This document shows, in pieces, positions 1 through 64,000 of a DNA stretch of 64,000 bases. The notes beneath the pieces were generated by a model. The model was given only the letters and a program-made list of their open reading frames with translations. It did no database searches and was not told the DNA's origin. Position numbers and translations under genes: made by a program. How positions within the stretch are numbered: position 1 is the first letter of the stretch; each line of letters opens with the position of its first letter. Origin of the DNA: Methanobrevibacter ruminantium M1 (GTDB lineage: Archaea; Methanobacteriota; Methanobacteria; Methanobacteriales; Methanobacteriaceae); the NCBI RefSeq assembly GCF_000024185.1, contig NC_013790.1, positions 1,883,501 through 1,947,500 on the forward strand, written 5' to 3'.

Positions 1-49
1 ATGTGTTGGCTGTGGGCTTCACTAATTCAAGCTTTTTGAGACCTTCGCC
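1..49 (+). other. probable tail of an upstream gene
   Basis: This stretch is clearly less AT-rich than the DNA after position 108 and lies directly before a plus-strand terminator hairpin. It may be the last codons or 3' UTR of a plus-strand gene that starts outside the window. Frame 2 stops at 23-25 and frame 1 at 37-39. No protein family can be recognised from so few codons. Positions 29-49 also look like a half copy of the hairpin that follows. Confidence 0.3.
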
Positions 50-107
50 CAAGCTTTTTTGAGCCTTCGGCTCAAAAAACCTTGACCAAAAATTTTATTT
101 TTTTTTA
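50..107 (+). terminator. 3'-end hairpin element, copy A
   Basis: A long hairpin at 50-84 has arms CAAGcTTTTTTGAGCC and GGCTCAAAAAAcCTTG around a TTC loop, with one C-C mismatch. It is followed by ACCAAAAATTTTA and a T-run. The architecture, loop and trailing ACCAAAA motif match the elements ending at 42595, 44374 and 60623. Here it lies on the plus strand, so it would end transcripts coming from upstream of the window. Confidence 0.7.
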
Positions 108-428
108 ATGTTTTAACTCCCTAATAAAATCTTATTTTGCTCAATAATTTATGAAAACTATTCTTAAATTATTTAAATCTTTTTTTTAAATGTTTTTATG
201 AAAAACTAATTTTTTGACTCTCTTTCTTAAAATCCAACTGATATCCACTTTTTAAACTTATTTTTCTCAAAATCCAACAGATGAAAACAAATACTTTTTT
301 AATTTATTTTTCTTAAAGATCCCTTAATTTTATCCAAGTTTTTAAAGAGATGCAAAATCAAATAAAAAATTATTATTATACTAAAGTCAAATATTTATAT
401 AACTTTATTAACTTAATCAATTAACAAG

Positions 429-438
429 TTTATATAAA
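429..438 (+). promoter_or_regulatory. TATA box of the ABC exporter operon
   Basis: The sequence TTTATATAAA lies about 47 bases before the ATG at 485, a normal distance for an archaeal TATA box with a short leader. A 12-bp direct repeat (GATTAAACTATT) follows in the leader. Confidence 0.45.
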
Positions 439-484
439 TAATTATTGATTAAACTATTGATTAAACTATTTTTTAAGGGATAAC

Positions 485-1582
485 ATGTCATTTTTAACAT
501 TAATATTAAAAAATCCTTTTAGGAGCAAAAGCCGAGCCATACTTGCAATCATAGGGATTGGAATCGGTATAGCCACAATCATCGCATTGGGAGCAATTAC
601 CGACGGAATGATTGCAAGTGCAGATGACACACTGCATGCCGGAGGATGTGATTTTACAGTAAGCGGAAAGATAGAGAGCACATCATCACAAATGGCTACA
701 TTCGGTACAAGCACCATTGATGAGGATTATATAGATAAGATAGCCAATGTAACGGGTGTAAAAGATGCTATAGGAATGTATATGACCGTCCTTATGACAA
801 CAAATTCCCCATATTTTGCTGTTGTAGGATTGGATCCAGAAGACTATCAGGTTTCCGACTTGACAATTACAGAAGGACGGATGTATAAAAACGACACTAA
901 CGAGATAGTGATTGGAAAGATTGCATCTGAAAATGAAGAGAAGGGAGTTGGAGACACAATCACACTTGATGACAAGAAATTCAAGATTGTGGGAATCTAT
1001 GAGTCAGGTAACACCCTTCAGGACCAAGGAGGATTTACAGCCATTAAAAACTCCCAAAAACTCTCAAAGGATGAAGGCAAGATCAGTTCCATCTATATCA
1101 AGGTAAATGATGGAGAGGATGTTGATAAGGTCAGAGATAGAATCACCGACAAATATGGAGACAATCTGACAACAATAAGCTCATTATCCGACTTGGAAAT
1201 GACTAAGAACATGATAGACATGTTGAACGGAGCAAGCTTAGCCATATCCCTCTTGGCAATCATAATTGGAGCTGTCGGAATCATAAACACTATGCTTACA
1301 AGTGTATTTGAAAGGACAAGGGAGCTTGGTGTCTTAAAGGCAGTTGGATGGTCTGACGAAAAGATTCTATTAATGATTGTAGGTGAATCAATAGTCATTA
1401 CAATTGTTGCCGGCATAATCGGGTCCATTGTAGGAGTCATTGGAGTGGAACTCCTTGCAGCGTCTAAGATAATGCAGCTTCTAAACCCTGTATATTCAGT
1501 TGACATATTTGTAAAGGCATTTGCAATTGCACTCTTTGTTGGAATAATAGGAGGAATCTATCCTGCATTAAAAAGCCACTAA
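485..1582 (+). CDS. MacB/FtsX-type ABC transporter permease (3' frameshift)
   Basis: This is the membrane subunit of an ABC exporter of the MacB/FtsX/LolE type. There is one transmembrane helix at about residues 18-38, a large extracytoplasmic domain at about 40-250, and three more helices in the last 115 residues, which is the family's 4-TM topology. The partner ATPase starts 45 bases after the present stop, so the two form an operon. The frame stops after YPALKSH. One base less in the A-run at 1570-1574 continues the frame to TAG 1614-1616 and restores the family-typical ending PPTEALRYE. The substrate is unknown; peptides, lipids or toxic compounds are typical for the family. Confidence 0.85.
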   Translation: MSFLTLILKNPFRSKSRAILAIIGIGIGIATIIALGAITDGMIASADDTLHAGGCDFTVSGKIESTSSQMATFGTSTIDEDYIDKIANVTGVKDAIGMYMTVLMTTNSPYFAVVGLDPEDYQVSDLTITEGRMYKNDTNEIVIGKIASENEEKGVGDTITLDDKKFKIVGIYESGNTLQDQGGFTAIKNSQKLSKDEGKISSIYIKVNDGEDVDKVRDRITDKYGDNLTTISSLSDLEMTKNMIDMLNGASLAISLLAIIIGAVGIINTMLTSVFERTRELGVLKAVGWSDEKILLMIVGESIVITIVAGIIGSIVGVIGVELLAASKIMQLLNPVYSVDIFVKAFAIALFVGIIGGIYPALKSH

Positions 1583-1616
1583 ATTGCCTCCTACAGAGGC
1601 TTTAAGGTATGAATAG
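1570..1616 (+). pseudogene. frameshifted last codons of the permease
   Basis: In the frame that skips one A of the run 1570-1574 the DNA reads KATKLPPTEALRYE then stop at 1614-1616. This is the conserved C-terminal tail of MacB-like permeases. With that frame the permease would be about 376 residues and would stop 11 bases before the ATPase start codon, a tighter operon spacing. Sequencing error, a real mutation or homopolymer phase variation would all give this picture. Confidence 0.75.
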
Positions 1617-1627
1617 GGGGAATTGAT

Positions 1628-2344
1628 ATGGCAAATATAATAGAGATTAAAAACCTTGTGAAATCTTATGAAAATGGTAACATCAAGGCTTTAAATGGCA
1701 TAGACTTGACAATAGAGGAAGGAGAGTTTGTATCAATAATCGGACCTTCAGGGTCTGGAAAATCCACATTATTAAATATGCTAGGGGCTTTAGACATAGC
1801 AGATAGCGGAAGCATAAATGTGGCAGGCTATGACTTGACAGTCAACAAGAATCTAAACAAGTTCAGGGGAGAGAAGATAGGATTTATCTTCCAGCTTCAC
1901 AATCTCATTCCAAACATCAGTGTTGTTGAAAATATTGAGATTCCTATGTACTCTCAAGGAAAATCATCTAAAGAAATGAGAAAAAAGGCTCTTGAGCTAT
2001 TGGATATGGTTGACTTAAAGGACAAGGCCAATATGAAACCAAATAAGTTATCTGGTGGAGAACGTCAAAGGGTGGCTATTGCAAGGTCTTTGGCAAATGA
2101 CCCTTCAATCATTTTAGCAGATGAACCTACAGGGTCTCTTGATTCTAAAACAAGCACAAAGATACTCGAACAAATTCATAAGTTGCATAAGGAGAAGAAT
2201 ATTACTTTAATCATTGTTACTCATGACATGACTGTGGCTAAGTTAGCAGATAGGGTAATTGAAGTGCTTGACGGTAAAATACTTAATGCTGAAGAAAGTA
2301 CTCTCTTGGATAATAAGATAGAGATAAAAGTTAATTTGTTTTAA
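1628..2344 (+). CDS. MacB/LolD-type ABC transporter ATP-binding protein
   Basis: This 238-residue protein is the ATPase that powers the permease encoded just upstream. The Walker A motif GPSGSGKST is at residues 39-47, the Q-loop glutamine follows FIF near 89, the signature LSGGERQ is at 141-147, Walker B IILADEP at 161-167, and the switch histidine is in VTHD. The order and the insertion typical of the LolD/MacB/FtsE class fit lipoprotein, peptide or drug export rather than uptake. The start is supported by GGGGG seven bases before the ATG. A hairpin terminator follows 37 bases after the stop. Confidence 0.93.
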   Translation: MANIIEIKNLVKSYENGNIKALNGIDLTIEEGEFVSIIGPSGSGKSTLLNMLGALDIADSGSINVAGYDLTVNKNLNKFRGEKIGFIFQLHNLIPNISVVENIEIPMYSQGKSSKEMRKKALELLDMVDLKDKANMKPNKLSGGERQRVAIARSLANDPSIILADEPTGSLDSKTSTKILEQIHKLHKEKNITLIIVTHDMTVAKLADRVIEVLDGKILNAEESTLLDNKIEIKVNLF

Positions 2345-2381
2345 AAAATAAGTTCAAATAAATTAAATAATTAATATAAAT

Positions 2382-2419
2382 GAATATTAGATTATTTCTA
2401 ATATTCTTACTCTTTTTTT
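2382..2419 (+). terminator. terminator of the ABC exporter operon
   Basis: Perfect 10-bp arms GAATATTAGA and TCTAATATTC enclose a 5-base loop and are followed by a T-run at 2413-2419. It lies just behind the ATPase gene. Confidence 0.65.
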
Positions 2420-2527
2420 AATAAATAAAAAAATATCAAGGAAATAGTTCATCTACTCTTTTTTTTAATAAATAAAAAAATATCAAGGAAATAGTTCATC
2501 TACTCTTTTTTTTAATAAATAAAAAAG
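2408..2527. repeat. tandem repeat, 46-47 bp, about 2.6 copies
   Basis: Units start at 2408, 2454 and 2501 and are nearly identical, each containing TATCAAGGAAATAGTTCATC. Because each unit starts with the T-run that follows the terminator hairpin, the duplication has multiplied T-tracts between two convergent genes. Confidence 0.85.
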
Positions 2528-2544
2528 TAAAAACAAGTTATAAA

Positions 2545-3924
2545 TTAAACGGGCTGATTAAGACTCTCGCATTCTTTTTTAAACTTACCTTGATAGATTT
2601 TTATACATGTAAAACCAATAAAGCAACCTATAGCCATTCCTACTATCGCACCTAAATAGACACCAAATATGCCCATTTTTAATACAATGCCAAATAGATA
2701 AGCAAGGAATACACTTAAGATCAATTCCCTTAAAATTGTTATGGCCAATGACTTAAAGCCAGAGCCAATAGCTTGATAGACATAAACTGCAGTTCCTCCA
2801 AATGGAATTACAATATTATAGAAAACCATTATCCTAAGGACCTCAGCAGTTCTACTAATCATTTCAGCATCCCCAGATATGAAATTAAAGGTTTCAGAAA
2901 TCGGATAGGCAAATACAAAGAATATTATGCATATTATCAATGTAATTGTAAAGCTTAGGAAAGTCGAATAATTGATTGTTGTCTTAAAATTCTCATAGTT
3001 TCTAGCCCCGTAAGCTATGCCTGCAACTGTTATTGTAGAGATTCCAATGGAAATGCATGGAAGAAAAGCGATTGACACAAATCGCCACACCACAGTGAAA
3101 ACAGCAACTTCCATGGTTCCTGCAGTAATCATGATTAGATAATTAAAGCAGATAGCTACAATAGAATAGATAAGCTCTTCCAAGCTTGCAGGGATGCTTA
3201 CAAAAAGAATCTCCTTATAAATTTCCATTTTGCTATGAAAGTACTCCAAACTCAATTTTATGAATGTATCCCTCTTTACCAGATACCAATATAGCATCAT
3301 AAGCAGATTGACAAGTGTGGACAATACTGTAGCGATAGCAGCCCCTTTGACTCCCCAATTAAAAATATAAATGAAAATAGGATCAAAGATAATGTTTAGG
3401 ATTGCATTAACCACTAAAGGCACTGTGGCCCTTCTAATGTCCCCTTCTGCCCTGAAAAGACTTGAAACAATGGCTGGAAATAGTATTATGATGCTTGATA
3501 GAAAGATTATCATACCATAGTCCATTGCATAATCCAAAACAGACCCCGCTCCAAAAAGAACAAGCAAGTCATCTAAGAAGAACATTCCAATAATGGAAAT
3601 GATGATTGAAACGATAAGAGCTATTATAATACTATGGATTGCAGCATTGTTAGACTCATCATAACGCTTAGCACCAATCAAACGGGATATAAGTGAATTT
3701 GCGCCTGCTCCAACTCCACTTCCAAAGCCAATAATCACCAGATACAATGGAGACATGAATCCTAGAGCTGCAAGAGGTTCAGCTCCCAGTCCGCTAACCC
3801 ACATGCTGTCTATTAAGTTATTTGCAAACATTAAAAGCATGGAAAGGATTGTGGGATAGGTCAATCTATTTATGGCCTTTTTAGGGTCTCCTATGATTGA
3901 TTCGATGTTTTTATTGGTTTGCAT
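2545..3924 (-). CDS. MATE family efflux transporter
   Basis: This is a 459-residue integral membrane protein with about 12 hydrophobic helices in two similar halves, the size and layout of MATE (NorM/DinF) cation-coupled drug exporters. Family features are the N-terminal run PTILSMLLMFANNLIDS, the loop GAEPLAALGF and the motif GAGANSLISRLIGA in the first half. It likely exports cationic or toxic small molecules using a sodium or proton gradient. The 291-base upstream gap holds an ordered repeat array that looks like an operator. Only a weak Shine-Dalgarno core (TGAT) precedes the ATG. Confidence 0.92.
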   Translation of the reverse strand: MQTNKNIESIIGDPKKAINRLTYPTILSMLLMFANNLIDSMWVSGLGAEPLAALGFMSPLYLVIIGFGSGVGAGANSLISRLIGAKRYDESNNAAIHSIIIALIVSIIISIIGMFFLDDLLVLFGAGSVLDYAMDYGMIIFLSSIIILFPAIVSSLFRAEGDIRRATVPLVVNAILNIIFDPIFIYIFNWGVKGAAIATVLSTLVNLLMMLYWYLVKRDTFIKLSLEYFHSKMEIYKEILFVSIPASLEELIYSIVAICFNYLIMITAGTMEVAVFTVVWRFVSIAFLPCISIGISTITVAGIAYGARNYENFKTTINYSTFLSFTITLIICIIFFVFAYPISETFNFISGDAEMISRTAEVLRIMVFYNIVIPFGGTAVYVYQAIGSGFKSLAITILRELILSVFLAYLFGIVLKMGIFGVYLGAIVGMAIGCFIGFTCIKIYQGKFKKECESLNQPV

Positions 3925-4077
3925 AAAAATCAGTGCTTAAAAAATAAGTAAAAAGAAATTAACAGAGTCAAAAAAATAATTTTAAAAAAGCAATAATTTT
4001 AAAGAAAATTTACTAATAAAAATTAGCAAACTCCCTTTAATAGCATTAATCATTTATTCTGAAAATTTTAGATTTTT

Positions 4078-4194
4078 GTTTACTATATATTATAGTTCTT
4101 TGTTTACTATATATTTCAAATAGTTTAGTTTTTTGTTTACTATATATTACAAATAATTTAATTTTTTGTTTACTATTAATTATAAATAGTAAAC
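4078..4194. promoter_or_regulatory. operator-like repeat array upstream of the MATE gene
   Basis: Four direct copies of GTTTACTAT(ATATT) begin at 4078, 4102, 4135 and 4168, spaced 24, 33 and 33 bases, so the last three are about three helix turns apart. The last copy forms a perfect 10-bp inverted repeat (GTTTACTATT 4168-4177, AATAGTAAAC 4185-4194). On the minus strand each copy also contains ATATATAG, which could act as TATA. It lies 150-270 bases before the MATE start and also directly behind the methyltransferase gene. Confidence 0.5.
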
Positions 4195-4215
4195 CCAACT
4201 AAAATTCAATATAAT

Positions 4216-5250
4216 TTAATCAATTTTAGCTATCACAGAAATGATACGAGTCAGGCTTCTATGCATTTTAATCGCATACCTTTCCAATAAAACAAAGCCT
4301 ACATCCTTAAATAGGGAATCTATGTCTAATGAATCAGGACTAGCCATCACTAAAAGTGCATCCTCTTTCATGCTGTGTTCAATGGATTCTAAAAATTCTT
4401 TAAATATTCCAGAAGCACCTTCTCCACAAGTGGTTGTAGAAATTCCATATGGTGGGTCGGTTACAACTGCATCAGCCTCTTCATACATTTCCATTTCACG
4501 AATATCCACCACATGAGTTTTATAATCGGTTATTCCAGCATATTCAAGGTTAGTTGCAGTTCCATTTTTCATTCTCCAGTCAATGTCACAGCCAACAACC
4601 TTTGCTCCTATGAGACCTGCTTCTATAAGGATTCCCCCAGTTCCACAGAATGGATCTAAGACCAAATCTCCTTCCTTGACTCTTGAGAGATTTACCATGC
4701 ATCTAGCTAATTTAGGACTCATACATCCTGGATGGAAAAATGGCCTCTTATGAGGTTTCATCTCTTCAAAATACTTTTTATTCAATTGATATTTGCCATA
4801 ACATAAATAGATAGTGTTCTTATAAGCTACAACCCTAATAAAAGATTTTGGATTTGATAGGTTTACAGAGATATTGTCAGTACTTGTTAAGATATATCCT
4901 CCTATTTTTCTCTCAGTGTCTACAGTGTCTATTTCACTATTGAACCTTTTTACCCTAACAGCAAAGTTCTCATCAATAAACTCAGACCAATCGATTGATT
5001 TAACTTCAGATTCCAAATCAGAGCAGTCTACTGTCTTAATCAATTGATGGACTTCATGAGTATATCCTAATCTTCTAACAAGCAATCTATAATAATCATC
5101 AAAAACATCTTCCTCAAGCTCTTTTAATAAAACCAAGCCAGGGCATACCATTTCAAGTTCAGTTTCTATTTCTTCTGTTTCCAAGACAGCTCTTAATTCA
5201 GCCAATGGCAGTTTATCATGTTCTTGTGATAAGATTAATAATAAATCCAT
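4216..5250 (-). CDS. tRNA (guanine(10)-N2)-dimethyltransferase, Trm-G10 type
   Basis: The enzyme methylates the exocyclic amine of G10 in tRNA using S-adenosylmethionine (archaeal Trm11/TrmG10 family). The N-terminal ~150 residues resemble the THUMP-containing tRNA-binding half. The Rossmann methyltransferase half has the SAM motif LDPFCGTGGILIEAG, the acidic residue in VVGCDID and the catalytic motif TDPPYG near residue 260. The length of 344 residues is usual. The start is supported by GAGG upstream. It stands alone, with 124 bases to the next gene upstream. Confidence 0.88.
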   Translation of the reverse strand: MDLLLILSQEHDKLPLAELRAVLETEEIETELEMVCPGLVLLKELEEDVFDDYYRLLVRRLGYTHEVHQLIKTVDCSDLESEVKSIDWSEFIDENFAVRVKRFNSEIDTVDTERKIGGYILTSTDNISVNLSNPKSFIRVVAYKNTIYLCYGKYQLNKKYFEEMKPHKRPFFHPGCMSPKLARCMVNLSRVKEGDLVLDPFCGTGGILIEAGLIGAKVVGCDIDWRMKNGTATNLEYAGITDYKTHVVDIREMEMYEEADAVVTDPPYGISTTTCGEGASGIFKEFLESIEHSMKEDALLVMASPDSLDIDSLFKDVGFVLLERYAIKMHRSLTRIISVIAKID

Positions 5251-5374
5251 TTTTTAAACCTCAAAAGTATTTTTAAGTCAATTCAAATCTTTTAATTTAA
5301 ATAAGAATAATTTACATTTTATTATTTATTAGTCATTCATCATTTTTTTATAAATATAGCAAAAGCCAAAACTC

Positions 5375-6673
5375 TTAATCTTTATTTAACAACCAAATCT
5401 TAGCCAATTCCTTTTTATGAATCTTAGGAGCCAATGAAAAAATCAAGCCTCTTTTTAAGAATTCCTTAACTAACTTGGATTGATTGTCCATATCTCCATA
5501 TTCAGATATTAATTTATCAGCATCTTTTTCTTTTAATTTAGTTAATACATAATCCAAATCATCATTAGATAAGGTAGATAATGATTTTTGGACTTTAAAT
5601 TGAATTTCAAACTCTTTTGAAAATCTATTTTCAAAATCATTCTGATAGTTTTCTAAAATCTTAGACAATTCATCTAAGAAATTATTTAATTCTTCTTTAT
5701 AATTAGCATCATTTAAATCAGAATCATCCTCATTTGAATCAGAACCACCAACTAAATCAAAATCAATTTTATCAAAGTCTAAAGTATTTAAAGCATTTAA
5801 AATAGCATCTTTTGCAAATTGAACAGACTCTAATCCAATTAGAATTCCGCCTCCTGTGGTTGGTTTGACTTGAGAAGCAGCATCCCCTATTAAAATAAGC
5901 CTATTCTTAAATAATTTATTACTTTTATCATAAATAGGTATTTTACCCTTATATTTCTCTAAAACTTCATATTCATCATATCTAAATTCATTTTCCAGAT
6001 AGTCATCCAGCATCTTGGATTGGCTTTTATAGTCATCTTCGCTAAACAATCCAATCCTATAAATATTACTATAAACTGGAATTGCCCAGATAAATCCCGG
6101 AAAGAGATCTCCCCAAGCATATAAATCTACAAAGGACATTTCATCAATCTTATCAACCTTAACAAGATATTGGCTTGCATTAAAATAATTTAACTTAGAA
6201 TTGACCTTTTTAGCTGAAAGTGATAATGGACCGTCTGCACCTACAATAATCTTGGAGCGGATTGTTTTAATCTCACAATCGAATTTGAATTGGACAATCC
6301 CAAGCTCTGTATCAATATCCACTACCTTTGAAGATAGATAAGTGTCCAGATGCTCCCTTGCTCGATTAAATAAGTACTGATCAAATGCAACCCTATCTAA
6401 AACATAGGCTTGAGATTCCTTTTTAGAAACAGTTAATGAATGATTTTTAGAATGTATGAAAGCACCTTTAGCTTCATTTAATATTAATTCTTTTGGAATA
6501 TCACATAATGAAGAAATTCTTTTATTTACAATTCCTGCACATTGCAAAGGCAAACCTATACGTTTCTTTTTATCTATTAAGCAAACTTTTAAACCGTTTT
6601 GAGCAAGTTCATAAGCTAAACTAGAGCCTATAGGTCCTGCACCAACAATTGCTACATCATAATCAAAACTCAT
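5375..6673 (-). CDS. geranylgeranyl reductase family flavoprotein (divergent paralog)
   Basis: This is an FAD-dependent oxidoreductase. The N-terminal dinucleotide motif VGAGPIGSSLAYELA (about residues 10-24), the ligand LIDKKKRIG and the second FAD motif LILIGDAASQVKPTTGGG match digeranylgeranylglycerophospholipid reductases, which saturate the isoprenoid chains of archaeal lipids. It is less typical than the homolog at 42598-43788. It carries an acidic insertion (GGSDSNEDDSDLND) and an extended helical C-terminal region, and has no adjacent ferredoxin. It may reduce another isoprenoid or quinone-like substrate. The start is supported by AAGGT before the ATG. Confidence 0.8.
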   Translation of the reverse strand: MSFDYDVAIVGAGPIGSSLAYELAQNGLKVCLIDKKKRIGLPLQCAGIVNKRISSLCDIPKELILNEAKGAFIHSKNHSLTVSKKESQAYVLDRVAFDQYLFNRAREHLDTYLSSKVVDIDTELGIVQFKFDCEIKTIRSKIIVGADGPLSLSAKKVNSKLNYFNASQYLVKVDKIDEMSFVDLYAWGDLFPGFIWAIPVYSNIYRIGLFSEDDYKSQSKMLDDYLENEFRYDEYEVLEKYKGKIPIYDKSNKLFKNRLILIGDAASQVKPTTGGGILIGLESVQFAKDAILNALNTLDFDKIDFDLVGGSDSNEDDSDLNDANYKEELNNFLDELSKILENYQNDFENRFSKEFEIQFKVQKSLSTLSNDDLDYVLTKLKEKDADKLISEYGDMDNQSKLVKEFLKRGLIFSLAPKIHKKELAKIWLLNKD

Positions 6674-6872
6674 GCTTTACCTTCATATAAAAATTAAATA
6701 AAAAAATTGCTTTTAAACTAAAAAATTGTTTATAAGACTAAAGAATAATTGCCTTAAAAACTAAATAAAAAATTGTTTTTAAGATTAAATAAAAAATTGC
6801 CTTAAAAACTAAATAAAAAAATTATAGGACTAAATAGAAAATTTAAAAGAAATTGAATAAAAATTAATAAAA
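6674..6872. repeat. imperfect AT-rich repeats
   Basis: The gap consists of repeated blocks of the form AAAAATTG(C/T)(C/T)TT(A)AA(A)ACTAAAT. No gene or hairpin terminator is evident. Confidence 0.5.
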
Positions 6873-8783
6873 TTAAGACCTTCTAAATTTCCTTGAATGC
6901 TTTTCAAGCAAGTCATTGGAATCTTTATTCTTTTTCTTTTTCTTGCCCTTTTTATCTGACTCTTCATAATTATTAGAATTATCTTCCATATCATTATAGG
7001 AGTTATAATTTTCCTGATTGTTATAGCTTCTATTTCTATAATTAGATGACCTGTTTCTATTATTGGATTTATGATAATTATCACTTGAAGACTGTTTATT
7101 TAATCTTGGAGGATTGTTTGATTGTCTATAATCATCATAGCCATAATTGGATTGATCATAAGAGTTATTATAGTTTGGATTAGATCCAGAATGACCATAA
7201 CCATCATCATAGGACCGATTAGGTCTTGATTGTCTATAATCACCTTCATAAGGCTGATTAGATCTAGATTGTCTATAATCACCTTCATAAGACTGATTAG
7301 ACCTAAATTGCCTATCATCAGGATAATTAGAATTATAATGCCTATTCTGATTAGAATTAGCATAATCAGTATTATGTCTAGAGCCAGAAGCAAAATCATC
7401 ATAAGAATCATTCATTCTAGAATCAAAGTCTTCATGAGAGTTAACTACTCTGGAATCAAAATCTTCATGAGAATTGACTACTCTAGAGTGATTGTTGGGC
7501 TTAAATTTAATATTGTCTCCAATATTTTCCATAGCCTTATTTATAGTGCTATCAAATTCCTCATCGGAGATAAAATCGTCATCCATACCATAATAATCAT
7601 TAGAATCAAGAGGGTTCATTTCATTAAAACTTTCTCCACCCCTATTTTGAGCTTCTAGATTATCTTGATGGAATTTCTCATAATTTTGTGCAAAATACTT
7701 ATTTGGATTTCTTTGATAGGATTCTCTAATTGTTTCTCTATGTTGATGATTTGCTCTTGAATCGTCTCTGTATTGATTTGCATTCCTTTTTGAATAGCCC
7801 CTATTGCCTTGAGGGGCTCTTTTGGATCTTTGATTATAGCCAGATTCATAATCATCATAGCCAAAATCATCATAGTTGTTGCGATTATTATAATTAGGAT
7901 TCTGCTTATAATTAGAGTTCCTGTTATAGTTAGGGTCATAATTGGAATTTCTATTATAATTGTTACTCGGACCATCAATCGGCTGATTATTATAATTATT
8001 TCCTCTGGAATTCTTAGCTTTTCGCCTTATTTCTCTAAGATTTCGTTTTCTCTCCTTTACATCAACCAATTCAAGGTCATCAAGATCTTCCATACGATTA
8101 TAATGAACCTTTTCATCAGAGTTAGGCCTTATTGGCTTAAAGTCCCTATTTTGATAGGAATCACCATAATTGTCATATCCCCAATGGTTGTTATGGTTAT
8201 TATAACTGTTATTATATGGATTGCCATAGGAATCGTCATATAAGTTATGTGACCTTAGATGAGTTGTCCTCATATTCTCAAAAATTAAATCTTCAATCTT
8301 TTTAGGGTTTGAGACATCCTTTAATGACATGTCCTTGCCGTCATAGGCACTGTATAAGGTAATTGTGCCTACTGAGAATGCTTTTCCTAAAATGCTTTGA
8401 GAACGACTTACATCCTGAATAGTGTTAAAAGGCATGTAATTCTTCTTATTAAATATAATGCCCTTTTCAACGATAACTCTGCTTTCAGTAATTGTATACT
8501 TTATTGAAGTCCAAGAAAGGAATTTTATTATGATATATAGGATTACAACCATTATTATAACAAAGACTGCAATTGCAAAATAGCGAGTCAATGGCAATTT
8601 GGTTGATTCTATCATATAGACTTGCATGTTTCCAATATATTGAATTCCAGTTGAATAGAGGAAAAATAGAAATCCAAGTAAAATCACTGCAATGAATATG
8701 CTCTTTGAATAAACTATCAAATTTGGTTGCCCTTCATACAACACTTTTTCATTAGAGTTCTCTTTTTTATCTTTACCAAACAT
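6873..8783 (-). CDS. bPH2 (DUF304) membrane protein with long Asn/Tyr/Arg-rich tail
   Basis: Residues ~30-110 hold two transmembrane segments, followed to about 172 by a bacterial-type PH domain (DUF304/YdbS-like, with ITESRVIVEKGI and MPFNTIQDVSRSQS). The remaining ~460 residues are predicted disordered, dominated by Asn, Tyr, Asp, Ser, Arg and Gln. They include near-repeats such as HEDFDSRVVNS (twice) and YEGDYRQSRSNQ (about three times), and end in a lysine/arginine cluster (KKGKKKKKNK). PH2 domains usually stand alone at 120-180 residues. The tail is cytoplasmic if the N terminus is inside. The function is unknown; a membrane-tethered low-complexity scaffold is an inference. Confidence 0.8.
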   Translation of the reverse strand: MFGKDKKENSNEKVLYEGQPNLIVYSKSIFIAVILLGFLFFLYSTGIQYIGNMQVYMIESTKLPLTRYFAIAVFVIIMVVILYIIIKFLSWTSIKYTITESRVIVEKGIIFNKKNYMPFNTIQDVSRSQSILGKAFSVGTITLYSAYDGKDMSLKDVSNPKKIEDLIFENMRTTHLRSHNLYDDSYGNPYNNSYNNHNNHWGYDNYGDSYQNRDFKPIRPNSDEKVHYNRMEDLDDLELVDVKERKRNLREIRRKAKNSRGNNYNNQPIDGPSNNYNRNSNYDPNYNRNSNYKQNPNYNNRNNYDDFGYDDYESGYNQRSKRAPQGNRGYSKRNANQYRDDSRANHQHRETIRESYQRNPNKYFAQNYEKFHQDNLEAQNRGGESFNEMNPLDSNDYYGMDDDFISDEEFDSTINKAMENIGDNIKFKPNNHSRVVNSHEDFDSRVVNSHEDFDSRMNDSYDDFASGSRHNTDYANSNQNRHYNSNYPDDRQFRSNQSYEGDYRQSRSNQPYEGDYRQSRPNRSYDDGYGHSGSNPNYNNSYDQSNYGYDDYRQSNNPPRLNKQSSSDNYHKSNNRNRSSNYRNRSYNNQENYNSYNDMEDNSNNYEESDKKGKKKKKNKDSNDLLEKHSRKFRRS

Positions 8784-9065
8784 TAGTTTATATTTATATT
8801 TTTTATTTATAATATAGTTTATGCAGATATGTTCGCAATATATTAAATAAGTTTAATTAAGAGTCTATTTAATTCAAAAAATAGCACATTAATTCATAAA
8901 TAGCAGATTTATTCAGAAAAATAGCACATTAATTCAAAAAATGCACATAATTCATAAAATGCAGATTTATTCAGAAAAATAGCAGATTTATTCAAAAAAG
9001 AGACAGGATAATTAAAAATAGAATAAAAAATAAAAAAAGAAAAATAAATTAAAAAAAAGTTTAGC
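8784..9065. repeat. imperfect tandem repeats before the PH-domain gene
   Basis: From about 8871 to 9000 the sequence repeats blocks of AAATAGCA(C/G)ATTNATTCA with small variations (period roughly 20-35 bp). Positions 8784-8870 are the presumed AT-rich promoter region of the PH-domain gene; no clear Shine-Dalgarno precedes its ATG. Confidence 0.55.
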
Positions 9066-9362
9066 TTAAAGATCAGTTGCTTCCGCTTCGTAAACAGCAA
9101 TGTCAAGTTCAGCTGCAACTAAATCTGCTATATTTTTTCCAAAGGTGAGGAAATGTTCAGTTTGTAAATGAGCTCCTAATATTTCTTTGGATTCCCATTG
9201 TTCAACAAACAACAAGGTTCCATCACAAGTGTTGGAATATAAGTTATAGTCGATGTTTCCATCTTCTTTTCTTGAATTTTCAATCAAGTCTTGTGCAAAT
9301 TCTACAATTTTTTCACAAGCTTCTTCATCTTTAGGTATTGCTTTTGCTAAAACAAATATCAT
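9066..9362 (-). CDS. antibiotic biosynthesis monooxygenase (ABM) domain protein
   Basis: This is a single small dimeric ferredoxin-like-fold domain of 98 residues. The segments NSRKEDGNIDYNLY, LFVEQWESKEILGAHLQTEHF and the terminal strand are characteristic of the YgiN/ABM family. These proteins oxidise quinol-like compounds or act in redox protection without a bound cofactor. The start follows GGTGAT, the ideal archaeal Shine-Dalgarno sequence. No operon partner is visible and the substrate is unknown. Confidence 0.82.
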   Translation of the reverse strand: MIFVLAKAIPKDEEACEKIVEFAQDLIENSRKEDGNIDYNLYSNTCDGTLLFVEQWESKEILGAHLQTEHFLTFGKNIADLVAAELDIAVYEAEATDL

Positions 9363-9492
9363 AAAATCACCGCTTAATTTAGTTAAGAGACTATCCGTAG
9401 CATTGGATAAATAGATATTTATTTTTTTATAGATAAATAAATATCGGAATAAAGGAGAAAATAAAAGAGGATATACTAGAGAATATCCTATT

Positions 9493-9554
9493 TAAGTTAA
9501 ATATTAGAAAATTATAAATAAGAGGTGAAAATAATTTTCTAAATATTTAACTTA
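9493..9554. other. long inverted repeat (23-bp stem)
   Basis: Arms at 9493-9515 and 9531-9554 are complementary along 23 bases with one extra A, around a 15-base spacer. The hairpin lies in the 296-base gap 9363-9658, upstream of the ABM gene and about 105 bases beyond the F420-NADP reductase stop. A direct repeat (AATATCTAATCTTT at about 9568 and 9610) is also present. Confidence 0.55.
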
Positions 9555-9658
9555 GGTCGAGAACAAAATATCTAATCTTTAAAAAATCTCATTAAATTTT
9601 AAAAGAAAAAATATCTAATCTTTCAAAAAACTTTAGATGAACAGACAGCAAATACTGT

Positions 9659-10342
9659 TTAATCTTCAAATTGAGGAATTCCAGTAATTCTGAGACCACC
9701 ATAATGGGATCTATACTTAATGTTTAATCCGATTAATAATGGAGTGATCTTTTCAATAATTCTTGATTTTTCTAAAATTCCAGTGTCGATTGCTTTAACT
9801 CCAGGAAGTTTATTAATAAGTTCGGTAGCGATTTCTTTTGCTTCTTTATCATCTCCTGCAATTAAACAGTCACAATCGATTTCATTTGGAATATTGGATA
9901 AATGAGAATTACTAATGTTACAGAATGCACAGATTACCTTTGCACCTGTTCCATCCAATATTTTTGCAGTTCTTTCTGCTGCTGAACCTTCCATTAAGTC
10001 AATGAAACGGAATGGTTTGCCACCAATAGCTGTTTCAAGAGGGACGGTTGCATCCAATACAATTTTATCAGTACAAAATTCCTTAATTCCTTCAAGAGTA
10101 GGTTTTTGTGCTGCTAATGGTACAGTTAAAATTAAAATATCTCCTTCTTTTGCTGCATCTTCATTAGCCATACCTACAATATTTAAATCATAATCTTTAA
10201 GTTCTTCAATTGTTTCTTCCACTATTGTTAAAGCTTTTTCTTCCTTACGAGAGCCTACAATAACTTCAACACCTTCAATAGCGAATCTTTTTGCAATTCC
10301 TAAACCTTGTGGACCAGTTCCACCAATAACCGCTACTTTCAT
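9659..10342 (-). CDS. npdG: F420-dependent NADP reductase
   Basis: This cytosolic enzyme transfers hydride between coenzyme F420 and NADP, linking F420H2 from methanogenesis to biosynthetic NADPH. The N-terminal Rossmann motif VIGGTGPQGLGIAKRFA (residues ~5-21), followed by VGSRKEEKA, which fits the NADP 2'-phosphate, is typical of NpdG/Fno. The length of 227 residues is normal. The start is supported by AGGTGG. A secondary-alcohol dehydrogenase gene lies 182 bases upstream on the same strand with its own terminator, suggesting functional linkage rather than one transcript. Confidence 0.93.
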   Translation of the reverse strand: MKVAVIGGTGPQGLGIAKRFAIEGVEVIVGSRKEEKALTIVEETIEELKDYDLNIVGMANEDAAKEGDILILTVPLAAQKPTLEGIKEFCTDKIVLDATVPLETAIGGKPFRFIDLMEGSAAERTAKILDGTGAKVICAFCNISNSHLSNIPNEIDCDCLIAGDDKEAKEIATELINKLPGVKAIDTGILEKSRIIEKITPLLIGLNIKYRSHYGGLRITGIPQFED

Positions 10343-10461
10343 TTTTTTCCACCTGAAAATTTAATTTCATTTTTATAAACACATATGCAAAAACTTTGCT
10401 AAATTACAAACATGCTAAAAATCTAAAACTTAGCAATTAATATTATAAACATCTGAAAAGT

Positions 10462-10497
10462 TTTAAAAAAAAAGTAATGGATAGAATCCATTACTTT
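10462..10497 (-). terminator. terminator of the alcohol dehydrogenase gene
   Basis: Perfect 12-bp arms AAAGTAATGGAT and ATCCATTACTTT with a 3-base loop lie 28 bases beyond the dehydrogenase stop. On the minus strand they are followed by a run of about nine T. Confidence 0.8.
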
Positions 10498-10524
10498 AAT
10501 TAAAGTTCAACTTAATCAACAGAC

Positions 10525-11601
10525 TTAGTCGATGTCTAACATTACAACAGGTTTAATTAAGTCTTTAGGTTTGTCTTTCATCAAGAGCAATGCATCTTCG
10601 ATTTTTTCAAGACCTTTGAATTTGTGGGTAACTAATAATTCAGGGTCTTGTCTGCCGCATAATGCAAGATCAGCAAGTCTTTCCATTCTTACTGCTCCAC
10701 CAGGACATAATCCGTTTGTAATGTTGATGTTTGACATACCGCAACCCCATTCTACACGTGGGATTAATACATTGTCAGCACCACTTAAGTAGTTTACATT
10801 GGATACAGTTCCTCCTGCTTTTGCAGATTTAATTGCTTCAGCCCATGTGTTTTCTAAGTTACCACCTGCAATAACTACAGAGTCTACACCTGCACCATCG
10901 GTAAGTTCTCTTACTTGTTCATCGATAGGTCCGTTTTTGTAGTTGATTATGTCGGTTGCACCGTATTTTTTAGCAACTTCGACAGAAATAGGACGGGTAC
11001 CTGCAGCGAATAATCTACCTGCACCTAAACATTTAGCACCAGCAATAGCAGAAAGACCTACTGCACCAATACCAATAACAAGTACAGTTCCACCTAATGG
11101 AATGTTAGCGTTTTCGGATCCCATCATACCAGTGGACCACATGTCGGTTAACATACATGCACCTTCGTCGGATAATCCGTCAGGGATGAAGGTTAAGTTT
11201 GCGTCAGCCATGTTTACGTGGAATCTTTCACCGAATACCCCGTCTTTGAAGTTGGAGAACTTCCAACCACCGAGAGGTTCGGTTGTTTGTGAAGGGAATC
11301 CTCTTTGAGCTGCTTCATCGTCCCAGTCAGGGGTGATAGCTGGAACAATTACACGGTCGCCAGGTTTGAATTTTTTGACCATGCTACCTACTTCAACTAC
11401 TTCACCAACAGCTTCGTGACCTAAGATCATGTCTCTTCTGTCACCGATTGCACCTTCCCATACTGTGTGAATATCGGAAGTACATGGAGATACACAAGTT
11501 GGTTTAATAATAGCGTCCATAGGTCCACATTCAGGTACTTCTTTTTCTACCCAACCGATTTCATTGAGTCTTTTCATTGCAAATCCTTTAAAAGTTGCCA
11601 T
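10525..11601 (-). CDS. adh: NADP-dependent secondary-alcohol dehydrogenase (zinc type)
   Basis: This medium-chain dehydrogenase oxidises secondary alcohols or ethanol to ketone or aldehyde with NADP. The catalytic zinc ligands C40, H62 and E63 (LGHEAVGE) are present, and the structural-zinc loop of classical ADHs is absent, as in the Thermoanaerobacter brockii/Clostridium beijerinckii type. The motif GIGAVGL and the following GTRP/KYGATDIINY match the NADP-binding signature of that type (GSRP...Y). The F420-NADP reductase next door would pass the electrons to F420. Codon choice is strongly biased, as in highly expressed genes. The start follows GAGGTG. A hairpin terminator follows. Confidence 0.9.
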   Translation of the reverse strand: MATFKGFAMKRLNEIGWVEKEVPECGPMDAIIKPTCVSPCTSDIHTVWEGAIGDRRDMILGHEAVGEVVEVGSMVKKFKPGDRVIVPAITPDWDDEAAQRGFPSQTTEPLGGWKFSNFKDGVFGERFHVNMADANLTFIPDGLSDEGACMLTDMWSTGMMGSENANIPLGGTVLVIGIGAVGLSAIAGAKCLGAGRLFAAGTRPISVEVAKKYGATDIINYKNGPIDEQVRELTDGAGVDSVVIAGGNLENTWAEAIKSAKAGGTVSNVNYLSGADNVLIPRVEWGCGMSNINITNGLCPGGAVRMERLADLALCGRQDPELLVTHKFKGLEKIEDALLLMKDKPKDLIKPVVMLDID

Positions 11602-12534
11602 TTTAACACCTCAAAAATATAAAAATATTTAAAAAAAATCTATTCATTGTTTTCTAAAAACAAGAAAATAAAGATGTTTTAAATTATAAAAAACAGTGAA
11701 ATCTTTAAAAAATAAAGATTTAAAACCTATTTAAAACAGTGATTTCCTAAAAATACAATATTAAATTGATTTATTTTAGAAAAAAATAGATTTTATATAA
11801 ATACTTTCTAAATAAAGATTTAGAATAAACTATATATAAAATTTACTATTTATTTGTAGATTAAATTCAAATTAATGCTAAAATAGTGACTTATTAAGAA
11901 AAATAAGAGTTTATGATAATTTTTGATTTTCATGATGTCAATTTCAATCCAATCCGAAAAAACAATATTTAATTAAAAAAATTTAATAAAACAAAAAAAT
12001 TCAAAACCAAAAATAAAAATCAAAACTTAACCCAAAAAAATAAAAAAGATACAAAAAAATCAAACAAAACAAAAAAATTCAAAACCAAAAATAAAAATCA
12101 AAACTTAACCCAAAAAAATGAAAATGATAGGGAAAAATTATACTAAACAAGAAAAATAATGAAAATGAAAATCAAAAACAAAGTCTTGATAAAAAAACAA
12201 GTTAGTGATAAAAATTCAAGTTGGTGATAAAATTATTTAAAAATTGAGGATTGAAAATTATTAAAATTGTTTAAAAAATAAAAATAAAGATATATATTTA
12301 AATAAATAAAAAATAAAGAACTAAATGATAAAAATGAGAAAAAATAAGATAGTAAACTAAAAAACAAAAAGTTCGAAAATAAAAAAAAGAAAAAATAACT
12401 GAGAAATAAAAAATTTAGATAAATAGATAAAAAAATAAAAAAGTGAATGAAATAAAAAAAAATTAAGATAAAAAAATAGCTAAAAAAAAGTGAATGAAAT
12501 AAAAAAATTAAGATAAAAAAGTGAATGAAAAAAA
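11602..12534. other. 933-base AT-rich intergenic region with a direct repeat
   Basis: No gene is seen. The TATA-like ACTATATATAAA near 11829 and TTTATATAAA near 11793 are candidate promoter elements of the alcohol dehydrogenase, which would give a leader of about 200 bases. A 54-base sequence at 11988-12041 is repeated at 12066-12119. The rest is purine-rich AT sequence. Confidence 0.5.
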
Positions 12535-13371
12535 TTATTTTAAAATTTCATTCTTAAAGAACCTATAGAATCTATAGGCATCATTTAAATTTAAATCGTC
12601 TTCCAATAAAAGCATTTCAGAATTGTCAAATACAACATCATCAAAGAAAAGGTATAATGAAGCAAACTGATCTGAAACTGTAAAGAAGATATTTGGAAGG
12701 TCATCCACAATATAAAACTTGATCTTCTTATCTCTCACCAAGGACTTAATCTTATTGTCAGAGTCTGATTTAATTGACAAATCATAAATGTTCTTTGTAG
12801 TCACCAAATCCAAATAGCCATCATGTTCGATTATAGCGTCATTAACGGCATCATTGAAGATTTTAGAAAATACAGGCAATATCATGCAGATATATGTAGA
12901 CTTTTTAATGTTTTCCAAGTATAGATTAATAGGCTTGGCAAAATCTGTAATGGTTGATTTAACTAATGTAGAGTTATTAAAGATGGATAATTCCTTTAGA
13001 AATTTGTTAGGAATTGATTTGATGGAATGATTTTCCCAAAATTCTCCATTAGACTCAATAGATCCCATATTATCCATTAGATTTTCCAGATTCTTTGCAA
13101 CCAAAAATCCAGTAGATGATATGGCAAACAATTTATTTGGAAGCTTTGTAATTAATTTACAGGATTTTAATTCATTTAAACCTCTGGAAATATTGCCGGA
13201 TTTTCTATTAATCTCAGACTCCAGCTCCTTAATTGATTTGCTGGATTCATATAGGCTAAACAATATTTTCAATCGTAGCTCAGAGCTGATAACAAATTTC
13301 AATAGGTTAAAATCGTCCAAATCGCAAATTCCTTCAAAAAGTTCTTCACTAATAATCATCCTCCCTTCCAT
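12535..13371 (-). CDS. winged-helix regulator, FilR1-like (second of a tandem pair)
   Basis: The N-terminal ~75 residues form a winged helix (LRLKILFSLYESSKSIKEL, then a recognition-helix region with SGNISRGLNEL). The C-terminal ~150 residues match the middle domain of methanogen FilR1-type regulators (COG4742): ITDFAKPINLYLENI and IFFTVSDQFASLYLFFDD. It presumably represses or activates in response to a small ligand bound by the C-terminal domain. The gene overlaps the preceding paralog by 23 bases, so the two are co-transcribed. The ATG at 13371 is used; an alternative ATG at 13359 sits too close to GGGAGG. Confidence 0.82.
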   Translation of the reverse strand: MEGRMIISEELFEGICDLDDFNLLKFVISSELRLKILFSLYESSKSIKELESEINRKSGNISRGLNELKSCKLITKLPNKLFAISSTGFLVAKNLENLMDNMGSIESNGEFWENHSIKSIPNKFLKELSIFNNSTLVKSTITDFAKPINLYLENIKKSTYICMILPVFSKIFNDAVNDAIIEHDGYLDLVTTKNIYDLSIKSDSDNKIKSLVRDKKIKFYIVDDLPNIFFTVSDQFASLYLFFDDVVFDNSEMLLLEDDLNLNDAYRFYRFFKNEILK

Positions 13372-14209
13372 TAGGATAAATAAGATTCTCTAGTGAAACA
13401 TAATCTCCGCATAATTCTTCATATTCCTCAAAAAGCTTTAATCCAAAGGTGATAGCTTCAGGATTAGTTGAAACCAGCACTGCATTTTGATTAAACTGGC
13501 CAGATTTAGTATATAAAGCCAAAACAAAACACTTATCAGACACTGTAAAAGCCAATTGAATGTTATGGTCGTTAGGTTTTAATTTGACAAATCTATTCTT
13601 AATTCCAGGGCTTTTTGGAACATAATCAATAATGAAATTCTTTACAGCCTCTGAAACCTCATCAGGAAGTATTAATTCAACAGTGCAATCATTGTCTATC
13701 CAATAGCTAATAATATCATCATGTCGTGGATGGAAATAAGGGAAGATACCTTTTAAAAATTTAAATCCCATTAAAGAACGTTGAAAGATTTCAGTAGATT
13801 TAAATAAATCAATATTATTAGATTCAATTAGTCTAGAGCCTTCAAGAGCAGATAAATCCTTTATAGCTTCAGAGTTAATATCTATAAGAGACTGATTTAA
13901 GAAATCAGAATTCTCTCTTAAAAATGTGGCTGATTTGTTAAAATAGAGAATGCTGTTTAATTTCAGCCTTGTTTTATTATATAAATAAAATTTATCCTCT
14001 ATGCTATAAATAAACTTTTTTTGCTCCAGCTTATTGATATTGTCAAGAATTGAACTGTAACTATAATTTGTAATTGCTTCTATCTGTTTTATTGAAGCAG
14101 AGGAATTATACAAGCAGCCTAAAATTTTTAAACGAATTTCAGAGTTAATAAGAAACTTTATATCCTCTTGAAGTTCAAGAAAATTTTCTTCTTCAAATCG
14201 ATTTGTCAA
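13349..14209 (-). CDS. winged-helix regulator, FilR1-like (first of a tandem pair)
   Basis: This protein has the same architecture as its downstream neighbour: a winged helix at residues ~10-80 (IRLKILGCLYNSSASIKQIE) and a FilR1-type sensor domain (STEIFQRSLMGFKFLKGIFP, then FTVSDKCFVLALYTKSG and FGLKLFEEYEEL). It starts with TTG, decided by GAGGAGG eight bases upstream. The two paralogs have diverged strongly, so they may form heterodimers or respond to different ligands. No target gene is identifiable; the pair stands between alcohol dehydrogenase and PAN. Confidence 0.82.
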   Translation of the reverse strand: MTNRFEEENFLELQEDIKFLINSEIRLKILGCLYNSSASIKQIEAITNYSYSSILDNINKLEQKKFIYSIEDKFYLYNKTRLKLNSILYFNKSATFLRENSDFLNQSLIDINSEAIKDLSALEGSRLIESNNIDLFKSTEIFQRSLMGFKFLKGIFPYFHPRHDDIISYWIDNDCTVELILPDEVSEAVKNFIIDYVPKSPGIKNRFVKLKPNDHNIQLAFTVSDKCFVLALYTKSGQFNQNAVLVSTNPEAITFGLKLFEEYEELCGDYVSLENLIYPNGREDDY

Positions 14210-14517
14210 AATATAACCTCCTCAAACTATACTTATATTTATATAATAAAAAATATTTAAACTTTATAATTGTTTAATAAATTAAGAATAAAATGAATAA
14301 ATCTATAAAACTTAACTGAATTAATATATAAAATATAACGAAACTAAAAATTAGAGAAATATTTAATATTAAAAAAGAATATCTAAAAGCTAAAAAGAAT
14401 TAGAGAAATATATAATATTAAAAAAGAATATCTAAAAGCTAAAAATTCTATAAAATTAAAATCAAGCAAAACAAAAAAATAATATAATTCTTAGACAAAA
14501 ATAGTAAAATAAGAATA

Positions 14518-14583
14518 AAATGGCCTCAGATCGCCCATCATTCATCACATATCAGAGCTCATAGGGTTCATCACAGGCCATTT
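14518..14583 (-). ncRNA. C/D box guide sRNA (2'-O-methylation guide)
   Basis: On the minus strand the order is box C GTGATGA (14568-14574), 12-nt guide (14556-14567), D' CTGA (14552-14555), 3-nt spacer, C' GTGATGA (14542-14548), 12-nt guide (14530-14541), D CTGA (14526-14529). The ends pair as AAATGGCC with GGCCATTT. Spacing of 12/3/12 is the canonical archaeal layout for L7Ae/Nop5/fibrillarin assembly. By the D+5 rule the guides predict 2'-O-methyl C in AGCUCAUAGGGU and in AUCGCCCAUCAU, methylating the fifth base of each. I could not identify the targets from memory. It is the only GC-richer island in a 573-base AT gap (14210-14782); no other feature is seen there. Confidence 0.93.
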
Positions 14584-14782
14584 AATGAATTAAAGATAGT
14601 GAATCTAAAAGTTAAAATTAAATAAAAAAAAAATAAAAATTTAAAAAGTTAAAATATAAGAAGTTAAAAAGTTTAAACTTTAAGTTAAGAAATTAAGAAC
14701 TAAAAAAATTTAAAAGAAGGTAAAAATAATCTTTTTTTAAAAAAAAAATAAAGAAAATGAAATTTTAGAGCAAGTTGGAGAA

Positions 14783-16057
14783 CTATCCAAACATTACTCC
14801 GCCATTATCATCTAAGGTACCTGTCTTGTTTTTACCCATAATCTTATTGATAGCATCCTCAAAGTCTGCCTTAATGATATGGTCTCTTTCCTCACGGATA
14901 GCAAACATACCTGCCTCTGTACAGATAGCCTTTAAATCTGCACCAGATAATCCTTCGGTAAGCTCAACCAACTCACTCATTCTAACTTCAGGATCTATAT
15001 TCATCTTTTTAGTATGGATCTTAAGGATTTCACGTCTTCCATCTTCATTTGGAGCTGGAACTTCAATGAATCTGTCAAATCTTCCAGGTCTAAGCAAAGC
15101 AGGGTCTAAGATATCCGGCCTGTTGGTTGCACCAATGATTCCAATATCTCCACGTGATTCAAAACCGTCCAATTCAGCCAAAAGCTGCATAAGAGTTCTT
15201 TGAACTTCCCTATCACCACTTGTGGAACTTTTAAGCCTTTGTGCTGCAACTGCATCAAGCTCGTCAATGAAGATGATACTTGGAGCCTTTTCCTTTGCAA
15301 GCTCAAACACTTCCCTAACCATTCTTGCCCCTTCACCAATGTACTTCTTAACGAATTCAGAAGCGACAACCTTAATGAAAGTTGCGTTTGTCTCATTAGC
15401 TACTGCCTTAGCAAGCAAGGTCTTACCGGTTCCAGGTGGTCCGTATAATAAGATACCTTTCGGTGGGTCGATACCAACCTTTTCGAATAATTCTGGATGT
15501 TTTAAAGGTAATTCAACAGTTTCCTTAACTTCTATAATCTGTTCATCCAAACCACCGATCATATCATAGGTAACATCAGGTTTGGCTTCAATTTCCATAC
15601 CAGATACATTTGCATCCTTTTCGGAAGGCAAAACTTCCACAACGCCAAAGGTCTGTTGATTAAGTGCAACCCTTGAACCTGGCTTCAATAGGTCTTCATC
15701 AAGGAATTTAGAATAATTGATTAGGAAACTAGGTCCGGTACTGCTTTTTACAGTCATTCTGGAATCGTCAATGATTTCAGTGATAGTTGCGATAACAAGA
15801 GGCGGTGATCTGAATCTTTCAACTTCACCTCTTAATGATTTTAACTCTCTTTCCAAACGTATTTTTTCATTTTCAGTTAGAATCTTGTCTTTTTCAAGTT
15901 TCCTAACCTTCCACATAAGATTGCGTTTGGTTTTTTGGTTTTCAGCTTTAAGTAAATCAAGTTCCTTTTGAAGCTCGTCAACTGTTTTAGGCTCTTCTAT
16001 ATTATCTATTTTAGTTGGGCGATTTAATTCAGGAACTTCATTTGGAGAATCATCCAT
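14783..16057 (-). CDS. psmR: proteasome-activating nucleotidase PAN
   Basis: This is the hexameric AAA ATPase that unfolds proteins and feeds them to the archaeal 20S proteasome. An N-terminal coiled coil (residues ~25-82) is followed by an OB domain (~88-150) and the AAA module with Walker A GPPGTGKT (206-213), Walker B IIFIDEL (261-267) and arginine fingers in LRPGRFDR. The C terminus is GGVMFG, so the docking motif HbYX (hydrophobic-Tyr-any) is replaced by Met-Phe-Gly. The length of 424 residues is normal. The start follows AGGAGGAG. It stands alone. Confidence 0.95.
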
Positions 16058-16611
16058 ATAACTCCTCCTTTTAATTAATTACATTATAAATTTGATTGTT
16101 AAGATTTTATCTTTTATATTTTACAACTAAATGAATAATTCATAAGAATTATTTATTTTTTATTTTACAACTTTAAAAAGAAATAGAAATTCTATTTCTT
16201 TATTTTGCAACTTTAAAAAGAAATAAGCTATTAAAAACTAATATTTCTTTATTTTACATATTTTAGAAAAAATTCTATAAATACATACTACAATTTAATT
16301 AAACTTTGTCTTTTAAATAGTTTACTAAATTTTAGTCCAAAATTAAAATTTAAATTAGACAATTTATTAAATAACACAGTTAATTAAAAATTTATAAAAT
16401 TTTTAAAATAAATTCGTAGACAATAGAATAATTTATCAATTGTTATATATATAATTTTCTTAATTTTTGTAAGAAAAATAAATTAATTCTAATTTTTATC
16501 TAAATTAGTTTTAAAATTCTTTAAAAAAATAAATAAAAAATACAAACAATTATTTTATGCTTATATTATGAAAAAATTAAAGAAATTAAAAAATAAGAAT
16601 AATAAAAGGAT
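16058..16611. other. 554-base AT-rich gap with a palindrome upstream of PAN
   Basis: No gene is seen. Positions 16177-16201 form a palindrome with 12-bp arms AAAGAAATAGAA and TTCTATTTCTTT around one base, 120-144 bases before the PAN start. It is embedded in direct repeats of TTTTNCAACTTTAAAAAGAAAT (about 16163 and 16203). It could be an operator or part of the leader. Confidence 0.45.
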
Positions 16612-17115
16612 TTATTTCCTTTTAATTTTAACAATACTTCCTAAAGTATTAGGACCAGCAGAAGAACTCTTATAGGCTTCTAAATCCATATCATCATATT
16701 TTTCAATTAGCTTAATGTTTAAGGTCTTTTCAAGTTTACGTGCCAATTTTAAATCAGGTAAAATCTTCCCTGATTCGATTCTGTTGATTACAGAAGCCTT
16801 TTCATAGATTTTGGCAGCTAACTCTTCTCTTTTCCAACCTTTAGCTTCACGAGCTTGCCTAACAACAAGGTTAAAATCCTCTACAAGCTCATCCATAGGT
16901 TCTTCATTCCTAGTATAAGTCTTTTTAGGCCTAGTTTTAGCATTTGCTTCTTTTCTACCTTTCTTATCACGAGTTACAAATTTTCTCTCAAGGGGAGTGT
17001 CCCTTTGGACCCTACCGAATTTTGCACAATCGTTACAAACTAATAAAACTGAACCATCAATTTTAGTTCTTAAAGGTTTTCCTTCGATTTCTTTACCACA
17101 AATTTCACAGTTCAT
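16612..17115 (-). CDS. mbf1: multiprotein bridging factor 1 homolog (zinc ribbon + HTH)
   Basis: Archaeal MBF1 is a ribosome- and transcription-associated helix-turn-helix protein. The N terminus has a zinc ribbon with C3-x2-C6 and C27-x2-C30. A basic linker (GRKEANAKTRPKKTY) leads to a Cro/C1-type HTH at about 76-137 (LVVRQAREAKGWKREELA, then NRIESGKILPDLKLARKLE). The length of 167 residues is typical. No Shine-Dalgarno is visible; TATA-like sequence lies almost at the start, so the mRNA may be leaderless. Confidence 0.93.
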   Translation of the reverse strand: MNCEICGKEIEGKPLRTKIDGSVLLVCNDCAKFGRVQRDTPLERKFVTRDKKGRKEANAKTRPKKTYTRNEEPMDELVEDFNLVVRQAREAKGWKREELAAKIYEKASVINRIESGKILPDLKLARKLEKTLNIKLIEKYDDMDLEAYKSSSAGPNTLGSIVKIKRK

Positions 17116-17378
17116 ATATAAATATATTGCATTTGAATTATATATACTTTTTAATCAATATTGAATTTTTAATTTAAATCATAATTTTATATAATCCATT
17201 AATAAGTTAAATAGAGAAATATAATCAGAAAAAAGTTTTATTCTAAAAGCTGTGAATACACCTAAAATAAGTTAAAAAAAAGAAAAGAATGATAAAATAG
17301 TTAAAATAAGTAAAAAAAGAATTAAAGATTAATAAAAAAGAATTTAATCAAGTAAAAAAAGAAAATTAATGAAAGAAA

Positions 17379-17801
17379 TTACATATAAATATTTAAACCC
17401 TCATTAGTCGAGGTCTTAGTTAATTTATAATCTTTCATTCGGGTTCCAGAACTTGATTTATTGGAATAATATCCTTTAAAGACCTTGCCTTCATTTATGA
17501 TTTTGCTTAATTCCCTATAGCCATCATAGGTATTGCTTACCACAACAATATGTGCAGGTGGATGTATCTTTTTAACTTGAAGAATAGCTATAGTAGTGTC
17601 TTCCTTTACACGAAAAGCGGTTGCAACCTTAGATTTAGTTCTTAAAGGTGATTTTAAAACATTTTCAACTAGTTTGTCTGCAAATTTAGGATCCACTTTT
17701 TTCGGTTTTGTTTCTAAAGTCAGATTTGCATGCCTTTCTACATCGGCAATTGCATTTAATATCTTTGCGTTGTTTTCTCCTCTAATTAATATCAAAGCCA
17801 T
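17379..17801 (-). CDS. DUF356 family protein (methanogen-conserved)
   Basis: The N terminus MALILIRGENNAKILNAIA and the following ADVERHANL match the DUF356 family found in methanogens, function unknown. An upstream in-frame start would add 22 residues (to 17867), but GTGAT three bases before the ATG at 17801 and the family N terminus argue for 140 residues. The protein is small and soluble, with a basic C-terminal half (KGYYSNKSSSGTRMKDYK). No operon partner is adjacent. Confidence 0.78.
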   Translation of the reverse strand: MALILIRGENNAKILNAIADVERHANLTLETKPKKVDPKFADKLVENVLKSPLRTKSKVATAFRVKEDTTIAILQVKKIHPPAHIVVVSNTYDGYRELSKIINEGKVFKGYYSNKSSSGTRMKDYKLTKTSTNEGLNIYM

Positions 17802-18226
17802 AGTATCACGTGTGTTTGTGTTTAAAAATAGAATACTATAATTTAATAATTTATACTTTAATTTCAAAAAAGAGCAATAAATTACAATTAAATGATTAAT
17901 TAAAATACTTAAAATTTTATTTAAATAAATAATTTAATTAAAAAAACTTTTTTGAATTATTATTTTATATATTCATCATTTTTACCAGTATAATAGTTTA
18001 TTTCTTTTTATTTAAAAAGATTACTATCAATTAAGTGATTTAACTTTTTAAAAAATTATCTTTAAAGATGAAATAAAACTGAAAGCTTAAAAAAAAACTA
18101 TAAAATTAATAGATAAAAAATAACTAAAATATGAAAATAACTAAAATAGATGGAAAAATAAGTAAAATAAAGCAAACAAAACAAAAATAAGAAAAAGATA
18201 AAAAAAAGTAAAATTAATTATTAAAA
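17802..18226. other. AT-rich intergenic region without visible gene
   Basis: The promoter of the DUF356 gene is presumably in its lower part. Nothing else is supported; the upper A-rich stretch near 18160-18240 contains the T-tracts of the terminator on the minus strand. Confidence 0.4.
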
Positions 18227-18265
18227 AAATAAAAAAATAACATAAATGCTTTGAAAGCATTTATG
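18227..18265 (-). terminator. terminator overlapping the stop codon of the zinc-ribbon ectodomain gene
   Basis: Arms CATAAATGCTTT and AAAGCATTTATG (18241-18265) form a 12-bp stem that includes the stop codon at 18261-18263. On the minus strand it is followed by T-rich sequence (two runs of seven T). Confidence 0.75.
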
Positions 18266-19535
18266 AAACACGATCTTTAAAGGATTTTAACAGCCGTGTC
18301 CTAAAGATTACCAACATAATCAGAACAAAACCAATAGCCGTTTGAATGGTACCTAAAATAGTTAGAACCATTGAATTGATAGGCAAGTTCCAAGCAGGTG
18401 AACTTCTGCCATTAGGCAATGGATTATAATAAACACCTACAGCACGAACATCCGGCTTAACGTTTAAGTCGCTTGGCTCTACATAGTCAACACCAACGAT
18501 TAAACCATTGTTAATACCTTTGTTAAGTGAACCTGCAATGGTTGAAGCATTATAACCATATTTCTTAACTGACGCCTTGACGACCTCTCTTGTAATGTCT
18601 GAGAGTCCTAATCTATCACTTCCATAAACGGAAACAGAAACAGAATCTTTAGAAACTGTGATTGAGTCAATTAGAACATCTGTAGCAGAGTTCACTGTCA
18701 GTTCACTGCCACAGTATGGGCAAACGTTATATCGCTCAGCATCTGGAAAACCTGTAGCCCATCCACATTTTTCACAGGATTTGGAATAGTTCTCATCCAT
18801 CGGATAACCGGTGGTGTTTACCTGATCCGGCACAAACATGTCTCCCGTACTGATACTGGAAACAAGGTTTACTGCACCCCCACCGTATTTTTCACCTGAA
18901 TCCTCGGCAACCTCTTTCATGGCCTTACCGACAATATAAGTGGCAGGATAACCATCCCTAATCATTTTTCCTATATTAACTGCAGTCTCTCTTCGGACTC
19001 TTTCTGCAGTACCATACATAGGGTTACCTGCACTGTTTCTCAAGTGAATGATAGCTCCTTTGGAACCTTGAGGCAATTGAACAACTCCTCCTGTGTGGTG
19101 GGTGACCTTAATGGTTCCGGCATCGTCGACAACAACAAGATAAGCGTTATAGTCTCCACCGATAGCTGCACCCATTGAAGGGCCTCCAATAACAAGACGG
19201 ATACCCTTAAATCCACTTGCCAAAGCGGCAGCAGATGCTGGAGTGGCTCCATGCTGCATAGCTGCAAGCGCTGCAATAATCGCATAGTTCCTTTCTGTAC
19301 CATTACCTTCACCCCCTGAAAGCATGGCGTATCCATCATCTTTAGACATGATGAATGAAGACTGGAACATGTTATTTGCAAAGGACATACTTCCTGCTGC
19401 AGCACCGTTAGGATCTTCTCCACTAGGATCAGTAATAACGATTACGTTACAAGTAGCAGATACAGTAGCAATTACTGAAAAGAGCATTAAAACCAAAAAT
19501 ATTAAACCAATTATCTTATTAAATTTAATCTTCAA
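18261..19535 (-). CDS. secreted, C-terminally anchored protein with extracellular zinc ribbon
   Basis: I do not recognise a named family. A signal peptide (residues ~8-28, IIGLIFLVLMLFSVIATVSA) is followed by a Gly/Ala-rich domain (ATPASAAALASGFKG, IGGPSMGAAIGG). A zinc ribbon of the form CEKCGW...CPYCGS sits at about 247-270, then an alpha/beta region, and a C-terminal transmembrane helix (~390-412) with a basic tail. The ribbon would thus lie outside the cell, which is unusual. The start is TTG, set by AGGAGG eight bases upstream. It is 12 bases downstream of the next gene, so the two form an operon. Confidence 0.72.
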   Translation of the reverse strand: MKIKFNKIIGLIFLVLMLFSVIATVSATCNVIVITDPSGEDPNGAAAGSMSFANNMFQSSFIMSKDDGYAMLSGGEGNGTERNYAIIAALAAMQHGATPASAAALASGFKGIRLVIGGPSMGAAIGGDYNAYLVVVDDAGTIKVTHHTGGVVQLPQGSKGAIIHLRNSAGNPMYGTAERVRRETAVNIGKMIRDGYPATYIVGKAMKEVAEDSGEKYGGGAVNLVSSISTGDMFVPDQVNTTGYPMDENYSKSCEKCGWATGFPDAERYNVCPYCGSELTVNSATDVLIDSITVSKDSVSVSVYGSDRLGLSDITREVVKASVKKYGYNASTIAGSLNKGINNGLIVGVDYVEPSDLNVKPDVRAVGVYYNPLPNGRSSPAWNLPINSMVLTILGTIQTAIGFVLIMLVIFRTRLLKSFKDRVS

Positions 19536-19547
19536 AATTCTAACCTC

Positions 19548-20045
19548 CTAACCTGCTAAGCTATAATTATAAACACTTTTTGATGGTTCGTTTTCTGTGA
19601 AATCAGTAGATGTGGTACTGTTTCCTGTAATATTAATAGTTGAGAAATCTTCAATAACAGTAACGGTTACGATACCAGTTTGCTTGTTTACATTAACGTC
19701 AGCTCCTGCAATTGGAGCGATAGTGGTACCTGGAATTGTTGACCTTTTTACAAACTTCTCTGCATTTGCCTCGGCTTCAGTCACAGGCAGCTCCCGTATA
19801 GAGGTCTTAAGGATGTCTCCATCAATATAACTGCCTTCTCTTAAACCTGAATTTTCAACATTATATCTTATATTGTCAATAGGAACTATGTCGTTTCCCT
19901 TAACGATAATACCTGCAATAGGTACGCCTTCTTCGACTTGAGCAGAGGATGCATAAGCTACATAGATAATTAATCTACCGCATAGAATTAAAATAAAAGC
20001 CAATAATAATATTATTAAAGTGTCTCTTCTAATTTTAATAAACAT
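19548..20045 (-). CDS. membrane-anchored protein with POTRA-like ectodomain
   Basis: The N-terminal helix (residues ~8-32) would anchor the protein, leaving about 130 residues outside. The ectodomain pattern IVKGNDIVPIDNIRYNVEN, then GLREGSYIDGDILKTSI and later VNKQTGIVTVTVIEDF resembles a POTRA fold (strand-GN-helix-helix-strand-strand ending in V.V.E). POTRA domains are known from BamA/FtsQ-type proteins. ATG at 20045 is chosen because GAGG lies just before it; a TTG at 20057 would bury that site. It is first gene of the operon with the zinc-ribbon protein. The function is unknown; the POTRA call is an inference from pattern only. Confidence 0.6.
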   Translation of the reverse strand: MFIKIRRDTLIILLLAFILILCGRLIIYVAYASSAQVEEGVPIAGIIVKGNDIVPIDNIRYNVENSGLREGSYIDGDILKTSIRELPVTEAEANAEKFVKRSTIPGTTIAPIAGADVNVNKQTGIVTVTVIEDFSTINITGNSTTSTDFTENEPSKSVYNYSLAG

Positions 20046-20280
20046 AACATTCCTCAAATAACTAATTAAATAAATTGCATAATAAGTTTTTAAATTAATT
20101 TAAATTAAGAATTGAATTTAAATTAAAGTTTATTAAATATTTCAATAAATTATTATAAATATAAATTTAATTGACATATTATTAATAGTTAACTATTAAA
20201 TAAGAAAACAGATTTTGAAAATGATAAAAAGAGATAAAAAAATTAATAAAATAAAATAGCTTAAAAATAAAATAAATAAA

Positions 20281-20515
20281 TTAAATTAACTCAAAATAAT
20301 AGAAATAAATAAAAATTAGTTAAAAAATAAAAAAAAATAACTTAAATAACTCAATAAATAAAAATAAATAAAAATTAGTTAAAAAATAAAAAAAAAATAA
20401 CTTAAATAACTCAATAAATAAAAATAAATAAAAATTAGTTAAAAAATAAAAAAAAAATAACTTAAATAACTCAATAAATAAAAATAAATAAAAATTAGTT
20501 TATAAAAATAAAATA
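20281..20515. repeat. tandem repeat, 60 bp, about 4 copies
   Basis: Units beginning with CTTAAATAACTCAATAAAT start at 20341, 20401 and 20461, with a slightly diverged copy at 20281. It lies within the 498-base gap 20046-20543, downstream of the radical SAM gene. The remaining sequence of the gap (20046-20280) is AT-rich and shows no gene. Confidence 0.85.
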
Positions 20516-20543
20516 AAGAATAAAGTCTTTTAAATGAATCCAA

Positions 20544-21683
20544 TTACATTTTAGTCATCAAATCCATTATTGAAAAAGGATCTCCTTCTTTTCTAACCCT
20601 TGGGGCACCACCAAATGCCGCCATTGCATTTTTCTTAAAGTCTTCATTTGCTCTTCTTGAGACTTCACCAAAGATCATCTTATAAGCTTCACATTGAGGG
20701 TCCACCGCCCTTGGAGATTGTGTAGCCACTATTCCATTATACGGACATCCTCCTCTGCAGAATTTAATGAATTTACAGTCTGCACAGTCCTCATCTACGA
20801 AATTCTTAAATTCCATAAGCTTTTCCCAAGCTTCAGATTGCTCTAAAGTCTCCATAGATGGCTTGTCATAAACATTGCCCATTATATACTCATCCATTCC
20901 GACAAAACGATAGCAAGGATAGATTGAACCATCATGGCCAACAGCCAATGTAGTTCCCATGCAATCATTAAATGTACATAGGGTTCCAACCCTTCTTAAG
21001 CTGCTTTTAGCGATATGGTCCAAATCCATAATTACAAACTTATCCAAGTCATAGAGATATTTATCCAGCCAATCAATAAGCAATTTTCCATGCTCATCCT
21101 GAGGAAGAGCCCATGGATCTGCATTATTTCCACGAAGGGATGGAAGTGCAGCATGGATTTTTAAATTCAATCCATTTGCCTTAAAGAAATCATATATCTC
21201 ATCTGAAAAATCTTTAGAGTAGGATGTGAAGGTACATACAAAATTAATTTGAATGTTATGGTCTGTAGCTAACTTAACTGATTTCATTGTCTTGTCATAG
21301 TAGCCTTCGCCCCTTTGATAGTCATTGATCTCCTTAGGGCCGTCAATGCTTGTGCTTATTGCTATATTATATTTAGAGAATAATTCAACCATTTCCTCAT
21401 CTAAAAGCCATAAATTACTTTGCAATGAAAAACCTTCAGTTTCATGGGTCTCTGCATCATTTAAAAGAGGAAGAGCTTCCTTATAAAAATCATAGCCTGC
21501 AAGTAAAGGTTCTCCTCCATGGAAGGTGAAGTGAACCGGCTCATCCCTAAAATCAGCTAGCCATTCAACAATTTGCTTAATTACATCGATATCCATTAAT
21601 TCTGCATTGTCCTCAGAGCCCCAACAATATGAACAGTTGGAAGGGCAACCTAAAGTAGGTATAATCATTACATGAAAAGTCAT
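20544..21683 (-). CDS. radical SAM/SPASM peptide-modifying enzyme
   Basis: The radical SAM cluster motif C13-x3-C17-x2-C20 is in TLGCPSNCSYCWG. The glycine-rich and FHGGEPLLAG motifs follow, and the C-terminal SPASM region carries CTFNDC, YPCYRF and CADCKFIKFCRGGCPY for two auxiliary Fe-S clusters. This architecture is that of anaerobic sulfatase-maturating and RiPP-modifying enzymes. I recall a methanogen subfamily described as putatively peptide-modifying. The start at 21683 is set by GGTG. The four-cysteine 72-residue protein encoded 223 bases upstream on the same strand is a candidate partner. Confidence 0.88.
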   Translation of the reverse strand: MTFHVMIIPTLGCPSNCSYCWGSEDNAELMDIDVIKQIVEWLADFRDEPVHFTFHGGEPLLAGYDFYKEALPLLNDAETHETEGFSLQSNLWLLDEEMVELFSKYNIAISTSIDGPKEINDYQRGEGYYDKTMKSVKLATDHNIQINFVCTFTSYSKDFSDEIYDFFKANGLNLKIHAALPSLRGNNADPWALPQDEHGKLLIDWLDKYLYDLDKFVIMDLDHIAKSSLRRVGTLCTFNDCMGTTLAVGHDGSIYPCYRFVGMDEYIMGNVYDKPSMETLEQSEAWEKLMEFKNFVDEDCADCKFIKFCRGGCPYNGIVATQSPRAVDPQCEAYKMIFGEVSRRANEDFKKNAMAAFGGAPRVRKEGDPFSIMDLMTKM

Positions 21684-21779
21684 TTTAAACACCAATTTGC
21701 TTTTTAGATGATAATTTTAATTTGATTTAATAATAAAAACTTCTAAAACAATTAAAACTCTATTTAAGTAATTTTAATA

Positions 21780-21905
21780 AATTTAAATTCAAATAAACTA
21801 AAAATTCAAAAAAACTAAAAACTCAAAGAAACTAAAAATTTAAATAATTTTAAAATTCAAATAAACTAAAAACTCAAAGAAACTAAAAATTTAAATAAAC
21901 TTTAA
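21780..21905. repeat. imperfect tandem repeats between peptide gene and radical SAM gene
   Basis: Blocks of AAACTAAAAA(T/C)TCAAA recur with a longer direct repeat (ATTCAAATAAACTAAAAA) at about 21788 and 21856. No terminator hairpin is obvious between the two genes. Confidence 0.55.
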
Positions 21906-21906
21906 A

Positions 21907-22125
21907 TTACATTGTTTTATTTAATTCTTTGATTAAGCCTTTTTTAATTGTTTCGTCTTCATTATCCTCATAATCTTTTCCAGTTTCATAAACAAAACCG
22001 CAGTTATCACATTTAAACTCTTTTAATTCAGCATGAGCATGATGATTGTCAATAAATCTTCTAACAGCAGTTTTATCTTGAGAACCGCATTTTGGACATT
22101 TTGCCATTAAATCTTCAAATTTCAT
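21907..22125 (-). CDS. small zinc-ribbon-like four-cysteine protein
   Basis: This 72-residue protein has CPKCGSQDKTAVRRF near residues 10-24 and FKCDNCGFVYETGKDY near 38-53. The two CxxC knuckles would bind one zinc in a rubredoxin-like ribbon. The C-terminal tail is charged. The start is set by GGTGA. It lies upstream of, and in line with, the radical SAM/SPASM gene, so it could be that enzyme's substrate or only a neighbour. The classical zinc-ribbon spacing argues for a housekeeping zinc protein; the position argues for a modified peptide. Confidence 0.72.
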   Translation of the reverse strand: MKFEDLMAKCPKCGSQDKTAVRRFIDNHHAHAELKEFKCDNCGFVYETGKDYEDNEDETIKKGLIKELNKTM

Positions 22126-22319
22126 TGTGTCACCTATTAAAAATTTTTGAAAAATTTTTGAATCAATTATTATTTATAATAATATTGTTTGTTATTATTA
22201 ATATAATTTGATTTTTTAGATGAAAATTGATATTAAAATTATTTCTATAAACATGAGAAAAATTAAAAAAAAGATAAGAAAAAGATAAGAAAAAGATAAT
22301 AAAAAGATTTAGAGGAAAA

Positions 22320-23387
22320 TTAATCCTCCAAAATCTCAAAAAGATAATCAGAAAGATTATTGCACAATTCTCCAATATAATCAGATTTTGCTATCTTATC
22401 TAACCAATTAGATGGGATATTGTCATATCCATAATAAATTCCAGCCAATCCACCAGCAATAGCTGCAGTTGTATCAGTATCATGACCTAAATTAACAGCT
22501 GCCAAAGCTGTGTCCTTATAATCATCATTATTTAAAAGACACCATAATGCTGCCTTAAGAGCTTCTACAACATATCCGGAACCTTTTATATCATCCCTAT
22601 CAAAATCTTGAATCTCAAGGGAGAATACGTCCTCATAAATACTTAATTCATGAGCAAACTCCTCTTTAGTTTCATAATATTCTTTTGCTGAATTTATACC
22701 ATTATTAACTAATTCCAACAAGTTTGAATCATCTTCAGAGTCAAAATAATTCTTTAAGAGTTCAATAGCGATTTTTATATAGATTCCACAAGCCATCTGA
22801 CATCTTAAAGTCCTATGAGTAATTGAAGACAGATTATGGATTGCTTCCATTTCACCTTCCTCATCAAAGTCATATTTCAATGATAAGAAGTAAATAAGGA
22901 ATGAGACAGGCAATATTCTCATTAAAGATCCGTTTCCAGCATCCTTTTTACCTGCGCCACTTGCATGCAATGCATCGACCTTACCTGCATAAAAGGAATA
23001 GATTGCATGGCTTGTTGTGTTTCCAACATCAAATACATCTCCATGAGGAGTGTATTTCTTATTAATTAGCCAATCTGCGAATTTATGGGCAATTGAATCA
23101 TAATCAATGATTTCGGCAAAATTCTTAATCCTCATGCCTTCAACATCATCTTCGCCAAATTCATAGTCAGTTAATCCATCTAATGTAGCTAAAGCGATAG
23201 AGCTGTCATCAGACCATGTTCCAGCTTCCTGATTATAGGTTCCATGACCAATCATATCAGTCATAGGATTCATATCACAGTAATGCTTGTCTTTAAATTC
23301 ATAAGGAACTCCTAATGCATCTGCTACAACAAGGCCAAATATGCCACTTTTAATGGAATAATCCATTTTTTCTTTATTTATACTCAA
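22320..23387 (-). CDS. ADP-ribosylglycohydrolase (DraG) family protein
   Basis: The enzyme removes ADP-ribose from proteins or other acceptors using two Mg ions. Family motifs are GLVVADALGVPYEF near the N terminus, the metal motif WSDDSSIALA, and the C-terminal GHDTDTTAAIAGGLAGIYYG with the DTDxT metal ligands. The length of 355 residues is normal. TTG at 23387 is preceded by GGGGG at seven bases, the same arrangement as the ATPase at 1628; an ATG at 23366 is the alternative. A weak hairpin (GAGGA/TCCTC) overlaps the stop. No ADP-ribosyltransferase partner is nearby. Confidence 0.9.
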   Translation of the reverse strand: MSINKEKMDYSIKSGIFGLVVADALGVPYEFKDKHYCDMNPMTDMIGHGTYNQEAGTWSDDSSIALATLDGLTDYEFGEDDVEGMRIKNFAEIIDYDSIAHKFADWLINKKYTPHGDVFDVGNTTSHAIYSFYAGKVDALHASGAGKKDAGNGSLMRILPVSFLIYFLSLKYDFDEEGEMEAIHNLSSITHRTLRCQMACGIYIKIAIELLKNYFDSEDDSNLLELVNNGINSAKEYYETKEEFAHELSIYEDVFSLEIQDFDRDDIKGSGYVVEALKAALWCLLNNDDYKDTALAAVNLGHDTDTTAAIAGGLAGIYYGYDNIPSNWLDKIAKSDYIGELCNNLSDYLFEILED

Positions 23388-23587
23388 TTAAAAACCCCCA
23401 AATAGTAAATATTTAAGTAAAATTGTTCAATAGTTTAATTTAATTAATTTAAAGAAATTTAAAGAAATTAAAATCAAACTAATATTTTTAATAAACTTAC
23501 TACAATAAGCACTTCGTCATATATAAAACTTATCAAAATATTTATCAATTTAAAACAAGATAAATTAAGATTTAAAAAAACTTATCA

Positions 23588-23622
23588 AAATTGTTGTCAA
23601 TCATGATAACAATTTATATATA
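23588..23622 (+). promoter_or_regulatory. inverted repeat overlapping the TATA box of the glycan exporter
   Basis: Arms AAATTGTTGTCA (23588-23599) and TGATAACAATTT (23604-23615) match at 11 of 12 positions. The second arm runs into TTTATATATA (23613-23622), the best TATA box of the permease gene 84 bases further on. A repressor bound here would block TBP. ACTTATCAAAAT occurs just before it and again at about 23525. The gap 23388-23705 holds nothing else that I can support. Confidence 0.5.
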
Positions 23623-23705
23623 ATTATCAACTTAATATAGTATATTATATCTACAAATTAGTTTATTTTACTTAAATTTTATAATACTTTTTATTAGGTA
23701 AGAAC

Positions 23706-24485
23706 ATGTCGTTAGAAATTCTAAAAAAAGGCACAAGTGAAAACTTTTTGCTAAAGCAGATCATTAGGAAAAATTTTACAAGCAAATATAAGGATTCTGT
23801 TTTAGGCATACTTTGGAGTTTTTTCAATCCTTTAATCACAATGGCCCTATTGACAGCGATTTTTTCATCAGTCTTTGCAAGAAACATTGAAAATTTCCCT
23901 GTTTACTTCTTAACAGGCCGTTGCGTTATTGATTTTTTCAATAGCGGAACTAAAATAGCTATGACCTCACTTAAAAAGAACAGCGGTATTTTAAATAAGA
24001 TATTTGTTCCAAGATATGTATTTGCATTGGGAGGAATCTTTTCTGAATTCATTAACTTTTTAATGAGTATGATAGTGCTTATTGTGATTATGATTGTAAC
24101 TAGGGCGCCTTTCCATTTATATGCTATTTTTTCAGTCATTCCAATAGCCATCCTATTCATACTGATTTTAGGAGTTGGACTGACACTTTCCATACTCTGT
24201 ACCAAATTTACAGACATTGAATATTTATATAAGATATTTACCAGCTTATTAGTATATGCTTGTGCGATATTTTATCCAATAGACATTGTTCCACAACCTA
24301 TCAGACAGTATATGGAATTAAATCCGATTTATGGTATTATAGCTCAATTCAGAGAGTTTGTCATGTATGGAAGATTCCCATCAACAAAGTTGATGCTGAT
24401 AACCTTTTTAACTTCAATAGTAATCTTTATAATTGGAGTAATCATATTTAAGAAATACCAAAACAGAATTACATTAGAGTTATAA
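23706..24485 (+). CDS. ABC-2 polysaccharide/teichoic-acid type export permease (Wzm/TagG)
   Basis: This 259-residue protein has six hydrophobic helices. The N-terminal amphipathic segment KDSVLGILWSFFNPLITM and the C-terminal LNPIYGIIAQFRE are typical of the permeases that export lipid-linked polysaccharides. It would carry a glycan or glycolipid precursor across the membrane with the ATPase encoded 181 bases downstream. AGGT lies six bases before the ATG. Both genes are plus-strand islands beside minus-strand sugar genes. Confidence 0.9.
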   Translation: MSLEILKKGTSENFLLKQIIRKNFTSKYKDSVLGILWSFFNPLITMALLTAIFSSVFARNIENFPVYFLTGRCVIDFFNSGTKIAMTSLKKNSGILNKIFVPRYVFALGGIFSEFINFLMSMIVLIVIMIVTRAPFHLYAIFSVIPIAILFILILGVGLTLSILCTKFTDIEYLYKIFTSLLVYACAIFYPIDIVPQPIRQYMELNPIYGIIAQFREFVMYGRFPSTKLMLITFLTSIVIFIIGVIIFKKYQNRITLEL

Positions 24486-24525
24486 ATTAAAAATAAAGAA
24501 TTTTTAATATTTAGTTAAAGAAAAG

Positions 24526-24625
24526 AATCATAATTACTTAATTAGAAGAAAAATAATTATTAATACTTGATTAAAAAAAATCATAATTACTTAATTAGAA
24601 GAAAAATAATTATCATTAAACCAAA
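24526..24625. repeat. direct repeat, 53-bp period, two copies
   Basis: The block TCATAATTACTTAATTAGAA with its continuation occurs at 24528 and 24581, between the exporter permease and ATPase genes. Confidence 0.75.
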
Positions 24626-24666
24626 AAAGAAATAAAATTTATCAATAATAAAAAAGGAGGGATAAT

Positions 24667-25896
24667 ATGGATAATAAGAATGAAAATAGCAATAAGATCA
24701 AAACCCAATTAATACCATCTATTCATAATACTGTATCTCTCCAAGCACACCTCACTACAAAAGATGGAGAGCCTATTGTAGGAGAGGAAGTCGTATACAA
24801 ATTATATTCCATAGACAAAAGTTTTCTTACCCAATATTCTCGTATAACAAATGAAGAAGGCTTAGTTCACCTTACATTAAACATAAAGCATAAGGTCTAT
24901 ATTGAAATCTGCTATGAGGGCAGTGAAAAATACGAATCAAACAATGTAATGACCTTTAGGACAAAGCCTTCAGATGATGAGAAAAACGTTAAAACAAAAC
25001 ATCCCCTTCAAGTTCAAAGAGAAGAAAAGTTGGAACAAAAGAAAATTGAAGAGAAAAAGAAAAATCTATTGGATTTCCAACAAAAACAAAAAGATTTGGA
25101 AAGTGTGGATGAGGACAACATAGCCATAGAGCTAAAGAATGTCAATTTAAGTTTTACAATCGGATCCGATAAGATAGACAACTTAAAGGAATATGTAATC
25201 CGTACCATCAAAAGAACAAAAGAAAAGAAAACAATATTCAAGGCTACAGATGATGTGTCCTTTAAGATATATAAAGGGGAAAAGGTCGGCTTAATCGGCT
25301 TTAATGGAGCTGGAAAAAGCACATTGCTTAAGATCATATCAGGTGTCTACACTCCAGATGACGGAGAGGTTATAGTCAATGGAAAAATAGCGCCTTTATT
25401 ATCCTTAGGGGCAGGATTTGATAAGAATTATACAGGAAGAGAAAACATTTTCCTGAATGGAGCGATTTTAGGATACAATGAAGAGTTCTTAAACTCAAAA
25501 TACGATGAAATCCTTGAATTTTCAGAGCTTGGACAATTCATCAACCTTCCAGTTAAAAACTACTCCTCTGGAATGCTTTCAAAATTAGGATTTTCAATAG
25601 CCACCATAGTGGAACCGGACATTCTAATTCTTGATGAGGTATTGGGAGTGGGAGACGTTAATTTCAAACGAAAAAGTAGAGAAAAACTTAATTCATTGAT
25701 TGAATCCAATATTACCGTTTTGCTTGTTTCACATACAATCAGTGAGATAAGAAATATCTGTGAAAAGGCCATCTGGCTTGAAAACGGTAAAATCAGAGAA
25801 ATTGGAGAAGTCAATGACATTTGTGATAAGTATTTGGAAGAAGCTAAAAAGGTAAGCGATGATAAGACTAAAAAATTAAAGCCTAAACGGTTTTAA
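24667..25896 (+). CDS. Wzt/TagH-type ABC ATPase with N-terminal Ig-like domain
   Basis: The ATPase core lies at ~152-395: Walker A GFNGAGKST at 211-219, signature NYSSGMLSKLGFS, Walker B ILILDEV and the Wzt-type loop LGAGFDKNYTGRENIFLNG. It pairs with the upstream permease to export a glycan. Unusually, residues ~20-100 form an Ig-like beta domain (LTTKDGEPIVGEEVVYKLYS, TNEEGLVHLTL, YEGSEKYESNNV) of the type found in surface adhesins. It is joined by a charged Lys/Glu coiled coil (~115-145). Known Wzt proteins carry a glycan-binding domain at the C terminus, which is absent here. AGGAGGG precedes the ATG. Confidence 0.9.
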   Translation: MDNKNENSNKIKTQLIPSIHNTVSLQAHLTTKDGEPIVGEEVVYKLYSIDKSFLTQYSRITNEEGLVHLTLNIKHKVYIEICYEGSEKYESNNVMTFRTKPSDDEKNVKTKHPLQVQREEKLEQKKIEEKKKNLLDFQQKQKDLESVDEDNIAIELKNVNLSFTIGSDKIDNLKEYVIRTIKRTKEKKTIFKATDDVSFKIYKGEKVGLIGFNGAGKSTLLKIISGVYTPDDGEVIVNGKIAPLLSLGAGFDKNYTGRENIFLNGAILGYNEEFLNSKYDEILEFSELGQFINLPVKNYSSGMLSKLGFSIATIVEPDILILDEVLGVGDVNFKRKSREKLNSLIESNITVLLVSHTISEIRNICEKAIWLENGKIREIGEVNDICDKYLEEAKKVSDDKTKKLKPKRF

Positions 25897-26074
25897 AAAA
25901 AAAAGACATTGTTTATCTTGAATTGATTAAATAAAAAAGAAATAATGTTCTGAATAAAAAAAAGAAATAATCTTCTGAATAAAAAAAAAAGAAGAATTTA
26001 TAAGATAAATAATTTTTAAAATTATTTATTAACTATTTTTTAAAATAAGAAATTAAGGAAGAATAAAAACTCCC

Positions 26075-26094
26075 TAAAAAACTCCTTTAAGGAG
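26075..26094 (-). terminator. terminator of the GT2 glycosyltransferase gene
   Basis: The hairpin CTCCTT/AAGGAG (26082-26094) lies six bases beyond the stop codon and is followed on the minus strand by a T-run. Confidence 0.65.
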
Positions 26095-26099
26095 AATAA

Positions 26100-26780
26100 C
26101 TATTTTTTAAAAGTCCTAACGGCTTTATCTTTCATTATTTTAAGCAATACACCAACACCATGGGTTACCGGATCTTTAGTAGAGCCATCAACATCATATC
26201 GAACAGTTATAGGGACTTCAACTATTTTTAAACCGGCTTCTGCTGCATCCACTAGCATTTCACTCTCTATACCAAAACCAGTGTCTTTAAACCTAAAGCA
26301 ATTCCTAGCCTTTGGAGAGAATGCTCTAAAACCACTTTGAGAGTCTGTAACCTTGATTCCTGCAGAGATATTAGTGGCAATGTCTAAAACCCTTTGTCCA
26401 ACTCTCCTATAGGCAGGAGTGTTCTCCTCATGACCATACAAATATCTGCTGCCATTTACAAGGTCAACTCCATCTTCAATGATAGGCTTAAGAATAATTG
26501 GAATCTCATCAGGATTATGCTGGCCGTCCCCATCGATTGTGACAATGATTGAATCATCAGTAATAGCCTCAAAACCTGATTTTAATGCCTCTCCTTTTCC
26601 TAAATTAGTCGGATGATTGATTAGCTCTGCACCGGCTTCAATAGCCACATCTGCAGTCCTATCAGCACTGCCATCATTAACAATAATAACTCTATCCACA
26701 TACTTTGAAGTCTTTGCTATCACATCAGCCAAAGCTTCCTCTTCATTGTATGCAGGTATAATAGCCACTATGCTTGCCAT
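26100..26780 (-). CDS. GT2 family glycosyltransferase (dolichol-phosphate sugar synthase type)
   Basis: This cytosolic GT-A fold enzyme has VAIIPAYNEEEALADVI at residues 5-21, NDGSADRT, and the metal motif DGDGQHNPDEIP near 88-99. It lacks the C-terminal transmembrane helices of some relatives. At 226 residues it fits the group that transfers glucose, mannose or GlcNAc-type sugars to a polyprenyl phosphate. With the epimerase upstream (85-base gap) and GalU it likely builds lipid-linked glycan for the neighbouring exporter or for S-layer/pseudomurein glycans. GTGAT precedes the ATG. Confidence 0.88.
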   Translation of the reverse strand: MASIVAIIPAYNEEEALADVIAKTSKYVDRVIIVNDGSADRTADVAIEAGAELINHPTNLGKGEALKSGFEAITDDSIIVTIDGDGQHNPDEIPIILKPIIEDGVDLVNGSRYLYGHEENTPAYRRVGQRVLDIATNISAGIKVTDSQSGFRAFSPKARNCFRFKDTGFGIESEMLVDAAEAGLKIVEVPITVRYDVDGSTKDPVTHGVGVLLKIMKDKAVRTFKK

Positions 26781-26865
26781 TTTATCACTTAAAAATAGTT
26801 AAAATACAATAATTGAAATAATCTTAAAAAAAAAGAAAAATTAAAGATTAAATTAATTTTTAAAT

Positions 26866-27837
26866 CTAATCTTCAATTCTGTAATACCATTTCATCCATT
26901 CGACTGTTCTTTTAATTCCTTCCTTAGGAGAGACTTTAGGATCGTGTTTTAAATCACGAATAGCCTTAGAAAAGTCAATGGTCTTAACTTTTGTAGTAAA
27001 GTCTTCAGCAGGAGTGTAGGTCACTAAGGAATCATCTATACCTACAGCTTCAAGCACAAGGTCAGAATACTCTTCAATGGTCATTTCCCATTCCTGTTTG
27101 CTTCCAACATTATAGACTTCACCTGGAATGAAATTATCTACAATATTTGCAAAGGTATTTGCAGTGTCTTCCACATAATCAATAATTCTTTTATGTCCCT
27201 TATGAACTGAATAAGGCAATCCATGAAGTGCCTTATAAATAAAGATTGGAATGAATCCTTTATAAGGAGAGTAAGCTTCATGAGGACCATAACAGTTAAC
27301 AGGACGAACCCTTACAGTTTCAGTTCCAAACATGGTTGCAGAGTTCATGCACATAAGCTCTCCAGCCCATTTGGAGATTGCATAGTCATTCATTTGATAA
27401 GTGTCCTTTATTGGCCTGTTTTCCATTACATCTTCACTCATTATTCCTTCATAGTCACCATAAACTTCAGCAGAGGAGAATGAAATCATTCTAAATCCTA
27501 ATTTCTCTTGAAGACGGATCATATTCTTCAAACCGATTACATTGGTTTCCCAAAGGTTTTCATAATATCCTTCACCGTTCCATCTGCCGTATTCTGCTGC
27601 CAAATTGTAAACATAGTCAAATTTGTCATTGTCATCGAAGATGCGTTCCATTTGACGATAGTTACGAATGTCTCCCCTTACATAATCACTGTAAGAGTCT
27701 GAATACAAATCAGCCTCATCCTCATGATGCAAAAGGTCAACAGACAATACTTCATGTCCTCTAGATCTAAGTTCATTTACAAGGTTTGTTCCTATAAATC
27801 CACTTCCGCCAGTTACCATAATCCTTTGAGTTTCCAT
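26866..27837 (-). CDS. NAD-dependent sugar epimerase/dehydratase (extended SDR)
   Basis: The Rossmann motif GGSGFIGTNL is at residues 10-19, the extended-SDR motif NLAAEYG near 78, the catalytic Ser in SFSSAEVYG, and YAISK provides the Tyr-x3-Lys pair. These mark nucleotide-sugar 4-epimerases or 4,6-dehydratases; the exact substrate cannot be read from the sequence. It is related to but distinct from the GalE at 41132-42106. GGAGATT precedes the ATG. It lies between the glycosyltransferase and the coiled-coil/GalU genes. Confidence 0.88.
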   Translation of the reverse strand: METQRIMVTGGSGFIGTNLVNELRSRGHEVLSVDLLHHEDEADLYSDSYSDYVRGDIRNYRQMERIFDDNDKFDYVYNLAAEYGRWNGEGYYENLWETNVIGLKNMIRLQEKLGFRMISFSSAEVYGDYEGIMSEDVMENRPIKDTYQMNDYAISKWAGELMCMNSATMFGTETVRVRPVNCYGPHEAYSPYKGFIPIFIYKALHGLPYSVHKGHKRIIDYVEDTANTFANIVDNFIPGEVYNVGSKQEWEMTIEEYSDLVLEAVGIDDSLVTYTPAEDFTTKVKTIDFSKAIRDLKHDPKVSPKEGIKRTVEWMKWYYRIED

Positions 27838-27963
27838 AATTAATCTCCATAGTTAAATTCAGTTAAATATAAGTCTGATTTTTAAAAATAAATTATTATA
27901 ATGAATTAAATAATAAATTAAAAAACATTTTAAATTTTATTCATTGAAAGTTATTTAAAATTA

Positions 27964-28506
27964 TCAAATGTCAATATCATCATAACTTTCAGGTTTTTTG
28001 CCTCTAAGCCTATCCCAGAATCCAAGTTCCTCAAATTCATTTAAGGTGTATTTCAATTGAGCCAATTTGGTATATGCAATATCCAAACGATTTTCTAAAA
28101 AATAGGTTCTTTGATTTTTGCGAACCCTAAGCTTATGAAATTCAGTAGTCAATCGAGATATTTCATAATTTGCATCATCCAATTCCTTTGTTAGCTTATT
28201 AATCAATTCATTTAATTTCTCATTGTCCTCTCGCTCTGTTTGAAGATATCTTCGAAGAATATCGATTCTATGATTTAACTTGCGGGTGTTTTGAATCAGC
28301 TCCTCCAAATCATATTGTCGAAGCTCCAATTCCAATGATTCGAATTGGGTGATGGCTCTAGACAGCTCTTTTCGCTCTATAGCAAAATGTTCAATCCTAT
28401 CTTCATAGGAGGCACATCTCTCTTTAAGAATACGGTTTTCCTTTCTATATTTAGAAAGCTGAGCCTTTAATTCTTCTATCTCTTCTTCAGGACTTTTATT
28501 AGTCAT
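27964..28506 (-). CDS. coiled-coil protein of unknown function in the glycan cluster
   Basis: About 150 of 180 residues are heptad-like and highly charged (EEEIEELKAQLSKYRKEN onward), predicting one long coiled coil. The C-terminal tail FWDRLRGKKPESYDDIDI is short and acidic. There is no signal peptide or membrane helix. ATG at 28506 is chosen because GTGAT lies just before it; a GTG at 28512 is inside that site. Its place between the epimerase and GalU suggests a role in the cell-envelope pathway, perhaps as scaffold; this is inference. Confidence 0.7.
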   Translation of the reverse strand: MTNKSPEEEIEELKAQLSKYRKENRILKERCASYEDRIEHFAIERKELSRAITQFESLELELRQYDLEELIQNTRKLNHRIDILRRYLQTEREDNEKLNELINKLTKELDDANYEISRLTTEFHKLRVRKNQRTYFLENRLDIAYTKLAQLKYTLNEFEELGFWDRLRGKKPESYDDIDI

Positions 28507-28622
28507 AATCACACGACAAACAACTTATAAATCAAATGAATGAATTAATTGATTAAATAAAGCAAAATAAAAATAATTTTAAATAATCAAATAAAATAAA
28601 TGAATGAATGAATTAAAATTGA

Positions 28623-29468
28623 TTAAATAATCTCTTCTTTAATGAATTCCAATATATCATCTCTTGCACTGTCATCTTCCAATGCAAACCTTAAGGAAGT
28701 CTTTAGCCAATCAATACGGTTTCCAATATCATATGACTCTCCCTTAAATACCTGGCCATAAATCTCATCAAGCTTGCTTAAGGCATCAGTCAATTGGATT
28801 TCTCCACCGTATCCAGGCTCCACATTTTCAATGCAATCAAAAATGTCAGGTGTAAGGACATATCTTCCCATAATAGCCAAATTACTTGGTGCTACTCTAA
28901 GAGGTGGCTTTTCCACTAACTTATCAATCTTATAGATTGAATCCTCTATCTCTTCACCGCCTATTATACCATATCTTTCAACCTTTTCATCCGGAACCTC
29001 TTCAAGGGCGATAACAGATTTTTCATACTTTTCATAGATGTCAATCAATTGCTTTGTGCACGGAACTGTATCCTTTGTAATGGTATCCCCTAACATGACA
29101 ACAAAAGGATCATTGCCGACATGCTTTTTAGCACAATATATAGCATCTCCAAGACCTTTTTGCTTTTTCTGTCTTATAAAATGAATATCTGCCAAATCTG
29201 AAATATATTCAATTTCCTTTAGGAAATCTTCTTTTCCTTTGGTTTTCAAATGGTGTTCCAATTCGAAGGACCTGTCAAAATGGTCTTCAATTGATCTTTT
29301 ACCCTTACCAGTTACGATTAGAATATCATCTACACCGGAATTTACAGACTCTTCTATTACATATTGAATGGTCGGCTTGTCATAAACCGGCAACATCTCT
29401 TTTGGTTGAGCTTTAGTAGCAGGAAGGAATCTTGTTCCAAGCCCTGCTGCAGGAATGACTGCTTTCAT
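28623..29468 (-). CDS. galU: UTP-glucose-1-phosphate uridylyltransferase
   Basis: The enzyme makes UDP-glucose from UTP and glucose 1-phosphate. The N terminus KAVIPAAGLGTRFLPATKA and the following QPKEMLPVYDKPTIQY are the nucleotide-binding signature, and VVMLGDT, LVEKPP and GEIQLTDAL are conserved family blocks. The length of 281 residues is standard. GAGGTG precedes the ATG. UDP-glucose would feed the two epimerases in this window and the polyprenyl-linked glycan pathway. Confidence 0.95.
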   Translation of the reverse strand: MKAVIPAAGLGTRFLPATKAQPKEMLPVYDKPTIQYVIEESVNSGVDDILIVTGKGKRSIEDHFDRSFELEHHLKTKGKEDFLKEIEYISDLADIHFIRQKKQKGLGDAIYCAKKHVGNDPFVVMLGDTITKDTVPCTKQLIDIYEKYEKSVIALEEVPDEKVERYGIIGGEEIEDSIYKIDKLVEKPPLRVAPSNLAIMGRYVLTPDIFDCIENVEPGYGGEIQLTDALSKLDEIYGQVFKGESYDIGNRIDWLKTSLRFALEDDSARDDILEFIKEEII

Positions 29469-29726
29469 TTATACACCTCAATAGACTTAAATTGAATTTT
29501 AATTAGTTAATCCCTTGAAAGACAAGTTTCTTCAAGAAATTAAATCATATCTCTTAAATTAGCTTAAGAAATAAAATTTTAAATTAATTTTATTATAATA
29601 ATAGATATATTAATAAAAATATATAAAGATAATGAAAAATTAAAAGATTTAAAAAAAGCCATAAAAAATAGATAAAATTAATAAGCAAGTAAAATAAGTA
29701 ATTTAAAAATAGAAGTATAGTAAAAG

Positions 29727-29810
<84 letters not shown>

Positions 29811-29904
29811 ATAAGATAAAAATAGATGGTCTAAATAATACAGTAATACATAATATGTTTATTATCTTATTTAAACTTTACTAAAAACAAAAAAATAAAA
29901 AATA

Positions 29905-30318
29905 TTAGCTTAAAATGATTTCCACATCTAATGATTCACCATTAGCCAAATCCTCGATTAAATCTCTATTTAAATCAATAGCTGCCTTATCAGATTTAAT
30001 CATTAAAGTTCTTGAGCATATAAAATCACTTTTTCTGCATACAATATCTGTCGGATGGTCTAAAGTCAAGTCATGATGGCCATATCCCACTATCTCATCA
30101 TAAGCATTTGGGCTTTTTAATTTCACAGTCACTATAGTCTCATCATTTGCTAATTTTTCCTTAAATTCCTTAGGAAAGTCCAACATGCACTTATCAATGT
30201 CCAAACCAATAATGCAATCCCCAGATAAGGAGAGATCCTTGTCTTTGGTTATTTCAAAAGTGGATTTATGTAGGGATAAAACGTTCTTATGTCCCTTTGC
30301 CTTAATTTTAAAATTCAT
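29905..30318 (-). CDS. DUF371 family archaeal protein
   Basis: The 137-residue sequence fits the archaeal DUF371 family: AKGHKNVLSLHKSTFEITKD, SGDCIIGLDID and YGHHDLTLDHPTDIVCRKS are its recognisable blocks. The function is unknown. The conserved GH...H and GDCI residues suggest a small enzyme or RNA/metal-binding protein. It is soluble, with no operon partner; the tRNA-Leu gene lies just downstream on the same strand. Confidence 0.8.
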   Translation of the reverse strand: MNFKIKAKGHKNVLSLHKSTFEITKDKDLSLSGDCIIGLDIDKCMLDFPKEFKEKLANDETIVTVKLKSPNAYDEIVGYGHHDLTLDHPTDIVCRKSDFICSRTLMIKSDKAAIDLNRDLIEDLANGESLDVEIILS

Positions 30319-30394
30319 AATTAAGAGTATAGAAATTATTTTATAAAAAGATTTTTAAAAATATATCTGAATATTGAAATAAAATAAATAGATT

Positions 30395-30515
30395 AAAAAG
30401 AGAATATCTGCTCTAAATCTTAAAAAGAATAGTAAAAAGAGAATTCTACTCTAAATCCTAAAAAGAATACTAAAAGGAGAATTCTGCCATAAATCTTAAA
30501 AAAATAGTTAAAAGT
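30395..30515. repeat. imperfect tandem repeat, about 44 bp, 2.5 copies
   Basis: Blocks ending in CTAAATC(T/C)TAAAAAGAATA and separated by AAAAGAGAAT(A/T)CT recur in the leader of the DUF1848 gene. The last copy runs almost to the Shine-Dalgarno sequence. Confidence 0.6.
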
Positions 30516-30521
30516 GACAAT

Positions 30522-31460
30522 ATGATAATAAATACTGGTTTAAGAACAGACATCCCTGGATTTTTTAGCAAATGGTTCTATAATAGAATTGAAGAGGAAT
30601 ATGTCTACGTCAGAAACCCATACTACAAAAGCCAAGTATTTCATTACAAGCTTAATCCTGAACTGGTTGACTGTATAATATTCTGCACTAAAAATCCAAA
30701 GCCTATGCTATCAAATCTAGACAAGATATCTGAATTTAATCAATTCTGGTTTGTTACAATAACTCCCTACAAAAAGGAAATAGAACCTAATGTTCCATCA
30801 GTAAACAAAGTCATAAAAAGTTTTAAGGAACTTTCTAGTCAAACTGGAAAAGAAAGCGTATCCTTAAGATATGACCCTATTTTAATAAACGATAAATACA
30901 CTTTAGATTATCATATTGAGGCATTTGAAAAAATTGCAAGCTCCCTATCAGACCATACAAGCGAAATAATAATCAGCTTCATTGACCTATATGAAAAGAC
31001 CAAAAGAAACTTCCCACAAGCAAGAGAAGTTTCTAAAGAAGAAAGACTAATTATAGGCAAAGAGTTTTCAAATATAGCAAGAGAAAACAATCTTATCTTA
31101 AAGACATGCGTTGAAGGAAAGGAATTAGATAAATTTGGAATAGATTCTTCAGGATGCATGACTAAAGAAGTTATAGAAAGAGCGATACATAATAAGCTCG
31201 ATGTAAGAGTTAAAAAATCAAGAAACAGACCATGTGACTGTCTTTTAAACAATGATATTGGAGAATACAACACTTGCAATCATGGTTGTCTCTATTGCTA
31301 TGCAAATTCAAACAAGCAATTGGTTAAGCGAAACTTTAAAAGACACGACCCAGATTCTCCTATATTGATTGGAAATATAAGAGAAGAGGATGAAATTAAA
31401 GAAATCAATCAGGAAAGTTTTTTAATTCATGAAGATACAGTTCAGACAAAATTATTTTAA
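30522..31460 (+). CDS. DUF1848 family protein with C-terminal Fe-S cysteine motif
   Basis: The protein matches DUF1848, a TIM-barrel family distantly related to radical SAM and spore photoproduct lyase-like proteins (TGLRTDIPGFFSKWFYNRI, FCTKNPKPM, VSLRYDPILIN). Near the C terminus C-D-C followed by TCNHGCLYCYANSN gives a C-x3-C-x2-C cluster motif, in reverse domain order to radical SAM enzymes. The function is unknown; a redox or DNA/RNA repair role is possible. GTGAC precedes the ATG. It is one of two adjacent plus-strand genes in a minus-strand region. Confidence 0.78.
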   Translation: MIINTGLRTDIPGFFSKWFYNRIEEEYVYVRNPYYKSQVFHYKLNPELVDCIIFCTKNPKPMLSNLDKISEFNQFWFVTITPYKKEIEPNVPSVNKVIKSFKELSSQTGKESVSLRYDPILINDKYTLDYHIEAFEKIASSLSDHTSEIIISFIDLYEKTKRNFPQAREVSKEERLIIGKEFSNIARENNLILKTCVEGKELDKFGIDSSGCMTKEVIERAIHNKLDVRVKKSRNRPCDCLLNNDIGEYNTCNHGCLYCYANSNKQLVKRNFKRHDPDSPILIGNIREEDEIKEINQESFLIHEDTVQTKLF

Positions 31461-31514
31461 AATAAACGTTTAAATCAAATCATTTTAGAAAAAACGCCAT
31501 AGAAGTTGTTAAAT

Positions 31515-31973
31515 ATGAAAGGAACATATTGTTTAATAATATCTATGAAAAAATCGGATAAAATCAAAATAGGCAATCTATATCCAGAAGCTTATAAATT
31601 CAAGAAAGGATATTATGTCTACATCGGCTCTGCAATGAATTCACTTATCTCACGCCTAAATAGACACTTATCTGATGATAAAAAGATGCATTGGCATATA
31701 GATTATCTCCTAACAAGCGAATATAGCGAAATTCGAGAGATACTTTTTACAGACTCTGAAAAAAGAATCGAATGTGATCTAGCAAACGAAATAGCTGAAG
31801 ACGGATTGGAAATTGAAGGATTTGGCTGTTCTGATTGCAATTGCAATTCCCATTTAATATTCTTCAATAGAAAAAGAGATGCTTTAAGAAGGGTTAAGGA
31901 CGCTTATGAATCATTAGGTATTGAATATTATGATTTAAAATATTTTAGAACCATAGATAATAAAAAGGATTAG
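31515..31973 (+). CDS. DUF123 / GIY-YIG-like nuclease domain protein
   Basis: MKGTYCLIISM and GYYVYIGSAMNSLISRLNRH show the GIY-YIG-related DUF123 domain, which in other archaea is found alone or fused to endonuclease III. HWHIDYLL and FGCSDCNCNSHL add conserved His and Cys residues. ATG at 31515 is chosen over the TTG at 31506 because the family starts with MKGTY. It probably acts on nucleic acids; no substrate can be named. It follows the DUF1848 gene by 54 bases and may be co-transcribed. Confidence 0.83.
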   Translation: MKGTYCLIISMKKSDKIKIGNLYPEAYKFKKGYYVYIGSAMNSLISRLNRHLSDDKKMHWHIDYLLTSEYSEIREILFTDSEKRIECDLANEIAEDGLEIEGFGCSDCNCNSHLIFFNRKRDALRRVKDAYESLGIEYYDLKYFRTIDNKKD

Positions 31974-32112
31974 AAAAATAAACTTCTCAAAAAAATCAAA
32001 AAGAAGAAAAAATAAAATTTAAATTTGAAAATGAAAATAAAAAAAGTTTATTATAAAAAAATAAAATATAATAAAAGAGTTTATAAAGTTTAATTAAGAA
32101 TTAGAACCTATC

Positions 32113-34995
32113 TTAACTAATAACCACCTTAGCAGACTTAGTCACCGCTGCAAAAGTATTATCTCCTGCAAACTTGGCAGTGAATTTATAAGTTCCCTTC
32201 TTATTTAAACTAACTTTCACACTAGCAATACCATTAGAATTAGTCTTTCCACTATAAGTCTTGCCATCTACAGTGAATTTGATTGTCTTGCCAGAAATAG
32301 GACTTCCTTTCATTGATTTAAAACTAGCAGAAAGGGTTTTAGTAGATGATACCTTATATTTTGCATTATTGGCCATTAAAATAGGACTTTGAGGATTTAC
32401 AGTTATCTTAGCAACTTCAAATGAACCGTTGCACTCATCATCACCCAAATAGGATATGGCAAATGTATAAACTCCTTTATAAGCAAGATTTATCTGTAAT
32501 CTAAGTTCTCCGCTTTCATTAGTGGTTCTATTATAAACAGCACCATTAAAACCTATCTGAACAAACTTATTTTGCAATGGTTTGCCTTGGCTATCCTTTA
32601 AGCTTACATTAAAGTATTCTCCAGAGCGGGAATCTACATTGCTTGCAATGGCTTTAGTGACCATATCTTTACAAATGATCTGACTGGCTTTTTTGCTGGC
32701 TAAATTGCCCCCTACATCCACTCTAACATCAGAGCCATTTATGACAGACTTTACATTAAAATCAAATGGATTCATTCCAATTTCCAAGGAATTATTAGAA
32801 ATAGAAATATTTCTTGTAGGTGCTAAGACAGCCCTTTGGCTATCAAGCTCAAGAATAGTAATTGATTCCCTCACTACACCTTCACGAGATGTAAATGAGT
32901 TGTCTGTTATCTTTATTGAAGCAACATCAATAGATAATGAGCCAGACCCATTTACAGCTTCAGCTAAGGCAACAATATCTCCATTATCTAAAATAAAATT
33001 AATGTTTGAAATGGCTATGCCATAATCAGAATAGTTTGCAGCAGAACAATTAGAGATTTTAAATATATAATCTGAACTATTTGAAAGCATGACAGTTGTA
33101 TTTTCTTCTCCAGATATGTGAATATCCTTATTTATTAATATTGTATCAAGAACATAAGTCTTATTGGATAATGAGATTAAAGAACCAGAACTGGCACTAT
33201 CAATTGCATCCTGAAGGTCTTTTGTATCATTTCCACTATCATTAATATAAGTTATTCCAGATAAAACCTTCTTTGATAAGATCAAGTTATTATAATCATC
33301 ATAAACATCAATGGAATCCTTAGCAGACTCAATATAATCATAAGTGAAGTCTGCCTGATTGTCAACAATCACAAGTTCATTTGGATTAATCTTATTCTTT
33401 GCACTGTTTTTTAAGTTAATATGATAATTAGGAAGATTATTTGTTAATGAAATTTTTGAGGCATGATTATCTAAAGAAGCATCCTTTAAGACAAAGGACA
33501 TATTATAATCATATACACCCTTCGCCTTTAAACTATCCAAGCCATCACAAACTAAGTTAAACCAAGTATCAGGAACTTGAGACTCATTATCTCGAATAAT
33601 GAAGCAATCATTCTTAAACTCATCTGCAGAATCAAAGTTCTTAGACCAGAAATTGTCATTCATACTTCCATTCATATAAATTACTGCAGTTGATAGATTA
33701 TTATTTTCTATGATTGAATTTGAAATATTTAAGTTATTTCCTAAAAAGTAGACTGCAGAGGTTCCTTTATTGTTTAAAAGACTTGAATTAGTGATCACTA
33801 CATTTTCAGCGAACTTTGAAGCATATAAAACACTGCCTAAATCGGTGTATTTGACTAAAACTCCATCCAATCCGTCTGCAGTGTTGTTTATAAAATTACA
33901 AGAATCTATCATTAGCCCATCAATATTCTGACCTAAATAGATTACGCCTCCCTCTCCAACAGAAAATGAATTTAAAAAGGTTGAATTGATTATTGAACAA
34001 TCATATGCAGACTTATAATACAATGCTCCCCCTTGTGCATGGGAAAGGCTACTATCAAAAAGGGAATTGATTATTTTTACATTTTTTCCAACTAAAAAGG
34101 CTGCTCCGCCATATCCATCTGCCAAATAGGTTATCTCCTCTCCATGGAATGTCCATCCAACTTCAGCGGTAGCTGAATTATTAAAGAAATATGAATTGTT
34201 AATTACAATATTATTTCCCTTTATCCAAATGGCTCCTCCTGATGAGGATGTTTCAAAATTATAACCCCAATTATTTATAAAACTGCAATTATCGATTTGG
34301 CAATCGTTTCCAATAAGATAAATTGCTGCCCCATCCGTATGATGACAGCTGGACTTATTTGCAACATTATTTGTAAAATTAGAGTTTAATACATTTACAT
34401 TATTCCCATGGATTATTAAGGCACATCCTAACTCTCCATTGATACAGCCGTCAAAATTACAATTTTGAATGGTTACATAATTGTTATTTACACTAAGACC
34501 AGTGTAATTTGCATTTATAAAGTTGATGTTGTCCAATATAACATTTGGAGCATTTATAGCCATTAATTCATTTAGAAATTCTCCATCAAGTGTTGCACTT
34601 GAAGAAGACTTTAATGTTAATGATTTGTTTACTACAATTAGAGAATCACCTGTATAGGTTCCGCTAAGCTCAATTACATCATTTTCCTTAGCATTATCGA
34701 TTAAATTTTGTATGTCTTTAAAATCAGAATTATCAGAACCTGTTTTAAGCTTTTGAGAGGGTTCATCTAAGATTTCTTCAGAATCTGAATCACCATAAGC
34801 AAAATCTGAATTAAGCTCATTAGAATTTGAATTTAGATCTGCTGTGATAATATTTTCACTATAATCTTCATATACACTACAATTCATATCATTAATTTGA
34901 TTAATATTATTTGAAGCTGATACAAGTCCTAAAGTTAAAATTAAAATAAAAATTAAAGAAATTAAAACTAAACAACGTTTAAATATTATTTTCAT
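32113..34995 (-). CDS. adhesin-like surface protein (beta-helix plus two Ig-like domains)
   Basis: A signal peptide (~residues 9-27) is followed by a Ser/Asn/Asp-rich spacer, then a right-handed beta-helix at about 90-440 with the repeated pattern GGAIWIKGNNIVINNSYFFNN. A second beta-helix-like part lies at ~590-770, and two C-terminal Ig-like domains (~775-865 and ~868-960) have the pattern SGKTNSNGIASVKVSLNKKG. Methanobrevibacter genomes carry many such adhesin-like proteins, thought to bind partner microbes or host glycans. No transmembrane anchor or pseudomurein-binding repeat is visible, so attachment is unclear. GAAGGT precedes the ATG. Confidence 0.9.
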   Translation of the reverse strand: MKIIFKRCLVLISLIFILILTLGLVSASNNINQINDMNCSVYEDYSENIITADLNSNSNELNSDFAYGDSDSEEILDEPSQKLKTGSDNSDFKDIQNLIDNAKENDVIELSGTYTGDSLIVVNKSLTLKSSSSATLDGEFLNELMAINAPNVILDNINFINANYTGLSVNNNYVTIQNCNFDGCINGELGCALIIHGNNVNVLNSNFTNNVANKSSCHHTDGAAIYLIGNDCQIDNCSFINNWGYNFETSSSGGAIWIKGNNIVINNSYFFNNSATAEVGWTFHGEEITYLADGYGGAAFLVGKNVKIINSLFDSSLSHAQGGALYYKSAYDCSIINSTFLNSFSVGEGGVIYLGQNIDGLMIDSCNFINNTADGLDGVLVKYTDLGSVLYASKFAENVVITNSSLLNNKGTSAVYFLGNNLNISNSIIENNNLSTAVIYMNGSMNDNFWSKNFDSADEFKNDCFIIRDNESQVPDTWFNLVCDGLDSLKAKGVYDYNMSFVLKDASLDNHASKISLTNNLPNYHINLKNSAKNKINPNELVIVDNQADFTYDYIESAKDSIDVYDDYNNLILSKKVLSGITYINDSGNDTKDLQDAIDSASSGSLISLSNKTYVLDTILINKDIHISGEENTTVMLSNSSDYIFKISNCSAANYSDYGIAISNINFILDNGDIVALAEAVNGSGSLSIDVASIKITDNSFTSREGVVRESITILELDSQRAVLAPTRNISISNNSLEIGMNPFDFNVKSVINGSDVRVDVGGNLASKKASQIICKDMVTKAIASNVDSRSGEYFNVSLKDSQGKPLQNKFVQIGFNGAVYNRTTNESGELRLQINLAYKGVYTFAISYLGDDECNGSFEVAKITVNPQSPILMANNAKYKVSSTKTLSASFKSMKGSPISGKTIKFTVDGKTYSGKTNSNGIASVKVSLNKKGTYKFTAKFAGDNTFAAVTKSAKVVIS

Positions 34996-35171
34996 AAAGT
35001 AATACCTTCCATAAATATTCTTAAGTATTAAATAATTTATTTTTCACGATATATAAAATTATTTTATCGAACGATATAGAAAAAGAAACAATGAAATTAT
35101 CTAAAAGAGAAAAAATTGTTAAAATGAATCAAAGTTAATAAAAAAGAATAAAAAAGAACAAAAATGAGTAA

Positions 35172-35352
35172 AAAAAGATAAAAGGAATAAAAATAATTAA
35201 AAGAAAGATAAAAAGAATTAAAATAATTAAAAGAAAGATAAAAAGAATTAAAATAATTAAAAGAAAGATAAAAAGAATTAAAATAATTAAAAGAAAGATA
35301 AAAAGAATTAAAATAATTAAAAGAAAGATAAAAGGAATATAAATAATTAAAA
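35172..35352. repeat. tandem repeat, 30 bp, about 6 copies
   Basis: Units AATTAAAAGAAAGATAAAAA plus GAATTAAAAT repeat in near-perfect register directly downstream of the cfbC gene, within the gap 34996-35368. The upper promoter part of the adhesin gene lies at 34996-35100. Confidence 0.85.
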
Positions 35353-35368
35353 AACCTTAGAGAGAAAG

Positions 35369-36172
35369 TTAATCAATAAATGATTTAAAGAAATTCTCGA
35401 AGTCTTCATCTTCCATCGGCTGTGGAGTTGAATAATTATCATTATCAAAAATGTCCTTTGCAAGCTTTCTATAAGCATCAGACTCTATTGATTCAGGAGC
35501 ATACTCAACTACAGTCTTTGCATCCAACTCGCTCCTTTGAATGAGATTGCTTCTGCCAATCACTCCAATCACTTGAGTGCCAATCTCCTTTGCAAAAGAA
35601 TTAACAATCTCTTCCTCATTGTCTATACCTTTGCAGTTACAGATAATGCCTCCAAGATTTCCTTTTAGTTTTTTAATTCCTCTTGATATATTATTTGCAG
35701 CATATAATGACATATACTCTCCAGAGGATACTATAAAGACCTCATCAGCATAATCCTCCCTTAGAGGAACTGAAAATCCTCCGCAGACCACATCTCCAAG
35801 AACATCATATAAGATTACATCAAATTCCTCTTCAAAGGCATTTAAGTTCTCCAAACGTTTCATAGCAACAATGACACCACGACCTGCACAGCCTACCCCC
35901 GGCTCTGGCCCTCCGCTTTCAACACATTTGATTTTATTAAATCCTTCGAAAACCAAATCGTCAAGCTCTGGCTTCTTATTGTCCTTTAAGGTATGAACTA
36001 TGGTAGGTATTCTCTTACCGCATAATGTTCTTGTTGTATCTGACTTGGGATCGCAGCCAATAACCATGACTTTCTTATTGTCTTCACTGTAAGCTGCTGC
36101 AATATTAGCTACTGTAGTACTTTTACCTATACCACCTTTTCCATAGATAGCTATTTTTTTCTGTCTTTTCAT
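35369..36172 (-). CDS. cfbC: Ni-sirohydrochlorin a,c-diamide reductive cyclase, NifH-like subunit
   Basis: This is a nitrogenase-reductase-like ATPase. The P-loop GKGGIGKST is at residues 11-19, and C95 (GVGCAGRG) and C130 (VVCGGF) are the two ligands by which each monomer holds half of a bridging 4Fe-4S cluster. With CfbD it performs the reductive cyclisation in coenzyme F430 synthesis, the cofactor of methyl-CoM reductase. The absence of nif genes and the methanogen context support CfbC over NifH; the catalytic partner gene is not in this window. GGTG precedes the ATG. Confidence 0.85.
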   Translation of the reverse strand: MKRQKKIAIYGKGGIGKSTTVANIAAAYSEDNKKVMVIGCDPKSDTTRTLCGKRIPTIVHTLKDNKKPELDDLVFEGFNKIKCVESGGPEPGVGCAGRGVIVAMKRLENLNAFEEEFDVILYDVLGDVVCGGFSVPLREDYADEVFIVSSGEYMSLYAANNISRGIKKLKGNLGGIICNCKGIDNEEEIVNSFAKEIGTQVIGVIGRSNLIQRSELDAKTVVEYAPESIESDAYRKLAKDIFDNDNYSTPQPMEDEDFENFFKSFID

Positions 36173-36333
36173 TATTACACCAAAATGATTAATTAAAATA
36201 ATAGTTTTTAGTTAAACTTATATAATTATGAGTCGTATTTTTAATTTAAATAAAGAAAATTTCATTGCTGAATTTACCATATTAAACTATATATAAAATG
36301 TCCAAATATATGAAACAAAATTATAAAAATATT

Positions 36334-37593
36334 TTACTCCTCGCGAGGAACTAACTTATAAACAAAATCGCTTTCCCTTAATTTTTCATCAATGGCAATG
36401 GCCACATTGGAACCTTTTTCTGCCTTTTCTATACTTTTTCCATCAATTTGCATAGACTCTATCACATGTGTGATTGAACCTGTAGTAGGTCCCTGAATCA
36501 TTATCTCTTCACCAAGAGCCAGATCATCCCATATCTTAAGCTCTGCAACCCTAATCTTATTATAATAATTAACAACCTTTCCAATATCCCTTTTAATGAA
36601 CTTGGATTGATTGTTTTCGCTGATCTCATAAGGAGTGTCAAAATAAAATCCTGTGTCATAGCCTCTATTGAAGACTTTCATAAGCTCTTCCATCCATTCA
36701 GGATTAAATTGCCAATTATCTGGGTCATCATAATACAAATCAATGGCCTGCCTATAAACGGAAACTGCAGCGGCAACATAATCAGGAGATCTTGCTCTCC
36801 CTTCTATCTTAAATGAATCGATTCCCGCTTCAATAAGCTCCGGAATATGTTCAATCAATGCCATATCCTTTGGAGAGAAGAAATTTGTCCTATAGGAATC
36901 GTCATATGATTGGGATATTATGAAGGATTCGTCATCACAGTCTGAGAAATTGATTACATCATCATCTTCATTTTCCTCAAAGCTTAATTTCCATTCCTTT
37001 CTGCAAGGCTGGAGACAATCTCCGCAATTGGCGCTTCTGCCATAAAGGCCATAGCTTAAAAAGCAGCGCCCTGAAATCGCCATGCACATTGCACCATGAA
37101 TAAAAACCTCAGTTTCAATAGTGGAATCTGACTCCTTTAGTTTTCTAGTGATTTCCTTTATTTCATCTAAGGATAATTCTCGAGATAGGATGGCTCTTTT
37201 TGCACCTAATCTTTCAAGGGTCTTAAGGGCATAAAAATTAGTGGTATTTTCCTGAACGCTAACGTGGGCTTCAAGGCCATTTTGAGAAGCCAATTCAATC
37301 AGTGAAATATCTGACAATATGATACCGTCAGCTCCATATTCCTTAATATATGGCAATTGATCTTTTAGCATTTCAATGTCCTTATCTTTCATTATTGTAT
37401 TTGTGCATACGTATAATTTAGCCCCATATTCCTTTGTCATTTCACTGGCCTTTTTAATATCCTCTAAAGAGAAATTGCTTGCATTAACTCTCATATTAAG
37501 GTCTTCAAGACCAATATAAACTGCATCAGCACCATTCTTTAATGCACTGCTTAATGAAATAAAATTTCCTGCTGGAGCCAATAACTCTACCAT
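36334..37593 (-). CDS. U32 family peptidase
   Basis: ELLAPAGNFISLSSALKNGA at residues 3-22 and DAVYIG form the U32 signature start. HGAMCMAISGRCFLS and NCGDCLQPCRKEW provide the conserved cysteines, and SFKIEGRARSPDYVA closes the barrel. Bacterial members include collagenase-like PrtC and the tRNA/rRNA hydroxylation proteins TrhP and RlhA, so an RNA-modifying Fe-S role is as likely as proteolysis. The length of 419 residues is usual. GAGATG precedes the ATG. It stands alone. Confidence 0.88.
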   Translation of the reverse strand: MVELLAPAGNFISLSSALKNGADAVYIGLEDLNMRVNASNFSLEDIKKASEMTKEYGAKLYVCTNTIMKDKDIEMLKDQLPYIKEYGADGIILSDISLIELASQNGLEAHVSVQENTTNFYALKTLERLGAKRAILSRELSLDEIKEITRKLKESDSTIETEVFIHGAMCMAISGRCFLSYGLYGRSANCGDCLQPCRKEWKLSFEENEDDDVINFSDCDDESFIISQSYDDSYRTNFFSPKDMALIEHIPELIEAGIDSFKIEGRARSPDYVAAAVSVYRQAIDLYYDDPDNWQFNPEWMEELMKVFNRGYDTGFYFDTPYEISENNQSKFIKRDIGKVVNYYNKIRVAELKIWDDLALGEEIMIQGPTTGSITHVIESMQIDGKSIEKAEKGSNVAIAIDEKLRESDFVYKLVPREE

Positions 37594-37617
37594 AAGAACA
37601 TCTCGAAAATTACTAAA

Positions 37618-37760
37618 AATATTAAAAAACTTAAAAATGACTTAAATACTAAAATACTAAAAAACTTAAAAATGACTTAAATACTAAAATACTAAAAAAC
37701 TTTAAAATGATTTAAACAATGAAATACTAAAAAAACTTAAAAATGATTTAAAAAAACTAA
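37618..37760. repeat. tandem repeat, 38 bp, about 3.5 copies
   Basis: Units containing ACTAAAATACTAAAAAACTT and AAAATGACTTAAAT repeat with increasing divergence between the U32 gene and the purF terminator. Confidence 0.8.
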
Positions 37761-37784
37761 AAAAAAACTAATAAAACTAAAAAA

Positions 37785-37814
37785 ATAAAAAAAGTGGAAG
37801 AAATCTCATCTTCC
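37785..37814 (-). terminator. terminator of purF
   Basis: A hairpin GGAAG/CTTCC (37796-37814) lies about 25 bases beyond the purF stop and is followed on the minus strand by TTTTTTTATTTTTTT. A second stem (37830-37850) encloses the stop codon itself in its loop. Confidence 0.6.
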
Positions 37815-37838
37815 TTAAAAATTACATATGAAGATGAA

Positions 37839-39281
37839 CTATTCATCTTCTTCAACAGCATCCTTTAGGTCTTGATAGTAATCATAATAGGATTCAGCCT
37901 CTAAATCCTCAGGTATTTCAGTAGGATAGTCTTCAGTAATACAACCTAAACATAAGCTGTCCCCATCTATGCCAATGGCTTCGATAAGAGATTCAATGCT
38001 TATATAACCTAATGTATCAGCACCTAACTGCTTTCTGATTTCTTCAATTTCCAAATTAGCTGCAATCAATTCATCTTTAGTTGCCAAAGCAACCCCATAG
38101 TAACATGGAGCGATTACCGGAGGGCAACCGATTAGCATATGAACTTCCTTAGCTCCAGCAGCCTTAAGGATTCTAACTAAAGATTCGGAAGTTGTTCCTC
38201 TTACAATACTGTCATCTATTACAACAACACGTTTTCCAACCAATTCATGTTTTAAAGGATTCAATTTGAGCCTAACAGCAATTTCACGCTCTTCTTGAGT
38301 AGGCATAATGAATGTTCTTCCAACATATCTGTTTTTAATTAATCCCTCACCATATGGAATCCCTGAAGCTCTTGAATAGCCGATAGCAGCAGGAATAGAG
38401 GAGTCAGGAACAGGTAAAACTAAATCTGCATCAATAGGGTTTTCCTTAAACAATGCTTCACCGATTCTAAGCCTTGTATTATAAACGCTTCTATCATCTA
38501 TGACACTGTCTGGACGAGCGAAGTAAACATATTCAAACATACAATGGGCTCTTCTGGAACCTTTTGCAGATGGCAAGATATAGGAATTAATCTCATTATT
38601 CTTAAAGTATAGCAATTCCCCAGGCGCCATGTCACGGATGATTTCAGCATCTATGACATCAAATGCAACAGATTCAGATGCTACAACAAAATGATCATTG
38701 GTTTGGCCTAAAATCAAAGGTTTCATTGCCATAGGATCTCTTAAAACATATAATTCATCATTGATTAAAATAACTAAGGAATAAGAACCAATTAGCTTTT
38801 GGGAAACAGCATCAATAACATTGAGAATATCCTTATCTTTTTCATATGCCTCTTTAATTAAATAACAGACAACCTCAGAATCAGTGCCTGACTTGAATTG
38901 GTATCCTTTTTTAGTTAATTCGTCTCTTAAAGAACCTGAGTTTACAATGTCTCCATTGTGAGCCATAGCGATAAATCCATCATCCAATTCTGTGAAAAAT
39001 GGCTGTGAATTCTCTATTTTTGATTGGCCTGTAGTGGAATATCTAACATGACCAATACCTACATTTCCGCTTAGGCTATTGATTAGGGAGTTATTAAAAA
39101 CATCAGTTACCAATCCCATTCCACAATGGAAATTCAAGCCATAATTAATATTATAAGTAGCTATTCCTGCAGATTCTTGTCCCCTATGCTGTAAAGCATA
39201 TAAACCATAATAAATTAAGTGAGAAACATCCTTAGAGGAGTCTTTGGAGTGAATCCCAACTATACCACATTTATCTTTCAA
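37839..39281 (-). CDS. purF: amidophosphoribosyltransferase
   Basis: The enzyme makes phosphoribosylamine from PRPP and glutamine, the first step of purine synthesis. The catalytic Ntn cysteine is C5 in CGIVGIHS, so the short propeptide MKDK must be removed. The PRPP motif [17 protein letters not shown] and [11 protein letters not shown] are conserved. Cysteines in AHCMFEYV and SLCLGC suggest the Bacillus-type Fe-S cluster. The start is TTG, set by GGAG eight bases upstream. The acidic tail (DAVEEDE) is longer than usual. Confidence 0.95.
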
Positions 39282-39613
39282 TATATAATCTCCATTACCC
39301 TATTAAGACAATAATTTTTATAAAAACTTTAAGTAAATTTTTATTATGAATATTTATAATTTTTCTAATATTTATAATAAATCATTTTATGAAAATTTTT
39401 AATAAAATTCATAATTTGTTAATAAGAAAATATGAAAAAACATAAGAAATAAAAGCCATAAAAATAGAATGATTCTAAAAAAAAGATAGTTAAGACTTAA
39501 AAATAGAAAAAAAAGAATAAATTATAGAGTAAAATATAAAAAAAAGAATTTTAAAGTTTAATAAATAAAATAAAAACTAAGAATAAAAAGTTTAAGATAA
39601 AAGAATAAGGCTA
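39282..39613. other. 332-base AT-rich gap
   Basis: Near 39282-39420 lies the presumed purF promoter. I see no gene, hairpin terminator or repeat of note in the rest. Confidence 0.35.
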
Positions 39614-41026
39614 TTAATCCCAAATATTTGAGAATGGATTAAACAAGTCATCAGCCTCATCTAAATCATCATCCTCATCATAAGAGTAATCCCCATTTTC
39701 ATCGGATTCATCTTCATCAGATTCCTCTCTAAATCCTTTAAGAGACTTTAGATTGAAAACATTTATCTCATCTGAAGGGTCATCTTTAGAATTATAGGAA
39801 TTATCTAAATCATTTTGATTAAATGATTCTTGACCTTCATTGTCATTTAAATCGAAAGCATCATCAAAATCTAATTGTCTAAATTCCTCTTGGGAATTAT
39901 TATTTCCTTCAAATCTTTCATTATAAATAAATTCATCTGAAGAATCTGAATTATGCGCATTAAAAATATTAGAATCTAAACTAGAAAAAAGATTAGAATC
40001 ATTAGAATCCAAATCATATCTGGTGTTAGAAATATTGGAATCCAAATTCTGACTGCTTGAAATATTGGAATCCAAGTCTTCAAATTTAAAATTGCTATTG
40101 AAATTATTAAAATTCAACTCTTGCTTATTTGTGTCTGAGAGAATAAAAGCTGTTTTAATAATCTTTAACCAATCCATTGCATCTTCCTTTGATTCAGCAC
40201 AAATTGCACCTTGTCCAATCATAAGATTCTTAGGGCGGAAATTGTCTGTGCTAATTAGAATAAACCTATAAATCTCCTCTGTAAAAGTTTCATTAAAGAG
40301 ATCTTGCCATAATTCCATTAAAGAGAAGACTTCCAAAGAGTTTTTAGAGTGAATGCTTTCAAATCTTGATTTTAAATCTGAATAATCTGATTTAATGTTA
40401 TCTAAATCTTTCTGAAGTATTTTTACCTCTTCACGAAGCTTTTCGTTTTTCTCTCTAATTTGCTTTGATTCATTCAATAATATATCATTTTCCTTTGTAA
40501 TCTTTTCAAATCTTAAACGGCTATCATCAAAATCCTTTTTAACATTATAATAAGCTTTTTTAGATTTATTGATTGATGACAAGTTAGAAATGCTGTATAA
40601 TCCTGCACGAATTATGGAATTGGCTATCTCATCTTCAAAGGTATTGTCCTCGTCATAATCATAATCGTAATCCTCCAATTCATCTAAAGAAGGCAATTTC
40701 AAATATTCAACAAAATTATAATCCGTCTTTAAAGCCCTTTTAAAGTTTGAGTATAATTCTTTTCCTTCAAAATCAGAACTTGTGGCGATTAAAACCAAAT
40801 CAGCACCAATGATAGTGTTTTTTGCAATTTCAATATCTGAGCTTGGAATGATAGATGAAATGTTTACATTAAAATTAGATAAATCAAAGTTACTTACTGC
40901 TTTAGAAATCGCTTCAATATAATTTAAATCAGTTAAAACAATTCGAATATCTACCAATTTAGATTCAAAATCATTATTGTTATTGTCATTAGAATTAAAT
41001 TCATCAGATTCAAAATCATTATTCAT
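39614..41026 (-). CDS. acidic coiled-coil protein with disordered Asp/Asn/Ser tail
   Basis: I do not recognise a family. Residues ~22-130 look like a Rossmann-like or receiver-like alpha/beta domain (VDIRIVLTDLNYIEAISKAV, IIGADLVLIATSSDFEG). A coiled coil follows at ~165-235, then a small globular segment (FSLMELWQDLFNETFTEEI, LMIGQGAICAESKEDAMDWL). The last ~170 residues are highly acidic and disordered with repeated LDSNIS units and DDDLDEADDLF at the end. It lies 105 bases downstream of galE and may share its transcript. It is probably a cytosolic scaffold or regulator; this is inference. Confidence 0.65.
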   Translation of the reverse strand: MNNDFESDEFNSNDNNNNDFESKLVDIRIVLTDLNYIEAISKAVSNFDLSNFNVNISSIIPSSDIEIAKNTIIGADLVLIATSSDFEGKELYSNFKRALKTDYNFVEYLKLPSLDELEDYDYDYDEDNTFEDEIANSIIRAGLYSISNLSSINKSKKAYYNVKKDFDDSRLRFEKITKENDILLNESKQIREKNEKLREEVKILQKDLDNIKSDYSDLKSRFESIHSKNSLEVFSLMELWQDLFNETFTEEIYRFILISTDNFRPKNLMIGQGAICAESKEDAMDWLKIIKTAFILSDTNKQELNFNNFNSNFKFEDLDSNISSSQNLDSNISNTRYDLDSNDSNLFSSLDSNIFNAHNSDSSDEFIYNERFEGNNNSQEEFRQLDFDDAFDLNDNEGQESFNQNDLDNSYNSKDDPSDEINVFNLKSLKGFREESDEDESDENGDYSYDEDDDLDEADDLFNPFSNIWD

Positions 41027-41131
41027 TTAAACACTCTCCAAAGCAATAATAAGATATAGAAATTAAGTAGCAAAGTACTTAATAAAAATTAAAAAATTAG
41101 AGAAAAATAATTTAATAAAAAAGGAATTTAA

Positions 41132-42106
41132 TTATCCGTGAAGTTTCTTATGCCAATTCCAAGCAGATTCAACAATGTCTTCCAAATCTGGATACTCTGG
41201 TTTCCATTTTAAGACTTCTTCTGCTTTTTTGGAATCTGCAATTAAGATATCTGGGTCTCCAGGTCTGCGCCCTTCCACCTTCACTTCAAAGTCTATTCCT
41301 GTAACCTTTTTACAAGTGTCAATGACTTCCTTTACAGAAAATCCATTGCCGTTTCCAAGGTTAAATATATTGCTGTCATTAAAAGGCTCTTCTAAGTATT
41401 GCAATGCCTTTAAATGAGCATCAGCCAAGTCTTGAACATGAATATAATCCCTTATGCATGTTCCGTCTGGAGTGTCATAGTCATCACCAAAAATGGAAAT
41501 GCTGTTTCTTCTTCCAATTGCTGCATCCAAGACCAAAGGAATCAAATGAGACTCTGGATTATGATCTTCGCCAATCTCACAATCCAAATCTGCACCTGCT
41601 GCATTGAAATAACGTAGCGAGACATATTTCAATCCTCCAAAGTCAGATTCGTCCTTTAATAGGTTTTCAACCATTAATTTAGACTCTCCATAGGGATTGA
41701 TTGGCTTTAATTCAGCTGATTCGCTTATAGGAATCTCCTTTGGAATACCATATAAAGCTGCAGTTGAGGAGAATATGAATTTTCTTACTCTAAACTCCTT
41801 CATAATCCTTAAAAGATTAGCTGTATTTTCAAAATTATTTTTAAAATACTTTTCAGGCTCTTCTACAGATTCTGCAACAGATGAAAAAGCAGCAAAGTGC
41901 ATTACTGCCTCTATATCATTATTTTGAAAGATCTCTCTTAATTTATCACTGTCACTTAAATCTGCATTTACAAGACTGCCCCATTTAACAGCTTTTTTGT
42001 GTCCTTTAGACAAATTGTCTAAAACAATAGTCTCATAACCGGATTTATTTAATAATTTATTAATATGGGAGCCAATATAGCCTGCTCCACCAGTAATTAA
42101 AATCAT
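41132..42106 (-). CDS. galE: UDP-glucose 4-epimerase
   Basis: The protein interconverts UDP-glucose and UDP-galactose with bound NAD. GGAGYIGSHINKLL at residues 6-19, MHFAAFSSVAESV, the catalytic YGESK and the C-terminal blocks RYFNAAGAD and GDPDILIADSKKAEEVLKWKP are GalE hallmarks. The length of 324 residues is standard. GTGGT precedes the ATG. The product would enter cell-surface glycans together with GalU (28623-29468). Confidence 0.95.
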   Translation of the reverse strand: MILITGGAGYIGSHINKLLNKSGYETIVLDNLSKGHKKAVKWGSLVNADLSDSDKLREIFQNNDIEAVMHFAAFSSVAESVEEPEKYFKNNFENTANLLRIMKEFRVRKFIFSSTAALYGIPKEIPISESAELKPINPYGESKLMVENLLKDESDFGGLKYVSLRYFNAAGADLDCEIGEDHNPESHLIPLVLDAAIGRRNSISIFGDDYDTPDGTCIRDYIHVQDLADAHLKALQYLEEPFNDSNIFNLGNGNGFSVKEVIDTCKKVTGIDFEVKVEGRRPGDPDILIADSKKAEEVLKWKPEYPDLEDIVESAWNWHKKLHG

Positions 42107-42329
42107 AATACCACTAAGTTAGTTGATTGATAAAATATTATTTTTACTATATCTTTATTTATAAATAACTATATTTAATCTTTTAGATTAAAAATGGATA
42201 AATTTTATATTTTTATAGAATGAATGATTGTTTTATATAAAAATTAATTAAAAATCAATTAAAAAGCAGTTAAGAAAAAGAAAATTATCAAATATAAAAA
42301 ATATATAAAGATAAATTAAAATACAAAAA

Positions 42330-42485
42330 ACACAACAAAAAAAAGAATATAAACAAAAAATACAAAAAAACAGCACAAAAAGAATATAAACAAAAAATAC
42401 AAAAAAACAGCAAAAAAAGAATATAAACAAAAAATACAAAAAAACAGTAAAAAACACAACAAAAAAAGAATATAAACAAAAAATC
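42330..42485. repeat. imperfect tandem repeat AAGAATATAAACAAAAAATACAAAA, 4 copies
   Basis: Units of about 35-45 bp recur in the gap 42107-42597. Long open frames on the minus strand here are only Phe/Leu low-complexity translations of the A-runs and are not genes. Confidence 0.7.
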
Positions 42486-42514
42486 AAAAAAAAGATTAAA
42501 ATTAAAAAAAATTA

Positions 42515-42595
42515 ATTAAAAGAGTCGGGAATAGACCCAACTGAGATAAAAATTTTGGTCAAGCTTTTGCTTACCCGAAGGCCAGTAAAAGGTTG
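42515..42595 (-). terminator. 3'-end hairpin element, copy B (geranylgeranyl reductase)
   Basis: Reading in gene direction, hairpin 1 (42595 to 42560) starts two bases behind the stop codon, with outer arms CAAcCTTTT/AAAAGcTTG and a TTC loop. GACCAAAATTTTTATCTC follows, then hairpin 2 (42542-42523, AGTTGGG/CCCGACT). Outer-arm base pairs differ from copies C and D but still pair. Confidence 0.8.
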
Positions 42596-42597
42596 AA

Positions 42598-43788
42598 TTA
42601 TAAGAACAACTTACCTAACTTCAAAGCTGCTTTTGGTTGAACCTTAATAACAGCCTTAACAAGCTCAGTTGTACTTATTTTAGTAAATTCCATATCTTGG
42701 AAAGCATGAGCGATGCTGTTTAAGTCATCATCATCTAAAGTCCATAAGTAATCACAGACTTTAGTGTATTTTTGCATTTCATGACCCATTTCTTCTTTAA
42801 CTAAATCTTCATACTTTTTAAGGAAGTCTTTAGAGCAGTCCCCTGCTTTAATAGCTTCAGCAGCCACTTCACCAGCAAATCTTCCGCCCATCATACCATT
42901 GGTGATTCCTCCACCAGTCAATGGGTTTACTTGGCTTGCTGCATCTCCACAAAGCATGATATTGTCGCCGTACATTTCCTTAACAAGCCCGCCTACAGGG
43001 TCTCCCCCTACATTCAATTCAACAGGCTGAGCGTCTTTAGTAGCATAACAGTTGTTTACAGCATCAACTAAGTATTCGTAAGCGGATTTATCTCCAGCCA
43101 TATCTGGAATGATAGCAAGTCCTGCATTTACAATGTCATCTCCTTTAGGGAAAAGCCAGAAGTATCCTCCAGGAGCTACGCTTCCAAAGTAGAATTCAAG
43201 AACATTGCTCTTTTCCATTTTTGCGTTACACATTTCAAACTGAACTCCAGCTTCCATGTGTTTAGGTTTGGTGTATGCCTTCAAGCCAGCCCATCTTGCA
43301 ACATGGCTTTCAGGACCGTCTGCACCGATAATTATTTTAGCATTAATGTCAAAGGTTTCACCCATGGATTCGCAAGTTACAGTGAAGCTTCCATCTTCTT
43401 CTCTTTTCAAGCCTTTAGCTTGGGTTTTGATTTTAATTTGAGCTCCTTCTCTTCCTGCTTCCATAGCCATATGCTTATCAAAGACTTTTCTCTCTAGGAT
43501 ATATCCTGCTTCAGGCAAGTCAATAACATCTTCATCAAGCCATACATCAGTTCCGTCAGGAGCGACTAATCTGACCCCTGCAATTTCTTGGGTAACCCAA
43601 TGAGGATCCATTTCAAGGTCTAACTTATCAAAAGTCTTTTTGGATACACCTTCAGCACATCTTTTAGGAGCGCCTATTTCGGATTTCTTATCCATAAGAA
43701 TAACATCTACGCCGCCTTTAGCTGCAAATCTAGCAGCTGAAGAACCAGCAGGTCCAGCACCAATAACCAATACATCAGTTTTAATCAT
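42598..43788 (-). CDS. digeranylgeranylglycerophospholipid reductase (geranylgeranyl reductase)
   Basis: This FAD enzyme saturates the double bonds of geranylgeranyl chains in archaeal membrane lipids. The start MIKTDVLVIGAGPAGSSAAR, the ligand KKSEIGAPKRCAEGVS and the second FAD motif IMLCGDAASQVNPLTGGGI are family signatures. ATG at 43788 is chosen because GGGG lies shortly upstream and the ferredoxin gene ends at 43809; an upstream in-frame codon would overlap that gene. The 54-residue ferredoxin 20 bases upstream is the likely electron donor, as shown for Methanosarcina acetivorans. The length of 396 residues is typical. Confidence 0.92.
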   Translation of the reverse strand: MIKTDVLVIGAGPAGSSAARFAAKGGVDVILMDKKSEIGAPKRCAEGVSKKTFDKLDLEMDPHWVTQEIAGVRLVAPDGTDVWLDEDVIDLPEAGYILERKVFDKHMAMEAGREGAQIKIKTQAKGLKREEDGSFTVTCESMGETFDINAKIIIGADGPESHVARWAGLKAYTKPKHMEAGVQFEMCNAKMEKSNVLEFYFGSVAPGGYFWLFPKGDDIVNAGLAIIPDMAGDKSAYEYLVDAVNNCYATKDAQPVELNVGGDPVGGLVKEMYGDNIMLCGDAASQVNPLTGGGITNGMMGGRFAGEVAAEAIKAGDCSKDFLKKYEDLVKEEMGHEMQKYTKVCDYLWTLDDDDLNSIAHAFQDMEFTKISTTELVKAVIKVQPKAALKLGKLFL

Positions 43789-43808
43789 AATAATACATCC
43801 CCTATTAT

Positions 43809-43973
43809 CTATTCTTCTAATTCCAATGCCGCTAAAGGACAAGCTTTTACACAAATTCCACAATCATTACAGTCATCAGAGATGACTAAAGCAGTTTCTT
43901 TAACTTCTATGCAGTTTCTTGCACATACTCCTGCACAGCAGCCACAGTATGAACACCAGTCTTTTACAATCAT
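43809..43973 (-). CDS. small 2[4Fe-4S]-type ferredoxin, partner of geranylgeranyl reductase
   Basis: The minus strand from ATG 43973 to TAG 43809 encodes 54 residues with two cluster motifs: C7-x2-C10-x2-C13-x3-C17 (in WCSYCGCCAGVC) and C35-x2-C38-x2-C41-x3-C45-P (in CNDCGICVKACP). C12 and C21 are extra. The reductase start follows 20 bases after the stop, so the two form an operon. It should carry electrons to the FAD of the reductase. Upstream lie a strong inverted repeat and a TATA box. Confidence 0.92.
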   Translation of the reverse strand: MIVKDWCSYCGCCAGVCARNCIEVKETALVISDDCNDCGICVKACPLAALELEE

Positions 43974-44025
43974 TCGAATAACTCCATGTTTTTAAGAAAT
44001 AAATTAATTTTATAAAAAAACTTAT

Positions 44026-44120
44026 CAAAATATTGGCCTTTAAAAAATTCTAATTTGCCAATATTTTGAAAATTATAAATAAATATAATAATAAATTATT
44101 TATTTTTTATTATATATAAT
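44026..44120 (-). promoter_or_regulatory. TATA box and 12-bp inverted repeat in the leader of the ferredoxin-GGR operon
   Basis: TATATATAA near 44111-44119 is the best TATA box. Between it and the ferredoxin start, perfect 12-bp arms CAAAATATTGGC (44026-44037) and GCCAATATTTTG (44057-44068) enclose 19 bases. It would be a leader hairpin in the RNA or a protein operator in DNA. Confidence 0.55.
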
Positions 44121-44300
44121 CTTTAGGTTAATTTAGTCAAGAATAAGGAAAAATAGGGGGCTTTTTATTAAATAAAATAAAAAATTAGAAGAAAAAATAA
44201 TAAGTAGTTAATTTAATAAAGAATTAGAAATCTAAAAATCATATGAGAAAAAGTTAAAAAAGTAATAGAAATGATAAAAAGTTAAAAAGAATGAATAAAA
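44121..44300. other. AT-rich spacer
   Basis: The remainder of the gap between the ferredoxin operon and the acyltransferase terminator shows no gene or clear structure. Confidence 0.35.
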
Positions 44301-44301
44301 A

Positions 44302-44374
44302 AAGATCATCACAAGCAAAGCCGTGAAAAAAATTTTGGTCCAGCTTTTGCTGGCCGAAGGCCAGTAAAAGGTGG
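44302..44374 (-). terminator. 3'-end hairpin element, copy C (acyltransferase)
   Basis: In gene direction hairpin 1 (44374 to 44340) begins one base behind the stop, with outer arms CCAcCTTTT/AAAAGcTGG and an inner stem CTGGCC-TTC-GGCCAG. It is followed by ACCAAAATTTTTTT, a second weaker hairpin (TCACGG/TTGTGA, 44326-44309) and a run of seven T. Confidence 0.85.
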
Positions 44375-44375
44375 A

Positions 44376-44981
44376 TTAAATCATATTCGGAACTCTTAAA
44401 GAAGTTGGCAACGGCTTAATCTTAGCAGGAGTACCTATAGCCAAATAATAAGGAGGCACACTACGTGTTACAACTGCACCTGCAGCTACAATAGCTCCTT
44501 CTCCAACTTCAATATTAGATAAGAATGTTGTATTTCCACCAACAGAACATCCTTTTCTAAGCTGAGGGCCTTTCAAATCATATTCAACTCTAACAGGATA
44601 TCTGTCATTGGTAAAACAGGCACAAGGACCTACAAATACATTATCTTCAATTATACTGTTTCGTGGAATGTATACATTGGATTGGATGCTTACATTACTT
44701 CCGATCTTACATCCACCTTCAATGACAGTGTTTGTACCTATCAACACATCATCACCAATGGTGGTATGGTCCCTTACAACAACATTATGTCCAGTTTTAA
44801 AGTCATCCCCTATGATAACATCATTATAGATAACAGTATTTGATCTAAGCAAGATATTTTTACCTAATACTGGCTCTTTAGAGAATCTTTTATAGTTTAC
44901 TCCCAATTTAATACCGTCTCTAATTAATTGAGGGTCTTTAGGGTCATGATTATTTCCACGTATATTTAAAAAACTAGGCAT
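44376..44981 (-). CDS. hexapeptide-repeat (left-handed beta-helix) acyltransferase
   Basis: From residue ~30 the sequence follows the hexapeptide rule ([LIV]-G-x4): [52 protein letters not shown]. It ends in [20 protein letters not shown], which is typical of WbbJ/NeuD-like sugar O- or N-acyltransferases. It likely acetylates a nucleotide sugar or glycan for the cell surface. The length of 201 residues is normal. GAGGTG precedes the ATG. It is monocistronic with its own 3'-end hairpin element. Confidence 0.88.
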
Positions 44982-45164
44982 AATTTCACCTCTTTTTTGA
45001 GTATTATATAATTTCTATAATCTTGATAAATTGTATTAATAGTAATTATATATCACAAAGTATATAAAAATTATCTATAAATAGTTCGTTTATAGTAAAA
45101 CATGAGGGAAATCTAAAAAGACTTTAACTCGTAATCCAATCAAATTCTTTTAAGACAATATTTG

Positions 45165-45186
45165 GAATATTCAAAAAAGAATATTC
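45165..45186 (-). terminator. hairpin behind the acidic zinc-ribbon gene
   Basis: GAATATTC occurs at 45165-45172 and 45179-45186 with an A6 spacer, so an 8-bp stem with a T6 loop forms in gene direction, ten bases after the stop. Confidence 0.45.
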
Positions 45187-45195
45187 TCTTTAAAA

Positions 45196-45507
45196 TCATA
45201 AATCCAATTCTTCCAGTTTTTTATCCAATTCCTCGTCTGAAAGCTCGTCCTCTTCTGCAATTTCCATCTCTTCATCAAGACGTTCATCTTCACCTGAGGC
45301 CATCTGTTCAGCACGAGCATACTCTTCTTCTATGTATTTTTCTTTATTTTCTTCCCAATCTGCTTTAATTTCAGCAATTAAATCATCATCTGCGTCTATA
45401 ATAGGTCCTGTGTATGAACAGTCCCTGCATTCCCATTTAGACCAGTTTTGTGGAATAATCCACTCAACATTAGTTGAACCACAACGAGGACATACATGTT
45501 TTGTCAT
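45196..45507 (-). CDS. zinc-ribbon protein with acidic C-terminal tail
   Basis: MTKHVCPRCGSTNVEW and ECRDCSYTG provide two CxxC pairs of one zinc ribbon (residues 6-35). The remaining ~65 residues are almost entirely acidic helix (AEEDELSDEELDKKLEELDL). The family is small and archaeal, with unknown function. GGTGAT precedes the ATG. The PP-loop ATPase gene lies 71 bases upstream on the same strand, so co-transcription is possible. Confidence 0.75.
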   Translation of the reverse strand: MTKHVCPRCGSTNVEWIIPQNWSKWECRDCSYTGPIIDADDDLIAEIKADWEENKEKYIEEEYARAEQMASGEDERLDEEMEIAEEDELSDEELDKKLEELDL

Positions 45508-45578
45508 ATTATCACCAAATTTTATTTTAAATTTTCAATAATAATTATTCTAACTTTTATAAAAGTTCTAAATTAATC

Positions 45579-46739
45579 CTAATCAGTTTTATAAAAACTC
45601 CAAATTAAATCTAAAGCTTCACCAGGCTCTAAAGCACTTGAACGAGTTTCCCTTAGGATTCTTTGAATGGAATACTTCTTCATATGTGGAAACTTCTTAT
45701 GAACCTCATACAATAAAGGGCATCCGAATCCCTTAAATTTATTTAATTCATAATGGCTTGTTAGAGCTTTATTCTCCAATTTGGAAACAGCTAGTGCAGC
45801 CGGTAGATTAAGTCTAATAAGTTTATGATTGATGGAATCTTCTAATTCAGTATTGAATGAATCTTCTAAATCTGAAGAAACTGAATCTTCTAAATCTTGA
45901 GAAACTGAATCTTCAGAGTTTTCACCATAAAACTGCTCAGTTATGCATTGACTGCCAGTTGACAGCATATCTCCAAATATAACCATAGGAATATCATTAT
46001 CTACAGCATATTTAAATAAAGTTTCCTCTATTCTTTTTGAACACCTTCCGCAAGGATGGAATCTCCCTGCAAGTGAATCTTCAATTATATCATCATAAGC
46101 CACTGGAATATATTCATGCTTTACATCCAGCTTGCTTGTTAACTTGTCAATATTATATTTGAATTGATTTGGAAGCACGATAGTTCCAGGATCTACAGTA
46201 ACAGCTATAGGATTAAATCCTAATTTTTTTGCAAGTATCAATGAAAAGCTACTATCTGTCCCTCCAGATAAGGCTACAATTGCAACAGGTTTCTCTGCTT
46301 CGAAATACGAATAAGGGCCATTTTCCAAATCATCAAAATAGGACTTAAAGTCAAATGAATACAAATTATCCGATTTGATAGTTAATAAATCGATTAGATT
46401 GTATAATGAAAGCTTAACATCATCGCTTAAATCTTCTGTTGTGACAAAGCTTTTTAGCTTATTTAAGGACAGTCCCATCCTATATTCCTTTGTCAAAAAG
46501 TCTGAATAGCTTTCCACATGAATGCTATTTATTTGAAGCTCTTCTCTAAGTCTTCCAACAACCCATCCTCCTTTTCCAATAACTGCAGACTTATCCGGAC
46601 GGTCATTGGTGATTATCCACATCTCATTAGTTTCAATATTATATAAAACCTCTTTGATTTCTATATTAACCTCTTCATGACCTATCTCACGCCTTATTCG
46701 ATTAATATGACTTAAAAGAGCACTAACATCATAAACCAT
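45579..46739 (-). CDS. PP-loop ATPase with KH-like N-terminal domain
   Basis: The N-terminal ~80 residues contain a KH-type RNA-binding motif (AVIGKGGWVVGRLREEL). The PP-loop is ALSGGTDSSFSLILAKKLG near 156-174, followed by FHPCGRCSKRIEETLFKYA, whose CGRC resembles the cysteines of tRNA sulfur transferases. The combination suggests an RNA-modifying adenylating enzyme (COG1365-like), exact reaction unknown. An acidic insertion of four 8-residue units (EDSVSQDL, EDSVSSDL, EDSFNTEL, EDSINHKL) interrupts the catalytic domain near residue 270. GGTGA precedes the ATG. Confidence 0.8.
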   Translation of the reverse strand: MVYDVSALLSHINRIRREIGHEEVNIEIKEVLYNIETNEMWIITNDRPDKSAVIGKGGWVVGRLREELQINSIHVESYSDFLTKEYRMGLSLNKLKSFVTTEDLSDDVKLSLYNLIDLLTIKSDNLYSFDFKSYFDDLENGPYSYFEAEKPVAIVALSGGTDSSFSLILAKKLGFNPIAVTVDPGTIVLPNQFKYNIDKLTSKLDVKHEYIPVAYDDIIEDSLAGRFHPCGRCSKRIEETLFKYAVDNDIPMVIFGDMLSTGSQCITEQFYGENSEDSVSQDLEDSVSSDLEDSFNTELEDSINHKLIRLNLPAALAVSKLENKALTSHYELNKFKGFGCPLLYEVHKKFPHMKKYSIQRILRETRSSALEPGEALDLIWSFYKTD

Positions 46740-46800
46740 CTTTTCACCGAAAATTTAAGCTTAGAAAATAATGAACTTGAATAGTTTACTTTCCAATAAA

Positions 46801-46906
46801 TAAATGCCTTGATTTTTAAATAAATGTCAAAAAATCATTATCTAACCAGATACCTTGATTTTTAAATTAAATGTCTAAAAATCATTATCTAATCAGATGC
46901 CTTGTT
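46801..46906. repeat. tandem repeat, 46-47 bp, including the end of argH
   Basis: CCTTG and its surroundings recur at 46807, 46853 and 46900. The third copy is the end of the argH coding sequence (codons Gln-Gly-Ile-stop), so the gene's 3' end and its downstream sequence have been duplicated twice in tandem. Confidence 0.85.
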
Positions 46907-48311
46907 TTTCAAACTCCACATCTAAAAATATATTCATATTGTCAATAGCCAATTGAACCATTTCAGGAGAAGGTCCTCCAGGAACATTTCTTATCTTAAC
47001 GTTTTCAATTGGATTTAAGGCATTGTGAATCAAATCATCATCTAAATTCAATTTATCAAATCCAAGCTCATCTGCCACATTGTCAACATAAGCTCCATCG
47101 ATTTCACTTGGATTCAATCCTTCAGCAACTGCCTCATTTACAATTCTTCCCACAATCTTATGTGCTGTCCTGAATGGTATCTTCCTTTCCCTAACCATAA
47201 TGTCTGCTAAGTCTGTTGCTGTTGCAAAGTTTGCACCTGCAAGCTCTAAGCATCTTTCAGTATTGAATGTGACAGTTAAAAGCATATGATTTGTGATTTT
47301 TAATGTATCATAGGCCACATCACAGGCATTCCATAAATGAGGAGTGATTTCCTGCAAATCCCTATTATAAGTGTATGGGATGGCCTTAAGAATGGTTAGG
47401 ATTGTCATAAGCTCTCCGTTTACTATTGCACATTTGGATCTTGCAACTTCAGCAACGTCCGGATTTTTCTTTTGAGGCATGATTGAGGAAGTTGATGAGT
47501 ATTCATCAGCCATTGAGACTATTCCAAACTCATATGTGCTCCAAAGGACAAGCTCTTCACATATCTTTGATAGGGTTGTGCACAGTGCAGTAAGGTCGAA
47601 AACGGCCTCTGCAATATGGTCTCTTGATGATACACCATCCATGGAGTTTTCAAGATAATCATCAAAGCCTAAGAGCCTTGTTGTAAGTTCTCTGTCTATT
47701 GGAAAACTTGTGGTTGCCATTGCAGCTGAGCCGAGAGGATTTAGATTGACCCTTTTATAGGTGTCATCCAATCTTTGGTAGTCCCTTTTTAAGGCCTGAG
47801 CATGCGCCATAAGGTGATGGGCCAATGTAATTGGCTGAGCATGCTGCAAATGGGTGTATCCGATCATTACAGTTTCCTTATGTTCCTTTGCAAGCTCCAG
47901 TATTCCTTCAATGAATTCAAGTATTGCAATTTGTATTTCGCTGATTCTATCCCTTAAAAGAAGCCTTATGTCTGTAGCCACCTGATCGTTTCTGCTTTTT
48001 GCAGTGTGCATAAAGCCAGCTTCAGGACCTACAAGCTTTGTAACATAGTTTTCAACAGCCATATGAACGTCTTCAACGGAATGGTCAAATTCAAGGGCAT
48101 CAAAGCCCTCTTCACTAAGCTTATCCAATGCATCAAGAATCTTATCAGCTATTTCGCTATCAATGATTCCTTGAGCTTTAAGCATGGATGTATGAGCGTA
48201 ATTGCAGCGAATGTCTGCATCAAAGATAAATCTGTCAAATTCCAATGAAGATGTGTATACCGCAGCTTCATCAGTCATTTCCTTTTCAAGTCTTCCAGTT
48301 CTAATTTTCAA
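46893..48311 (-). CDS. argH: argininosuccinate lyase
   Basis: The enzyme splits argininosuccinate to arginine and fumarate. The fumarase/aspartase superfamily signature [14 protein letters not shown] holds the catalytic serine. [31 protein letters not shown] and [15 protein letters not shown] are the other active-site blocks. The length of 472 residues is standard. It starts with TTG after a weak GAG-TTGAT. The last codons are duplicated downstream. Confidence 0.95.
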
Positions 48312-48612
48312 AATATCAACTCTAAATGCATATTTTAATTAATAAATCTAAATTTAAAATTTTTTCAAAAATTGAAGTTTTATATACGTTTTAAATTAAA
48401 TAAGTCTTAAGAACTTTTTTTATAAATTAGTTTTAAAACTTTCATATATAATTAAATTTTAGTTTTAATAATTTATATAAATATCTAATATATGGAAAAA
48501 TTCTTATGAGAATAGTTTTTTAAAAAATTAGAATAAAAATAGTTAAAATAATAATTCAAAAAGAATAAAATAAGCGAATAGATTGAAAATAATAATAAAA
48601 ATTAGTAAAAAT
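48312..48612. other. AT-rich upstream region of argH
   Basis: This contains the presumed argH promoter (TATA-like sequences near 48440-48490). I see no gene. Confidence 0.35.
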
Positions 48613-48770
48613 AAAGAAATAAGTAAAAAATGTTAATAAAAGAGTAAAAAAAGTAAAAATCTAAAGAAATAAGTAAAAAATGTTAATAAAAGAGTAAAAA
48701 AAGTAAAAATCTAAAGAAATAAGTAAAAAATGTTAATAAAAGAGTAAAAAAAGTAAAAATCTAAAGAAAA
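48613..48770. repeat. perfect tandem repeat, 50 bp, three copies
   Basis: Units at 48613-48662, 48663-48712 and 48713-48762 are identical, and a partial fourth copy ends nine bases before the stop of the eS31 gene. The units contain AAATAAGTAAAAAATGTTAA. Perfect identity implies recent expansion. Confidence 0.92.
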
Positions 48771-48778
48771 GAATAAAT

Positions 48779-48937
48779 CTATTCTTTAGTTTTCATTTCA
48801 GTGTATCCACATTTACCACAAGCGTATCTGTCACCGTGGTCAGCCATGAATACGCCTTCAGAGCAACGAGGACAGAATGGGTTTTTTCTTACGATTTTGT
48901 CCCCTTCTACAGTGTATAATTCTTTTTTAGTAGCCAT
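48779..48937 (-). CDS. rps27ae: 30S ribosomal protein eS31 (S27ae)
   Basis: The minus strand from ATG 48937 to TAG 48779 encodes 52 residues: [18 protein letters not shown], then a zinc ribbon CPRC...CGKC in [10 protein letters not shown] and [12 protein letters not shown]. This is the archaeal S27ae without the ubiquitin fusion of eukaryotes. AGGAGG lies before the ATG. It follows the eS24 gene by 23 bases, the standard archaeal pair. Confidence 0.96.
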
Positions 48938-48960
48938 ATTAATATCCTCCTAAAAATCAT

Positions 48961-49275
48961 CTATTCCGCTTCATCTTCTTCTTCAGCAGGAGCTTCTGGT
49001 TCTTTGTTTTTAGCAATTACGCTTGGTTTTTCCACATCTAATAAGGATGCTTCTCTTCCGTATACTTTAGCGTATCCTGTTGCTTTAGGTTCACCATATC
49101 CTGGTTGAATATTGTCTACTACGATTAATTCTTTTTTAGTGTCAAGTAAAGCAACTAATTTGCTTTTAACATCTAAAAGTTTAGGAGTTGCTTCTCCTTC
49201 ATATAAGCAGTTAAATTTAACTTCTGTTCTGTCAAATAAAATATTTTCTTTCTTTTCAGTAATTTCAATTTCCAT
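48961..49275 (-). CDS. rps24e: 30S ribosomal protein eS24
   Basis: This 104-residue small-subunit protein has the family blocks NILFDRTEVKFNCLYEGEAT, VVDNIQPGYGEPKATGYAKVY and a variable acidic tail (EAPAEEEDEAE). GAGGT precedes the ATG. It is co-transcribed with eS31. The dephospho-CoA kinase gene lies 144 bases upstream, the usual archaeal order. Confidence 0.96.
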   Translation of the reverse strand: MEIEITEKKENILFDRTEVKFNCLYEGEATPKLLDVKSKLVALLDTKKELIVVDNIQPGYGEPKATGYAKVYGREASLLDVEKPSVIAKNKEPEAPAEEEDEAE

Positions 49276-49419
49276 TATAAAACCTCTTTTTGGTTTTGGT
49301 AAATTTATATATTCATAATTGTGAACTTAAAAAGCTTTAAAAATTCATACTAATAAAATTTGAGCTTTAAAAGTTCTAAGACAAAAGCTTAACTCTCGGA
49401 TTGACAAAAAGTTTTTAAA

Positions 49420-49920
49420 CTATTCCTTATTGAAGAAAGTCATGAGTCTGGTAGCCTTGTCTTTAGCTTCAAAAACATTAACAAAGACCAAGCCTTCGTT
49501 TGGCTGGCCGTATAATATAACAGCATCCTCAGGTGCGATTAATAAGCATGGAAGAACTGCAAGATCTTCTTCCCCTTTAACTTCAATAATGCGAGTGTCC
49601 TCATCTTCAAGTATTGAAGAAATAGCTAACTCTATGGTTTCCCATAGGTCTTCAGTAATGGTACCTGCAGGATTGTCCGCCTTTAGAATGTTTTCTGTAC
49701 GAATAATATCATGATTATGATCTTTACGTTGAATACGATTGTCAATAATCCCTAAATTAGGATATAAATCGTTATCAAGAAGATTTTTAATAGTCTGATC
49801 ACCAACAGAGATTAGAAAACTAGCCTCCTTTATCATAGGAATTGCATCTTCAAAATCAGGATACAGTACTCCTAATGGTTTTTTAAATTCATCTATTGAA
49901 TTCTCATCTATTCTAAACAA
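49420..49920 (-). CDS. GTP-dependent dephospho-CoA kinase (DUF359)
   Basis: This enzyme performs the last step of archaeal coenzyme A synthesis, using GTP. The N-terminal FKKPLGVLYPD, ISVGDQTIKNLLD, GIIDNRIQRKDH and VKGEEDLAVLPCLLIAPEDA, and the end IVLYGQPNEG-like VILYGQPNEGLVFV, are the DUF359 signature blocks. It starts with TTG, set by GAGGT. Its place next to eS24/eS31 is conserved in archaea. Confidence 0.9.
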   Translation of the reverse strand: MFRIDENSIDEFKKPLGVLYPDFEDAIPMIKEASFLISVGDQTIKNLLDNDLYPNLGIIDNRIQRKDHNHDIIRTENILKADNPAGTITEDLWETIELAISSILEDEDTRIIEVKGEEDLAVLPCLLIAPEDAVILYGQPNEGLVFVNVFEAKDKATRLMTFFNKE

Positions 49921-50167
49921 GTTCTAACCTCAATCAATAAATCAAAATAATAATATTTTTTATTAGTCTTAATAAAACAAAATAAGAGATTTTAATAATC
50001 TTAATGGTTTATTAAGTAAAATTATTATTATACTTTAATATATATTTATTTTAAAATATATAAAGTTTAGGATTAAGGCAGTTTTAAAAAGAGAATAAAA
50101 TAAGCAATGTGGGAAAATGAATTTTTCAAATAAATGCAAATTATCCAAAAGCAAATGAAAAAATAGG
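49921..50167. other. AT-rich promoter region of the dephospho-CoA kinase gene
   Basis: TATA-like ATATATTTATTTT near 50039 and ATATATAAAG near 50057 are candidate promoter elements. No gene is seen. Confidence 0.35.
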
Positions 50168-50345
50168 CTAAAAAAAATAGAAAAAATAAAGAAAAAATAG
50201 GACTAAAAAAATAAAAAAAATAAAGAAAAAATAGGACTAAAAAAATAAAAAAAATAAAAGAAAAAATAGGCTAAAAAAATAAAAAAAATAAAGAAAAAAT
50301 AGGCTAAAAAAATAAAAAAAATAAAGAAAAAATAGGCTATAAAAA
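50168..50345. repeat. tandem repeat, about 33 bp, five to six copies
   Basis: Units of GG(A)CTAAAAAAATAAAAAAAA plus TAAAGAAAAAATA repeat downstream of the DUF4013 gene. On the minus strand they give successive T-tracts behind a terminator hairpin. Confidence 0.8.
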
Positions 50346-50390
50346 ATAAAGAAAAAAATAAAAAAATGAATAATTTAAGATTATTCATTT
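50346..50390 (-). terminator. terminator of the DUF4013 gene
   Basis: Perfect 11-bp arms AAATGAATAAT and ATTATTCATTT with a 5-base loop (50364-50390) lie ten bases after the stop. They are followed in gene direction by T-rich sequence and the T-tract repeats. Confidence 0.75.
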
Positions 50391-50400
50391 AAAAATAGAT

Positions 50401-51231
50401 CTATCCATTATATCCTTCTGCTTTAGTATACAATAAACCAAGTGACCTGTTTACCAACAAGAAAATAAATGGAGCAAAAAGCAAATTAAGCAATATAATT
50501 CCAATATATGGAATAGCTGCAATCAAGCCCATAACAATGGATATGGCAAATATGATAAGGAACAATATAATATACCATAGAATATAAGTTCCCAAACCGA
50601 TTGCCTTAATGTCGTTGATGATTGCCTTGAAGTTTATTCCTTCATTGAAGCTGTCATATTTAGCTAATCTGCAAAGGCCAATGTTGTAAAGAAGACCAAA
50701 TATAATGTATAAAATAATTGCAACAATTGCAGTAATGAATAAGCTAGTAAGGAAAGTTGCAATATATTCCTGAGGAATTGCATTTATCAATTCTGCTGGT
50801 GTATTTAGATTGGATAAAAGCTCCTGATTTTCACCGATAAACCTAAAGATATTAAGTATTGCGTCAACTCCTCCAGTCAATAAAGCAACAAAAATTGTAA
50901 TTATTGTAGGAATAATATAGTAAAGTATTTTCAATACCCATACCTTAACGCCGTCAATGAAATTTTTCATAATGTCAAAAGCAGGCATTGATACATTGAA
51001 GTCAACTGCATCCTTAATTACAGCCAATGAATAGCCGTCCATGAATAATGAAACTACAAAAGAAATCAATGCAAAGATAATTATTAACTGAAAATCGACA
51101 TCTACTCCAAAACTTGATAGAACATTTGGAAACTTGCTTATTGTTAGCAATACTCCAAGAATAATTAATGTAACTATATTGCTGAGAGGATAAACCAAAG
51201 CTTCCTTAAATAAATCTGTTAAATATCCCAT
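50401..51231 (-). CDS. DUF4013 membrane protein
   Basis: This 276-residue protein has about six hydrophobic helices. The N terminus (MGYLTDLFKEALVYPL), the central DGYSLAVIKDAVDF and the late NIGLCRLAKYDSFNEG fit the DUF4013 family, common in Methanobrevibacter and of unknown function. AGGAGG precedes the ATG. It separates Spt4 from the dephospho-CoA kinase gene inside an otherwise conserved information-processing cluster, with a 422-base gap upstream, so it looks like an independent insertion. Confidence 0.8.
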   Translation of the reverse strand: MGYLTDLFKEALVYPLSNIVTLIILGVLLTISKFPNVLSSFGVDVDFQLIIIFALISFVVSLFMDGYSLAVIKDAVDFNVSMPAFDIMKNFIDGVKVWVLKILYYIIPTIITIFVALLTGGVDAILNIFRFIGENQELLSNLNTPAELINAIPQEYIATFLTSLFITAIVAIILYIIFGLLYNIGLCRLAKYDSFNEGINFKAIINDIKAIGLGTYILWYIILFLIIFAISIVMGLIAAIPYIGIILLNLLFAPFIFLLVNRSLGLLYTKAEGYNG

Positions 51232-51653
51232 TTTTATAATCCTCCTATATTTTTATAAAAATATCTTTTAAAGAATCAGTTAAATAAATTTTTTCATTAT
51301 TAAAAACCTAAAAATTATCCTAACTTAATAATAAATAGATTTTTTCATTATTAAAAACCTAATAATTAATCTCAATAAAAAAGATACCTAAATATAATTT
51401 TATATCTTTTATAGATATAAATTTTATGTTTAAATTATTAAATAAGATAAAATAGTATATTTTATAAAAAAGAATTGAATCCAACAAATTAAAGATAATG
51501 AAAAATAGATAAAAATAGATAAAAAATTAAAAGAAGTTAATAAATCAAAAAAAAATAATTAAAATAGTTAAAAATTAAAAAAAGAAAAAAAGATAGTTAA
51601 AATAGTTAAAAACGAATAAACTAAGTAAAAAGTAAAAAAAGCAAGAAAAACAA
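51232..51653. other. 422-base AT-rich gap
   Basis: A direct repeat (AATAGATTTTTTCATTATTAAAAACCTAA-like, about 51284 and 51335) is present. TATA-like TTTATATCTTTTATAG near 51400 may serve the DUF4013 gene. No gene is seen. Confidence 0.4.
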
Positions 51654-51836
51654 TTATCTTACTCTTAATGCATATTCTCCTGCTTTTTTTATACCTAACT
51701 CGCGAGCAATGTCTGAATTTTCAGGATCTGTAATGATTAAAAGCCCACTCCAATTTGTAGAAGTAGGATTCTTACACTCAGGACATTGTTGCTTTTCAGT
51801 TAATAAATTGCAATGTGTACAAGCTTGTAAAGCCAT
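51654..51836 (-). CDS. spt4: transcription elongation factor Spt4 (RpoE'')
   Basis: This 60-residue zinc protein has ACTHCNLLTEKQQCPECKN with four cysteines, and WSGLLIITDPENSDIARELGI is the Spt5-binding part. With Spt5 it clamps RNA polymerase for processive elongation. Its ATG overlaps the TAA of the Rpo7 gene by one base (TAATG), so the two are translationally coupled. Confidence 0.95.
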   Translation of the reverse strand: MALQACTHCNLLTEKQQCPECKNPTSTNWSGLLIITDPENSDIARELGIKKAGEYALRVR

Positions 51837-52414
51837 TATTCCACCTTAGCCATTTTCTTTTCAAGAGCTTTTGCCTTTTCCTTTTCAATCCATTCAAACT
51901 TACCTAAATTAGGCTGTCTCATTGTAAGACCAATCTTAGATTCTTGAACGGTTTTTCCTTTAAGACTTAAAGTAACGATTCTAGCTCTGACTCTGTCTCC
52001 TTCAGTAAGGATCTTTTTAGATTCCTTAGCTATAAGAGAAGCGTTTCTAGGATCATAATTTATATAATCATCAGTTACTTGTGATACATGAACAAGACCA
52101 TCCATAGGTCCGATTCTTACAAATGCACCAAATTCAGCTATATCAATAACTTCTCCTTCAACGACTTCCTGTTGTTCAGGCTTAAAGAAGATAGCGTTAA
52201 AGATAACATTGTGGTAAGCAGCTCCATCACCCATAATGAGAACTCCTTCACCCATTTCTTCAATGCTGGTAACACCGACTATTAAACCTAAATTCTTATC
52301 AAGCTGACCGTTGTAGGACTCATTTAAAGTTTCAATAGCTACATCTTCAAGAGGTTCACCAAATCTGTGTGGTGGAATTCTTACAGTTCCCTCAATAGTT
52401 GTCATGTAATACAA
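51836..52414 (-). CDS. rpoE: DNA-directed RNA polymerase subunit Rpo7 (RpoE')
   Basis: This is the stalk subunit of archaeal RNA polymerase. The N-terminal RNP-like domain starts [15 protein letters not shown]. The S1 domain (~82-165) has [26 protein letters not shown] and [15 protein letters not shown] at 52414 is preferred over ATG at 52405 because GAGGGAT lies upstream and the family usually begins with MYxLxxxEDTVRIPP-like residues. It is followed directly by spt4. Confidence 0.94.
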
Positions 52415-52674
52415 AATAATCCCTCATATATCGATATTTTTAAATTGAATAAATATAATTAAGTTTTTGAATGTTTTAATTGAATAAATAAATATAAATC
52501 TTTGAATGTTTTTATTGAATAAATAAATATTAAATTTTGGATATTTAATTAAAGTAATAATTAATTAAATTATAATGATACTATTATTTAAAGTTAATGA
52601 AAAACTTAAAATTTTTAATGTAAAACTTAAATAAATGAACTCGAATAAATTAAATCCAAATAATTTAAGCAAAT

Positions 52675-53076
52675 TCAAGCCAAATAACCATCTACAGCAA
52701 GATATTTCTTTTGTCTTAAAAAGACCAAAGCGATTCCATTCTTTTTAGCTTTTTTCTTTAAGACTATGTCATTTGTAGCCAATACCTTAGAAATTCTAAT
52801 TAAAGCATCATCTACAGATTCTCCATCATTTAAAGAAACATTCCTAATTTCTATCTCATCAGATTGGGCTATTCTTAATCCCAAACCTGCTGCTAATCTG
52901 ACTTTTCCTTTATTGTTATTTTTTAAGCCCTTAAGCTCATCAATAACAAATGTGGTTGTCACCAATTTATAATTAGGCAATACCCTTTTAAATTCTTCAA
53001 TGATGTCCACATTGAATTGGAAAGGAATCATGAAAAAGTTAGTATCAATAAAAACTTCTCTTGATTCAGATTTCAT
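52675..53076 (-). CDS. PIN-domain RNase-like protein (Fcf1/VapC9-type)
   Basis: Acidic PIN residues are present in VFIDTNFFMIPFQF near the N terminus, in FVIDELKGL and in VLATNDIVLKKKAKK. This is the Fcf1/Utp24-like archaeal family, linked to pre-rRNA cleavage, and not a toxin: there is no antitoxin beside it, and the gene sits in the conserved order aIF2-gamma, PIN, Rpo7, Spt4. AGGAT precedes the ATG. The gene follows aIF2-gamma by 88 bases. Confidence 0.85.
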   Translation of the reverse strand: MKSESREVFIDTNFFMIPFQFNVDIIEEFKRVLPNYKLVTTTFVIDELKGLKNNNKGKVRLAAGLGLRIAQSDEIEIRNVSLNDGESVDDALIRISKVLATNDIVLKKKAKKNGIALVFLRQKKYLAVDGYLA

Positions 53077-53164
53077 AATAACATCCTGCTTATAGATATC
53101 TAATGAATTGAACGATTGTCTGATTTCAATAGCATTAATACTGTTAATTTAGCATATAGAAAAT

Positions 53165-54388
53165 CTATTGAATGATACCAAAACCAATCAATCTCCAACG
53201 TGCGCCGACCCTACGGGATAAAGCAACCCTATCACCCTTGTCTGCACAGACAGGCAATTTCAAATCAACGCTAATGTTCTTTTTAACACTGGTAACAATA
53301 CCAACAGTGGTTGTTGTACCACAGTTAATCATTAAAAGCTCCTTAAGCTTGATTGGGTCAACATCCCTTTCTTCCTTAGTACCGACAACACGTTCCAAAA
53401 GTTCTGTTTTCATATCAAAGCTATGCAATACGTCAGGCAAGGTGCCTTCCATACCTGCAACAGAACCGGATAATGAATCTGCCTTAGTCAATGCAGGGTC
53501 AAGCTTGGTAGCAACTCCAATGAGACCTCCAGGTCCCACTTCCTCTACAGCCTCTCCTCCTGCTTGAAGACCAATGATTTCAGAACTTAAGCTGATCCAC
53601 TTATTCTGCTTGTTTTCCTTAACATTGATTCCAGGCCTGATTTCAATGGTGTCCCCAATTTTAAGAGTACCTTGAGTCAAACTACCTCCGATTACTCCAC
53701 CTTTAATCTTATCTGGATGGGAACCAGGCTTATTAATGTCAAAAGATCTGGCCACATGCATCCTTGCAGGTTTATCTAAGTCCTTTTCAGGAGTGACGAT
53801 TGTTTCATCAATAGCCTTAATAAGAATATCAATATTTGCTCCTTGCTGAGCTGAAACTGGAATAATCGGTGCATCTTCAGCACAAGTGCCTTTTACAAAT
53901 TCCTTAATTTCTTTGTAACTTTCAATAGCCCTTTCTCTAGGAACAATATCAACCTTATTTTGAACTACAACTACATCTTTTACGCCAATAACGTCAAGAG
54001 CCATTAGATGCTCTTTTGTTTGTGGCTGTGGGCACTCTTCATTAGCAGCAATAACTAAAACAGCACCATCCATAATTGCAGCACCAGATAACATAGTAGC
54101 CATTAAGGTTTCGTGTCCTGGAGCGTCTACAAATGATACTTTTTTAATAAGCTCTGTTTCGCTGCCACAATGTTCACAGACTTCTTTAGTAGTGTAGCAT
54201 AAAGGTTCTTCACAATTTGGACATTTTCTAAATTCAATATCAGCATATCCTAAACGAATGGATATTCCTCTTTTTGTTTCTTCACTGTGAGTATCTGTCC
54301 ATACACCAGACAATGCTTTAGTAAGAGTTGTTTTACCGTGATCGACATGGCCCACCAGTCCTATGTTAACATCAGATTGTACTTTCAC
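53165..54388 (-). CDS. eif2g: translation initiation factor aIF2 subunit gamma
   Basis: This GTPase brings initiator tRNA to the small ribosomal subunit. G1 is [15 protein letters not shown] (residues ~8-22), G3 DAPGH, G4 NKVD, and a zinc knuckle CPNCEEPL...CEHCGSE is inserted in the G domain as usual. Domains II and III follow ([17 protein letters not shown]). The length of 407 residues is standard. It starts with GTG after AGGTG. It leads the gene string PIN, rpoE, spt4. Confidence 0.97.
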
Positions 54389-54927
54389 AGATTACACCTT
54401 TATCTTTTTTAAACGAATAAAATAATAATGAATAATATTGAATTATAAATCTATAAAACGATTTTTAATATTTTAACTTATAATTCCATGATAATTTCTA
54501 ATATATATTAATTGTAATTCCAATGGATTTTTACAATTTTAATTTCATATAAATACATGTTTCTCATAATTCTAAATGATTATGCTTACTTTTGACTAAA
54601 AAGATATTTTTAGTTGTTTTACATTTTTATAATTCAATATTAGTATAAAAATGAAATAATAATAAAATATTTTTAATAAAAAATCTTTAATGTTTGACAA
54701 TTTTTTAAATGATAAACTTAAACGTAAAACGTTTAAATTAAGTAAATCAATCAAAATATTGATTTTAAATAAATAATTTTAGCTAATTAGTTTAAAGAAC
54801 AAATAACTAATCGAATCAATAAATAATTTTAAATAAAATTTAAAAAAATGAAAAATAATAAAGAATGAAAAATAATAATGAAAATTAATTTCATTAATTA
54901 GTATTTTTCATATTCAAAGCTACCTGA
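54389..54927. other. 539-base AT-rich gap with a short hairpin behind eS6
   Basis: TAATGAAA/TTTCATTA (54876-54896) is a weak terminator hairpin behind the eS6 gene, followed by T-rich sequence. TATA-like sequence near 54500-54510 probably belongs to aIF2-gamma. No gene is seen. Confidence 0.45.
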
Positions 54928-55317
54928 TTATTCTTCTGCTTCCTCTTCTTCTTCAGGATTTAAGATTTCAGGTATGGATTTGCTACCTGCTTTGGTAACA
55001 ATAGTGTTGATTTGAACGATGTCTTCGGAAATAGTGTTTCCTCTGACAGTTTTTCTTCTTTTAACACCATCAACTTTAGGGTTGTAGCCGACTCCACCAG
55101 TTAAAAGACTTTTGATTCTTCTAGGACCATCAACGTCTCTTTTCATAGCAAAACCGTTTTTGTCACTACCACCAGTGATTTTTAAAGTATAGCCATCTAA
55201 TCCTACAATTTGACCATCAAATTCTTCGCCAATGGTTAAACCGTTTAATTGTTTAGCTTCTTCAACTTCTAATTGATAGCTTAATTCTTTTTCAGATACA
55301 ACAATTTTAAATGCCAA
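54928..55317 (-). CDS. rps6e: 30S ribosomal protein eS6
   Basis: The 129-residue protein starts at a TTG (55317) that is set by AAAGGAGG eight bases upstream. A longer reading from 55335 would translate the Shine-Dalgarno itself. Family blocks are AFKIVVSEKELSYQLEV, FDGQIVGLDGYTLKITGGSD, the signature GFAMKRDVDGPRRIKSLLTG, and RRKTVRGNTIS. The archaeal protein lacks the long phosphorylated tail of eukaryotes and ends in acidic residues. Confidence 0.95.
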   Translation of the reverse strand: MAFKIVVSEKELSYQLEVEEAKQLNGLTIGEEFDGQIVGLDGYTLKITGGSDKNGFAMKRDVDGPRRIKSLLTGGVGYNPKVDGVKRRKTVRGNTISEDIVQINTIVTKAGSKSIPEILNPEEEEEAEE

Positions 55318-55425
55318 TAAAATTCCTCCTTTCAATTTTTAGGAATTTAATCTTCCATAAATCTCTAGATTTATTCTATTAAATATGATAAATTCTTGAA
55401 TAAATAATTATTAACTATTACTACA

Positions 55426-55482
55426 GTCTTAAGAACCATAACTCATCTAAAGAACCATAACTCGTCTTAAGGACCATAACTA
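55426..55482. repeat. 19-bp repeats in the leader of the eS6 gene
   Basis: The motif G(A/G)ACCATAACT recurs at 55433, 55452 and 55471 with exact 19-base spacing, followed by a GGTCC that can pair with GGACC in the last copy. It lies 110-165 bases before the eS6 start and just behind the aIF5B stop. Confidence 0.7.
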
Positions 55483-55505
55483 TCGATTTAAGGTCCGATT
55501 TCGAT

Positions 55506-57296
55506 TTAATACTCGAAAAGACCTAATTTACCCCAATCACTATCTCGCTTGCGCTTGATTTCAACGATCTCATCTAGGGCTAAAAATTCATCCTCAGTTA
55601 GCTTGTCTTTAAATTCACGTTCTAGGACCTTAAAGTGCTTTTCTGGAATGTCCACATATAATGAGTCTCCCTCTTCAAAGTCCTTACCCGCCACTGCATC
55701 GTTTATGGCCATAGCAACCCTTTGACCTCTTGGCATTGCCTGTAAGGTTTCACCCTTATCTTCCATACTTGCAACAACACCAACATAGTCGCCATTTGCA
55801 TCCATCAATGAATATCCAGTCTTGATTGTACCGGCTTCCACTTCAATACCACATATGGCAGGCTTGCTTTGACGGAATATAAGCTTTGGAAGAATCATGA
55901 TCTTAGCAGGCTTGATGATTGCATCGAGCCATTGCTTTTTCTGAGCTTCCTTACGTTCCTCTATCCAAGCCTCATAATCCTCTGTTATCTGATAGATAAC
56001 ATCGCCGGCAAAGAGCTTTACGCCAGAATTCTTCAGGTCATCCTCAGCCTTTGGATGAACCTTTACATTGAATGCGATTATTACGCCATATTCCTCATTT
56101 TCATCCATTGCGATTGATGCGTTGATGACATCCCTCTTGCTGATGTCTCCGATTTCAGCAGATCTGATTGGCAAGTCCATCTCCTTAAGCAAATGAACAA
56201 CCGCTTCAAGGGAACCTAAGGTATCAGCCTTGACAAGTATTCCCTCATCGTCAGTGTCGACAGTGATGTCTTCCAATTCCTTCAAGAGTTCAGCTTCCAC
56301 ATCCTCCTGGTCGCTTAATACCCTAAGGGGAGAGCCGGAAACAACATCATCAAGGTTTGGAGCTGCAATCTTAATACCTGCAGCTGCAACGACTTCATCG
56401 ACCTTTTTAAACTTGTTTTTGGAATCTCTCATCTCTTCAAGAGGCAAAGGCCTTAAGATAGAACGGATTTTAGTTGTGACAACATTGTTTGCATCCATCA
56501 ATGCAATCTCATCACCATCGCGGATTACTCCGTCATAGATAATGCTGTCAACTGTAATTCCAAGTCCCACTTCTTCCTTAACTTCCAAAACAGTTCCTTT
56601 TGCAGGGGCATCTTCGCTTATTTCCAATTGCTGTGTAAGGTATTGCTGAGCAAGACCAAGCAATAATGCTATAAGCTCAATGACTCCCTCACCTGATTTT
56701 GCACAGATTGGCACAATGGATATCTGGCTTGCAAAGTCAGTTACGTGGTCGAATCTTTCAGATTGGAAACCTTCCTCATGAAGCTTGCCCATAAGCTCAT
56801 AAATCTTCAAGTCCAAATCAGACTTGATTCTTGGAGCCTGTTTATTATAGCTTTCCATAAAGGAAGCTCCTTCATGAGTTTCCCAACCAAAGAGCCTGTC
56901 AATCTTATTTGCAACAACAATGAATGGAGTCTTATACATCTTTAGGATATTGATTGCCTCATATGTTTGAGGCTTGAAGCCCTCATTGATGTCAACAATC
57001 AAAATGGCCAAATCAGCCAATGCTCCTCCTCTCTTACGAAGTGAGGTGAATGCAGCATGTCCAGGAGTATCTACAAAAAACAATCCCGGAATTGTATCTT
57101 TAATTGCTAGTTTTGAAATAAATTCTCCACATATTTCGTTAATTGTATCAATAGGTATTTCAGTAGCTCCAATATGCTGAGTAATACCACCAGCTTCCCT
57201 ATCAGCTACAGTACTACCTCTAATATAATCTAATAATGTGGTCTTACCATGGTCTACATGGCCTAAAACAGATACAATTGGTGATCTAATCTTCAT
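55506..57296 (-). CDS. infB: translation initiation factor aIF5B
   Basis: This GTPase promotes ribosomal subunit joining. G1 [19 protein letters not shown] is at residues 8-26, switch [16 protein letters not shown]3 DTPGHAAF and G4 NKIDR. Domains II-IV follow, with [35 protein letters not shown] and the C-terminal [15 protein letters not shown]. The length of 596 residues is standard for archaea. GGAG precedes the ATG. No intein interrupts the G domain. Confidence 0.97.
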
Positions 57297-57378
57297 GTTT
57301 ACTCCTTACTAAAATTGATTTAAAAACAATAATTTAAATTTGAATGAATTTGAATGTCTCTCAAGACAGTCATTATAG

Positions 57379-57500
57379 TATAATTAATTTATTCATAAAT
57401 CCAAGCCCAAAAGACATGAAATGAATATAATTTATTTATTCATAAATCCAAGCCCAAAAGACATGAAATGAATATAATTTATTTATTCATAAATCCAAGC
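57379..57500. repeat. tandem repeat, 47 bp, including the end of ndk
   Basis: Units start at 57379, 57426 and 57473; the third copy contains the last codons (Ala-Trp-Ile-Tyr-Glu region) and stop of ndk. The two outer copies are extra-genic duplicates of TTATTCATAAATCCAAGC plus CCAAAAGACATGAAATGA. Confidence 0.92.
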
Positions 57501-57935
57501 GTTATCAGACATAGAATAATCACAAATTTCTTCTTCATCAAAGAAGAGTGCGATTTCTCTTGCAGCAGATTCAGGTGCGTCGGATGCGTGGATAATGTTT
57601 CTTCCAGTATCCATACCGAAGTCTCCTCTAATGGTGCCGATATCTGCTTCCTTAGGATTAGTTGCTCCTACCATTTTTCTGATTACAGAAATAGCGTCGT
57701 CTCCTTCAATAACCATGGTTAAAGCTGGAGAAGAAGTGATATATTCAACTAAACCGCCAAAGAATGGTTTTTCCTTGTGTTCACCATGATGTTCTTTAGC
57801 TAAATCTTCATCAATTTGTCTTAATTTCATAGCAACGATTTTGAGACCTTTATCTTCAAAACGGCTTAAAATTTGACCCATCAAACGTCTAGATACCGCA
57901 TCAGGTTTCATCATAACAAAGCTTCTTTCAATCAT
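57483..57935 (-). CDS. ndk: nucleoside diphosphate kinase
   Basis: The enzyme equilibrates nucleoside tri- and diphosphates. The catalytic histidine lies in [16 protein letters not shown], and [17 protein letters not shown] and [19 protein letters not shown] are the nucleotide-binding blocks. The length of 150 residues is standard. Its ATG overlaps the eL24 stop by four bases (ATGA), so it is translated in the eL8-eS28-eL24 operon. Its last codons are tandemly duplicated downstream. Confidence 0.97.
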
Positions 57936-58093
57936 TGTTTAACCCATTTTACTTTTCTTGGTACTCTGCCAAGTTTTATCATATTCTTTTCACATTTACT
58001 ACTACAGAAGAAATAGATTGTACCATCTCTTTTCACATACATCTTTCCAGTACCTTCTTCTATTTCTTTACCACAGAATGAACAAGTTCTCAT
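57932..58093 (-). CDS. rpl24e: 50S ribosomal protein eL24
   Basis: The minus strand from ATG 58093 to TGA 57932 encodes 53 residues: [20 protein letters not shown] with the zinc CxxC, then [16 protein letters not shown] with the second pair, ending in a basic PRKVKWVK tail. This is the typical short archaeal L24e. It lies 40 bases behind eS28 and overlaps ndk by four bases. Confidence 0.96.
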
Positions 58094-58133
58094 GTTAAAA
58101 CACCTTCTTAATAAGCATTAATAACTTACGTTA

Positions 58134-58340
58134 TTAAGGAGTTCTAATCTCCTTAGCTTCTCTAATTGTGTCGAGTAACATTAAAATATCGCCTTCACGT
58201 ACAGGGCCCATGATATTTCTTGTTAAAATTCTTCCTTTGTCTCTTCCTTCGAGAATCCTGCATTTTACTTGCATGATTTCTCCAGTCATACCAGTTCTGT
58301 GTAGAACTTCTATAACTTCAGCTGGACTTCCTTCTTCCAT
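58134..58340 (-). CDS. rps28e: 30S ribosomal protein eS28
   Basis: This 68-residue OB-fold protein has the family blocks [40 protein letters not shown] and [25 protein letters not shown] precedes the ATG. It lies 38 bases behind the eL8 gene in the same operon. Confidence 0.97.
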
Positions 58341-58378
58341 ATTATCACCTATTAGTTAAAGATAATAAATCGAAGGAC

Positions 58379-58747
58379 TTATTCTTTAAGTTCTGCTACT
58401 TTTTCAACAACTTCTTCTACTAAGTCAGCAGCGTCTCCAGCATCGACAATACAAGCGGAAGCAGTTCCAACACTTAAACCAGCAGCTGCACCAACTTTAT
58501 CTTTGGTAGCTAAGTATACGTAAGGAATTTCTTTTTCTTCTGCAAGAACAGGAATGTGAGCAACGATTTCAGCAGGATCTACATCTTCTGCGATAACGAC
58601 TAAAGCTGCGTTTCCTCTTTCGATAAATTTGGTTACTTCGTTAGTTCCTTTTGCTACTTTACCAGTATTTTGTGCTACTTCTAAAGCTTCTTCTGCTTTG
58701 TTAGCGATTTCTTCAGGTGTGTCAAATTTTACATAAATGTTTGCCAT
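58379..58747 (-). CDS. rpl7ae: 50S ribosomal protein eL8 (L7Ae), K-turn binding protein
   Basis: L7Ae binds kink-turns in 23S rRNA, RNase P and C/D and H/ACA guide RNAs. The RNA-binding block [20 protein letters not shown] and [14 protein letters not shown] are typical. ATG at 58747 is set by GGAGG; a longer frame to 58792 has no such support. At 122 residues it has the usual size. It is the first gene of the operon eL8-eS28-eL24-ndk and would bind the C/D RNA at 14518-14583. Confidence 0.96.
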
Positions 58748-59545
58748 ATAATTTACCTCCTTTTTCATCTGGCTTTTGCCATCCATCGGCAAATATTATA
58801 ACTGTATAAGTTATGAATTTAATTTGTTAATAAAATACAATTATAATAATTAAAACAGTAATTGTTAATTTTAAAATAAAATTACCTTAAGCGTAGAAAT
58901 AAGATTCCTTAGCTTAAAAATATAAATTCATATATTCAAGATAGAACAAATAAAATTTATTATTTTAATAATTAAAGCAATTACAGCAAAAAAATCCAGT
59001 AAAAAATAATCAAAATAAAATAATCAAAATATACAATAATTATAAAATAATGAAATATTCTCATTAATTATAGATAAAACTTATTTAAGATATTGGATTT
59101 TTAAAAAATTATAAGAAATTAATTATAATCATTTAAATCAAATAAATAAGAATCTCATAAAAAATTGCAATAAAATATTCAATTATAATCACAGATTTAA
59201 AGTTTTAATCTATAACTCTAAATATTATATCCATATCACTAAATAATAAAGCCTAAAGCAAATTTAAAAAAGATATTTGTTTTAGTTTAATATTTTCAAT
59301 GAATATTATTAGTTTAAGTAAAATTAGCTAATAATATAAAATTTTTCAATTTAGTATTAATGAAATAAATTCTAGAGAACTAGACATTATATTGTTTTGT
59401 TTATTATAGTATATAAATGTTGCCAAGAAAACTAGTTTTTAAAATTAAAAAACTAATGATTAAAGATCAAAGAGCATACAGCCTGAGAAATTAAATCAAT
59501 AAAAATAGTCTGATTAAAAAAAATAAAAAAATAAAAAAAAGAATT
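58748..59545. other. about 800 bases of AT-rich intergenic DNA
   Basis: No gene or RNA can be supported. The promoter of the eL8 operon should lie at 58760-58900. A block at about 59400-59520 is slightly richer in GC and contains two CTGA, but it lacks proper C boxes. Confidence 0.4.
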
Positions 59546-59595
59546 AAAAATTATCAAAAAGATAATTTTTAAAAAGTATTGCTCTAAAGAGCAAT
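59546..59595 (-). terminator. double hairpin downstream of the histone gene
   Basis: Arms AAAAATTATC and GATAATTTTT (59546-59570) with an A5/T5 loop, and ATTGCTCT and AGAGCAAT (59578-59595) with a 2-base loop, stand in tandem about 85 bases beyond the histone stop. Both are perfect, with T-rich sequence around them. Confidence 0.6.
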
Positions 59596-59680
59596 GTTTT
59601 ATTCTCTATATTCCGAATAAGATAAGATAAAAGTAAAAACTTAAATCAGATCTTTACAAAAAAAAACTTAAGTAGAAAAT

Positions 59681-59878
59681 CTATTTAATAGCTAATTTGA
59701 TGTCTTCAGCTTTTACAGTTTTTCTACCAGCGTGGCGTGCGAAGTTAACTGCTTTTTGAGCAATTTCGTTACCGTATTCTTCAATTGCTTCAGCTAATTC
59801 TTCTTTAGCTGCGTCAGCTACTCTTTCAGCACCAGCGTTTTTTAATATTCTTCCTATAGGAGCGATTGGTAATTCCAT
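59681..59878 (-). CDS. archaeal histone (HMf type)
   Basis: This single histone fold of 65 residues has [20 protein letters not shown], then [20 protein letters not shown] and the loop-2 [17 protein letters not shown]. It wraps DNA as dimers and longer stacks. ATG at 59878 is set by GAGGTG; the GTG at 59887 lies inside that site. The fold has no tails. It is monocistronic with long non-coding flanks on both sides. Confidence 0.97.
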
Positions 59879-59921
59879 ATTTAACACCTCAAATTTTTAT
59901 AATAATAATTGTATATTTTTT

Positions 59922-59937
59922 AATATATAAATATATC
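59922..59937 (-). promoter_or_regulatory. TATA box of the histone gene
   Basis: On the minus strand CGATATATTTATATATTA lies 45-60 bases before the ATG, preceded by AACC as a possible BRE. It is the best promoter candidate in the flank. Confidence 0.5.
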
Positions 59938-60540
59938 GGTTAAAATGCTTAAAATTTGATATTATATACACTATACTTATAATAGTTTATAAAATTAGTA
60001 AACAATTTTTCAAATCAAATCTTAACAAAAAATATAAAAAATATCCAAATTTCATAAAAAATTATTTTATCAAATTAAAAAATATTGAAAAATATAAAAA
60101 AAATAAAAGATTAAAAGAAAAATATCGAAAATATTACAAAAACAACTAATTAAAAAAGGTTTTGATAATCACGAACATTTAAAAAATTTTATAAAACAGA
60201 GCTTTAGAACCCATAGAAAAGAGTTTAACGAATAATTATAAGTTTATAATAAAAACCAACCTTAAAATAAACACATATGATTAAATAAATAGCAATAAAT
60301 AATTGAAAATCATAAAAATTAACTAATTTGTAATGAATAAAACAAATAAAAATTAATAATTATTTAAAATAAAAATCAAAAAATTATTAAAAAAATCAGA
60401 TAAAAATAAGCATAAAATCATAAAATAAATAAAAATTAATTAATTAAAATAAGTTTTAATTTCAATGATTTTAATTTAAAAAAAAAATTAAATTTTAAAT
60501 ATAAAAAAATGTAAAAAAAGAATAAAATTTAACAGATAAA
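59938..60540. other. about 600 bases of AT-rich intergenic DNA
   Basis: No gene, repeat or hairpin beyond the background is visible between the histone promoter and the thrC terminator. Confidence 0.4.
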
Positions 60541-60623
60541 GAAAAAAAAGAGTCGGGACTACTCCCAACTAGAGATAAAAATTTTGGTCCAGCTTTTGCG
60601 ACCCGAAGGGTCGGAAAAGGTGG
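60541..60623 (-). terminator. 3'-end hairpin element, copy D (threonine synthase)
   Basis: In gene direction hairpin 1 (60623 to 60589) begins one base behind the thrC stop: outer arms CCAcCTTTT/AAAAGcTGG, inner stem CGACCC-TTC-GGGTCG. GACCAAAATTTTTATCTC follows, then hairpin 2 GTTGGGA/TCCCGAC (60569-60552) and eight T. The inner stem differs from copy C at several positions but remains fully paired. Confidence 0.9.
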
Positions 60624-60624
60624 G

Positions 60625-61821
60625 CTATTTATTAAGCAAAATCTCCTTAATCTTATCAATGTCTGCATCCACTTGAACAGGATCAACACATGCATCGATT
60701 GCAGTGTTAGGGTCTTTAAGCAAGTGTCCGGTTACGACACATACAACTCTTTCTCCCTTATCGACATCTCCTTGTTCAACTAGCTTTTTAAGACCTGCAA
60801 TGGAAGCAGCAGAAGCAGGTTCCACACCTACGCCTTCAGTCCTTGCAAGCAATTTCTGTGCAGCCAAGATTTCTTCATCAGTTACGGTTTCAGCCATACC
60901 ATTGGAATCATAGATTGCTCTTAAAGCCTTAACAGCACTTACAGGAGCTCCAATACGGATAGCAGTTGCAATGGTTTCAGGGTTTTCAACAGGAACCATA
61001 TCCATAGTATTATCCCTATAAGCGTTAGCAATAGGACAAGCTCCTTCAGCTTGAATACCAGTCATCATTGGAACGTCATCCATGAATCCTGCATTATGGA
61101 ATTCGGTTATTCCTTTCCAGATAGCTGAAATGTTTCCTGCATTTCCAACAGGCAATACAATCCTATCAGGAGATTCCCAACCTAAATCATGTACGATTTC
61201 ATAACCGATGGTCTTTTGACCTTCTAATCTGAATGGGTTGATTGAATTGAGTAAGTATAAGTATTTTTCACGGGCAAGCTGAGTCATAGCTTCCAAAGCC
61301 TCATCAAAGTTTCCATTGATAGAGAACACTTCTGCACCGTGGAACATAGCCTGTGCCAATTTACCAAGAGCCACTTTACCTGCAGGTAAAAATACAGCAC
61401 ATCTAAGTCCCGCTCTTGCAGCATAAGCAGCAAGGGAAGCTGAGGTGTTTCCAGTGGAAGCGCAACCTACAGTATCCACACCAAGCATCATTGCTTTAGT
61501 CATACCGATAGTCATTCCTCTGTCCTTAAAACTGCCGGTAGGGTTGGATCCTTCCACTTTAACATATAAGTCAATGCCAAGTTCCTTGCCTAATTTTTCA
61601 CATCTGCAGAATGGAGTTCCTCCTTCATCTAAGGAAACCCTTTTATCTGCATCAACAGGCAAGCATTCTTTATATTTCCATAAGTTATCTCTTCTGCCTT
61701 CAAAGGTGGATTTAGGAACATCGACTTCCATTTCCACTTCTAAAACAGACCCGCATTTTTTACAGTTGTAGATAACTTCATCATCTTCGTATTCTTCTCC
61801 ACAAGACACACATCTAATCAT
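60625..61821 (-). CDS. thrC: threonine synthase
   Basis: This PLP enzyme makes threonine from O-phosphohomoserine. An N-terminal zinc ribbon (C4, C7, C20, C23) precedes the fold. The PLP lysine is K99 in NPTGSFKDRGM, and the phosphate-binding loop is PVGNAGNISA. The length of 398 residues is typical of the archaeal type. GTGAT precedes the ATG. A structured 3'-end element follows directly, and three hairpin-containing repeats lie upstream. Confidence 0.95.
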   Translation of the reverse strand: MIRCVSCGEEYEDDEVIYNCKKCGSVLEVEMEVDVPKSTFEGRRDNLWKYKECLPVDADKRVSLDEGGTPFCRCEKLGKELGIDLYVKVEGSNPTGSFKDRGMTIGMTKAMMLGVDTVGCASTGNTSASLAAYAARAGLRCAVFLPAGKVALGKLAQAMFHGAEVFSINGNFDEALEAMTQLAREKYLYLLNSINPFRLEGQKTIGYEIVHDLGWESPDRIVLPVGNAGNISAIWKGITEFHNAGFMDDVPMMTGIQAEGACPIANAYRDNTMDMVPVENPETIATAIRIGAPVSAVKALRAIYDSNGMAETVTDEEILAAQKLLARTEGVGVEPASAASIAGLKKLVEQGDVDKGERVVCVVTGHLLKDPNTAIDACVDPVQVDADIDKIKEILLNK

Positions 61822-61940
61822 GTTATCACATAAATTAATTCTTTAATCTAATCTTTTAAATTAATATAAAATTATAGTAAGTTGAAATTATAATATTAAT
61901 ATACATTATATAGATATATTTATTATAGTATAAAAACTTA

Positions 61941-62096
61941 TATTAAATTTTTACAAAATTTCCCACATTTGTAAATTTAATTGAAAAAAATATATTAAAT
62001 TTTTACAAAATTTCCCACATTTGTAAATTTAATTGAAAAAAATATATTAAATTTTTACAAAATTTCCCACATTTGTAAATTTAATTGAAAAAAAAA
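61941..62096. repeat. tandem repeat, 52 bp, three identical hairpin-forming copies
   Basis: Units start at 61941, 61993 and 62045. Each contains TTTTTACAAA, TTTCCCACA and TTTGTAAATTT, so every copy can fold (TACAAA/TTTGTA). They stand between the SpoIIM-family gene and thrC, 120-275 bases upstream of the thrC start. The rest of the gap (61822-61940) holds the likely thrC promoter with TATA-like TATATAGATATATT. Confidence 0.92.
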
Positions 62097-62125
62097 GTAG
62101 AAAAGGATAAAATTATAAAAGAATA

Positions 62126-62827
62126 TTAAATCAGGCTTATCCCAAACAAGGAGCAAATCCAATATGCAAAAGGAATGGTAATATTTGCCTCAATGAATGC
62201 TGCAATTATAAGAAGAATTACAGATACGCAAAGCAATATAAAAGATTCCTTAATTCTATGACCATGCTTTTTAAAAGAGGATTTAAATCTTTGTCCCACA
62301 GTTATTTTAGCATCGCTAAAGTAAGGATCAAATATATCAGTATAGGAGTAATCAGGATATATCACATTATACAAGAAGTTCAGCACAAATGATAGAATCA
62401 CAAATCCTCCTGTTGTTGCAATAATGATTGCTGAAATCTCAAATATTCCATGAGGAAGAGTTAAAAGAACATAGCGTGTCAATTCAAAGTTTGCACCATA
62501 AAATCCAATAAATAATCCATTGTTTGCTAAAACGACAATTCCTAAAATAGCCCCAAGGGCAGATAATGCATATAGAATTATAGCCACTTCAACATTATTT
62601 GCAAATAGGGACTTTGTTGATAAAGTCACAGTTCCATTTCTAATGTTTTCCTCAAAGGTATCAACCATAGGCTGAATGTATGGAGTTATCTGATCTGAAT
62701 AGAAATATCCTACAAACATAGGAATAATGAAAATAAGAGCAGAAACGATTAAAAAGTATTTATTATGAGCAAATGCTAGTTTAATCTCCTCTTTAATCTT
62801 ATTCTTGTAATATTTAAAGTCTTCCAT
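62126..62827 (-). CDS. SpoIIM (DUF95) family membrane protein
   Basis: This 233-residue protein has about five hydrophobic helices. The family motif NNGLFIGFYGANF and the hallmark LPHGIFEISAIIIA near residue 138 identify the SpoIIM/DUF95 family. In non-sporulating organisms its role is unknown; relatives are linked to membrane remodelling. The start ATG has only GGAT upstream. It lies downstream of trpS by 136 bases. Confidence 0.88.
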   Translation of the reverse strand: MEDFKYYKNKIKEEIKLAFAHNKYFLIVSALIFIIPMFVGYFYSDQITPYIQPMVDTFEENIRNGTVTLSTKSLFANNVEVAIILYALSALGAILGIVVLANNGLFIGFYGANFELTRYVLLTLPHGIFEISAIIIATTGGFVILSFVLNFLYNVIYPDYSYTDIFDPYFSDAKITVGQRFKSSFKKHGHRIKESFILLCVSVILLIIAAFIEANITIPFAYWICSLFGISLI

Positions 62828-62963
62828 CTAATCCAACCCATATAACTAAAATATCAATATTAAAAATATCTTAAATTAAAAAAAAATCAACAAATGTTCT
62901 AAATTCGAAATAAGAATTAGGATTGATAAAAATCAATCCAATAAAATTCCATTAATTAAGCCA

Positions 62964-64000
62964 TTAATCCAATAGAGATTCAGCAATATCTAAAGACTCT
63001 TCTTGTTTAACCTTCAAGTCTTCAAAGAAGTCTTTCATAAGCTCTGCTGTATGAACCTTACAATGTCCACACATCAATTCTCCATTTATGCATTCTTCCC
63101 TAATCTTATCCAACTCCTTATCATCATCAATCAGATGATAGACAAGCATCTCATAGATAACACATTCATCAGGCCTTCCGCCTAATTCCTTCTGTTCATC
63201 AAGTGTCTCTCTTCCTCCGGTCTTAGAAGATTTGACCTTTTTCTCTGCCTGCTTTGGAGTTTCATTCAAGTAAATTGCAGTATTCGGCTTGCTGCTTGAC
63301 ATCTTATCTCCTGTAAGGCCAGTTAGGAACCTGTGATAAGTGGAAGCTGGAGCTAAAAATCCATATTCCTCATTCATCTTAGCAGCAATGTCCCTTGTAA
63401 GCCTAAGATGAGGATCCTGGTCAACACCTACAGGTACAACAACCTGCTTAGGACCTCCAAACTCTTCAGTCTGAGGAAGCAAAATGTCTGCAACCTGCAC
63501 TAAAGGAACATATAAGTGTGCAATGTTTGTGCTTTCATTAAATCCATAGATGGCATGCATATTATTGAAATTAACCTTTTTAGCCAACTTAAATGTCAAG
63601 TCATTCAATGTCTTGTTTTGTGACTGTAGATAGACATTCACATTATCTGCAGTCAAGTCAAGGCCCAATGCAATGTAATTTTTTAAATATTCATTTATTG
63701 CAATGTCCTTTGCCTGATTGAAGCTTATTCCCCTTGCAGCATATGATTCCATATCTGCAATTGATAAGGATAAGCTTGCTCCTTTTTTAAAATACCAATT
63801 GAGCTGGTCTATAACCATCTTATGACCTATATGCATTTGGCCACTTGGCATCATACCAGTCATAACTGCAAAATCCTTGCCTCCATTGATTAAAGGAACT
63901 AACTTGTCAAAATCACGATGTCCAAAGATAACTCCCCTTTTCATAAGCCTTGCAGGATCTTCAATGCTATCCAAAACTTCTTCAAATTTTTTTATACCGA
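62964..64000 (-). CDS. trpS: tryptophanyl-tRNA synthetase (5' end outside the window)
   Basis: This class I synthetase charges tRNA-Trp. The ATP motifs are MHIGHK (HIGH) and GDKMSSSKPNT (KMSKS type). FGHRDFDKLVPLI and PASTYHRFLTGLTG are archaeal/eukaryal TrpRS blocks. The frame stays open to the window edge (GIKKFEEVLDSIEDP), and homologs have further N-terminal residues. The TTG at 63974 is therefore not the start, and the gene continues beyond 64000. The C-terminal cysteines and HCKVHTAELM are as in relatives. Confidence 0.94.
   Translation of the reverse strand, partial: GIKKFEEVLDSIEDPARLMKRGVIFGHRDFDKLVPLINGGKDFAVMTGMMPSGQMHIGHKMVIDQLNWYFKKGASLSLSIADMESYAARGISFNQAKDIAINEYLKNYIALGLDLTADNVNVYLQSQNKTLNDLTFKLAKKVNFNNMHAIYGFNESTNIAHLYVPLVQVADILLPQTEEFGGPKQVVVPVGVDQDPHLRLTRDIAAKMNEEYGFLAPASTYHRFLTGLTGDKMSSSKPNTAIYLNETPKQAEKKVKSSKTGGRETLDEQKELGGRPDECVIYEMLVYHLIDDDKELDKIREECINGELMCGHCKVHTAELMKDFFEDLKVKQEESLDIAESLLD

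Follow-up and report, generated by a model that had tools for sequence, protein, structure and literature searches.

On the minus strand of the window, meaning the whole stretch of 64,000 nucleotides of Methanobrevibacter ruminantium M1 that was analysed, lies a box C/D sRNA of canonical double-guide form, running from 14583 to 14518. The gap around it has an A+T content of 83%, the sRNA element one of 55%. The whole element including its terminal stem (14518..14583) was recognized from its boxes, by covariance searches and by a pattern scan. Its conserved upstream neighbour and likely host transcript is the gene of the proteasome-activating nucleotidase (PAN; 14783..16057, minus strand), named from its domain set (Pfam AAA, AAA_lid_3 and Prot_ATP_ID_OB_C) and its sequence, and recognized as the neighbour from synteny.

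Read on the minus strand, the element begins with the 5' arm of an 8-bp terminal stem (AAATGGCC, 14576..14583), seven pairs of which entered the covariation analysis. The arm is followed by a T (14575), box C (GTGATGA, 14568..14574), the 12-nt D' guide (ACCCTATGAGCT / ACCCUAUGAGCU, 14556..14567) and box D' (CTGA, 14552..14555). After a D'-C' spacer, which reads TAT (14549..14551), come box C' (GTGATGA, 14542..14548), the 12-nt D guide (ATGATGGGCGAT / AUGAUGGGCGAU, 14530..14541), box D (CTGA, 14526..14529) and the 3' arm of the stem (GGCCATTT, 14518..14525), assigned by covariation. The order of boxes C (RUGAUGA), D' (CUGA), C' and D (CUGA) is that of an archaeal box C/D sRNA. The earlier note had proposed such an sRNA in an AT-rich gap, and the A+T measurement and the minus-strand reading bear it out: all four boxes lie where claimed, and the lengths given for the guides (12 nt), the D'-C' spacer (3 nt) and the stem (8 bp) are correct.

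The strict C-D'-C'-D pattern had a single match in the window and none in 150 simulated windows with the same dinucleotide composition, and the fold z-score of the element was -3.1. The simulated windows together with the covariation of the stem rule out a chance origin. When compared with Rfam 15, the sRNA did not reach the gathering threshold of any family, and its general C/D shape alone was recognized. The best of the archaeal sR families, sR2 (RF01139), has the same C/D architecture, and its match (39.1 bits, E 1.4e-7) lies under its gathering score of 42, with the similarity mainly in the boxes. As a member of the C/D family, the sRNA would be expected to assemble with L7Ae, Nop5 and fibrillarin.

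Conservation and covariation

Within the genus, a BLAST search with an 81-nt region found the sRNA in the own genome and in 15 others among 19 genomes, with 94-99% identity. A seventeenth match, in G018, was of chance level (20 nt only) and was discarded. One draft genome of the genus (G003) carries the sRNA twice, each time at a contig end (L013, G003:C97, and L026, G003:C174), reflecting either a duplication or an effect of the assembly.

A covariance model found the sRNA in 127 of the 139 genomes of the family. A second model, constructed from 43 family sequences and adding three further families, found it in 141 of the 152 genomes of the phylum and in all four families searched, the 141 including at least one match, that in G104 (E 0.003), which is too weak to count. 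The phylum genomes with no match were mostly incomplete assemblies. As the four families have the sRNA in common, it is not specific to one lineage, against the lineage-specific site suggested earlier as a possibility, and the sequences form a candidate RNA family without an Rfam entry that spans four methanogen families.

The terminal stem, which closes the C/D kink-turn, covaries strongly: both sides change in six of the seven pairs, with a score of 0.446 where shuffles gave 0.178, and the signal was lost when the stem partners were shifted out of register. The stem had been described as unusually long; the 8 bp are real here, while the outer pairs are missing in many relatives. Box C (RTGATGA), box D' (CTGA), the TGATGA core of box C' and box D (CTGA) were present in all 108 distinct sequence contexts, so that the covariance search and the box conservation in relatives, on which the earlier note had let its proposal depend, speak for it. 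Also the guides adjoin boxes D' and D on their upstream side in all 108 contexts with a length of 12 nt, within the 10-12 nt of archaeal C/D sRNAs, and the length of the D'-C' spacer differs among the contexts. Positions 2-11 of both guides did not vary in any context, whereas the D guide can have U, A or G at position 1 and A, U or C at position 12. In the known structures of archaeal C/D RNPs, the guide-target duplex really formed consists of ten pairs, at positions 2-11.

The D' guide and elongator pre-tRNA-Met

In the readable part of the own genome (G000), the literal 12-nt target strings of the D' and D guides had no match besides the sRNA itself. A near match to the D' target, GGCTCATAGGGT, was found at G000:C1:546015-546026 on the minus strand. 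Its flanks (GCCGGGG...CGGCUCAUA|GGGU...intron...AU|ACCG) are those of elongator tRNA-Met with an intron after A37. The flanks of the other one-mismatch target matches in the own genome were also read and bore no mark of a stable RNA. ARAGORN gave no call for the intron-containing tRNA-Met in G000 and wrongly labelled that of the distant relative G151 as Ser; the two were recognized from their exons.

The duplex of the D' guide with the pre-tRNA-Met of the own genome has 12 bp, 11 Watson-Crick pairs and one G.U pair that adjoins box D', and covers G30 to A37 together with the first four bases of the intron. The base opposite position five of the guide, that is the fifth base upstream of box D', is the wobble base C34, as in a Cm34 guide. 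RNAduplex gave -21.3 kcal/mol with the precursor and -10.7 kcal/mol with the spliced tRNA, which together with the intron bases within the duplex makes the precursor the likely substrate. As splicing takes away the intron bases of the duplex, the D' guide would have to act earlier. Across the family, 50 pre-tRNA-Met loci with about 30 different sequences all have the junction GGCUCAUA|GGGU, and the interiors of their introns differ; in G151 the tRNA-Met intron is short and different and still starts with GGG.

Judged from this complementarity, the D' guide most likely pairs with unspliced elongator pre-tRNA-Met across the boundary of exon 1 and the intron and directs 2'-O-methylation of C34. 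The suggestion that the guide may be an orphan thus fails for D', and the proposed search for the 12-nt target strings gave no literal match elsewhere in the readable genome, its near match for D' being the own pre-tRNA-Met. With a duplex that runs over the exon/intron junction and opens with a G.U pair, such a target is easily overlooked. What appeared to be an orphan guide now has a clear and testable tRNA target.

The sRNA, so read, belongs to a known type, the pre-tRNA-Met Cm34 guides. The guidance of Cm34 on pre-tRNA-Met by such sRNAs is established in archaea; Grosjean et al. described it with 18 archaeal candidates (PMC2584109), and the Haloferax guide is, according to passages in citing papers including PMC6601510, the subject of Joardar et al. 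2011. As far as can be compared by description, Haloferax volcanii sR-tMet and related guides share with the present sRNA the stand-alone C/D gene, the guide over exon and intron, the target C34 and the action before splicing; the differences are that here also the second guide is invariant and fits rRNA, and that the gene is tied to PAN. Pyrococcus sR49, likewise compared by description and belonging to another class, is a predicted trans-acting C/D guide to the same base of tRNA-Met. The guide in the tRNA-Trp intron (sR50 type) likewise relies on intron sequence to direct methylation of C34 in a pre-tRNA, but it sits within the intron of its own target while the present sRNA is a separate gene. 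Human SNORD97 and SCARNA97 are C/D guides for C34 of elongator tRNA-Met (PMC6601510); being eukaryotic and two cooperating RNAs, they are a functional analogy only.

Candidate rRNA targets of the D guide

The rRNA targets were judged on relatives, as the Rfam LSU and SSU models matched no sequence in G000; the relatives have runs of N at their rRNA loci. Such runs were seen in L169 and L170 and at G151:C1:24001-32000 and 768001-776000. Scans of viral contigs for rRNA found nothing, and the 37 tRNAs of G151 included no target for the D guide.

The 23S rRNA reads GGGUUGUUCGCCCAUUACAGGGG in the readable part of a genus sibling and GGGGCUGUUCGCCCAUUAAAGGGG in another genus of the family. Of these sequences, UCGCCCAUUA pairs with the D guide, whose core is UGAUGGGCGA, at exactly positions 2-11, giving 10 bp with one G.U and placing the target base in helix 92 at position 5. 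Predicted duplex energies were -16.6 to -16.8 kcal/mol. An equally good site was found for about 1% of shuffled guides when 2.6 kb of 23S was scanned, and for about 2.5% with full 16S and 23S. The A-loop extends from U2552 to C2556 in E. coli numbering (Dennis et al., PMC4644070), and the candidate target of the D guide would therefore be the equivalent of C2558, in the stem of helix 92. This position adjoins a known methylation hot spot. The earlier note had placed neither target in rRNA or tRNA; the D core now fits the A-loop stem of relatives and the D' guide pre-tRNA-Met, and the note's prediction that in each target the base to be methylated is a C is borne out.

A second site competes with that of 23S. 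The 16S sequence ACCGCCCGUCA of two other, distant archaea, around E. coli C1402 in helix 44, forms a duplex of similar energy (-17.4 kcal/mol) with positions 3-11 of the D guide. Position 10 of the guide is an invariant G, though 23S has U there and 16S has C, while the A at position 2 fits 23S and mismatches a C in 16S, yet is invariant in the 108 contexts. Also the bacterial C1402 carries a 2'-O-methyl group made by RsmI (PMC5053481). It is possible, if on the whole somewhat unlikely, that the D' guide acts as described and the D guide serves C1402, alone or together with C2558. Position 2, which pairs in 23S only, and position 10, where only 16S demands a G, would together fit a two-site guide.

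It could also be that the D' guide alone is functional, the D guide being an orphan or serving only as a structural element or chaperone; in the tRNA-targeting sRNAs of Pyrobaculum, one of the guides usually lacks a target (PMC7994747). This is improbable: in the D guide, positions 2-11 are no less invariant than in the D' guide, whereas its positions 1 and 12 vary. On the pairing found, the most likely function of the D guide is to direct methylation of the cytidine that corresponds to C2558 of E. coli 23S, with 16S C1402 as a weaker or additional target.

Linkage to the PAN gene

PAN lies directly upstream of the sRNA on the same strand in 104 of the 114 loci, in which some genomes are counted twice. 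More upstream DNA, or a second locus in the genome concerned, settled eight of the remaining ten loci, and the last two are truncated by the end of the contig; PAN is thus the same-strand upstream neighbour in every locus that can be judged. This linkage is a new element of the present work. The distance between PAN and the sRNA varies from about 16 to 300 nt and is only 18-30 nt in many genomes, where release of the sRNA from the PAN 3' UTR is likely because there is little room for a separate promoter. The own genome has a gap of about 200 nt, which makes an own promoter possible. Archaeal C/D sRNAs have mostly been reported without own promoters (PMC7994747), and the sRNA is probably freed from the 3' UTR of the PAN transcript.

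The constant position of PAN would also agree with an element whose main action is in cis, a kink-turn within the PAN mRNA 3' UTR that is bound by L7Ae and controls PAN expression, with guiding as a secondary function; L7Ae-based regulation in archaea has been suggested (PMC5539422). However, such a kink-turn requires the boxes and not two invariant 10-nt guides, and the distance to PAN is far from fixed, which makes a mainly cis-acting element very improbable. The preferred reading, with a probability of roughly 0.86, is a double-guide C/D sRNA whose D' guide targets C34 of pre-tRNA-Met, whose D guide most likely targets 23S C2558 and which is probably released from the PAN 3' UTR. A more far-reaching proposal, by which one RNA released from the PAN 3' UTR sets methylation at tRNA-Met C34, 23S C2558 and 16S C1402, all three related to decoding, and so couples PAN expression to translation, is speculative and improbable; if true, it would explain the freezing of both guides and of the neighbourhood across the class.

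The kind of sRNA is already known; what is unusual here is how far both the sequence and the gene neighbourhood are frozen throughout the methanogen class. Archaeal C/D guides have been reported as fast-evolving (PMC7994747), and with both 10-nt guide cores and the PAN neighbour unchanged, the present sRNA makes a good case for asking what fixes a guide RNA.

Some further features were seen in passing. The distant relative G151 has two more canonical C/D sRNAs, which lie adjacent to each other (L214, G151:C1:90500-90900). Downstream of the sRNA in the window, the A+T-rich gap contains two adjacent, near-identical copies of about 50 bases (aattagagaaatat..taatattaaaaaagaatatctaaaagctaaaaa, 14340-14445), and two overlapping FilR1-type regulators (PF08350) stand in tandem on the minus strand at 12535-14209.
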